DNA from: Planctomycetota bacterium
Lineage (GTDB): Bacteria; Planctomycetota; Planctomycetia; Gemmatales; Gemmataceae
Direction of reading: 5' to 3'
Length of the DNA: 37,881 bases
Assembly (NCBI GenBank): GCA_016873095.1
Contig: VGYC01000056.1
Span: 1 to 37,881 of the forward strand
Shown here: piece after piece, positions 1 through 37,881 of the stretch
Layout: each line of letters opens with the position of its first letter
How positions within the stretch are numbered: the first letter of the stretch is position 1
Made by a program: the position numbers and the translations under genes
The notes under the pieces: model-generated
The model's database searches: none
The model's input: only the letters and a program-made list of their open reading frames with translations
Told to the model about the DNA's origin: nothing

Positions 1-89
1 GCCTCGAGAAGGACACGCAGCGATTGCAGCGACGGCGAATCCTCCAGGGCGTCCCAGGCGAAAAGTGGTTTGGTGATCGCGATTTTCAT
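1..89 (-). CDS. Transposase, N-terminal fragment running off the left edge
   Basis: An ATG at 87-89 on the minus strand opens a frame that stays open to the window edge (29 codons). It begins MKIAITKPLFAWDALEDSPS, which I recall as the opening of a transposase family that is common in planctomycete genomes. No catalytic residues are visible because the rest lies outside the window. The exact IS family cannot be named from 29 residues. The call rests on recognition of the N-terminus only; if it is wrong this is an unassigned gene start. Confidence 0.55.
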   Translation of the reverse strand, partial: MKIAITKPLFAWDALEDSPSLQSLRVLLE

Positions 90-401
90 GACGGCCTCCA
101 ATGCCGAACGGGGAAGGTGGCGGGCGCTACCATTACAACACAATATATCCCCGTTTGGTTTGGAGGATGGTCGAAAAATTCTGAAAAAAACTGCAACCGC
201 GGGCTTATTCTTACGAAGTCGAGAGTTCTGCGGGGGAAGAGATTTTTGCCCCTTGGTGAGAACCGAAAAAAGACTGGCTCGTCGTACATCGCAACGGGCT
301 CTCACGAAGGAGAAGAAGTAGTTTCACACTCGCCGGGAAGGTACAATGGGGTCGCCCCATCGACTGATTCCGAATGTCTGTCCCCAACCACGAGGTTCGC
401 G
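90..401. other. Non-coding stretch between transposase and coiled-coil gene
   Basis: About 310 bases with no convincing gene. It should hold the upstream end of the left-edge insertion sequence and the promoter of the gene at 402, but I could not recognise a terminal inverted repeat, a target duplication or clear -35/-10 boxes. It is more AT-rich than its surroundings around 130-200, which fits promoter or IS-end DNA. Confidence 0.3.
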
Positions 402-833
402 ATGCGACGTATGTCCCTGTCCAGAACGATCGTTGGCCTGCTGCTGTTCTGCTTCGGCGGCATTGTCCTGGCTTCCGAGGGCGATGAACTGCGGGAGCGT
501 GCCAAGGCCCTTCGGAAGGAAGCCGCCGTCCTGGCGGAGCGCGGCAACAAGGAACAGGCCGAGCGACTGACCAAGGAAGCCGCGCAACTGCTGGAAGCGG
601 CGGAACGGCTGGAGCGGAAGGCCACCGAGGCCCACGACCTCGCCGCACAGCTGCTCGAGAGGGCCGCGGCAATGGAGCGAGAGGTGCAGGAAGGGAAACG
701 ACGACTGGCCGCCGCAATGCACAAGGCCCACGGCAAGGAACAAGGAGGCGGAGTCGTGCAGGAATTGCGTGCCGAGATCGAACGGCTGCGCGCGGAGGTC
801 AAGGAACTTCGTCAAAGGCTCGAGAAGCGCTGA
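402..833 (+). CDS. Small exported coiled-coil protein, function unknown
   Basis: A 143-residue protein. The open frame extends further upstream, but the ATG at 402 is chosen because it opens directly into a signal peptide: a basic start (MRRMSLSR), a hydrophobic core (TIVGLLLFCFGGIVL) and a likely cleavage site after VLA. The rest is almost entirely charged and rich in Ala, Glu, Arg and Leu with heptad spacing. It should form one long alpha-helical coiled coil from about residue 25 to the end, with a short Gly-rich break (EQGGGVV) near residue 115. No enzyme motif is present. Such proteins are common in planctomycete envelopes; an oligomeric periplasmic role is only inference. Confidence 0.7.
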   Translation: MRRMSLSRTIVGLLLFCFGGIVLASEGDELRERAKALRKEAAVLAERGNKEQAERLTKEAAQLLEAAERLERKATEAHDLAAQLLERAAAMEREVQEGKRRLAAAMHKAHGKEQGGGVVQELRAEIERLRAEVKELRQRLEKR

Positions 834-865
834 TGCGCGTGAGGTTGCACTTTTCGGACAGCCTG

Positions 866-2425
866 TTATTGCGGCTGGTCTTTCGTCAGCTTGTTGTCGG
901 CGACCACGCCGGCGGGTCCGTCGATGTCAACCATTCGGGCGTTGGCATCGGCGGAAGTTCCCGTGTTGCCGAAGACATGCGCCGGTTGGCGGCTGCCCTT
1001 GATGATGATTGCCGCCCCTTGAAACTGCTTGATGGTGTTGCCGGTCACGTGCACGGTTGCTTTCGTTGCATGCATGGCCGCCCGGTAGCCGGCAAAGGAA
1101 TTGCTGGAGATCGCTGCCGTCGAATTCTCCCACACCCAGACGGCGTTACCCTGGCCCTTGCCGGCCCCGGTGAATATATTGCCGCTCAGCGAGGCCTTGC
1201 CCTGCACCAGAACTGCGGCCACGCCGCCGCCCGCGATGCGATTATCGCTGATGCTTGCGGTCGAGCCGTCCTTCACGGCGATGATCGGCGGCTTGCCGCC
1301 GCTGCGCGACAGCTCGTTGTCGGAGATCGTGGCCGTTGATTTGCCGATCACGCCGATGGCGACCAGCTGGTTGTCGAGGCACTTGTTGCCGCGGATGAGG
1401 GCCATCGCCCGCTGCTGCACGCCGATCCCTGCCTGGCGGTTTTCGCGACACTCATTGCCGACAATCAGCGGCTTGGCCCCGTCTCGGCAGCCGATGCCCG
1501 CCATCTTGTTCTTGCGGCAGAGGTTGTTTCGCAGGACCGGGCTGGCGCCATCGCGGCAACCGATGCCGGCCATATCGTTCTCGTAGCACTCGTTGGCCTC
1601 GACCAGCGGCGCCGTCCCCTCCATGCGGATGCCGATGCCGGCGCGGCGGTTCTTGAAGCACTTGTTGCCGCGCAAGACAGGCCTGGCCCCTTCCCGGCAG
1701 CCGATGCCCGCCCGGACATTCTGGAAGCAGACGTTGCCGGTAATGATCGGGTTCGCCTTGCGACAGCCGATGCCGGCGCGCAGATTCTCCCGGCAAGTGT
1801 TGCCGCGGATGATCGGCTCGGCTCCGTCCGCGACGCCGATCCCTCCGCCCATGTTGCGATACACGATATTGCCGGTGATGAGCGGTTCGGTCCTGGCCTT
1901 CGCCTTGCCGAGGATGCCGATACCGACATTGCCGTTGTGGTGGACGATGCAATTACTGACGGTGCAGCTGACGCCGTGAATCTGGACGGCTGGGAAAGTG
2001 CCTTCAGCCTGAACCGATCCTTCCTCGTCTCCCAGTTCTTCTCCTTGCGACTCAAAGTGCTTCTTCCAGATCGCGTCGTCGAATGTCCCGACACGGGTGA
2101 TCGTGAAGCCATCCAGGATGCTGTCCTCGGCCATGACGATGCCCGGCAGTTTTCCTGTTCCAGCGCCGTCGATCACGGTCGCCTCGGCCCGCTTCAGGCC
2201 GTCGTTTCCCCTGGAGCTGTCGCCAGCGCTGCGCAGGACGATTCCCGGCTTGAGATGGATACGTTCCCGATACTTGCCGGGGGCAACGAGTATGGTGTCG
2301 CCTGGCTGACACCTGTCGAGCGCGGCTTGAATGCTCTTGCAGTCTTGCGGAACGCGGATGGTCGCAGCAGGAGCAGACCGGGGCGGCCAGACAACGCAAA
2401 TCGCGACGATGATGTAACGCAGCAT
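866..2425 (-). CDS. Secreted right-handed parallel beta-helix repeat protein
   Basis: A 519-residue exported protein. The ATG at 2425 is preferred over upstream ATGs because AAGGA lies about 7 bases upstream and the protein then opens with a signal peptide (MLRYIIVAICVVWPPRSAPA). It begins with the pectate-lyase-like entry 'IRVPQDCKSIQAALDRCQPG', followed by 'GDTILVAPGKYRE', typical of NosD/PbH1 carbohydrate-binding beta-helix proteins. The middle holds about nine consecutive coils of roughly 23 residues with the pattern N-x-C-x-x-N-x-x-A-G-I-G-C/V, so Asn and Cys should stack in ladders along the helix. It is divergent from the MFS gene at 2559, with about 130 bases between them. A polysaccharide lyase or glycan-binding role is possible; no catalytic residues were identified. 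Confidence 0.85.
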   Translation of the reverse strand: MLRYIIVAICVVWPPRSAPAATIRVPQDCKSIQAALDRCQPGDTILVAPGKYRERIHLKPGIVLRSAGDSSRGNDGLKRAEATVIDGAGTGKLPGIVMAEDSILDGFTITRVGTFDDAIWKKHFESQGEELGDEEGSVQAEGTFPAVQIHGVSCTVSNCIVHHNGNVGIGILGKAKARTEPLITGNIVYRNMGGGIGVADGAEPIIRGNTCRENLRAGIGCRKANPIITGNVCFQNVRAGIGCREGARPVLRGNKCFKNRRAGIGIRMEGTAPLVEANECYENDMAGIGCRDGASPVLRNNLCRKNKMAGIGCRDGAKPLIVGNECRENRQAGIGVQQRAMALIRGNKCLDNQLVAIGVIGKSTATISDNELSRSGGKPPIIAVKDGSTASISDNRIAGGGVAAVLVQGKASLSGNIFTGAGKGQGNAVWVWENSTAAISSNSFAGYRAAMHATKATVHVTGNTIKQFQGAAIIIKGSRQPAHVFGNTGTSADANARMVDIDGPAGVVADNKLTKDQPQ

Positions 2426-2558
2426 GGTGGAATCCTTCATCAAGACAGCAATCGCCCCTGACACGATGAAACCACGGATCACACGGCCCGGTCAAGCCTT
2501 GAACACCGTTTTCGGCATGGTGCGGCCCGGGCCTGGAGGTCCGACCTACAATCAAGAG

Positions 2559-3827
2559 ATGGTGCACGATCCCTACGGCGTCTTTCGCATTCGTGATTAT
2601 CGCTGCTTGCTGTCGGCAGGGGTGCTCGGCAGCATCGGCATGGAAGTGCAGGCGGTGGCCGTGGGCTGGGATCTGTACGTGCGGACCAGTTCGGCGGCGA
2701 TGCTCGGTTACGCGGGGCTGGCGCAGTTCCTGCCCGTATTGCTGTTCTCGTTGCCTGCGGGCCACCTCGCCGATCGTTACAGCCGCAAGAGGTTGTACCA
2801 GATCGCGCAGGCCGCCGTTGCGGCCTGCTCGCTGGGGCTGGCGGGACTCACGCTAGGCGAAGGGCCGGTGCTGGTCGTCCTGGTGCTGCTGTTCTTGACG
2901 GGCATGGCCCGCGCCCTGAGCGTACCTTCGCGGGCGTCGCTGGTGCCGCAAGTGGTGCCGCTGGAGTTGCTGGCCAGCGCCATTACGTGGAACAGCAGCG
3001 GCTGGCAGATCGCCAACGTCGTGGGCCCGGCGGTGGGGGGCGCGGTGATCGCCCTGGCGGGTACTGCGGAGGCCTTTCATGTAGCGGCGGCCTGCTCCCT
3101 GGCCAGTGTCGCGCTGGCTGCCCCGATTCGGGTCACGCCCGGCAACCGGGCGCACACGTCGCCTTCGCTGGAGTCGTTGCTGGCGGGCGTGCGTTTCGTC
3201 TATCAGACGAGGCTGTTGCTGGCGGCCATCACGCTCGACCTGTTCGCCGTGCTGCTGGGCGGCGCGACGGCACTGTTGCCGATCTTCGCCCGCGACATTC
3301 TCGAGGTTGGCCCGACGGGTCTGGGCTGGCTTCGGGCCGCGCCCGCCGTCGGGGCGTTCGGCATGGCCATGCTGCTGGCGCATCGGCCGCCGCTGTCGCG
3401 GACCGGGATTGCCCTGCTGCTTGCCGTGGCCGGCTTCGGCGCCGCCACCATTGTCTTCGGCCTGTCGCAAGACCCGCTGCTGTCGTTCATCATGCTCGCG
3501 CTGACGGGGGCCTTCGATAACATCAGCGTCGTGGTGCGTCACACGCTGGTGCAGGTGCTGACTCCGGATGCCATGCGTGGCCGGGTCTCCGCGGTCAACC
3601 TGGTTTTCATCAGCTCGTCCAACGAGCTGGGTGCGTTTGAGTCGGGCGTGACCGCCGAGTGGTTCGGGCCCGTGCTGTCCGTGGTGGGCGGCGGCGTCGG
3701 CACCATCCTGGTAGTGCTGGCGGCGATGGCCTGGTGGCCGGAATTGCTGCGGCTGGGGCCGTTGCATCGCCTGCGGTCGCCGAGAGAGGATGAAGTGAAA
3801 GCCGGCCCCGACATGGCACAATCTTGA
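2559..3827 (+). CDS. MFS exporter (EntS/MFS_3-like)
   Basis: A 422-residue membrane protein with about 12 hydrophobic segments. The start at 2559 gives MVHDPYGVFRIRDYRCLL, the usual opening of this family. In-frame ATGs lie further upstream (2517 and others), but their extra residues are not hydrophobic and look like leader DNA; the ribosome site is weak (AAGAG). The loop after TM2 carries the MFS motif A as GHLADRYSRKRL. The family exports siderophores, drugs or other small molecules by proton antiport in the inner membrane. Nothing nearby names the substrate. It converges with the M20 gene, only 21 bases separating the stops. Confidence 0.85.
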   Translation: MVHDPYGVFRIRDYRCLLSAGVLGSIGMEVQAVAVGWDLYVRTSSAAMLGYAGLAQFLPVLLFSLPAGHLADRYSRKRLYQIAQAAVAACSLGLAGLTLGEGPVLVVLVLLFLTGMARALSVPSRASLVPQVVPLELLASAITWNSSGWQIANVVGPAVGGAVIALAGTAEAFHVAAACSLASVALAAPIRVTPGNRAHTSPSLESLLAGVRFVYQTRLLLAAITLDLFAVLLGGATALLPIFARDILEVGPTGLGWLRAAPAVGAFGMAMLLAHRPPLSRTGIALLLAVAGFGAATIVFGLSQDPLLSFIMLALTGAFDNISVVVRHTLVQVLTPDAMRGRVSAVNLVFISSSNELGAFESGVTAEWFGPVLSVVGGGVGTILVVLAAMAWWPELLRLGPLHRLRSPREDEVKAGPDMAQS

Positions 3828-3848
3828 CGCAGTCTGGGTAAACTCCGG

Positions 3849-5024
3849 TCATGCCAAGAGCTTCTCGACCAGCCGCGCCCAGTAGCTGGCGCCCAGCGGC
3901 AGGATCTCGTCATTGAAATCGTAACGCGGGTTGTGGAGCAGCCGGCCATTGTCGCTCGGGCCATTGCCGACCCAGATGTAGCAGCCCGGGCGTTTCTGCA
4001 ACATGAAGGCGAAGTCCTCGCTTCCCATGCAGGGTTGAGGATCACGATTCACGTTTGCACTACCGACCACGTCGTCGGCCGCAGCCATCGACCAGTCCGT
4101 CTCGCGTGGCGAGTTCTGGGTGGCCGGGCAGCGGCGCTCGTAGCGCAGCGTGCCTGAGGCTCCGCAGGCAGCGCCGATGCCGCGCATGATGCGCGACATG
4201 GCCGCCTCGGTCGCATCCTGCACTTCCTTGCGAAATGTGCGAACGGTGCCGCGCAGGGTCGCGTGCGGCGGAATTACGTTCCAGGTGTCGCCGGCGTGGA
4301 ACTGAGTCACGCTTAGGACGAGCTGATCCAGGGGATCGGTGTTGCGGCTGGCGATCGTCTGCAAGGCAGTAACCACCTGGGACGCGGCAACGATCGGATC
4401 GACACCGAGGTGCGGCATGGCGGCGTGCGTCCCGGAGCCAGTAATCTGCATCTCGAAGATGTCGAAGGCGGCCATGATAGGGCCGGGACGCGCGCCGAAG
4501 CGGCCGACTGCCATGCCGGGCCAGTTGTGCATGCCGAACACGGCATCCATGGGAAACTTCTCGAAGAGTCCCTCGTCAACCATGACGCGGCCTCCGCCCT
4601 CGTTTTCCTCGGCGGGCTGAAAGACGAAGTGCACGGTTCCGGAGAAGTTGCGCGTGGCCGCCAGGTATTTCGCGGCCCCCAGGAGCATCGTCGTGTGGCC
4701 GTCGTGGCCGCAGGCGTGCATCTTTCCCGGGAACTGCGATTTGTGGGCGAAATCATTTTGTTCGGTGATGTCGAGTGCGTCGATGTCGGCCCGCAACCCG
4801 AGGGCGGCGACAGGCCCGCGACCGCTTCGATTGCCTGGCAACGTTCCGACCACACCGGTCTTGGCGAGCCCGCGGTGGACCTGGATTCCCCAGCTTGCAA
4901 GCCGTTTGGCGATGAAGTCCGACGCGTAGGTTTCCTCGAACGCCGTTTGCGGGTGGGCGTGCAGGTCGCGTCGCCAGGCGGTCATCTCTTTGTGCTGGTC
5001 GCTGATGGCATCAAGGATCGGCAT
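3849..5024 (-). CDS. M20 family amidohydrolase (hippurate/IAA-amino-acid hydrolase type)
   Basis: A 391-residue zinc peptidase of the M20D group. It removes acyl groups from N-acyl amino acids or related amides in the cytoplasm. The start at 5024 follows a GGAGG site. Visible motifs are the N-terminal LHAHPQTAFEE (about 21-31), the metal-binding HACGHDGH (103-110), the catalytic PAEE pair (E139/E140) and GMHNWPG, which together mark this family. Later come the dimerisation-domain segment GSGTHAAMPH and the C-terminal CMGSEDFAF with its metal ligand region. No signal peptide is seen. The substrate cannot be told from sequence. It is divergent from the lactonase gene at 5193. Confidence 0.9.
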   Translation of the reverse strand: MPILDAISDQHKEMTAWRRDLHAHPQTAFEETYASDFIAKRLASWGIQVHRGLAKTGVVGTLPGNRSGRGPVAALGLRADIDALDITEQNDFAHKSQFPGKMHACGHDGHTTMLLGAAKYLAATRNFSGTVHFVFQPAEENEGGGRVMVDEGLFEKFPMDAVFGMHNWPGMAVGRFGARPGPIMAAFDIFEMQITGSGTHAAMPHLGVDPIVAASQVVTALQTIASRNTDPLDQLVLSVTQFHAGDTWNVIPPHATLRGTVRTFRKEVQDATEAAMSRIMRGIGAACGASGTLRYERRCPATQNSPRETDWSMAAADDVVGSANVNRDPQPCMGSEDFAFMLQKRPGCYIWVGNGPSDNGRLLHNPRYDFNDEILPLGASYWARLVEKLLA

Positions 5025-5192
5025 GAAGCCTCCGGTTGCTGACGCGTTCGAGGTTCCTTTTGACCTCATGCTAGTAGTCGACCCGGCAGGCCACAAGACC
5101 TACACTGAGAGCGGAGGCCACTTCCGGCACTCCGCGTTTCGTCGCGCCTTTGCCGCATTACCCACCGAACCTGCCAACGACTGGAGCGAGCA

Positions 5193-6317
5193 ATGACTTT
5201 CCCGAAGATCAACGAGTGTAGACGCCGGCTTGTGGCCGGTCTCCTCCTTGCGGTAGCGCTGGCTTGCGGACAGGTGCAAGCGCAGGAGAAATACCGCGTG
5301 TACCTCGGCACCTACACCGACAAGGACAGCAAGGGCATTTACCAGTGCGAGATGAACCTCAAGGATGGTTCGCTGTCGCCGGCGACGCTGGCGGGAGAGA
5401 CGAGCGACCCGTCCTTCATCGCGTTCCATCCGAACAAGAAGTTTCTCTACGCCGTCAACGAAGGGCAGGCGGCGGTCAGCGCTTTTGCCATCGACGAGAA
5501 GACCGGCAAGCTCACGTTCCTCAACAAGCAGCCGTCGCAGGGCGGGGCGCCGTGCCATCTCGTCGTCGATGCGACGGGCAAGAACGTGCTGGCTGCCAAT
5601 TACTCGGGTGGCAGCTGCATCTGCCTTCCGATTGAAGCGGACGGCAAGCTGGGCAAGGCAACTTCCTTCCAGCAGCATGAGGGCAAGAAAAAGAACGGGC
5701 ACTCAATCCACGTGGACAAGGCCAACAAGTTCGCACTGTGCTGCGATCTCGGCCTGGACAAGGTCATCATCTACGCTTTCGACGCCGGCAAGGGAACGCT
5801 GACCGCGCACGGCGCCTTCGACACGCCGAGGGGCGCCGGCCCGCGACATTTCGCCTGGCATCCCGATGGCAAGACGGCCTACATCAACGGCGAGTCCGAC
5901 CTGACCATCATTGCCTGCGCGTACGACGCGGACAAGGGCATCCTGACACAGCGGCAGGTGCTTTCCACGCTGCCCAGGGATGTTGCTCGCAAGGGAGGCA
6001 GCACGGCGGAAACCGTGGTGCACCCTTCCGGAAAATTTGTCTACGTCTCCAACCGCGATCCTTACAACTCGATCGCGATCTTCTCGATCGATCCGAAGAC
6101 GCGCAAGCTGACGGCCGTAGCACACCAGGGCATGGGCGTGAAGACGCCGCGCAACTTCGCCATCGAGCCGACCGGGCGATACATGCTCGTTGCCAACCAG
6201 TCGGGCGGCAACGTCATCGTCTTTCGCATCAACCAGTCCACCGGCGCACTGACGCCGACCGGGGCCAGCGTGCAGGTAGCCAACCCGGTATGCGTGCGCT
6301 TCATGGAGCTGAAATGA
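5193..6317 (+). CDS. Secreted lactonase-family seven-bladed beta-propeller
   Basis: A 374-residue protein of the 6-phosphogluconolactonase/carboxymuconate-cyclase-like family (YbhE/Pgl type). It opens with an export signal (RRRLVAGLLLAVALACGQVQAQ), so it acts outside the cytoplasm and is unlikely to be the pentose-phosphate enzyme itself. Family hallmarks are YLGTYTDKDSKGIYQ at the start of the propeller, DPSFIAFHPNKKFLYAVNE, the repeated 'HPSGKFVYVSNRD' blade pattern, and 'GRYMLVANQSGGNVIVF' near the end. Planctomycete genomes carry many paralogues of this exported group, whose substrates are unknown. It ends about 120 bases before the convergent ABC permease gene. Confidence 0.85.
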   Translation: MTFPKINECRRRLVAGLLLAVALACGQVQAQEKYRVYLGTYTDKDSKGIYQCEMNLKDGSLSPATLAGETSDPSFIAFHPNKKFLYAVNEGQAAVSAFAIDEKTGKLTFLNKQPSQGGAPCHLVVDATGKNVLAANYSGGSCICLPIEADGKLGKATSFQQHEGKKKNGHSIHVDKANKFALCCDLGLDKVIIYAFDAGKGTLTAHGAFDTPRGAGPRHFAWHPDGKTAYINGESDLTIIACAYDADKGILTQRQVLSTLPRDVARKGGSTAETVVHPSGKFVYVSNRDPYNSIAIFSIDPKTRKLTAVAHQGMGVKTPRNFAIEPTGRYMLVANQSGGNVIVFRINQSTGALTPTGASVQVANPVCVRFMELK

Positions 6318-6400
6318 CGAAGCGGCCACATTGAGGGTCTACTCACGCTGGACGCTGCCAAGTGTGCGGGTCCAATCACGCCAGGCAGCAACTAGACGCC

Positions 6401-6436
6401 CGGCTGGAATCGAAACCTCGGCTGGAATCGAAACCT
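6401..6436. repeat. 18-bp perfect tandem duplication
   Basis: The 18-mer CGGCTGGAATCGAAACCT occurs twice head to tail at 6401-6418 and 6419-6436. The second copy runs into the stop codon of the ABC permease gene (minus strand, stop at 6436-6438), so the duplication lies immediately downstream of the gene and does not change its product. Confidence 0.9.
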
Positions 6437-8064
6437 CAGCGGTGCCGGTTCCACGCCAGGGCCAAGGGGGTCGCCGCCAGCCGTGCCATCGGCATGACGA
6501 AGACAACAGCGTACGCGAGATAGTAGATAGGCACGCGTTCCCTCGGCACGACCCATGCCAGGACGACGAACAGCGTCGATGCGAGCAACAACCACGCCGC
6601 CAGCCAGCGTGCCACCGTTTTCGGTCGCAGCAATCCTTGCCGAAAAACCTGCCGTAATGCCCACGCGACGAGCAGCAGCCTGCCCAGCAGCAGCGCGCCG
6701 AGTAACCACGGCAGGACACGCAGGACTACTTCGTGGATTTCGGGATGATTGACAATCCGTATCACCGCGATAAGCAAGGGCAAGGCGCCGAGTAAGTAAA
6801 CGCAGAGAATAGCCAGCGAGACCCAAACGCGTCCCGTCAGACCGATGTACAGACCGTCCACCTTGCGCTTCCATGTCCAGACAAAGAGCCAGAGGGCGAT
6901 CGCGACGATGCCCGCGGCGATTGCGCCGGGTGGATGCTCCCGTGCGATGTGATGCCAGCCGTCTGCCACGTCCTGGAATCTCCCGGTCAGCACCACTGCC
7001 GATGGGACCATCACCATGACAATCATCCACGCTGACAGCGTGCTCCACACTGCGGACTTGAGCATGGCGCCGATCATGTCGGCACTGTGCATGGGCAGGG
7101 TCGCGATGAACGGCATCATGACGACGCGGTCCTTGATCCAGCGATTCTTACCGGTGCCCGGCCAGCATCCCGAGAGACCGGCAAGAAACACGGGCAGCGC
7201 CAGGGCGGACAGCAGCGTGTGCGCGGTGGGAATGTGGTCGTTCTCGGGAAGCAGCAACGGCATGAGGACCACGACAAGCACCAGGCCCGTCGAGAAGGCG
7301 AGCGATTTGCCGGCCAGTCGCCACTCGAACCACAAATGCGCCCGCCCGGCCGACGTGAACGACTTGCGGGACTGCGGCAGCCAGCGGGCGAGCTTTCGCA
7401 AGGGCGCAAGGATCGCTCGCCAATCGGGGACGTGGCCGCAACGGGCGTGTGCGACACCGACATAAGCGATCGCCCAGGCCACCAGCGCAAGGCTCGCGTG
7501 CAAGCCGACGAGCCAAGGTTCGGCGACTCCCGAAACGGCACTGAACACTCCCAATGCGATCAGGATCTGAATCACGATTGCGAACAAGATTACGCGCAGC
7601 CAGGGGAGCCCGCACGGCGTCCAGACCAGCGCTTGCACCCACGCCAACGACGCCGCCATGAGAATGGCGGGCCACGCCAGCGGCACCTCGACGCGGGGCC
7701 GCAAGATGAGCCAGACCACAAGCCACAAGAGGCTCGCCGCTAGGGCTCCATAGAGCATCGGCCAAAAAACCAACGCACCGGTCGGCACCGGGAGCCGAAA
7801 CAACCGCTGCGGAAAACAGGACTCACGCGCGAGCGTGTCACCGTCAAATCCATAGGCAAAAGCGCCCAGCAGGAATACGGGTATGGTGGCGAGGCCGATC
7901 ACAATGAGACCGCCCACGACGTTTTCGATGAACTCCGGCGAGCCGTGCGTTGAGATGATTGCGGACGTGGTTCCCGCAAAGAGCAGATAGCCCAGGACCA
8001 AGATGAGGCCGTAGCGATGCTGGCGCCAGAGCAGCCAGGCAAATGCGAGCGAATGGGGCAGCAT
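6436..8064 (-). CDS. ABC transporter permease subunit (ABC-2-like)
   Basis: A 542-residue polytopic membrane protein with roughly twelve hydrophobic segments and no recognisable soluble domain. Its start lies 3 bases after the stop of the ATPase gene, and a GGAGG site sits inside the end of that gene, so the two are translated together. With the GntR regulator upstream it forms a YtrA/YtrB-type operon: regulator, ATPase, membrane partner. The sequence is poorly conserved, and the substrate is unknown; systems of this layout usually act in cell-envelope stress or export. The 3' end abuts an 18-bp tandem duplication. Confidence 0.75.
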   Translation of the reverse strand: MLPHSLAFAWLLWRQHRYGLILVLGYLLFAGTTSAIISTHGSPEFIENVVGGLIVIGLATIPVFLLGAFAYGFDGDTLARESCFPQRLFRLPVPTGALVFWPMLYGALAASLLWLVVWLILRPRVEVPLAWPAILMAASLAWVQALVWTPCGLPWLRVILFAIVIQILIALGVFSAVSGVAEPWLVGLHASLALVAWAIAYVGVAHARCGHVPDWRAILAPLRKLARWLPQSRKSFTSAGRAHLWFEWRLAGKSLAFSTGLVLVVVLMPLLLPENDHIPTAHTLLSALALPVFLAGLSGCWPGTGKNRWIKDRVVMMPFIATLPMHSADMIGAMLKSAVWSTLSAWMIVMVMVPSAVVLTGRFQDVADGWHHIAREHPPGAIAAGIVAIALWLFVWTWKRKVDGLYIGLTGRVWVSLAILCVYLLGALPLLIAVIRIVNHPEIHEVVLRVLPWLLGALLLGRLLLVAWALRQVFRQGLLRPKTVARWLAAWLLLASTLFVVLAWVVPRERVPIYYLAYAVVFVMPMARLAATPLALAWNRHR

Positions 8065-8067
8065 GGA

Positions 8068-8994
8068 TCAATCCTCCGCCGCGGCCGGGATGCGTGTCCC
8101 GACGCGCGCGACAAAAATCTCATCCAAGGACGGCACGCGCTTGTCGAGCACTTGGGCCCCGCAACTCGCGGCGGCTGCCTGAAGCTCAGCGGCCTGGCCG
8201 TGGCAAACCGCGGTCCATTCGTGCCCGGCACCTTCCCACGTCAAGACGCCCGCAAGCTGCGGCGGCCGGACTCGTGCCTCAGCAAAGTGCAGTGTCAGAC
8301 AGCGATGCGTCGCCTTGATCTCGTCAAGAGCAGCACTGAAGACGATCTTCCCCAGGTTGATCATCGTCACGTGATCGGATACGCGTTCCACTTCGTGAAG
8401 CAAATGGGACGAAAACAGAACGGTGCGTCCCTCGTCGGCAATGGCCCGAATGATCGCCTCGAGGATGTCTCGGCGCACGATCGGATCCAGTCCCGCGGAC
8501 GGTTCGTCCAAGACGAGCAATTCAGGCCGATGAGCCAGCGCGACGAGGAGGCCGGCGCGGGCCCGCTGTCCCCTGGACAGGTGCTTGATCTTGGCGGCCG
8601 GATCGAGGTCGAAGCGGACGCGCAGTTCCTCCGCATACGTTGCGTCCCATTTCGGGAAGAACGCCTGCGTATAACGCATGAGTTCCCACACGCGCATCCA
8701 ACCCGGCAAGTCGTGTTCTTCGGATACATAGCCGATGCGGGCCAGCACATCAGCGGGATCTGCCACGGGATCGCGTCCGAAGACGCGCACCGATCCCATC
8801 TCGGCTTTCAGTAAGCCGAGAACGTGCTTGATGAGTGTCGTCTTGCCCGCACCGTTGGCGCCGACGAGGCCGAAGACCATACCGCGCGGGATGGAGATGG
8901 ACACGTTATCAAGCGCGGCCTTGGCGCCAAAATGTCGGGTCAGTGCCTTGACCTCGACGATCGGGTCAGCGACGGTGGATACGCTGGCAATCAT
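8068..8994 (-). CDS. ABC transporter ATPase
   Basis: A 308-residue nucleotide-binding subunit. Motifs appear in order: Walker A GANGAGKT (about 45-52), a Q-loop region reading GYVSEEHDLP (Glu where Gln is usual), the signature LSRGQRARAG, Walker B LLVLDEPSAGLD, and the switch His in FSSHLLHEVE. The start at 8994 is chosen because GAGGAG lies 10 bases upstream; an alternative ATG at 9015 would overlap the regulator gene by 17 bases and has no ribosome site. The C-terminal 80 residues form the accessory domain typical of ABC-2 exporters. It powers the permease encoded directly downstream. Confidence 0.9.
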   Translation of the reverse strand: MIASVSTVADPIVEVKALTRHFGAKAALDNVSISIPRGMVFGLVGANGAGKTTLIKHVLGLLKAEMGSVRVFGRDPVADPADVLARIGYVSEEHDLPGWMRVWELMRYTQAFFPKWDATYAEELRVRFDLDPAAKIKHLSRGQRARAGLLVALAHRPELLVLDEPSAGLDPIVRRDILEAIIRAIADEGRTVLFSSHLLHEVERVSDHVTMINLGKIVFSAALDEIKATHRCLTLHFAEARVRPPQLAGVLTWEGAGHEWTAVCHGQAAELQAAAASCGAQVLDKRVPSLDEIFVARVGTRIPAAAED

Positions 8995-8998
8995 GGCT

Positions 8999-9400
8999 TC
9001 ATTTCTCCTCGACATGAGAGGGCGGCAGCATGGCCTTTTCGCGCTGACGCACGAGCTGGACGATTTCGTCGATGGCGACGTTCATCTGACGGGCCTCGGC
9101 GAGCAAGGCGTCGATGCGCTCGGTCAGAATCTTGAGGCGTTCGCGGCGTGCCAGCGGCGAGACGGAATCCGAAACAAAGGTGCCTGTCGTGCGGCGCTTG
9201 ACGACAATGCCCGCTATCTCCAGCTCTCGATATGCACGCGCGACCGTGTTCGGATTGATGAGCAGGCGTTCGGCGAGTGCTCGAATGGGCAGCAATTCCG
9301 CTCCTGGCACAAGTCGACCTGACGCCACCAGATATCGTACCTGATTGACGATCTGCAGGTAAATCGGGACGCCATCAGTGGCGGAGATGTGAATATTCAC
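8999..9400 (-). CDS. GntR-family regulator, YtrA subfamily
   Basis: A 133-residue repressor-type protein. The N-terminal winged helix (PIYLQIVNQVRYLVASGRL, then LPIRALAERLLINPNTVARA and GTFVSD) is that of GntR proteins. Only a short helical C-terminal tail of about 50 residues follows, with no FadR or UTRA ligand domain, which defines the YtrA group. The start codon is GTG at 9400, with no clear Shine-Dalgarno site; the N-terminus MNIHISATDGVPIYLQI has the usual length for the group. Members of this group normally repress their own operon with linked ABC genes, and the palindrome at 9444-9465 fits that. Confidence 0.9.
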   Translation of the reverse strand: MNIHISATDGVPIYLQIVNQVRYLVASGRLVPGAELLPIRALAERLLINPNTVARAYRELEIAGIVVKRRTTGTFVSDSVSPLARRERLKILTERIDALLAEARQMNVAIDEIVQLVRQREKAMLPPSHVEEK

Positions 9401-9443
9401 GGGAGGTTGCCAAGAGTCTCTGGCGCCCGCTTGCCGAGCATTA

Positions 9444-9465
9444 TTGTATTAGTTCAATATTACAA
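9444..9465. promoter_or_regulatory. Palindromic operator, probable binding site of the YtrA-type regulator
   Basis: A 22-bp imperfect palindrome with outer arms TTGTA / TACAA and further matched bases inside (16 of 22 positions symmetric). It lies 44 bases upstream of the GTG start of the GntR gene and overlaps the -10 box of the minus-strand promoter. GntR operators typically carry GT near one end and AC near the other, as here. Binding is inferred, not shown. Confidence 0.65.
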
Positions 9466-9485
9466 CTGACGGATTTCGAAGTCAA
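9457..9485 (-). promoter_or_regulatory. Sigma70-like promoter of the GntR/ABC operon
   Basis: On the minus strand TTGACT (9480-9485) is followed after exactly 17 bases by TAATAT (9457-9462). Transcription would start near 9450 and give a leader of about 50 bases. The -10 box lies inside the palindromic operator, so a bound regulator would block RNA polymerase. The rest of the 9466-9591 gap shows no gene. Confidence 0.6.
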
Positions 9486-9591
9486 AGCCGTTTCTGGCAG
9501 AAATGGGACGGCGGACACTCCGGGCTGACCAGCGGAGCGTCGTGATCGCGTTGGCGGTCTCGCTGCCGGTGGCCAAGAAAAGCGATTGTGC

Positions 9592-9993
9592 TCACTGTCG
9601 GAAGCGCAAGGCAACCAGCAGGCAAGGGCCGCCGGCGATGATGTTCATGCCGAGTTGCAGCGCCCGCTGAACGTTGTGCTCCGCTTCGGCGCCGGGCTGC
9701 AGCCAGATGTGCCTGATGCCAAGCCGGCCGGCCTGTTCGATGATCGAATCGGTCACGTGCGGAGGAGTGATGACGGAGACGCCGTGCACTGGCTCCGGCA
9801 ATGATTCCAGGTCCGGATAGGATTTCAGGCCTTCGACGATATCGGCGTTGGGGTTCACTGGAAACACTGGCAGGTCATTCTGCACGTACGCGCGCAGGAC
9901 CATGTTGCCGTACTTCGATGGATCCCGTGAGGCACCGACGACGGCGTGCGGCCCACCATCGAGGAAGGCACGAATGCGTTGCTGATCGGTCAT
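9592..9993 (-). CDS. CoA-binding domain protein (YccU-like)
   Basis: A 133-residue single-domain Rossmann-fold protein of the CoA_binding_2 family. The start at 9993 follows GGAGA by 7 bases; the open frame extends further upstream without support. Family features are HAVVGASRDPSKYGNMVLRA (nucleotide-binding loop and first helix), the FPVNPNADIVEGLKSYPDL segment, VSVITPPHVT and the C-terminal IWLQPGAE. Members bind CoA or a related nucleotide; no physiological role is established. It ends about 190 bases before the GntR gene and is read in the same direction. Confidence 0.85.
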   Translation of the reverse strand: MTDQQRIRAFLDGGPHAVVGASRDPSKYGNMVLRAYVQNDLPVFPVNPNADIVEGLKSYPDLESLPEPVHGVSVITPPHVTDSIIEQAGRLGIRHIWLQPGAEAEHNVQRALQLGMNIIAGGPCLLVALRFRQ

Positions 9994-10050
9994 GGGCCGT
10001 CTCCATGTTGCTGCTACTTGCAGCGATGATCGGGCGCGCGGCAAGAAGCG

Positions 10051-10839
10051 TCAGCGGATCGGCGAATAGTCGGTCGCCTTCATCATCACCGACTTGACAC
10101 CGGTCTTCGGAACCGTCAGCGGCCCGCCGGCTTTCTCTTCGGAGGCCTTGCGCGCCGCCTGCCAGGCCGGGTCGTCGCGGAACGCGGCGAACGACTGCCT
10201 GGCGGCGTCCACGCTCTTGTGCGAAAGGAAGTAGATGAGCAAGTCGTCGGCGCCCTTTTCGCCCTTGAGGGGAACCCAGTAGCCGATGTTGGTCATGCCG
10301 TGCTTCTCGAAGAGCTTGACGGTGTGGTCGCGAAAGCGGGCGTTGAGGTTATCGAGGTTCTTCGGGGTCGCGATGTAGGTGCGCATCTCGAAGATGCGCT
10401 CGCCCTTCGCCGCCGGCCTGGGTGCGGGCGAATAATCGGTCGCTTGGAGGTATACCGATTCGACTTTCGCGACAATCTTTCCCTTCGCCTCTGTCTCCTT
10501 CTTGACGGCCAGCCATGCCGGGTCGGCGACGAACCTGGCCCACGACTTCTTGGCCGCCGCGCGACTGGGAAAGGCGAGGATGTAGACAAGCTTGTTGTCC
10601 TTGTTGTCGAGCGGCGTCCAGTAACCGACGCTGGTCATGCCGTGCTTGTCGAAGAGCTTGACGGTGTGGTCGCGAAAGCGGGCATGCAGATCGTCGAGCC
10701 GCCCGTCGGGAGCGTAGTAGGTCCGCATCTCGTAGATGCGCTCGGGCTTGTCGCGTTCGGCCTTGTCGCCGGCCCGGGTTATCCCCAGCATCGCGAGCAG
10801 GGCCACGGTCGTTGTCGCTGCCAGGCCGAAGGCTTTCAT
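10051..10839 (-). CDS. Exported tandem NIPSNAP-domain protein
   Basis: A 262-residue protein with a signal peptide (MKAFGLAATTTVALLAMLGITRA) and two NIPSNAP domains of about 100 residues each. The repeats are obvious: IYEMRTYYAPDGRLDDLHAR and IFEMRTYIATPKNLDNLNAR, each followed by FRDHTVKLF-x-KHGMT-x-x-GYW-x-PL. Each domain ends with a similar ATDYSP motif, so the gene arose by internal duplication of a ferredoxin-like dimeric alpha/beta barrel unit. The start at 10839 has a GGAG site 8 bases upstream. NIPSNAP proteins have no settled biochemical role; many planctomycetes carry several exported copies. Confidence 0.9.
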   Translation of the reverse strand: MKAFGLAATTTVALLAMLGITRAGDKAERDKPERIYEMRTYYAPDGRLDDLHARFRDHTVKLFDKHGMTSVGYWTPLDNKDNKLVYILAFPSRAAAKKSWARFVADPAWLAVKKETEAKGKIVAKVESVYLQATDYSPAPRPAAKGERIFEMRTYIATPKNLDNLNARFRDHTVKLFEKHGMTNIGYWVPLKGEKGADDLLIYFLSHKSVDAARQSFAAFRDDPAWQAARKASEEKAGGPLTVPKTGVKSVMMKATDYSPIR

Positions 10840-10948
10840 GTCGGTCTCCAGGAGGTTGGTGTTCACAGGGATGGTGGATCGAGTTGCAACAACGCAACCT
10901 GGTTAGATTAGGGAGTAGAAACTGGCCGCGCGGCAAAATAATCGATTA

Positions 10949-11117
10949 GGGCGTGTTGACAATTCCTAGGTAAGCAAGGAGGAATGGTGAATAAATTTCG
11001 GCGATTCTCTTCGTGGGGCAGGTTGCCAACCTGCCATCAGCGGCTATGGCAGGTCGGCGACCTGCCCCACGTTACCCAGTCTCTTGCCTACGTTCATCAG
11101 CTATTGTCAACACGCCC
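10949..11117. mobile_element. MITE-like element with 15-bp perfect terminal inverted repeats and TA flanks
   Basis: The ends GGGCGTGTTGACAAT (10949-10963) and its exact complement (11103-11117) are perfect inverted repeats, each flanked outside by the dinucleotide TA (10947-10948 and 11118-11119). That is the target duplication left by IS630/Tc1-mariner and some IS5-group transposases. The 169-bp body has no transposase gene. Its centre holds a second inverted repeat, 11012-11036 against 11047-11071 (arms near CGTGGGGCAGGT...), which would form a strong hairpin. It is best read as a non-autonomous miniature element. It lies in the gap between the NIPSNAP and sialate-esterase genes. Confidence 0.8.
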
Positions 11118-11280
11118 TAGACTCGCCGAGCGATCCGGCCGGCGATGCACCACAGCGCGGCCAAGCCGCCAAGCCAAGACACAATCATGTCACCACAGAC
11201 TGAGGTGACATCATTGCGTCAGGGAAAGAATTTGCCAGCGTGTAAAGAATTCCCAACTGTCGGGGTTAGGTCCCGCTTTG

Positions 11281-11368
11281 CACCGCGAAGACGCGAAGAA
11301 CGCGAAGAGAATCCAAACAAATGAAACGTCGGCGATTCTTCCTTGGCGCTCTTCGCGTCCTGGCGGTG
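11281..11368. repeat. Large palindromic intergenic repeat (REP-like)
   Basis: The 27-base arm at 11281-11307, starting CACCGCGAAGACGCGAAG, is complementary with few mismatches to 11342-11368, giving a long hairpin with a 34-base loop. Sequences of the type 'caccgcgaag-acgcgaag' recur in intergenic DNA of many bacteria, so this is probably a dispersed repeat. It ends 6 bases beyond the stop codon of the sialate-esterase gene and could also protect or terminate that transcript. Between it and the MITE (11118-11280) I see nothing coding. Confidence 0.7.
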
Positions 11369-11374
11369 CGCTCT

Positions 11375-12721
11375 TTATTGCTCCGCGGTGCCGCCTTGCC
11401 AGTTCAGCGAGCGGAAGGGGGACGCGGGGAGTCCGGCCCTGTTCATGAGGTTCGGGTTGGCGGTGTTGCGCCAGCCGAAGCGGACCTGGGCGGGTTCGGC
11501 CACGCCCGCGGCATGGACGACGACGGTCTTGCCGTCGATGGTTGCCTCGGCGGGGACGAACTTGCCGTCCTTGCCGGCGATCTCGAACTCGGTGAGGGGC
11601 TGGTCGTCGCGTGCCTGCAGGCCGCCGCCGGCGTGCGCGAAGGCGACGCGAATCTTGTTGCCTTCGACCTTCATGCCCTTGTAGAGCGGGCCGGAATGGA
11701 CGAGGTCCTTCTTGCCGTAGTCCCTGGCGAGGGCCCAGAGGGCGAGGCGGTCGCCGTAAGGCTGCTTGTTGCCGGGATGGATGTCCTTGATGTTGTCCAC
11801 GAGATCGGTGCAGACAACCATGCCGGTGCCGGGGATCTTCAGGCTGGCGACCTGGGCCTCCCAGAGCGGCGGCAGCATGTCGAGCTTGTAGCCAGAAAAC
11901 GGGGCGATCTGCACGTGGTAGAACGGCAGGTTGGCGCCCCAGACGCGCCGCCAGCCCTTGATGAGCGACTCCATCTTGTCGCGATACTTCATGCCTTCGC
12001 CGACGTTGCTCTCACCCTGGTACCAGGTGATGCCGCGCAAGGCGAAGGGCGACACCGGAGCGATCATGCCGTTGTACATGCCGCCGGACGTCTTCTCCTC
12101 GACAATCCACGGCTCGATGCGCGACCCGCCCCAGGAGGCGTTGATCAGGCCGACGGGGACATCCAGATCCTTGTGCAGGCGGGCGCCGAAATGGTAGAGC
12201 ACGGCCGAGAACGACCCGACCGTCTTGGGTGAGCAGACGGCCCACTTCGCCTTGACATCGTCGGCGGGCTTGCTGTTCTGCACCAGCGGGACGTTGAAGA
12301 GGCGGATGAGCGGCCTGTCGGCGGCGGCGGTGTGCTCTTCCCTCTTTTGCGACTGATTGATCGACCATTGCATGTTGGACTGACCGGAACCGAGCCAGAC
12401 CTCGCCGATGAGGATATCGTCGAGGACGATCTTGTTCTTGCCGGCGATGGTCATGGTGTGCGGCTTGCCGTCGGCCTTCACCGGCTTGAGCGTGACCATC
12501 CAGCGTCCCTTGTCGTCGGCCGTGGCGCTGGCCTTCTGGGCATCGAGCGTGACGGTGACTTCCTCGCCCGGGTCGGCCCAGCCCCAGATGGGCAGCGGGC
12601 GCTCGCGCTGCAACACCATGTGGCTGTCGATCACGGCCGGCAACTTGACTTCTGCGCGAGCCGTCGCCGCGAGGCTCATGGCCAGCGCGGCGATCCAGAC
12701 GGACAGTAGAGGTCTTCTCAT
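11375..12721 (-). CDS. Sialate O-acetylesterase (SGNH/SASA family), exported
   Basis: A 448-residue exported esterase predicted to remove O-acetyl groups from sialic acids or other sugars. The start at 12721 gives a signal peptide (RRPLLSVWIAALAMSLAATARA) and has AAAGGA about 7 bases upstream; the longer open frame is unsupported. An N-terminal beta-sandwich (LPAVIDSHMVLQRERPLPIWG) precedes the catalytic domain, with the nucleophile in GSGQSNM (Ser115), then the block NASWGGSRIEPW, WYQGESN, and a DIHPGNKQPYGDRLALWAL segment carrying the Asp/His pair. The ATG overlaps the TGA of the GYF_2 gene by 4 bases (ATGA), so translation is coupled. It fits with the sialidase at 21874 in glycan scavenging. 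Confidence 0.9.
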   Translation of the reverse strand: MRRPLLSVWIAALAMSLAATARAEVKLPAVIDSHMVLQRERPLPIWGWADPGEEVTVTLDAQKASATADDKGRWMVTLKPVKADGKPHTMTIAGKNKIVLDDILIGEVWLGSGQSNMQWSINQSQKREEHTAAADRPLIRLFNVPLVQNSKPADDVKAKWAVCSPKTVGSFSAVLYHFGARLHKDLDVPVGLINASWGGSRIEPWIVEEKTSGGMYNGMIAPVSPFALRGITWYQGESNVGEGMKYRDKMESLIKGWRRVWGANLPFYHVQIAPFSGYKLDMLPPLWEAQVASLKIPGTGMVVCTDLVDNIKDIHPGNKQPYGDRLALWALARDYGKKDLVHSGPLYKGMKVEGNKIRVAFAHAGGGLQARDDQPLTEFEIAGKDGKFVPAEATIDGKTVVVHAAGVAEPAQVRFGWRNTANPNLMNRAGLPASPFRSLNWQGGTAEQ

Positions 12722-13164
12722 GATGGTCCTTTCAGCAATGTCCCTGAGGTGTTCGAGGCTTCCTGCCAGTGAGTATATGCACGCGGTCCCACCGTGTCGG
12801 CAGGGACGGGGCGCGGAGGCCAGGGTCCCGTGAACTTTTTGCTCGTGCGCATATCGAAACCACAACGCACGCAGAGCACCGCACGCGGCGGCAAGACCGC
12901 CTGGCAAGAAGGACACGCCTTCTCAACCGGGGAAAGCTGGGGCGCCGGTTCCTTCGCCTGTTCTTTCGACGGCGTCTTGGCAACCGGCGGAGATGGATCG
13001 AACAATCCCTTCACCCGCTCCGCCCAGAGCCACTTGCCGTCAGCGCCATTGCGAACATACGTGTCCGTGGCAATTCTCCCTTCCTGGGCATACTTGCGCA
13101 GCGTGTTCGCCGAAACCGGCCCAACTTCTTCGCCCATTTCCTTGAAGTACCAGTCCGCAGCCAT
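12718..13164 (-). CDS. GYF_2 (DUF4339) and zinc-ribbon protein
   Basis: A 148-residue cytoplasmic protein. The first 55 residues, ADWYFKEMGEEVGPVSANTL followed by LRKYAQEGRIATDTYVRNG and KWLWAERVKGLF, are a GYF_2 domain, thought to bind proline-rich peptides. After a Pro/Lys linker comes a zinc ribbon with two CxxC pairs (ACPSCQ and CVRCGFDMRT). The last 40 residues are Pro-rich and unrecognised. Its stop overlaps the start of the sialate-esterase gene by 4 bases. Proteins of this layout in planctomycetes often carry extra membrane segments; none is present here. Function unknown. Confidence 0.8.
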   Translation of the reverse strand: MAADWYFKEMGEEVGPVSANTLRKYAQEGRIATDTYVRNGADGKWLWAERVKGLFDPSPPVAKTPSKEQAKEPAPQLSPVEKACPSCQAVLPPRAVLCVRCGFDMRTSKKFTGPWPPRPVPADTVGPRAYTHWQEASNTSGTLLKGPS

Positions 13165-13220
13165 GTATCACCGCAGCATCGAACCCACCGGCCTTCGCTA
13201 TTTTTCTTTCCGTTTCAAAA

Positions 13221-13406
13221 TCATGGACACGTTACCATCCGTCCCGTCGAAATTGGGCGCGAGCTTCCCGCCCTGCTTACCAAAGGCAACAGCTTGTTGC
13301 CGACGGTGACATCCGCGCTAACGATTTGGCCTTCGATACCGCCGCCAAAAAGGACAACGCTCGCGCGGTTCGACTCAGCTTTCGCGGGCTTCTGCTTGGC
13401 GGGCAT
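13221..13406 (-). CDS. Possible small protein downstream of the recombinase
   Basis: A 61-codon frame opening MPAKQKPAKAESNRASVVLF, 14 bases after the recombinase stop, with GAGG 7 bases before the ATG. The position and ribosome site suggest it is translated from the recombinase transcript. The basic N-terminus is followed by a hydrophobic, Gly/Val-rich segment (GGGIEGQIVSADVTVGNKLL). I do not recognise a family. It could be a chance frame or the decayed rest of the recombinase's missing C-terminal part, although it lies in a different frame. Confidence 0.35.
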   Translation of the reverse strand: MPAKQKPAKAESNRASVVLFGGGIEGQIVSADVTVGNKLLPLVSRAGSSRPISTGRMVTCP

Positions 13407-13420
13407 GGGAAACCTCGATC

Positions 13421-14644
13421 CTATCGCTTCCGTTTTTGCTCGGCCATTATCGCCTGCCACACGGCCGCATCCAGGTCCGCGGTTCGTGACATCGGGTTGT
13501 CACAAACGCGTCGCCCGGCGAAACGCTGGCCATCACGACCGACACAACGATTGTAAGAGCGGTCCTTCTTTCGGCCACAGCGGCTGGAACCGTACATCGC
13601 ATAGCCGCACAAGCCGCACACGGCCAGGCCTTGCAAGAAATAGGATGACCCGCCGGCAGTCCGCTGCGCCTGCTGCGCCCGCAAGCACCGGCGGTTCTCT
13701 TCGAGCCGTTCCTGCACCACGGCGAACAAGTCGTCGTCGATCAACGCAGGCACGGGGATGAAGATCTGCTCGCTGGGCGGTCGCCGTTCGCGGCCGTGCG
13801 GTTTCTTCGGCACTTCCGCAGCGCCACGCCGCGGACGCAAACGCCGGCGTTCCCCCTGCCGTGTCTTGCCATAGGCGGCCTGCCCGCGATAGGCAGAGTT
13901 CTTGAGCAGCGCGCTGAGGGTCGATGTCGTCCAGTGCGTAAGTCCGCGGCAGGTGCGTACGCCCTGGTTTTTCAGCCGTCGCCCGACTTCACGCAGCGAA
14001 CATCCCTCCCTGCCAACCCAGTCAAATATCTGCCGCACCACGCGCGCCTCGTCCTCGAGCACTTCATAGGCTGCCACTCCCGGGCCCGCCAAGCCCGTGT
14101 GCTTGGCAAGATACCGATAGCCGTAGGGCGCGCGTCCCAGCACGCTGATGCGGCCACAGCGCGCCGCATGCACGCGCCCACGCCGCGTCCGCTCCAAAAT
14201 CTTGGCCCGTTCGTATTCGGCGATCACCCCTTGCACCTGCAACAGCAACTGATCTTCCGGCGTGTCGCTCACCGGCCGATTCACGAACACCACCTCAACG
14301 CCGCTGGCCTGCAGTTCCTCGACCAGCACCAACTGGTGCACGTGTCGTCGCGCCAGGCGATCCGGCGCCAACACATAGAGCCGATCCATGCCCCCCGCGG
14401 CCGCCTGGTCGCGCAGACGTTCCAGGCCAGGCCGCACCAAGGTCGCGCCGCTGACGCCATCGTCCAGAAAAGACAAGGCGGGCTCCACCCTGCCTCCGTC
14501 CGCCGCGATGCGCTCACGGAGGAGTGACACCTGACTGTCAATGGTCATCTCGTGCGCCTGCGTCTCCGAGGAAACCCGCGCGTACAAGGCGCAGCGAGCA
14601 CCGCTCGGCAGCTTCCCGTCCCCATTCATGGTCAGCGTGATCAT
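13421..14644 (-). CDS. Serine site-specific recombinase with C-terminal zinc ribbon
   Basis: A 407-residue DNA recombinase. The resolvase domain starts at CALYARVSSETQ, with catalytic Ser25, followed by the conserved FLDDGVSGATLVRPGLERL and the DRLARRH motif. The Recombinase domain (PYGYRYL, then EARVVRQIFDWV, LKNSAYRGQAAYG) covers about 160-290, and a zinc ribbon (CGLCGYAMYGSS with later Cys in the CVGRDGQRF and VCDNP region) about 330-395. Large serine integrases usually continue with a long coiled coil; here the protein stops soon after the ribbon (AVWQAIMAEQKRKR), so the C-terminus looks short. The start at 14644 is set by a 4-bp ATGA overlap with the upstream small gene. No attachment sites were recognised. 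Confidence 0.9.
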   Translation of the reverse strand: MITLTMNGDGKLPSGARCALYARVSSETQAHEMTIDSQVSLLRERIAADGGRVEPALSFLDDGVSGATLVRPGLERLRDQAAAGGMDRLYVLAPDRLARRHVHQLVLVEELQASGVEVVFVNRPVSDTPEDQLLLQVQGVIAEYERAKILERTRRGRVHAARCGRISVLGRAPYGYRYLAKHTGLAGPGVAAYEVLEDEARVVRQIFDWVGREGCSLREVGRRLKNQGVRTCRGLTHWTTSTLSALLKNSAYRGQAAYGKTRQGERRRLRPRRGAAEVPKKPHGRERRPPSEQIFIPVPALIDDDLFAVVQERLEENRRCLRAQQAQRTAGGSSYFLQGLAVCGLCGYAMYGSSRCGRKKDRSYNRCVGRDGQRFAGRRVCDNPMSRTADLDAAVWQAIMAEQKRKR

Positions 14645-14886
14645 GCCGCGACTCCTTTCGCGATGAGTTGTTCCGTGATGATGCCTTCGATGCCTTTCGC
14701 TGTCTCCGGATCGTGGCAGTGGTCCGTCGCCACGGTCGCTGCCGTGTGCTTCGCCCTGGCCGTTGATCGACTCACGGTCGGCAGCGCACACAGATAGGCT
14801 TGTCTTTGGTTATCCTTGGCGAGCCGATTCGCTTCAAACCGCCGCTGCACAGCAACGCCTGGTGACTCCGCGCCCACTCCAAGCAT
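14641..14886 (-). CDS. Small protein translationally coupled to the serine recombinase
   Basis: An 81-residue protein with a strong AAGGAG site 7 bases before its ATG. Its TGA overlaps the recombinase ATG (ATGA), the signature of translational coupling. The central part, VQRRFEANRLAKDNQRQAYL, is a basic amphipathic helix; no domain is recognised. Small ORFs of this kind in front of such recombinases may be accessory proteins such as a directionality or DNA-binding partner, but that is inference from position only. Confidence 0.6.
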   Translation of the reverse strand: MLGVGAESPGVAVQRRFEANRLAKDNQRQAYLCALPTVSRSTARAKHTAATVATDHCHDPETAKGIEGIITEQLIAKGVAA

Positions 14887-15193
14887 GGCCCACTCCTTGG
14901 GCCGGGCTTACCTAGTCGCCGCCCTTGCCCCCGGCTTCCTCATCAACCCCGGCCTCCTCGCCGACGAAAAACCCGCGGAACCACCCGATTAAACTCAAAA
15001 CCTACCCCGGGTGCAACATTGTTCGTGCTCCGAAAGAGACATATACCCCCTCGGCAAATCGTTTACAAAGTATGACGATTGGGTAGTCGGCAGACCACTG
15101 CGTGCGTGTCGAGGGAGGCAGCCTCGCTACTGCCACCAAGAGTCAATTAATGAGCTGCGCCCACTTTTTTTCCCCTGATGCTTTCACCCTCGA
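14887..15193. other. Gap between recombinase operon and decayed gene
   Basis: About 300 bases without a supported gene. The recombinase operon must be transcribed from here (leftward). The stretch around 14990-15090 is AT-richer and could hold its promoter, but I cannot assign boxes with confidence. A T-run lies at about 15164-15171. No clear attachment-site repeat was seen. Confidence 0.3.
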
Positions 15194-15710
15194 CTATTCT
15201 TGTATAAGCATGATGGCTGCTTGCCTTGGGTAAGCGTCGATTTGCTTTGCTCGCTCATTTATGGCCTCTGGCCGCAAAGCACGCAGGCGCTCAAGTAAGC
15301 GCTCAGATTCTCTCGGTCGGAAGGTATCCTCTTTGAAAAGCGACTCCAATTGAATCAGAAAGCCGATCGTGTAGTTATCGCGCACACTATCGTCCAAAGG
15401 CTCAAGCACTTTGTTTAGTTCTTCCTTCCACCTCTGGACAGATTCCTGAGGTAAGACCTTAAACCTTAAGTCTCTTGATGTACCGATGGAGCCGGACCCC
15501 TTCAAATCGGTCGTTTTCCCAAAGGGCGTCGACCAGGGTCGCGAACAAGAGCAAAGCTATATTGCTATCGCCCCTGTTGAAGCTAATATCAGTTATTGAA
15601 GCCCTCAACCCAGCTTCCCATTCGTCCAAGTAGGGCTTAAGATCGTCCTTACCAATCTGCTTCATGCGGCGGCTGAATGTCTTGCTCTCGGATTCTTTAA
15701 GAATCCCCAA
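15194..15710 (-). pseudogene. Decayed or frameshifted gene of unknown family
   Basis: Two minus-strand frames overlap: 15459-15710 (TTG start, 83 codons) and 15194-15505 (TTG start, 103 codons). Both are rich in Lys, Glu, Asp and Ile, with lower GC than the neighbours by eye. Neither has an ATG at its head, and the first is preceded only 12 bases upstream by an in-frame stop (15723-15725). The simplest reading is one gene of about 170 codons broken by a frameshift within 15459-15505, possibly also missing its 5' end. I recognise no domain. Its composition and place next to a recombinase suggest acquired DNA. Confidence 0.5.
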
Positions 15711-15930
15711 GCCGGGCTGGAGTCAATCTGTCTGTTGAGCGTTCCTCAACAGACCCCAGCAGGCAGGCCGCAGTTCCACTGTCGCGGTCCAGAGGTTATA
15801 CAGAATTCTTTCGAACCATTTGAACGGCTCGGGGACGGCGTGTCGCCACGACCGGTGTTCAACGCCTTCAAGCTCTCGGCATCTTCGGATAACATGAACA
15901 GGCAGAACGAATGCGTGTTGGGGAACATTC

Positions 15931-17982
15931 ATGGTCAGTTTCGATCCCGGCCAGATTGGCAGGGCCATCTTCGAAGAATCAGGAGATGCCCTGTTCCTGT
16001 TCGATCCGGAAAATGATCGGCTCATCGAGGTCAACGCCATGGCCGAACGGCTCACCGGCGTTGCCCGCAAGAATCTCCTCGAGCAGCCGGCCACCTACTG
16101 GGTGCGATTCTCCGGAGAAGAGCGGCAAGGGATGCAGCGGCTGCGGCAGGCAGCCAATCAGAGCAGTGTCTTCCTGTCGCAAGATGGCTTCTACCTGCGC
16201 ACTGCCAGTGACGGTGTCTGGATTCCTGTCAACCTGACGATCGCTCGTCTGCACCTGAAGCCCAAGACGCTGGCGCTCATGACCGCCCGCGACATTCGCG
16301 AGCAGCGCGCGGCGCGCACGCCGCTCAAGGAAAAGGAAGCGGAGCTGCGCGAGCGCGAAATTCGCTTGCAGGCGATCATGGACAACAGCCCGGCCATCAT
16401 CGCGGTCAAGGACCGCACGGGCCGTTATCTCATCGCCAATCGCCGCTTGCAGGAGCTGTTTCCGGGTCAGCAATTGCGAGGCAAGACACCTTTCGACCTG
16501 TTGCCACGTGAAACGGCCCAGATGCTTCAGGACCACGATCAAAAGGTGCTGGAAACCAAGCGGGCCATGGAATTCGAGGAGGTCATCGCAAACGGCAGCG
16601 AGTCACGCGTGTATTGCTCGGTGAAGTTTCCGTTCCGTGACGCCGCCGGCCGCATTTACGCCCTTGGCACGATCTCCACGGATATCACCGAGCGCAAGCG
16701 CGCCGAGGAGGACCGCAATCGCTTCTTCACCCTGTCCGTGGATATGCTGTGCACGGCCGGTTACGACGGCTACTTCAAGCGACTCAATCAGTCCTGGCAA
16801 CAGGTGCTGGGCTGGTCGCTAGAGGAATTGCTGGGCCGGCCATACATCGAGTTCATTCATCCCGACGACCGCGCCGCCACCATTGCCGAGGCCGAGAAGA
16901 TCTCCCAGGGATATACGACCATTTCCTTCGAGAATCGCTACCGCTGCGCCGACGGCAGTTACAAGTGGCTGTCGTGGACGGCGATCCCGGACCAAGACCA
17001 GAATCTCGTTTACGCCGCGGCCCGCGACATCACGCAGCGCAAGAAAACCGAGCAAGAGCTGGCCAAGAGCGCCGGCGACCTGGCCATGGCCTACCAGGAA
17101 GCCCAGCTTCTGGCCAAGGAGCTGGAGAAGGCCGTCGCCTCCGAGCGGCAGGCGCATCACCAGCTCAAGAAAACGCAAAGCCGGCTCGTGCAATCGGAGA
17201 AGCTGGTCGCCCTGGGTCAAATGGTCGCCGGCGTGGCGCACGAGATCAACAACCCGCTCACGTTCCTGTCCAACAATTTCACGGTGCTGGAGCGCGACGT
17301 GCTGGCCCTGCGCGACCTGATGAAGCGCTTCGCGGAGGCCGACACGGTCCTGAAGCAGCATCAGCCCGAGCTGTTTCGCGCCATTCAGGAGTATGGCGAG
17401 GCCATTGACCTGGGCTACATCCTCAACAGCCTGGGCGGCATTTTTGCCCGTTCGCGCGAGGGCTTGCGCCGTATCCAGCAGATCGTCACGGACTTGCGCA
17501 GCTTCGCCCGCATGGATGAGGGTGACCTGCACGAGGTCAATCTCAACACCGGCGTGGAATCGACCATCAACATCGTTCGCGGTCACGCCCTCAAGAAAAG
17601 GATCAACCTCAAAGTCGAGCCGGGCAAGCTGCCGCTGGTAACCTGTTATCCGGCCAAGATCAACCAGGTGGTGATGAACCTTGTCGCCAACGCCATCGAC
17701 GCATGTCCCGAGAACGGCGAGGTCGTGGTGCGCACGACCTCGACAGCCGATGGTGTAGAGCTACACGTCAGCGACAACGGCCCAGGCATCCCGGCGGCAA
17801 TTCGCGACCGCATTTTTGATCCATTCTTCACGACCAAGCCGCCCGGCAAGGGCACCGGACTGGGCCTCAGCATCAGCCACGGCATTGTCGAAGATCACGG
17901 CGGCCGCATCGACTTCGAATCCGATCCCCAGCAAGGAACGCATTTCATCGTAACCCTGCCGCTGAAACCTCCGGCACGCTGA
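15931..17982 (+). CDS. Cytoplasmic PAS-sensor histidine kinase
   Basis: A 683-residue kinase with three PAS domains and no membrane segment, so it should sense an intracellular signal. PAS1 covers about 5-120 ([19 protein letters not shown]), PAS2 about 145-260 ([20 protein letters not shown], ending with a PAC strand and [10 protein letters not shown]), PAS3 about 262-380 ([20 protein letters not shown], ending [11 protein letters not shown]). A coiled coil leads to the H-box [12 protein letters not shown] with phospho-acceptor His437. The ATPase domain has the N-box [11 protein letters not shown]1 DNGPGIP, and F/G2 [18 protein letters not shown]. No response regulator is adjacent, so its partner lies elsewhere. 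It starts 'GGGGAACATTCATG'. The SDR gene follows 22 bases downstream. The 220 bases before it hold no supported gene. Confidence 0.93.
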
Positions 17983-18004
17983 GGATTTATCAAGGACCGA
18001 GCTG

Positions 18005-18763
18005 ATGGACCCATTGCAACTGAGCGGGCGGCGGGCGTTGGTGACCGGCGGCAGCCGCGGCATCGGTCTGGCCATCGCGCGTGCCCTGGCACAACGAAGC
18101 GCCGAAGTGGTCATCACGGGCCGCAGGAGCGATGTGCTGACGGCAGCGGCCAACGCCCTGCGAGCCGAGAAGTTGCGTGTCGATTCACTCGTCTGCCATC
18201 AAGGCAATTGCGACGACATCCGCAGTCTATTCGCGCAGCTTGACGAGCGCGGCTGGACACCGGACGTGGCGGTGATCAACGCCGCGACCAATCCCGTCAT
18301 GGGCCCGCTGATCGACATCGACACGGCGGCCTGGGAGAAGATCCTGGCCGTGAACCTGACCGGCGCGCTCGTCACCATGCAGGAGGCGGCGCGGCGCATG
18401 CAACGCCTCAAGAAAGGGTCATTGATCGCCGTGGCGTCGATTGCCGGCATCGATCCGTTGCCGGGACTGGGAGCGTATAGCGTCAGCAAGGCGGGACTGA
18501 TCGGCATGGTCAAGGTGTTGGCGAAGGAGCTGGGTTCATGCGGGATTCGAGTGAACGCCATCGCGCCAGGCCTGGTGGAGACGCGTTTTTCCGCGGCGCT
18601 GCTGGAAGACCGCGCGACGTATGAAAAGCTGATGGCCCACGTCCCCCTGGGCCGGCACGGCCAGCCGGAGGACGTCGCCGGCGCGGCGGTCTACCTGGCC
18701 GGCGATGACTCCGCTTACGTCACGGGGCAGGTACTGGTGGTCGATGGCGGCGGCCGTGTATGA
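18005..18763 (+). CDS. Short-chain dehydrogenase/reductase
   Basis: A 252-residue classical SDR, an NAD(P)-dependent oxidoreductase. The cofactor loop is TGGSRGIG (14-21). The NNAG motif reads INAATN. Catalytic residues are Asn117 (LAVNLTG), Ser145 (VASIAG), Tyr158 and Lys162 (YSVSK). The C-terminus [11 protein letters not shown] is that of the FabG-like subgroup. The Arg at 40-41 after the second strand (VVITGRR) favours NADP. AAGGA precedes the ATG, 22 bases after the kinase stop, so the two may be cotranscribed although no functional link is evident. Substrate unknown. Confidence 0.92.
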
Positions 18764-18841
18764 CCTGTATTACCAGCAAATCGCCTGCGTTCGAAACCTT
18801 GGCAATACAGGCAATCGACGAATATACTGAGCGATGACCAA

Positions 18842-18939
18842 ACCCCGGCAACGAATACGCCACGTCGCGTGGATATGCGATGTGGTGCCACATCTCAAGT
18901 TACGGCAACGGCGCTGGCTGACGAATTCGTTGCCGGGGT
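18842..18939. repeat. Nested inverted-repeat element between SDR and amidohydrolase genes
   Basis: A 15-bp perfect inverted repeat (arm ACCCCGGCAACGAAT at 18842-18856, partner 18925-18939) encloses a second perfect hairpin, GATGTGG-TG-CCACATC at 18879-18894. Just upstream, CCTGTATT (18764-18771) pairs with 18804-18811, directly after the SDR stop. The whole 18764-19024 gap has no gene. It could be a structured RNA, a transcription barrier or a small palindromic repeat; there is no T-tract for a normal terminator. Confidence 0.6.
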
Positions 18940-19024
18940 GTAGAGACGGGGGTGGCAACACAACGAATCCGAACCCGTATCGAGGCCGTCCATCAAGAGA
19001 ATAAAGAAATAAAGAACCATCACC

Positions 19025-20299
19025 ATGAGACTCGCCGACGGCACAACCTTGATCCACAATGCCCAGCTCATCGATGGCACGGGAAAAAGCGTGGTCGCCG
19101 ATGCGGCGGTCTTGGTCCGCGATGGCCGCATCGCGTACGCCGGCCCGAAGTCGCAAGCACCATCGGCGCCGCCCGAGGCGCGGCACATCGACGCACGCGG
19201 CGGCACCGTCATGCCGGGGCTGGTTGAGGCGCACTATCATCCCACTTATTTCAACGTCGCCGAGCTGGCCGACCTCGACGTCAAGTATCCGGTGGAGTAC
19301 GTCACGCTGCTGGCGGCGGCCAACTGCCGGCTGGCGCTGGAATGCGGCTACACTGCGGCACGCTCGGGCGGCAGCCTGCACAACATCGATGTCTGGCTCA
19401 AGAAAGCCATCGATGAGGACCTGTTTGTCGGCCCGCGGCTGGCAGCCAGCGGCCGTGAAATCTGCGGCTCCGGCGGCCTCATGGACTGGAATCCCGACTA
19501 TCTCAAGCTCGGCATGGAAGGGCTGATCCTGCTCGTCAACGGCCCGACGGAGGCCCGCGCCGCTGCCCGCAAGCTTGTCAAGGACGGCGTCGAGTGGATC
19601 AAGACCTATCCCACCGGCGACGCCGCCAGCCGCCATGCCGACCATCACAGTCTTTGCATGACCGAGGAGGAGATGAAGGCCGTCGTGGCCGAGGCGCACA
19701 ACTACAAGGTCAAGGTCACCGGCCATTGCCGGGCGAACCTTGGCATCAAGAATGCCCTGCGCGCCGGCTTCGACTGCCTGGAGCACGGCACGTTCATGGA
19801 TGCCGAGGCGCTCGACATGCTCATGGAGCGGAAGACGCCGGTCGTGCCGGCGCTGCAGTTCGAACACGCCAGCGTGGTGCGCGGTCCCGAGTTCAAGATG
19901 CCGGACTGGATGATCGACGGCCACAAGGAGACGCTGGAAGGCGGCGCTGACAGCGCCCGCATGATTCTCAAGGCGGGAGGCCGGCTTGGCCTGGGCGGTG
20001 ATTACGGCTTCGCCTGGAACCCGCATGGCGACTATGCCAAGGAGATCAGCTTCTTCGTCAACTACGTCGGCTTCACGCCGCTCGAAGCCATCATGTGCGC
20101 CACCAGATCAGGGGCGGAGATCATGGGCTGTGGCGACAAGTTCGGCACCGTCGAGCCCGGCAAGCTGGCCGATCTACTCATCGTCGATGGCGACGTCGTC
20201 AAGGACATCACGCTTCTCGAGAATCGCAAGCGCTTCATCGCGGTGATGCAGGGGGGCGTGATCAAGGCGGGGCAACTTCTGGCGCCGCTTGCGGCATAG
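19025..20299 (+). CDS. Metal-dependent amidohydrolase (imidazolonepropionase/prolidase-like)
   Basis: A 424-residue cytoplasmic hydrolase of the amidohydrolase superfamily. The composite beta-sandwich is seen at both ends (IHNAQLIDGTG and VVADAAVLVRDGRI at the start; GTVEPGKLADLLIVDGDV near the end). The metal site is built from H70 and H72 in GLVEAHYHP, a candidate carboxylated Lys in WIKTYPTG, His in VTGHCRA, His in CLEHGTF, and Asp in GLGGDYG. A normal Shine-Dalgarno site is lacking before the ATG at 19025; the frame nevertheless starts at the usual place for the family. Substrates in this family are imides, amides and dipeptides; none can be named here. Confidence 0.88.
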   Translation: MRLADGTTLIHNAQLIDGTGKSVVADAAVLVRDGRIAYAGPKSQAPSAPPEARHIDARGGTVMPGLVEAHYHPTYFNVAELADLDVKYPVEYVTLLAAANCRLALECGYTAARSGGSLHNIDVWLKKAIDEDLFVGPRLAASGREICGSGGLMDWNPDYLKLGMEGLILLVNGPTEARAAARKLVKDGVEWIKTYPTGDAASRHADHHSLCMTEEEMKAVVAEAHNYKVKVTGHCRANLGIKNALRAGFDCLEHGTFMDAEALDMLMERKTPVVPALQFEHASVVRGPEFKMPDWMIDGHKETLEGGADSARMILKAGGRLGLGGDYGFAWNPHGDYAKEISFFVNYVGFTPLEAIMCATRSGAEIMGCGDKFGTVEPGKLADLLIVDGDVVKDITLLENRKRFIAVMQGGVIKAGQLLAPLAA

Positions 20300-20359
20300 G
20301 GTGAGAGGTTCCCGGCGCGAATCCGCAAGCGGCGACTCATTTCTTCTCGGAGGGTCGTC

Positions 20360-20896
20360 ATGTTCATCAAGTCTCTCGGTGTGGTCTTGATCGTGGGCGT
20401 GGTCCTGGCAGGCGATCTGCCTTCCGGGCCGCAGGTCGGCCAGAAGCTGACGCCCTTCAAGGTGCTCGCCTTCTCGGGGCCGGACGCCGGCAAGGAGCTG
20501 GAGTTATTGAAGAAGGACAAGGGACCGACGCTCTTGATCTTTGTCCACAAGATCACCCGGCCGGCGCTCAAATTTCTCCGGCCGGTGGACAAGTTCGTTG
20601 CCGAGCTGGAGGAGGGCAAGCTGCACGCCCGCATCGTCTGGCTCAGCGAGGACAAGGACAAAGCCAAGGAGTTTCTGGACCGGGCCAAGAATTCGCTGAA
20701 CCTGGAGACACCCATCGTCATCTCGCTCGACGGCAAGGACGGCCCCGGTGCCTACGGCCTCAACGACCAGGTCGCGCTCACCGTGCTCATTGCCAAGGGC
20801 AGCAAGGTCGAGGCCAACTTCGCCCTCATCGACCCCAACGCCAACGACGCTCCCAAGGTGATCCGGGCGCTGGGGAAGGTGACCGGCAAGAAGTGA
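20360..20896 (+). CDS. Exported thioredoxin-fold-like protein without CxxC
   Basis: A 178-residue protein with a short signal peptide (MFIKSLGVVLIVGVVLAGD) and a good GGAGG site before the ATG. The body looks like the AhpC/redoxin fold (VGQKLTPFKVLAFSGPDAGK, then GPTLLIFVHKITRPALKFLR), but the position where peroxiredoxins and thioredoxins carry catalytic Cys reads VHKITRP. No cysteine is present anywhere in the mature protein, so it cannot do thiol redox chemistry. The C-terminal half (GLNDQVALTVLIAKGSKVEA, then NFALIDPNANDAPKVIRALG) fits the last strands and helix of that fold. Function unknown; a binding role is plausible. Confidence 0.7.
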   Translation: MFIKSLGVVLIVGVVLAGDLPSGPQVGQKLTPFKVLAFSGPDAGKELELLKKDKGPTLLIFVHKITRPALKFLRPVDKFVAELEEGKLHARIVWLSEDKDKAKEFLDRAKNSLNLETPIVISLDGKDGPGAYGLNDQVALTVLIAKGSKVEANFALIDPNANDAPKVIRALGKVTGKK

Positions 20897-20965
20897 GCAT
20901 CATTTTCGCGGCCTTCAAATGGATGGGGTAGTTTGCCCGAGTGGATTCCAGCTACGGCGTAGCGC

Positions 20966-21301
20966 TTGCTGGAATGCTCGTTCTTGGTCCCGATTCGACG
21001 GGACAAGGAGATATCGGATGGCAAGCTGCATCCGGAGCGAAAATGGCGGTGGCTCAATGAAGGGCTGTTTGAGCTGTTTGGCGGCCACACCCTTGCACCA
21101 GGATTCTATCAGGGCCAATGGTTGAATCCGAAGAGCGGAGTTCCGATAGCCGACGAATCACGAAAGTACATCGTGGCCGTTCCGCGGAAGCGCGTCGATG
21201 AACTGCGGCAACTGTTGGCCGAAGCCTGCACCGCCTTTCAGCAACAGGCAATCTACCTGAGCGTTGCAGGGCACGTCGAACTGATTGAGGCAAATACATG
21301 A
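20966..21301 (+). CDS. Conserved small protein of unknown function, first gene of an HTH-linked pair
   Basis: A 111-residue protein. It starts at TTG 20966; an in-frame TAG at 20960-20962 excludes a longer form. It begins LLECSFLVPIRRD and contains an aromatic-rich centre (WRWLNEGLFELFGGHTLAPG, FYQGQW), then RKYIVAVPRKRVDELRQLL and AIYLSVAGHVELIE. I recall similar small planctomycete proteins but no named family. Its TGA overlaps the ATG of the helix-turn-helix gene by 4 bases, so both are made together. The coupling to a small HTH protein recalls toxin-antitoxin modules, but toxicity is untested. A short inverted repeat (ATTCCAGC...GCTGGAAT, 20944-20976) straddles the start. Confidence 0.65.
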   Translation: MLECSFLVPIRRDKEISDGKLHPERKWRWLNEGLFELFGGHTLAPGFYQGQWLNPKSGVPIADESRKYIVAVPRKRVDELRQLLAEACTAFQQQAIYLSVAGHVELIEANT

Positions 21302-21813
21302 TTCGCGCCAAGACCTACGTGGACCTGAACGGCCGTGAATTTGTCGTAGACGACCTGGACGCGGACGAGCGCCGTCTGCTGCAGAACATCAGGCGGCAAG
21401 CACAGCGCGGGCCCGACTGGAATGCCTTCGACAACAACTGGCTGCCGCAAGTTGCCGAATTCTATCGACGCCGCGGCTTGAGGCGCCGCCAGACGATCGA
21501 AACTGCCATCTTTCAGATCGCCCAGGACCTGAGCAGCCGCCTCGGCATCGACCAGGGCAAGACGCGCCGCGCCGACTATCGTGACGAGCTGGCTGATTTG
21601 ATCCAAGCCAGGTTCAAGAGCCAGGGAGAGTTCTGCAAGGCCACCGGCTTGTCCACCGATATGCTCAGCCACGTGCTGGCCAGGCGCAAGCACCTGGGCA
21701 TCGACACGCTGCAAAGTGCTCTCGAACGCATCGGCTTCACCCTGCGCATCGTGCCACGGACCAAGGCTGCAAAGCGGAACGGCACACACGCCTCCAGCCC
21801 ACGGCCTTCATAA
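21298..21813 (+). CDS. Helix-turn-helix (XRE/Cro-like) protein
   Basis: A 171-residue protein. The N-terminal 90 residues are charged and helical (LDADERRLLQNIRRQAQ, DWNAFDNNWLPQVAEFYRRR). The C-terminal part has an XRE-type helix-turn-helix at about 100-145: LIQARFKSQGEFCKATGLST, then DMLSHVLARRKHLGIDTLQS and ALERIGFTLRI, the layout of antitoxin-type Cro repressors (HigA, or those that end in 'L..AL.alG..l.i'). It begins inside the stop codon of the upstream gene (ATGA). The protein may be the regulator or antitoxin of the pair. It is the last rightward gene before the convergent sialidase gene. Confidence 0.75.
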   Translation: MIRAKTYVDLNGREFVVDDLDADERRLLQNIRRQAQRGPDWNAFDNNWLPQVAEFYRRRGLRRRQTIETAIFQIAQDLSSRLGIDQGKTRRADYRDELADLIQARFKSQGEFCKATGLSTDMLSHVLARRKHLGIDTLQSALERIGFTLRIVPRTKAAKRNGTHASSPRPS

Positions 21814-21873
21814 ATGAGTCATTCAATAACTTACCTGCACGGCTCGCGTAACTTTGGCCGGCCGCGCTGATTG

Positions 21874-23037
21874 CTACTTGGAAGAGGAGTTGCCATCACC
21901 ATAGAGCCAGTGCACCTCGAAGATCGCGGCCTTCAGATGAATGGGGTAGTTGGACATGAAACCGTTCTTCTGGTAGAGGCAAGCCCAGTAGTTGACGATG
22001 GCAGTCCCCTTGCTGGTGAAGGTGAGGCCGGGGTTCGAGTAGGCCCAGCCCGGATCGTCCTCGATATGTCGCGGCTTGCTCCAGGTGCGGCCGTCGTCCT
22101 TCGAGATGGCCGCACTCAGCGGCGTGCGCTTGCCGAAGTGTGAGCGCCACTTCGGGTCATACCTGGCGGCGTTCCAGATGAGGACGAGGTCGCCGGTCTT
22201 CGGAATCCTGGCCAGCTCGGGGCAGGACTCCGGCGCCTCGACGCCGAGTGATTCGGATTTCGACCAGGTGACGCCGCCATCGGCGGAGATCGACTTGTAG
22301 ACGCTGCCCAGCTGGGTGCGCATGACCATGAGCAGCTTCTTGTCGCGCAGCTCCTCAACGTGCGGCTCCATGGCGCCGCGCTTGGCGGCCGTCACCCATG
22401 TTTCGCCCTCCTTCCAGGTTTTGCCATGGTCGTCGCTGTAGTAGATTCCCGCTTCCCAGCGATCCGGTTCCCCTTTCTTGCTCGGGTCGCGATTGACCGG
22501 GATGAGGAGCCGTCCCGTCGAGAGGCGTTTCAGAGTGTGGCTGGTCAGCGTGATCGGCTTTTCCTTCCACAACGTCGCCAGCGGCTGAAACGACTTGCCC
22601 TCGTCCTTGGAGATCCAGGCGTAGGCCGACGCCGGCGGATAGCGGTTGATGGCCTTGTCGAAGGTGTGGTAGCGCATGAAGCAGAACAGGATATCGCCGC
22701 TGGGCAAGCGAATCAGGCTCGGCGAGAAGACGTTGATGTCCTCCTTGGTCGGCGTGACCAGCACACGATGTCCGCCCCAGGTGCGCCCGCCGTCGCGCGA
22801 GGTCATCGACACCAGCCGGCCGGGAAAGAAATCGGAGTCCCCCTTGCCCAGCGTGAATTCCTGGTAGATGATCAGCAGCTTGCCATCCTTGAGCTCGATG
22901 ATCGAGCCCTCGGAGTTACGGACGACCTTGCCCTTGGCCTCGGCGAGCATGACGATCTCAGGCTTGGCGGGAACGACGTTGGCGCGAGCGAGCAGGACCG
23001 GACTCAGGAAAAGAGCGATTGCCAAGATTCGGACCAC
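21874..23037 (-). CDS. Exported sialidase-like Asp-box (BNR) protein
   Basis: A 387-residue six-bladed beta-propeller of the exo-alpha-sialidase superfamily. The start is GTG at 23037, fixed by GAGGAG 6 bases upstream and by the signal peptide that follows (VRILAIALFLSPVLLARA). Five Asp-box motifs S-x-D-x-G-x-[TS]-[WF] are seen: SRDGGRTW, SKDEGKSF, SDDHGKTW, SADGGVTW and SKDDGRTW. A propeller entry RNSEGSIIELKDGKLLIIYQ and acidic active-site candidates (MEPHVEEL, ESCPELARI) fit the planctomycete 'sialidase family' group. True sialidases have an Arg triad that I cannot verify here, so another glycan hydrolase or binding role is possible. Only 11 bases separate it from the upstream small gene. 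Confidence 0.85.
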   Translation of the reverse strand: MVRILAIALFLSPVLLARANVVPAKPEIVMLAEAKGKVVRNSEGSIIELKDGKLLIIYQEFTLGKGDSDFFPGRLVSMTSRDGGRTWGGHRVLVTPTKEDINVFSPSLIRLPSGDILFCFMRYHTFDKAINRYPPASAYAWISKDEGKSFQPLATLWKEKPITLTSHTLKRLSTGRLLIPVNRDPSKKGEPDRWEAGIYYSDDHGKTWKEGETWVTAAKRGAMEPHVEELRDKKLLMVMRTQLGSVYKSISADGGVTWSKSESLGVEAPESCPELARIPKTGDLVLIWNAARYDPKWRSHFGKRTPLSAAISKDDGRTWSKPRHIEDDPGWAYSNPGLTFTSKGTAIVNYWACLYQKNGFMSNYPIHLKAAIFEVHWLYGDGNSSSK

Positions 23038-23048
23038 GACGTGCTCCT

Positions 23049-23303
23049 CTATGGGTTTGGAGTAAATCCGGGCGGTGCGATGATCTCTGCAAGAATAGGT
23101 GGATCGGTGAACCAGCAATCGCACCAGTCGTAGACTTCGATAGTCCACCTGCCGTTCCGTTCGATCCAGGGCGTGTTCAGCAATAGTTGGTGGATCTCGG
23201 CGAACTCGCCAATGAATCCGAGGGCCTTTCCCACGGTCGTCGCTCTTGCCGTCACGTGCTGAATGCCAAAACAGACTCCGTCAGCCATTTCAATCGTGAA
23301 CAT
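23049..23303 (-). CDS. Small protein of unknown function in the toxin-antitoxin cluster
   Basis: An 84-residue protein starting at ATG 23303, nine bases after the stop of the preceding gene. The sequence MFTIEMADGVCFGIQHVTAR, then RNGRWTIEVYDWCDCWF, is Trp/Cys-rich in its second half; no family recognised. It lies in an uninterrupted leftward run of genes that starts with the antitoxin at 24256 and continues into the sialidase. No Shine-Dalgarno site is evident, which suggests coupling to the gene before it. Confidence 0.5.
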   Translation of the reverse strand: MFTIEMADGVCFGIQHVTARATTVGKALGFIGEFAEIHQLLLNTPWIERNGRWTIEVYDWCDCWFTDPPILAEIIAPPGFTPNP

Positions 23304-23312
23304 GTCAACTCA

Positions 23313-23687
23313 TTAAATAGCACAGAACACTCCAACAAGGTCTCCGCGCACTCCGATGGCGATGGGCCTTTCCGACCCTTGAGCCTGAATTCCTAAACCA
23401 AACTCGCCGCTGGCGGGGTCATACCATTCCAGATATCCGTTTCCGGCGTCGGCCACGACCCACAGCTCAGCGAAGCTTGGGTCAACCTGCCGCACTTGTT
23501 CGTAGGTCTCTCGCAATTCGAAGCGTTGGATGTATGGCTCGACCAATGATCGCTTCAGTCTTTCGACATAACTGTCAACCTTCTCGCGCGACCACGGCAC
23601 GCCGATAGTGGTACCTTGCGGCGGGTGAGCATAGTGGTAGCCAGCGAGAGTGTCCCGGACCAAGATCGAAATTGATTCTGAATTCAT
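23313..23687 (-). CDS. Small protein of unknown function downstream of the MazF-like toxin
   Basis: A 124-residue protein if it starts at ATG 23687, 16 bases after the toxin stop; an earlier ATG at 23735 would overlap the toxin by 32 bases. Neither has a clear ribosome site. Segments such as PWSREKVDSYVERLKRSL, FAELWVVADAGNGYLEWYDP and GEFGLGIQAQG suggest a compact alpha/beta protein. I do not recognise the family. Its position behind a toxin gene could mean a third module component or an immunity-like protein; this is inference only. Confidence 0.55.
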   Translation of the reverse strand: MNSESISILVRDTLAGYHYAHPPQGTTIGVPWSREKVDSYVERLKRSLVEPYIQRFELRETYEQVRQVDPSFAELWVVADAGNGYLEWYDPASGEFGLGIQAQGSERPIAIGVRGDLVGVFCAI

Positions 23688-23703
23688 CGTGGCGTCAGTG
23701 AGT

Positions 23704-24044
23704 TCAAGTTGGCTCGCAATCCGCTTCGAAAACATGACCCAGCGCGTGAATGACTTCTCGCATCTTCACATCGTCCAAAGTACCGATCAATCCAGCAGCA
23801 GTGTCGAGGTCTTGCTTGTCGATGAACGTTACCGTTTCGCATTGCGCCACGCATTGTTGAGGCAGCCCGAAGTCCCCGGCATCGAAAGGAACACAGTCAA
23901 GTAGACTTGATCGAATGAGAGGTTGGCAGTCGTCAGCAAGACGGCAACCACATAATTGCCGCGGTTCAATTCTTCTCTTGAGACGACTAGCAGCGGGCGT
24001 CTGCCGGCGTCGAGGTCGGCCCAGTACAATTCGCCTGGCCTCAT
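23704..24044 (-). pseudogene. mazF: MazF/PemK-like mRNA interferase toxin with a frameshift
   Basis: The ATG at 24044 opens a typical PemK/MazF N-terminus (MRPGELYWADLDAGRRPLLV, then VSREELNRG and VAVLLTTANLSFDQ, 46 residues). After that the frame ends in unrelated residues and a stop at 23829. The -1 frame from about 23910 continues the family exactly: LDCVPFDAGDFGLPQQCVAQ, CETVTFIDKQ and a C-terminal IHALGHVFEADCEP, stopping at 23704. One base change in 23890-23912 would restore a 113-residue toxin of normal length. It may be an inactive allele, a sequencing error or a slippage site. The ATG overlaps the antitoxin TGA by one base (TGATG). Confidence 0.8.
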
Positions 24045-24256
24045 CAGTAAGGATTCTCCTTCGCCCAGCGCCTGGTCGCTTGGCGCGCCGCGCGAGTCCA
24101 GGCGGCTTTCTCGCGATCATCTTGCAGAAGAGCCTGGATCCGCTCGAAATCCTCGCCGCGAAGCAGCACGATCCCTTCATTCATGTTGGATGCCGGTACA
24201 TGCACCGCCTCGCCGTTTTGCAAGGCCAGTCTCTGAGTCTCGGATAGCTCGATCAT
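24044..24256 (-). CDS. Antitoxin partner of the MazF/PemK-like toxin
   Basis: A 70-residue protein starting at ATG 24256 with a GGAGG site just upstream. It reads ELSETQRLALQNGEAVHVPA, then VLLRGEDFERIQALLQDDRE and a basic helix TRAARQATRRWAKENPY. The layout of a short strand region, a Phd-like 'LLR..d.eRiqall.Dd' helix and a charged tail matches planctomycete antitoxins found in front of PemK toxins. Its stop overlaps the toxin start by one base, so the two are translationally coupled. It would bind and neutralise the toxin and repress the promoter. It is divergent from the cimA leader. Confidence 0.75.
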   Translation of the reverse strand: MIELSETQRLALQNGEAVHVPASNMNEGIVLLRGEDFERIQALLQDDREKAAWTRAARQATRRWAKENPY

Positions 24257-24316
24257 CGCTCCCTCCATTGTGTCGATGGTATCGCACCCCTTGGCGTCGT
24301 GCAAGAGGCTCACGAT

Positions 24317-24345
24317 TTGACATTCCAACCGTCATCGACTACCAT
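24317..24345 (+). promoter_or_regulatory. Sigma70-like promoter of the cimA leader transcript
   Basis: A perfect -35 box TTGACA (24317-24322), a 17-base spacer, then TACCAT (24340-24345), which matches TATAAT at four positions including the key second and last bases. Transcription would begin near 24352, just ahead of the leader peptide's ribosome site (GGGA, 24357-24360). It lies about 60 bases from the antitoxin start on the other strand. Confidence 0.65.
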
Positions 24346-24365
24346 TTCAGAAGGTTGGGACACAG

Positions 24366-24458
24366 ATGATGCTGCCGTTCACTTACACCACGACGCCCTC
24401 GATTCAACCACGGATCGTGGCTCGGGTCCGCATTATTATTATCGCCGCCGGAGGATGA
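24366..24458 (+). CDS. Ile-rich leader peptide of the cimA attenuator
   Basis: A 30-codon ORF (two ATGs in tandem, 24366 and 24369) that ends ...RVRIIIIAAGG-stop. Six of the 30 codons are Ile: ATT at 24402, ATC at 24414, and an uninterrupted run ATT-ATT-ATT-ATC at 24432-24443, immediately before the stop at 24456-24458. Two Val codons lie nearby (24417, 24426). GGGA lies 5 bases upstream of the first ATG, with AAGG a little further. The ORF sits between a promoter and an intrinsic terminator in front of citramalate synthase, whose pathway end product is isoleucine. This is the design of biosynthetic attenuators such as ilvL. Ribosome stalling at the Ile run is inferred. Confidence 0.8.
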   Translation: MMLPFTYTTTPSIQPRIVARVRIIIIAAGG

Positions 24459-24460
24459 AG

Positions 24461-24500
24461 CCAGGGCAGCCGCGATTTCGGAGCGACACGATGGCCCTGG
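24461..24500 (+). promoter_or_regulatory. Antiterminator pairing of the cimA attenuator
   Basis: CCAGGGC (24461-24467), starting two bases after the leader stop codon, is fully complementary to GCCCTGG (24494-24500), the ascending half of the terminator, so the two hairpins exclude each other. GGCAGC (24465-24470) can also pair with GCTGCC inside the leader ORF (24371-24376), a possible 1:2 protector helix. A ribosome paused on the Ile codons leaves 24461-24467 free; one at the stop codon covers it. Confidence 0.7.
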
Positions 24501-24525
24501 ATGAGTTCCAGGGCCTTTTCTTTTT
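24493..24525 (+). terminator. Intrinsic terminator in the cimA leader
   Basis: A perfect 9-bp stem, GGCCCTGGA (24493-24501) with TCCAGGGCC (24507-24515), a TGAGT loop, and directly after it TTTTCTTTTT (24516-24525). It stands 20 bases before the cimA ATG and after the leader peptide, so it can only serve to control entry into cimA. It is the clearest intrinsic terminator in the window. Confidence 0.9.
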
Positions 24526-24545
24526 GATTGCAGACGGAGAACAAG

Positions 24546-26108
24546 ATGCCGCGCATCCACATCTACGACACCACGTTGCGCGACGGCAGCCAGGGGGAGG
24601 GCATCAACTTCTCCTTGCAGGACAAGCTGCTCATCACGCGGCGGCTCGATGAACTGGGGGTGGACTTTATCGAAGGGGGTTATCCGCTCTCCAATCCCAA
24701 GGACTTCGAGTACTTTCAGGAGGTCCGCAAGCTGCCGCTGAAACATGCTCGAGTAACGGCATTCGGCATGACCCGGCGCAAGAACGTAGTGCCGGCAGAG
24801 GATACTTGCCTGAAAGCCCTGCTCGATTCGCAGGCCGACGTCATCACGCTGGTCGGCAAGACCTGGGACCTGCATGTCCGCGAGGTGCTGGGCGCCTCGC
24901 TGGAGGAGAATCTGCGGATGATCGGTGACTCGGTGAGGCACTGCAAGGAACATGGCCGCGAGGTGCTCTACGACGCCGAGCATTTCTTCGACGGCTTCAA
25001 GAACAACCCCGAGTACGCGCTGCAAACGTTGCGGGCGGCGAAGATGGCTGGGGCGAGCGTCCTCATCCTGTGCGACACCAACGGCGGGACGCTGCCGGAT
25101 GATCTCGCCCGAACCGTGCGGCGGGTCGTGGAAGCGCTGCCGGATGTCGAGATCGGCATCCACTGCCATAACGATAGCGACGTGGCCGTCGCCAACACGC
25201 TGGCGGCCGTCACCTGTGGCGCTCGCCACGTGCAGGGAACGATCAACGGCATCGGCGAACGCTGCGGCAATGTCGATCTCGTCACCACCATCGCCAATCT
25301 ATCTCTCAAGATGGGGCATGACGTGCTGCAACCGGGGAGCGTGGGCCGGCTCACGGAACTGTCGCGCTACGTTTACGAAATCGCCAACATGAACTTCCGC
25401 GGCAACCAGCCGTTTGTAGGCGTCAGCGCATTCGCGCACAAGGGAGGCATGCACGCCCACGGCATTGCCCGCACCACCGCCAGCTACGAGCACATCGACC
25501 CGGCCCTGATCGGCAACGAACGCCGCATCCTCATCAGCGAGCTATCCGGCCAGGCGAGCGTGCTGGCCAAGACCGCGAAGTACCAGGTCGGCGACAGGGC
25601 CCTCATGAGCAAGATCCTGAACCAGATTCAGGACATGGAGCACCAGGGCTACGAGTTCGAGGCGGCCGAGGCTTCCTTCGACCTGCTTGTCAAGAAGGCC
25701 GTCGGCAAGTATCAGCCGAAGTTTGAACGGCTTTCTTATCGCGTCAACGTCGAGACCGACCGCGATGGCAAGACCGTCACCGAGGCGACGGTCAAGGTCC
25801 GCGTCGATGGCAAGATCGAGCACACGGTGAGCGAGGGGGACGGACCGGTGAACGCGCTGGACGGCGCGCTACGCAAGGCGCTGCGGCCCTTTTATCCGAG
25901 CCTTGACCAGATGCATCTCGCCGATTACAAGGTCCGCGTGGTCAATGCCCGGGCCGAGTCGGCTGCCCGCGTCCGCGTCGTCATCGAGTGGCGCGACGGC
26001 GGCCAGGTGTGGGGTACCGTCGGCGTCAGCGAAAACATCATCGAGGCCAGCTGGCTGGCGCTGGTGGACAGCTTCGAGTACAAGCTCTTCCAGGACGAGC
26101 AGAAGTAG
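24546..26108 (+). CDS. cimA: (R)-citramalate synthase
   Basis: A 520-residue enzyme that condenses pyruvate and acetyl-CoA to citramalate, the first step of threonine-independent isoleucine synthesis. The N-terminal TIM barrel opens with IYDTTLRDGSQGEG, and includes EGGYPLSNPKD, the CimA-type DAEHFFDGFKNNPEYAL that distinguishes it from isopropylmalate and homocitrate synthases, the metal-binding IGIHCHNDSDVAVAN, and GTINGIGERCGN. Then follow the AFAHKGGMHAHGI linker region and the C-terminal LeuA-type allosteric domain (about 390-515), which would bind isoleucine for feedback inhibition. GGAGA lies 7 bases before the ATG at 24546; a TTG at 24528 would fall in the terminator region. Expression appears to be governed by the leader attenuator just upstream. 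Confidence 0.95.
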   Translation: MPRIHIYDTTLRDGSQGEGINFSLQDKLLITRRLDELGVDFIEGGYPLSNPKDFEYFQEVRKLPLKHARVTAFGMTRRKNVVPAEDTCLKALLDSQADVITLVGKTWDLHVREVLGASLEENLRMIGDSVRHCKEHGREVLYDAEHFFDGFKNNPEYALQTLRAAKMAGASVLILCDTNGGTLPDDLARTVRRVVEALPDVEIGIHCHNDSDVAVANTLAAVTCGARHVQGTINGIGERCGNVDLVTTIANLSLKMGHDVLQPGSVGRLTELSRYVYEIANMNFRGNQPFVGVSAFAHKGGMHAHGIARTTASYEHIDPALIGNERRILISELSGQASVLAKTAKYQVGDRALMSKILNQIQDMEHQGYEFEAAEASFDLLVKKAVGKYQPKFERLSYRVNVETDRDGKTVTEATVKVRVDGKIEHTVSEGDGPVNALDGALRKALRPFYPSLDQMHLADYKVRVVNARAESAARVRVVIEWRDGGQVWGTVGVSENIIEASWLALVDSFEYKLFQDEQK

Positions 26109-26248
26109 ATCCAGATCTGGCCATGCACGCATCACTGGCACACATGCTCGCACATTGGGCATCCGCTGATCGACAGCGTCGTTGCAGCCGATCCACATAT
26201 CGCATTTTACCAATGACTTGCGTCTACTGTTCTGGAAACATCAGCGCT

Positions 26249-26264
26249 TGGCATAGATCGTGCT
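26249..26264 (+). promoter_or_regulatory. Sigma54-type -24/-12 promoter of the amt-glnK-glnN cluster
   Basis: TGGCATAGATCGTGCT matches the sigma54 consensus TGGCACG-N4-TTGCW with the invariant GG (26250-26251) and GC (26262-26263) at the correct spacing. Transcription would start near 26275, about 70 bases before the amt ATG. Nitrogen-controlled amt/glnK operons are classic sigma54/NtrC targets. I did not find a convincing NtrC site in the 26109-26248 gap, which otherwise has no gene. Confidence 0.6.
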
Positions 26265-26343
26265 AAACCGGGTAATCTCAAAAAATGTCGGTTCCTCTCC
26301 GTGGTTGTGGTGCGCGCCAGGGCGCCACGAGAGGGCGCTTGCG

Positions 26344-28080
26344 ATGAGAACGATGCGGTTTCTTGGGTGTCACCTTCTGGTCTGGCTCATCCTGTTTGTG
26401 CCGACATCGTCCGCGCTGGCCCAGGAATCAACGGGCCAATTGCAGCCGGAGAGCGAAGGCAAGCTCGCCGAGCTGCAGAAGGGCATCGATGAGGCCAAGG
26501 TGAAAGGGGATACGGCCTGGATGCTGGTCTCCAGCGGTCTGGTCATGCTCATGGTCCCCGGGCTGGCACTCTTCTACGGCGGCATGGTGCGACGCAAGAA
26601 CGTACTCGCCACCATGATGCAGAGCATGGTCGCGCTTGCGGTCGTCGGCGTTTACTGGGTCGCCGTCGGCTATTGCCTCGCCTTCGGCGAATCACACGGC
26701 GGCTTGTTCGGCTGGAGTTCACGACTACTTTTCCTGGCCGGCGTGCAGCCAGACGAGTTGTTGCTCAATACCAACATGCCCATCTATGTTCATGTCATGT
26801 TTCAGGGCATGTTCGCCATCATCACACCGGCGCTCATCAGTGGGGCGGTGGCGGAGCGGATTCGCTTCGCGCCTTATTGCCTGTTCATACTTCTCTGGGT
26901 GACGCTGGTGTACTGTCCGCTGGCCCACTGGGTGTGGGGCATGAACTGGTTTGGTCCGGGAGCGACAGGCAAGGATATGGTCGGCTGGCTGGGCAAGCTC
27001 GGCGCTCTCGATTTTGCGGGAGGCACCGTGGTACACATTGCGGCCGGCATGTCCGGGCTGGCGGCCTGCCTGCTGCTGCGGAAACGGCTCGGCTACCCCG
27101 AACACGCCATGCATCCGAACAGCATGGTGCTGACGCTCACCGGCGCTGGTTTGCTCTGGTTCGGTTGGTTTGGCTTCAACGGAGGCAGCGCGGCGGGCAG
27201 TGGAGCGCTGGCAGCATCCGCCTTCGCCGCCACGCAGGCCGCGGCCGCCGCAGCCGCGCTGAGCTGGCTGGTTGTCGAGTGGTTGCATCGCGGCAAGCCG
27301 ACGGCACTGGGTCTTGCCTCGGGTCTGGTCGCCGGGCTGGTCGCGGTCACGCCCGGCTCCGGTTATATTTATCCGTGGGGCGGCCTGGTCATCGGCCTGG
27401 GTGCCGGCGTCGTCTGCTACATCTCCGTGGCTATGGTCAAGCCGGCGCTTGGCTACGATGATTCGCTCGATGCTTTTGGTGTCCACGGCGTCGGCGGGTT
27501 TCTCGGAGCCGTCCTCGCGGGGGTCTTCTGTTTCAAGGCGGTCAACGACGCCGGCGCCGACGGCTTCGTTGTCGATGGCAGCATGGGGCAGGTTGTCAAG
27601 CAGGTGATTGGGGCTGTCGTTGCGCTGGTTTATGCTTTCGGCAGCAGTCTCGTGCTTATCAAGTTGCTTGACATGTGCATGGGATTCGCGGCCAAGCCGG
27701 AGGCGGAGACCGAGGGGCTCGATCAGACCGAGCACGGTGAGACGGGCTTCGACCTGGGCCCCGCGCTCGAACAAGCTACTATCATAAACGGCGTGGAGCC
27801 GCGGCCGGCCAAGAAGCCGCCCAACGGCGACAAGCGTTTCAGCGTCGTCGTCGCCGGCGTTGAGAACGGCGAGCTGATGCATTCCTGGTCCGAGCTGTGC
27901 CAGCCCAGCGAGGAACCACCGTCGCCGGAGTTCATGGCCGTGTATCCGTATGTGACTACCGTGCAGGGCAATCGTTTCCGTTTCCGCGGTGGTGAACCGG
28001 AAGTGCTACGCGCCAACCTCGAACGCTTGCTACAAAAAGACTTGCCCAAGCTTTCCTTGCGCGCACGCGTGGAGCCCTGA
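26344..28080 (+). CDS. amt: Ammonium transporter with a 109-residue C-terminal extension
   Basis: A 578-residue Amt/MEP channel for ammonium uptake at the inner membrane. The ATG at 26344 (after GAGAGGG) gives a signal peptide (LLVWLILFVPTSSALAQ) and a short periplasmic charged helix, then eleven membrane segments from DTAWMLVSSGLVMLMVPGLA. Family marks are GLALFYGGMVRRKN, the pore region with FAGGTVVHIAAG, WFGWFGFNGGSA, and DAFGVHGVGGFLGA with the twin-His site. The usual cytosolic tail ends near DQTEHGETGF, the PII-docking region. About 109 residues follow, starting DLGPALEQATIINGVEP, with a globular-looking part from RFSVVVAGVENGELMHSW to the end. The PII gene starts 2 bases after the stop. 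Confidence 0.93.
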   Translation: MRTMRFLGCHLLVWLILFVPTSSALAQESTGQLQPESEGKLAELQKGIDEAKVKGDTAWMLVSSGLVMLMVPGLALFYGGMVRRKNVLATMMQSMVALAVVGVYWVAVGYCLAFGESHGGLFGWSSRLLFLAGVQPDELLLNTNMPIYVHVMFQGMFAIITPALISGAVAERIRFAPYCLFILLWVTLVYCPLAHWVWGMNWFGPGATGKDMVGWLGKLGALDFAGGTVVHIAAGMSGLAACLLLRKRLGYPEHAMHPNSMVLTLTGAGLLWFGWFGFNGGSAAGSGALAASAFAATQAAAAAAALSWLVVEWLHRGKPTALGLASGLVAGLVAVTPGSGYIYPWGGLVIGLGAGVVCYISVAMVKPALGYDDSLDAFGVHGVGGFLGAVLAGVFCFKAVNDAGADGFVVDGSMGQVVKQVIGAVVALVYAFGSSLVLIKLLDMCMGFAAKPEAETEGLDQTEHGETGFDLGPALEQATIINGVEPRPAKKPPNGDKRFSVVVAGVENGELMHSWSELCQPSEEPPSPEFMAVYPYVTTVQGNRFRFRGGEPEVLRANLERLLQKDLPKLSLRARVEP

Positions 28081-28082
28081 GC

Positions 28083-28436
28083 ATGAAAATGATCGTGGCC
28101 ATCATCCGGCCCGAAAAGCTGGAGGCCGTGCAGAAAGCACTGCACGAGCGCGAGGTTTATCTCATGACGGTTTCCGATGTGCGCGGCTGCGGCAGACAGC
28201 GCGGACACACCGAGGTCTATCGCGGTGCGGAATTCCACGTCCGTCTCTTGCCCAAGCTGAAGCTGGAGATCGCCATCAATGAGCCTTTCGTCGAGGCCAC
28301 CCTGGAAGCGATCGTCCATGCCTCGCGCAGCGGCGACACCGGGCAGATCGGCGACGGCAAGATCTTCGTCCTACCCATGGACGACTGCGTACGCATCCGC
28401 ACCGGCGAGCGCGGCGAACTGGCCATCGGTCCATGA
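28083..28436 (+). CDS. glnK: PII nitrogen regulatory protein
   Basis: A 117-residue trimeric PII signal protein that senses ATP/ADP and 2-oxoglutarate and, in its GlnK role, docks on Amt to block ammonium entry. It aligns without gaps to E. coli GlnK through the T-loop: GCGRQRGHTEVYRGAEF, where Gln39 and Tyr46 are kept but position 51, the uridylylated Tyr of enteric PII, is Phe. The B-loop region reads SGDTGQIGDGKIFV, two or three residues longer than in E. coli, and the C-loop has RIRTGERG. It starts 2 bases after the amt stop and lies 94 bases before glnN, so the three genes form a nitrogen-assimilation unit. Confidence 0.95.
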   Translation: MKMIVAIIRPEKLEAVQKALHEREVYLMTVSDVRGCGRQRGHTEVYRGAEFHVRLLPKLKLEIAINEPFVEATLEAIVHASRSGDTGQIGDGKIFVLPMDDCVRIRTGERGELAIGP

Positions 28437-28530
28437 CATGAGCAAGCGCCAGGCCCGGACACCCCGGACACTAACCAAACACCGCCCGCCTCACGAGATT
28501 ACTTGAGACCACCACAGGAGTACGTTGAAC

Positions 28531-30711
28531 ATGGCTAATCCACGTCAAGTGGCGATCCAGACCATTGCCACCGCCAAGCATCAGCTCAATCGCGTCGATT
28601 TTCGCAAGGCTCACGTGAAGGATCTGTTCGGCATTCACGTATTCAACGAAGAAGCACAGCGACAACGCCTGCCGAAGTCCGTTTTCAAGGCCTTGCAGAA
28701 GACCTTGCGCCAGGGCCAGCCGCTGGATCCCACGGTCGCCGATGCCATTGCCACGGCCATGAAGGACTGGGCCATGGAGAAAGGCGCCACGCATTTCACG
28801 CATCTGTTCCAGCCCATGACCGGGCTGACCGCCGAGAAGCACGACAGCTTCCTTGTGCCCAGGGACGGGGGCGGTGCCATCGCCGAGTTCAGCGGCCGCG
28901 AGTTGATCAAGGGCGAGCCGGACGCCAGTTCATTCCCCTCCGGCGGCCTGCGCGCCACCTTCGAGGCCCGCGGCTACACGGCCTGGGATCCCACCAGCCC
29001 CGCCTTCATCATGGAGCATGCCAACGGTTCTACGCTGGTCATTCCCTCCGCCTTTCTGAGCTGGACCGGTGAAGCACTGGACAAGAAGACCCCCTTGCTG
29101 CGCTCCATGGAGGCTCTGTCGATTCAGGCTCTGCGCATCGTGAGGCTGTTTGGCAACTCGGCGCCGAAGAAGGTGTTCACGACTGTCGGTCCCGAGCAGG
29201 AGTACTTCCTGATCGACAAGAACTTCTTCTACTGCCGGCCCGACCTGATCAACACCGGCCGTACGCTGTTCGGAGCGCGTCCGCCCAAGGGCCAGGAAAT
29301 GGAGGACCAGTATTTCGGGTCGATTCCGGAACGTGTGCTGGCGTGCATGGCCGAGGCGGAGAGCGAGCTGTTCAAGCTCGGAGTTCCGGTCAAGACGCGG
29401 CACAACGAGGTTGCCCCCAGTCAGTACGAGATCGCGCCCATCTTCGAAGAGTCGAACCTGGCCACGGATCATCAGATGCTGGTCATGGAAGTGCTGCGCA
29501 AGACGGCGGACAAGTACGGCCTGGCCTGTCTGCTCCATGAGAAGCCGTTCGCCGGCATCAACGGCTCGGGCAAGCACAACAACTGGTCCATGTCAACTGA
29601 CACCGGCGAGAACCTGCTCAATCCGGGAGACACGCCGCACGACAACGCCCAGTTCTTGGTCTTTTGTTGCGCCGTCATCCGGGCGGTGGACAAGTACGCG
29701 GAAATCCTGCGTCTGTCCATCGCCACTGCTCACAACGATCACCGGCTGGGAGCCAACGAAGCGCCACCGGCCATCATCTCGATCTTCCTCGGCGATCAGC
29801 TCAATGACATCATCGAGCAGATTGAGAAAGGGGGAGCCAAGAGCACCAAGCAGGGCGGCCTGTTCGAGACGGGGGTATCGATCCTGCCCAAACTTCCCAA
29901 GGACGCCGGCGACCGTAATCGCACGTCACCGTTCGCCTTCACGGGCAACAAGTTCGAGTTCCGCGCCGTGGGCAGCAGCCAGAACATCGCCGGACCGAAC
30001 ACGATTCTCAACACGATCGTGGCAGAGTCGCTCGACCACATCGCCAGCGCCCTGGAAGCGGACGTCAAGTCCGGCAAGTCGCTCACGGCCGCCGTTCAGG
30101 CTCTGTTGCCGACCCTGATCAAGGAGCACAAGCGCATCATCTTCAATGGCGACAACTACACGGAGGAATGGCACTGCGAAGCCGAGAAGCGCGGACTGCC
30201 GAACATCAAGAACACCGTCGATTGCTTGCCGGTCATCCTCAAGAAGGAGACCATCAGCCTGTTCACCAAGTATCGCGTGTACACGGAAAAGGAACTGCAG
30301 AGCCGCTACAACATCCTGTCGGAGAATTATGTCAAGACGGTCAACATCGAGGGACAGATGACCGCCTACATGGCCAAGGTTTTGCTTTTGCCGGCCGCCC
30401 TCCGCTATCAGGGAGAAGTGGCCACGACCGTCAACGCCACCAATGCCGCCGGCATCGACAACTCCGATCAGCTCGATTTCCTCAAGAAGCTGACCGCCGC
30501 CATCAGCCCGTTGCAGCGCAGCACCAACGACCTGGAAAAGGCGCTGGCCCACCTCGCCAATGGCGATGCCTACGCCCACGCCAAGCACATGCGCGACAAG
30601 GTCATTCCAGCGATGAATGACGTTCGCAAGGCCGGCGACACCCTGGAGACAATGGTCGCCGAGGACCTGTGGCCATTGCCGAGCTACCGGGAAATGCTGT
30701 TCATCAAATAG
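28531..30711 (+). CDS. glnN: Glutamine synthetase type III
   Basis: A 726-residue ATP-dependent enzyme joining ammonia to glutamate, of the large GSIII class common in Bacteroidetes, cyanobacteria and planctomycetes. The ATG at 28531 ([10 protein letters not shown]) is preferred; AGGAG lies 10 bases upstream, and a TTG two codons earlier is possible. GSIII signatures are [18 protein letters not shown], the glutamate/metal site [49 protein letters not shown], and [20 protein letters not shown]. The C-terminal 150 residues contain the class-specific tail ([11 protein letters not shown], then [17 protein letters not shown]). It is not a GSI, so the adenylylation Tyr region is absent. Ammonium enters through the neighbouring Amt. 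Confidence 0.96.
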
Positions 30712-30762
30712 CGTGCTGTATGACGCGGCATGTCGAATGGACCGACCGCGGTCTTTCGCGGC

Positions 30763-30808
30763 CGCGAACGGCAGGACGCAGGTTTGTTAGCCTGCACTCG
30801 CGTTCGCG
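30763..30808 (+). other. Hairpin in the glnN-valS gap
   Basis: CGCGAACG (30763-30770) pairs perfectly with CGTTCGCG (30801-30808), and inside it GCAGG (30778-30782) pairs with CCTGC (30791-30795). It lies 50 bases after the glnN stop and has no T-tract, so it may be a weak terminator, a transcript-end stabiliser or a repeat. The remaining 30712-30950 gap has no gene. Confidence 0.5.
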
Positions 30809-30950
30809 CGCCGTTCGGCAATGTTTGAGCATCGTTCAGGCTTGATTGCCGTCCACGACCGGTCTCGTCAAGACTCATCGGCCACCTCCATTCCATCACG
30901 CGCCGTTTACATTTCCCATCACGCTGCTACGATTCCTTGGAAAGGAAATC

Positions 30951-33900
30951 ATGCTGATGGAACTCCCCAAGCAGTACGATCCGCACGAATCCCAGCGGCG
31001 CTGGCTCGATTGGTGGCAGCAGCACGGCTTCTTCCATAGCCGGCCCGATCCGAACCGGCAGCCGTTCTGCATCGTCATCCCGCCGCCGAACGTGACCGGG
31101 GCGCTGCACCTCGGGCACGCGCTCAACAACACGCTGCAGGACATCCTCATTCGCTGGCGGCGGATGCAGGGCTACAACGCCATGTGGATGCCGGGGACCG
31201 ATCACGCCGGCATCGCCACGCAGGCCGTGGTGGAGCGGCGGCTGCGCGAGGAGGAAGGCAAGACCCGCCACGACCTCGGCCGCGAGGAACTCGTCCGCCG
31301 CATCTGGCAATGGAAAGACCAGTACGAGGCCCGCATTCTCAATCAACTTCGCGAGCTGGGCTGTAGCTGCGACTGGGAACGCACCCGCTTCACGCTCGAC
31401 CCGATCTGCGCCAAGGCGGTGCGGCGGACCTTCTTCAACTTCTTCCGCGACCGGCTCATCTTCCGCGGCAAACGGCTGGTCAACTGGGATACTCACCTGC
31501 AAACTGCCGTCGCCGACGATGAGATTTTTCACGAGACGGTGAAAGGCGGCTTCTGGACGTTTCGCTATCCAGTGAAAAAGCCCCCCTCTCCCTCCGGGAG
31601 AGGGGCCAGGGGTGAGGGTCTCAGCCCCACGCCGGAACCACATCTTGCATCAGGATCAGGATCCATACCCCCCCTCACCCCAACCCCTCTCCCAGAGGGA
31701 GAGGGGCAAGAATTCATCCGCTTCTCCACCACGCGCCCCGAGACCATGCTCGGCGACACCGCCGTCGCGGTGCATCCCGACGACCCGCGCTACCAGCACC
31801 TCATCGGCAAGCAAGTGACAGTGCCGCTGGTCGGCCGCGATATTCCCATCATCGCCGACAAGGATTTGGTGGACCCGACACTCGGCACCGGGGCCGTCAA
31901 GGTCACGCCCGCGCACGATCCAAACGATTACGCCTGTGGCTTGCGCCACAACCTGCCGATGATCAACATCCTGAACCCTGACGGCACCATCAACGCCAAC
32001 GGCGGCCCGTTCGCCGGGCTTGACCGTCTCAAGGCCCGCGAGCGCGTCACCGAGGAGATGGAGAAGCTCGGCCTGTTCGATGGCCGGGAGGACCGCGACA
32101 TCGACCTGGCCCACAGCGACCGAAGCAAGACGCCCATCGAACCGTACCTCTCCGACCAGTGGTTCGTGAAGATGGCGGCACCCTCACCCCAACCCCTCTC
32201 CCAGGGGGAGAGGGGCAGCGAGGGCCTGGCTCAGATGGCGATGGATGCCGTCAGCGATGGCCGGGTGCGCTTCTTCCCGCCGCGCTATGCAAAGACGTAT
32301 CTCGACTGGCTGGGCGAGAAGCGCGACTGGTGCATCAGCCGGCAACTGTGGTGGGGGCACCGCATTCCGGTGTGGGAAGTCACATTTCCCCACGACGAGA
32401 CCTTTAGAACAAAGATCCGTGAATGGGATGAGATTGCAGAAGAGATCATTAAATCCGGCGCTCCGGAAGAGACGAAGCAAAAGCTTCGCGAAAAAAGGCA
32501 AGCGTTCTTCAGTGACAGCACAGGCGGCCTCTCGAATGAGATATTCAAGCGCTACGGAGACAAAGTGGAGCTGCAATTCCGGCCAAACGAGGATGGCACG
32601 TTCTCGTTTCTGGCTTGCGTTCAGCCAGACTGCGAATCAATCGAAAGGGAACTTGAGGATGTGTTTGGCTTCAAGCAAGACCCCGATGTTCTCGACACCT
32701 GGTTCAGCTCCGCCCTGTGGCCGCACTCCACGCTCGGCTGGCCCGAGATGACACCGGAGCTGGCCTATTACTATCCAACCAGCGTGCTCGTCACGAGCCG
32801 CGGCATCATCACGCTGTGGGTGGCGCGGATGGTGCTTACCGGCCTTTACAATCTGGGGAAGATCCCGTTCCAGCACGTGTACATCCATCCGACCATCCTC
32901 GACGGCTTCGGCGAGACGATGAGCAAGTCGAAGGGCAACGGTGTCGATCCGCTCGACATCATCGCCAGCTATGGCTGCGACGCACTGCGCTTCGGCATGG
33001 CCCAGCTTGCCACCGAGACGCAGGACAGCCGGATGCCGGTGGCGAATGTCTGCCCGCATTGCAGCACGCTGGTGCCGCAGAAGCGCGAGCACATGAACAT
33101 GCGGACGCGCAAGGTCACCTGCCCGAGCTGCAAGGAGCCGTTCCGCCCCGGCGGGCCCTGGTCCGGCGAGGATGCCGAGTTCAAGACCGCCAAGCAGGCG
33201 TCGGAGCGTTTCGAGGCGGGTCGCAATTTTGCCAACAAGATCTGGAACGCCGCCCGCTTCCTGCTCATGAACCTGGATGGGTACACGCCGGCCGCCGTCC
33301 GCGTGCAGGAGTTGCCGATCGAGGATCGCTGGATCCTGAGCCGGCTGGCGACGACGACGGTGGCCGTCACCGAGAGCCTCGAGGGCTATCACTTCAGCGA
33401 GGCGGCCAAGCTCATCTACGAGTTCACCTGGTCGGAGTTCTGCGACTGGTACGTGGAGATGAGCAAGGGCCGGCTCAAGGACGCCGCCGCCCGTCCTGCC
33501 GCCCAGCGCATCCTGGTCGGCGTGCTCGATGGCATCGTCCGGCTGGTGCATCCGATCATGCCATTCGTGGCCGAGTCGCTGTGGCAGGCGCTCCACGAAG
33601 CCGCCTTCGAGCGCGGCTTGCCGAATCCCGACCCGGCCATGGAGAGCGTCGTCATCTCCCCCTGGCCCGCCTATCCCGCGGAGTGGCAAGACGCCGCCAT
33701 GGAGAAGCGGCTCGCTCACATGCAGGAGCTGATTCGCGCCGTCCGGGAGGTTCGCAACCGCTACATGATCGACCAGCGCAGGCCGCTGGACGCCAACGTG
33801 AAGTGCGCTCCGCCCATCGCCGCCGACTTCGAGCAGCTTCGGCCTTTCATCCTCCAGCTCGCCGGCATCGGCAAACTTGAGCTGGGTCCCGATGTCGGCA

Positions 33901-34169
33901 AGCCGCCGCAGTCCGCCGGCCACGTCGATCCCGATTTCGAGGTGTTCGTGTCGCTGGAAGGCCTCATCGACGTCGCGGCCGAGCTGAAACGCCTCGACAA
34001 GCAGATCGCCGAGAAGCAGAAGCACCTGCAGAGTGCCCAGGCCAAACTCGCCAACTCCAGCTTTGCCGACAAGGCGCCTCCCGAGGTGGTGCAGCAACAA
34101 CGCGACCTTGTCGATGAACTCGGCAAGCAGCTTCGCACGCTCGAGAGCAATCGCAAGGAGCTGGGCTAG
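30951..34169 (+). CDS. valS: Valyl-tRNA synthetase with repeat insertions
   Basis: A 1072-residue class I aminoacyl-tRNA synthetase that charges tRNA-Val. The ATG at 30951 follows AAAGGA by 6 bases. The HIGH motif is in PPPNVTGALHLGHALN (about 41-56), the editing domain motif TTRPETMLGDTAVAVHP (about 258-274), and the KMSKS loop GETMSKSKGNG (Met657). A Cys4 zinc insert (CPHCS and CPSCK) follows KMSKS. An anticodon-binding domain and a C-terminal tRNA-binding coiled coil (AELKRLDKQIAEKQKHLQSA) complete the protein. Two palindromic repeats are inserted in frame at residues 211-253 and from 411. The stretch at about 482-577 has visibly lower GC (43% at 32401-32460 against 62% at 32281-32340). 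All essential motifs are intact, so the enzyme should work. Confidence 0.95.
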   Translation: MLMELPKQYDPHESQRRWLDWWQQHGFFHSRPDPNRQPFCIVIPPPNVTGALHLGHALNNTLQDILIRWRRMQGYNAMWMPGTDHAGIATQAVVERRLREEEGKTRHDLGREELVRRIWQWKDQYEARILNQLRELGCSCDWERTRFTLDPICAKAVRRTFFNFFRDRLIFRGKRLVNWDTHLQTAVADDEIFHETVKGGFWTFRYPVKKPPSPSGRGARGEGLSPTPEPHLASGSGSIPPLTPTPLPEGEGQEFIRFSTTRPETMLGDTAVAVHPDDPRYQHLIGKQVTVPLVGRDIPIIADKDLVDPTLGTGAVKVTPAHDPNDYACGLRHNLPMINILNPDGTINANGGPFAGLDRLKARERVTEEMEKLGLFDGREDRDIDLAHSDRSKTPIEPYLSDQWFVKMAAPSPQPLSQGERGSEGLAQMAMDAVSDGRVRFFPPRYAKTYLDWLGEKRDWCISRQLWWGHRIPVWEVTFPHDETFRTKIREWDEIAEEIIKSGAPEETKQKLREKRQAFFSDSTGGLSNEIFKRYGDKVELQFRPNEDGTFSFLACVQPDCESIERELEDVFGFKQDPDVLDTWFSSALWPHSTLGWPEMTPELAYYYPTSVLVTSRGIITLWVARMVLTGLYNLGKIPFQHVYIHPTILDGFGETMSKSKGNGVDPLDIIASYGCDALRFGMAQLATETQDSRMPVANVCPHCSTLVPQKREHMNMRTRKVTCPSCKEPFRPGGPWSGEDAEFKTAKQASERFEAGRNFANKIWNAARFLLMNLDGYTPAAVRVQELPIEDRWILSRLATTTVAVTESLEGYHFSEAAKLIYEFTWSEFCDWYVEMSKGRLKDAAARPAAQRILVGVLDGIVRLVHPIMPFVAESLWQALHEAAFERGLPNPDPAMESVVISPWPAYPAEWQDAAMEKRLAHMQELIRAVREVRNRYMIDQRRPLDANVKCAPPIAADFEQLRPFILQLAGIGKLELGPDVGKPPQSAGHVDPDFEVFVSLEGLIDVAAELKRLDKQIAEKQKHLQSAQAKLANSSFADKAPPEVVQQQRDLVDELGKQLRTLESNRKELG
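31581..31709. repeat. 129-bp palindromic repeat pair inserted in frame in valS
   Basis: Two near-identical 35-36-base units stand in opposite orientation (31583-31618 and 31672-31706), separated by 53 bases; each is itself a hairpin (CCCCTCTCCCTC-CGGGAGAGGGG type). The insertion adds exactly 43 codons between the editing-domain strand WTFRYPVK and the strand leading to TTRPETM. The encoded residues are low-complexity, with motifs PSPSGRGARGEG and LTPTPLPEGEG, which I recall as translations of a GC-rich palindromic repeat scattered through many bacterial genomes. Confidence 0.85.
32181..32215. repeat. Second, single copy of the palindromic repeat in valS
   Basis: CCCTCACCCCAACCCCTCTC followed by CCAGGGGGAGAGGGG is the same 35-base unit as 31672-31706 with one or two base differences. 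It adds about 15 codons (PSPQPLSQGERGSEG) between FVKMA and LAQMAMDAV, where other ValRS proteins run on without a gap. The reading frame is kept. Confidence 0.85.
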
Positions 34170-34181
34170 TCGCTGCACCCG

Positions 34182-34209
34182 GCCGGCTGCTGGCCGGCTT
34201 TCACTTTTT
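34182..34209 (+). terminator. Intrinsic terminator of valS
   Basis: GCCGGC (34182-34187), loop TGCTG, GCCGGC (34193-34198), then TTTCACTTTTT (34199-34209), starting 13 bases after the valS stop. The U-tract overlaps the stop codon of the convergent lipoprotein gene. The shifted pairing CCGGCC/GGCCGG is also possible and gives a stem of the same length. Confidence 0.7.
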
Positions 34210-34710
34210 CGGCGTCTCCGGTTCTTCCTTGAAGTCCCCGGTGTAGGGCGTGCCATCGATCGCGCCGCTGATGGTGCCGGCAAACTCTTGCTCGACGCCT
34301 AAATTTTTGTGTTTGCCGGCGAAGCGCGAGGACGTACCCGCCGGGTCTCCCTTCTGGGGTTTGGCTTTCAAAACGACCTCGAAGGCCGGCTCCTTGATGG
34401 TCAACAGCAGCTGATTATCCTTGGCCTTTATTGGCGCTGCAGTCTTGTGATCGCTCCCCAGCACAAAGATCGTTGCCTCCTGGTCGGGGTGGCTGACCGT
34501 GAACTCGACGTGGAACTCGCCGCCGCCCCAGCCAGCGACGGCGCCGCCGTTCGGTCCTTTCCCGTGTGCGTGAGCATGCTTGCCTTTCGAGCGCTTCTGG
34601 GAGTCCTTGCCGGCCTGGTTGTCGGGGATTTCCCGCTGCGTACAGCCGGAGACCAGGGTCAAGGCAGCCGTCACGGTCAAGCCGGCGGACAGGATTCGCA
34701 TGCAATTCAT
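34201..34710 (-). CDS. His-rich lipoprotein associated with a metal efflux system
   Basis: A 169-residue lipoprotein. The lipobox LVSGC follows a hydrophobic signal (ILSAGLTVTAALT); the ATG at 34710 has GGGAGG 8 bases upstream. After a charged linker comes KHAHAHGKGPNGGAVAGWGG, a His-rich metal-binding stretch leading into a beta-rich domain (EFHVEFTVSHPDQEATIFVL, LLLTIKEPAFEVVLKAKP). The 'HGPNGG' type of lipoprotein is commonly found beside CusA/CzcA pumps in planctomycetes and probably binds the metal in the periplasm. It lies 43 bases downstream of the pump gene in the same direction. A similar GP-x-GG segment appears near the N-terminus of the pump ORF. Confidence 0.75.
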   Translation of the reverse strand: MNCMRILSAGLTVTAALTLVSGCTQREIPDNQAGKDSQKRSKGKHAHAHGKGPNGGAVAGWGGGEFHVEFTVSHPDQEATIFVLGSDHKTAAPIKAKDNQLLLTIKEPAFEVVLKAKPQKGDPAGTSSRFAGKHKNLGVEQEFAGTISGAIDGTPYTGDFKEEPETPKK

Positions 34711-34753
34711 ACTTCGTCCTCCCAGATCAATGTTACGTTTCGGACAATCGTCT

Positions 34754-37700
34754 TCATGCGGGCAGGTCGCTCAGGCGCTCTTCCTCCAGGTTTGCCGCGG
34801 TAGCCAGGCGTACGGCGTCCTGGCCGCTGAAGCGCCAGAACAGGCCGGGGTGGATCAGGAATTCACAAAAGGTCGCGGTCACCAGGCCGCCGAGGATGAC
34901 CGTGGCGACGGGATAAAGGATCTCGCGTCCTGGCTGCTGGCCGCCAACGACCAGTGGCACCAGGCCGATCCCGGCGGTCAGCGCCGTCATCAGTACCGGA
35001 GACAGTCGCTCCAGGCTGCCGCGCAGTACCATCTCTGTGGTAAAGCCCTCGCCCTCTACTTTCATCAGATGAAGATAGTGCGTCATGAGCAGGATGCCGT
35101 TGCGGACGGCAATGCCTCCCAGCGAGATGAAGCCGACTAGGCTGGCGACCGTGAGCGACTGCCCGGTCAGAACCAGTGCCAGCACGCCGCCGATGAACGC
35201 CGTCGGCAGCGCGTTGAGGATCTGCAAGGTGATCCGCACCGATGGGAAGAGAATCATCAACACCACGAACATGCCCACGACCGACACGGCGGCCAGGACA
35301 ATGATCAGCGTCGTCGCCCGCTGCTGGCTCTCGAACTGGCCACCGTACTCGACGAAGTAACCTTCGGGCAGCGTCACGCGCTCGCGGACGCGTTTCTGGA
35401 TGTCGGCCACGGCGCCGGCGAGGTCGCGATGCTGGGTATTGCAACGAAGGACGATCCGCCGCCGGGCATTCTCGCGGTTGACGGCGTTGGGGCCGGTGCC
35501 CGTTTCGATCTCGGCCAGCTCGCGCAGCTCGACCTGGCCGCGGCTCCGGGGCAGGTCGATCCGTAGCCGACCCAGGTTGGCGTAATCGGTGCGGTAGGCG
35601 TCCTCGAGTCGCACCAGCAGATCGAAGCGCCGCTGTCCCTGAAGCACTTGCGAGACCACTTCGCCCTGCAATGCGGTTTGAAGAATCTGCGCGACATAGG
35701 CGCGGGTCACGCCGTAGCGGGCCAGGTCGTCGGGCCTGAGGCGGATGTGCAACTCGTCGGTTTGCCGGATCGACTCGACGACCGGCGGCGTCAGCCCGGG
35801 AACGTCTTGAATGGCGGCCCTGGTCTGCTCGGCGAGGCGGACCAGTGTATCCAGGTCGTCGCCGTGGATCTTCACGGCAATTTGCGCGTAGACTCCGGAG
35901 ACCATGTGGCTGATCAGGTGTGCCAGCGGCTGCTCGACTTCGATGTCCACGCCGGGTACTTCTTCACGCAACTCGGCGAGTAGCTGCTTGAGGATGTCTT
36001 CGCGCCCGCGGCCGCACACGGGATTGATGCTCAGGATGTACTCGCCGGCATTGACCGGCTGGGCGTGCTCATCGAGCTCCGCTCGACCCGTGCGGCGGAC
36101 GAAGTGCAGGATTTCGCCATCGGGGTTGCTTGCCGACTTCTGCAGCTGCTGGAACTTCGCATCGATGATACCCGACACCTTGCTTGACGCCTCCAGCGAC
36201 GAGCCGGGCGGCAAGGTCACATTGACTTGCACGCTCCCCTCGTCGAACTGAGGCAAAAAGTCGCGGCCAAGATGCGCCAGCCGCCAGCCGGCAACGCCGA
36301 CCATCAGCCAGGCGCCGAGCAGCAGCCAGCCCGGCCGGGCCATGCTGAAGCGGATCAGGTAGCCGGCGGCCCACTTGAAGGCGCCGAGCAGCGGACCGTC
36401 TCCCGTGCGGTGCGTGGCCTTCGAGTGCGGCAGCAGATAGTACGACAGCACCGGCGTCACCGTCAACGACACCGTCAGTGACGCCAGGATCGACACGATG
36501 TAGGCGATGCCGAGCGGCGCGAACAGCCGGCCCTCGACGCCGGACAACGCGAACAGCGGGATAAAAACGAGAATGACAACCGCCGTGCCGAAGACGATGG
36601 CGCTACGGATCTCCTTGCTTGCTTCATAGACCACGCGCAGCGCCGGTCTGGGAGCTGGCAGGGCGTTGTTCTCCTTGAGCCGGCGAAAGATGTTCTCCAC
36701 GTCAACGATGGCGTCGTCCACCAGTTCGCCCATGGCGACAGCGATGCCTCCCAGCGTCATCACGTTGATCGACAGTCCCGTTCCCGTGAACTTGCTCAGC
36801 AGCCGGAAGACCAGCGTCGTGATGACCAGCGACAGCGGGATGGCCGTGAGGGTAATGAACGTGGTGCGGAAGTTGAGCAGGAACAGGAACAGGACGATGA
36901 GCACGAGCACGGCGCCGATGACCAGAGCCTCGCCGACGTTGAAGATGCCGCGATCGATGAAATTCTTGAGGCGGAACAGCTCCGAGTTGATGATCAGGTC
37001 CGCGGGCAGCGACGTCTCGACCTCGTGCAGGGCGGCGGCGATCTGGTCGGTCAAGGCCCGGGTATCGACATGGGGCTGCTTGGCGATGGTGAAGACCACA
37101 GCCGACCGGCCGTTGACGCTGCCGTCGCCGCGCTTGAACTGTGGGCCTTCAGCCACGCGGGCCACTTGCTCCAGCAACACGGGTCGTATCACGTCGCCCT
37201 TGATGGGCACTTTGCGCAAATCCTCCAGCACTACCTTTGAATCAGGTCCGAGCCGGCCCAGCACGCGAATGGGCCGCTCCGACTCTCCCTGGACCGCGAA
37301 GCCGCCACTGGTGTTGATGTTGCTTTCCTTCAGGGCATGTTCGACCTGCTGAAGCGTTACGCCATATTCGAGCAAGGCGGCGGCATCGACGAGGATCTGG
37401 TACTGCTTGCGCTCGCCGCCCTGGACGAAGACCTCGGCAACGCCGGGAATCTTGCGCAGCCGCGGACGAACGACCCAATCGGCAGTGGTCCGCAGCGCCA
37501 TCTGCTGCCCGTCGGCGGTTGGAAACACGACCTCGTGCCTTTTGCCGGCGATGGTCAGCACCGCATTCTTCAGATCTGCAGTCTGCAATCTGCCATCTGC
37601 AACTTCGACCGGCTCCCACGACGCCGGCCGATGCCGGTCCACGGGCCGCCAGGCCAGGACGTGCGCTGGCTTACCGGCCGGCCTGACCAGTTCGGCGACG

Positions 37701-37798
37701 TAACCGGTCGTGCCGATTGGCGCCAGCTCGCCGCCCCGCGGGCCCTGCTGGCGATATGGCCCGTCGCAATAAATCTGCAACATCTCTATTGACACATA
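34754..37798 (-). pseudogene. Heavy-metal efflux RND pump (CusA/CzcA family), 5' end missing
   Basis: The ORF encodes 1013 residues from a GTG at 37795 and stays open up to a stop at 37816. From ALRTTADWVVRPRL onward it is a full HME-RND permease: docking and porter domains, the TM4 proton-relay motif GELVDDAIVDVENIFRRL, the loop SGVEGRLFAPLG, DFLPQFDEGSVQVNVTLPPG, and the last TM block GGIAVRNGILLMTHYL. The first membrane helix and the first porter segment (about 150 residues) are absent. The first 95 residues instead hold GPRGGELAPIGTTGYVAELV and VADGRLQTADLKNAVLTI, partly like the neighbouring lipoprotein. A transposase gene begins 32 bases beyond, so an insertion has most likely cut the gene. 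The truncated protein could not insert or pump normally. Confidence 0.75.
37574..37601. repeat. Four tandem 7-bp units inside the pump ORF
   Basis: ATCTGCA, GTCTGCA, ATCTGCC, ATCTGCA in a row on the plus strand. On the coding strand they give GRLQTADLKN. Arrays of this heptamer occur as low-complexity repeats in many bacterial genomes; here it lies in the unusual N-terminal segment of the pump ORF. Confidence 0.7.
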
Positions 37799-37826
37799 GA
37801 GCCTGTCTATTGTCTAGTTTGCGGTT

Positions 37827-37881
37827 ATGGAAAGCAGTAACCAAGGAAGGTACTCGACCCTTGATGTACGGGTGCGAGCTG
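37827..37881 (+). CDS. Transposase, N-terminal fragment running off the right edge
   Basis: ATG 37827 opens MESSNQGRYSTLDVRVRA, still open at the window edge (18 codons). The 'TLDVRVRAV' type of start belongs to helix-turn-helix IS630-like transposases of planctomycetes as far as I can recall. The sequence between it and the truncated pump gene, from a TA dinucleotide at 37797-37798, would be the left end of the insertion sequence; IS630 elements insert at TA. Assignment rests on 18 residues. Confidence 0.5.
   Translation, partial: MESSNQGRYSTLDVRVRA

Follow-up and report, generated by a model that had tools for sequence, protein, structure and literature searches.

A conserved pair of genes that may form a toxin-antitoxin-like module, with a first protein predicted to fold like a phage SAM lyase

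Two adjacent genes from a planctomycete, which we call A and B, form a real module that is conserved as a two-gene unit. We propose that it is an undescribed and self-contained module of the type II toxin-antitoxin kind, in which A would be the toxin and B would be both its antitoxin and a repressor. We put the probability of this reading at a little under 60%. The genes lie in a window of 37,881 nucleotides (by the window, we mean the whole stretch of DNA that was analyzed).

Gene A (20966..21301, + strand) encodes a protein of 111 amino acids, the proposed toxin. Its start codon is TTG, and there is an in-frame TAG two codons 5' of this start. Gene B (21298..21813, + strand) starts with ATG and encodes a protein of 171 amino acids, the proposed antitoxin and autorepressor. 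The end of A and the start of B share an ATGA overlap. These frames and their overlap, as given in a preliminary description of this DNA, are borne out by the list of open reading frames. Furthermore, both genes are real: L016 (the same place as L029), the nearest relative in which the pair is complete, has both of them, similar and in the same order: A is 49% identical over 107 amino acids and B is 54% identical over 153 amino acids.

The pair was also said to have convergent neighbors. This is correct for the downstream side, where a BNR/sialidase-like gene (21874-23148, - strand) converges with B, but not for the upstream side, where the open reading frame (20360-20896, + strand) runs in the same direction as A and ends 69 bp 5' of it. 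The upstream frame has no family match. A scan of 20700-21950 with the sigma-70 consensus did not recognize any promoter for the module, so read-through from the upstream frame is possible.

How tightly are the two genes linked? Homologues of A were found at 14 places in 13 of 294 Planctomycetota genomes (these numbers include the window and a paralogue in the same genome), and in all 14, a B-type partner with the same orientation lies directly downstream. BLAST identifies 11 of these partners as relatives of B, counting the window's own B and, among the ten others, the one at L026. At L021, the match to A is followed by a truncated B, and at L024 and L027, the partner was assigned by grouped profile similarity only. 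The preliminary description had held that a toxin-antitoxin or defense role would be in doubt if homologues of A were usually found without an HTH partner; in the core family, every match to A is paired. As for the more distant partners, the N-termini of those at L024, L027, and L061 matched the N-terminal domain of B in one joint alignment (P = 8.9e-5, probability 59.6), while the best probability with 200 column-shuffled templates was 2.0. This suggests that these N-termini are related to the N-terminal domain of B, and it is only suggestive because three sequences, aligned jointly, are few.

The second pair in the window's own genome, on contig C109, is a diverged copy (its A is 45% identical). 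Directly 5' of it (L002) are the genes for a 129-amino-acid protein (2464-2850, - strand) that is weakly similar to A (P = 7e-4) and for a 185-amino-acid partner (1902-2456, - strand). Judging by these similarities, the two pairs may be a tandem of related modules.

We also searched a collection of genome contigs with an alignment of B. This gave 22 loci, all from MAGs, which span Planctomycetota/Planctomycetia, Chloroflexi, Elusimicrobia, Rokuibacteriota, Acidobacteria, Aerophobetes, and Deltaproteobacteria; 7 of the 22 are places that were already among the matches of the A search. A is upstream of B in 18 of the 22 loci, if we include two that are frameshifted and two that are cut by contig ends. 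More precisely, an open A lies directly 5' of B in 15 loci (at L033, the contig end truncates A at its start), the tail of A alone is present at the contig end 5' of B in one (L028), and a frameshifted A accompanies an intact B in two (L031 and L038). Three loci have an intact B without A (L035, L044, and L046), of which L035 has just 172 bp of contig before B, and one (L049) has a fragment of B without A. So A is missing or broken while B is intact in 5 of the 22 B loci, and A occurs without a B-type gene in 0 of the 14 A places. The frameshifted A genes are in MAGs, so they may be assembly errors.

The genes are usually close together: at 17 of 19 junctions, there is a candidate start for B within 50 bp of the stop of A, and the looser ones are at L041 (152 bp) and L023 (76 bp). 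The distances among A proteins and among B proteins are correlated (Mantel p = 0.0002, 14 loci), as shared descent alone would also give. For the N-terminal domain and the HTH of B, the partial correlations with A are 0.34 and 0.36 (from 14 of 16 loci, as L030 and L033 were left out as incomplete), and they did not decide which of the two parts tracks A better.

The module is patchy in its distribution and has no conserved neighbors. When we compared flanking open reading frames of at least 100 amino acids (E <= 1e-8) across 26 loci, 8 of the 325 pairs of loci shared any similar frame. The adjacent gene was common to just one pair of loci, L038 and L049, which are both from one assembly. Neither A nor B of the window has a match among 72,556 plasmid and 50,697 phage records, and a search of the genome-contig collection with A alone found no relative.

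The A protein was thought to belong to no known family, and indeed, it has no match in Pfam, NCBIfam, PADLOC, or PHROGs (E <= 1). Its predicted structure (pLDDT 95.1) is a PII-like domain. The best match in the PDB by Foldseek is the phage SAM lyase Svi3-3 (6zm9; E = 4.7e-6, TMq 0.72), followed by the apo form of Svi3-3 and then, starting at E = 4.5e-3, by proteins of the PII and CutA kinds. With VIA-align 2, A aligns to 6zm9 with a Z of 10.7 (2.7 Å over 105 residues), as compared to Z of 7.8-8.3 for DUF3240, CutA, and PII, scores that the tool describes as common. The SAM-AMP lyase of type III CRISPR systems (9gab/9gad), which is of the same fold class, has a Z of 7.5. If the model is right, then the clearly best fold match of A is a SAM lyase rather than PII. 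The preliminary description had conceded that a fold with a known housekeeping role would count against it, and this best match is instead to a phage enzyme.

At the level of sequence, the similarity is faint. Comparing A to the sequences in the PDB gave chance-level matches only (the best E values were 0.18 and 0.88). The S-AdoMet lyase family, PF23780, has sub-threshold matches to 5 of 16 A homologues (best E = 0.0021) and does not match the A of the window at E <= 10; in one scored match, the A family missed the curated cut-off (15.2 bits versus 28). Eight phage SAM lyases, taken together as an alignment, did match the A family (P = 4.5e-5, probability 68.8), and in 200 shuffles, the probability was at most 5.1.

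The conserved positions of A are H22, G50, an aromatic residue at 52, D/E63, S65, R66, Y68, L80, and Q93. G50 with the aromatic residue at 52 is present in 16 of 16 sequences, and so is Gln93, which is located in the segment that joins helix 2 to the following strand. The phage SAM lyases (i.e., Svi3-3, T3 SAMase, and PF23780) share with A both the glycine with an aromatic residue at +2 and the B-loop glutamine, as well as the PII-like fold of the predicted model. Also, the B-loop Gln of the SAM-AMP lyase corresponds to that of the SAM lyase: Gln104 of Svi3-3 is described as overlapping the Gln that matters for the activity of the SAM-AMP lyase. The catalytic residue, which in Svi3-3 is a Glu that closes the T-loop, is less clear. 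Svi3-3 is described as requiring Glu69, and hhalign pairs this catalytic Glu, via a four-residue gap, with position 63 of A (D in 14 of 16 and E in 2 of 16). In an ungapped reading by eye, the catalytic Glu would be opposite position 67, where 13 of 16 sequences have K or R. Overall, the model and the alignments indicate that A retains conserved polar residues at what would be the SAM lyase cleft, and the chemistry may differ. And unlike the phage SAM lyases, the A of the window lacks a Pfam match and is paired with an HTH gene. We do not name A a SAM lyase, and cleavage of SAM by A is hypothetical. A link between A and DUF3574 was set aside: among the proteins scanned, only the A-like protein at L027 matched (E = 0.081).

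The predicted structure of B (pLDDT 88.8) has two parts. The first, which is mainly helical, is the proposed A-binding domain (about residues 1-91; 21298..21570, + strand), as delimited by the alignment and the profile match. The second is an XRE-type helix-turn-helix (about residues 94-145; 21577..21732, + strand). A C-terminal HTH had been noticed from the sequence, and it is confirmed by a weak match to HTH_37 (residues 91-152, E = 0.019, below the Pfam cut-off) and by matches of residues 89-157 to the folds of XRE-type proteins, among them DdrO, P2 C, and ClgR (the highest Z is 7.7). Among the sequences in the PDB, B is similar to an HTH regulator (E = 7.7e-5), to a methyltransferase (E = 0.0062), and more weakly to other HTH proteins.

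As judged from family matches, the DNA-binding domain is exchanged among the partners of A. In the B family, this part is of the XRE type. The relative of B at L026 has an excisionase-type HTH (HTH_17, E = 1.8e-4, and excise, E = 8.9e-4, both below the cut-off). At L024, the C-terminal part of the partner is a HicB-type ribbon-helix-helix (E = 2.5e-12), the partner at L061 has a HicB-type ribbon-helix-helix as well, and family scans of the partner at L027 did not recognize a DNA-binding domain.

More partners may be found among distant relatives. With the A-like protein of L024 as the query, there were matches in 8 of 246 genomes, including the window and two other known places. At L065, the A-like protein has a 65-amino-acid partner that looks by eye like a ribbon-helix-helix protein. 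At L063 and L064, the A-like protein is preceded by a small protein (by eye, alike in both) and there is no evident B-type partner in the neighborhood; this small protein and the A-like gene may be a different type of pair. There was also a weak match on a Deinococcus plasmid (L072; E = 0.01, 30% identity), and the gene table of that plasmid does not have a B-type neighbor.

When we searched 288 genomes with the HicB-type partner, 18 of them had matches, at 20 places in total, and we examined ten of these places, partly by eye. L074 (the same place as L061) has an A-like gene. L075-L079 have an apparent partner N-terminal domain and a HicB-type ribbon-helix-helix, but the visible DNA upstream does not show an A-like gene. 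L081 has an apparent remnant. The genes at L085, L089, and L091 resemble HicB genes of the ordinary kind. The A-like pairs at L024 and L061 resemble HicAB in that they use the HicB-type ribbon-helix-helix and in that the effector gene comes first. On the four plasmids that we looked at, this ribbon-helix-helix has another N-terminal domain and comes after a gene that is of the HicA type or of the size of HicA. We considered the idea that an A-like protein replaces HicA on the same antitoxin, and we dropped it: the alignment with the four plasmid HicB-type matches shares the ribbon-helix-helix only.

The modules of many relatives are preceded by a palindrome, TTGAC-N5-GTCAA. Within 23 regions that extend up to 250 bp 5' of the first gene (with some gene starts set from the alignment), it is exact in 11 and has at most one mismatch in 16, although these sequences helped to define the motif, as we noticed it first in the solo-B loci and then read it in the others. 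The expectation from 2,000 first-order Markov resamplings is 0.0015 for exact matches and 0.10 for at most one mismatch. All three of the solo-B loci retain the palindrome. At L031, L034, and L039, there are palindromes that have two mismatches but are symmetric (TTGCC/GGCAA and TTGTC/GACAA), and the one-mismatch copy at L030 is at -237. There is no copy within 250 bp upstream in the window, L029, L048, or L026, and it is also missing at L021, which is outside the 23 regions. L029 does have a version of it with 9-bp arms farther out, about 300 bp upstream. The palindrome is at the expected place of a -35 hexamer: in 12 of 16 loci, the best TATAAT-like hexamer is 17 bp away (this is a raw count for the best of four spacings that we tried).

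Across ten genomes, there are 18 exact occurrences of the palindrome, as compared to 12 for a reversed control. The three of these ten genomes whose modules have the exact motif (G161, G081, and G037) contain 1, 2, and 2 exact copies, and in each of them, one copy is at the module. Because 3 of these 5 copies sit at the module, it is likely that the module is autoregulated locally. It is also possible that there is a small regulon with mismatched palindromes, as the genome-wide counts are for the exact motif only.

How would the module work? We suggest that A and B are made from one promoter. A would be the effector, or toxin: a small PII-like protein with a ferredoxin-like fold that is close to the phage SAM lyases and that probably forms a trimer. 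Its target is probably a nucleotide-type small molecule, which would be acted on in the cleft between subunits. The N-terminal domain of B would bind A and neutralize it, and the C-terminal HTH of B would bind the palindrome over the -35 box of its own promoter and shut down transcription. If B were lost, both A and the promoter would be released.

We read A as the harmful partner because the pairing is fixed, there is little sign of a regulon, the DNA-binding part of the partner varies, and A decays before B. The last of these points is weakened by the chance that the frameshifts in MAGs are errors. Also counting against our reading are the lack of the palindrome and of a recognizable promoter in the window, the empty searches of plasmids and phages, the remote A-like proteins at L063, L064, and L072 that have no evident B-type partner, and the partner-like proteins of L075-L079. 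Pairs of genes have been used to predict toxin-antitoxin systems (the criteria are described in Makarova 2009, PMC2701414). In our case, the genes are small, adjacent, closely spaced, and paired, one of them encodes a DNA-binding protein, and their spread is patchy, all of which are features of type II systems. The preliminary description had offered the pair as a candidate for an undescribed toxin-antitoxin or defense-related system. The resemblance to toxin-antitoxin systems stands, with conserved pairing and an A that is not RelE-like, while we found no sign of a role in defense.

We think it unlikely, but worth taking seriously, that A is instead a PII-like sensor. It would bind a small molecule and thereby modulate B as a ligand-responsive transcription factor. 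The predicted fold of A is of the PII/CutA type (PII and CutA match at Z of 7.5-8), B is clearly a DNA-binding protein by its fold, and there are PII proteins that affect partners in transcription; the PII-PipX complex (2xg8) is among the fold matches of A. But in the three genomes with the exact motif, the palindrome is rare and is mostly at the module, so no regulon is visible (for the exact motif). Also, the pair is patchy and lacks conserved neighbors, the DNA-binding domain varies among the partners, and the best fold match of A is a SAM lyase, not PII.

It is quite unlikely, we believe, that the module is an anti-defense pair of the acr-aca type, in which A would be an anti-restriction or anti-CRISPR protein from the same family of folds as the SAM lyases and SAM-AMP lyases of phages, while B would be an autorepressor. 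The operons of acr and aca genes resemble the module in their gene order and in having a palindrome in the promoter, which we count in favor of this explanation. On the other hand, Aca proteins are small HTH proteins, while B has a large N-terminal domain that is found with A. Furthermore, the phage and plasmid records that we searched do not contain matches to the A or B of the window. By fold, the best relatives of A are a phage SAM lyase (an anti-restriction protein) and, lower down, the SAM-AMP lyase, and 22 predicted viral proteins, nearly all of them unnamed, match the model of A (E <= 0.001). The phage version of the SAM-AMP lyase is described as an anti-CRISPR candidate (PMC12255297).

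Returning to the toxin-antitoxin reading, the module shares with HigBA the order of its genes, with the small protein first and the HTH protein second. Autoregulation is expected of HigBA as well. Unlike in HigBA, the HTH of B is C-terminal and lies behind a separate N-terminal domain. We rejected the identification of A as HigB or RelE, as the scans of Pfam, NCBIfam, PADLOC, and PHROGs gave no such match (E <= 1). Nor does the HigA model in NCBIfam match the B of the window; among three relatives of B that we scanned, it matched the one at L037 only (E = 0.17, below the cut-off). So by the tests that we made, the module is not HigBA: of the earlier suggestion of a HigBA-type locus whose first protein does not look like RelE, the gene order and the lack of a RelE/HigB match hold up, and membership in HigBA does not. 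VapD toxins are also described as having a ferredoxin-like fold (PMC11980593, PMC10491678). Folds of the VapD/Cas2 type are absent among the matches listed for the model of A.

If A is a toxin, then it would link the nucleotide-sensing fold of PII and the SAM-destroying enzymes of phages to the world of toxin-antitoxin systems, and it would suggest that modules of the host and counter-defense enzymes of phages share an origin. Among the open-access papers that our searches listed, no title or opening of an abstract reports a toxin that is SAM-lyase-like or PII-like. A bolder version of our proposal, about which we are doubtful, is that A is the first toxin with the SAM-lyase fold and depletes SAM or a nucleotide that is derived from SAM or adenine. 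Under this version, there would be a network of modules with exchangeable DNA-binding partners (XRE, excisionase-type, HicB-type, and short ribbon-helix-helix), and one fold would serve both as an anti-defense enzyme of phages and as a toxin of their hosts. The module is small, and many relatives have a clear predicted operator.

The copy in the window has some peculiarities. It is flanked on both sides by a 28-bp direct repeat (20906..20933 and 21924..21951, 26/28 identity). The right copy is within the 3' end of the BNR gene and encodes part of the end of that protein, and there are no further copies elsewhere in the genome, even with up to 3 mismatches. This suggests that DNA was inserted or recombined at the BNR gene's 3' end. 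Such a rearrangement may account for why the copy in the window, unlike its relatives, is missing the palindrome. An exact pattern search did identify an inverted repeat, ATTCCAGC-N15-GCTGGAAT, across the start of A (20945..20975), which is a possible operator for this copy. We also considered whether it was a dispersed repeat and rejected this, as its core has a single exact match in the genome. Whatever the role of the family in other genomes, the module could have decayed or fallen silent in this one, but this is very unlikely in our view: although it lacks the promoter palindrome of its relatives, A starts with TTG, and the bracketing repeat suggests a rearrangement, both frames are intact and have the conserved residues of the family, and the same genome has the second, diverged copy.

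Finally, we note a few observations from individual loci. Near some modules, there are genes that resemble those of toxin-antitoxin systems, by eye MNT-HEPN-like and VapBC-like (L037, 1559-2423, - strand; L044, 6894-7519, + strand; L045, 2944-3312, - strand), and among these is an HTH gene with E = 0.0012 to the profile of B. A viral contig (L050, 4560-5165, + strand) encodes a protein in which a B-like N-terminal domain, without an HTH, comes after a GIY-YIG domain of the SegE type. And at L029, about 300 bp 5' of A (approximately 5292-5314), there is a long palindrome with 9-bp arms, AAACTTGAC-TGGCG-GTCAAGTTT.
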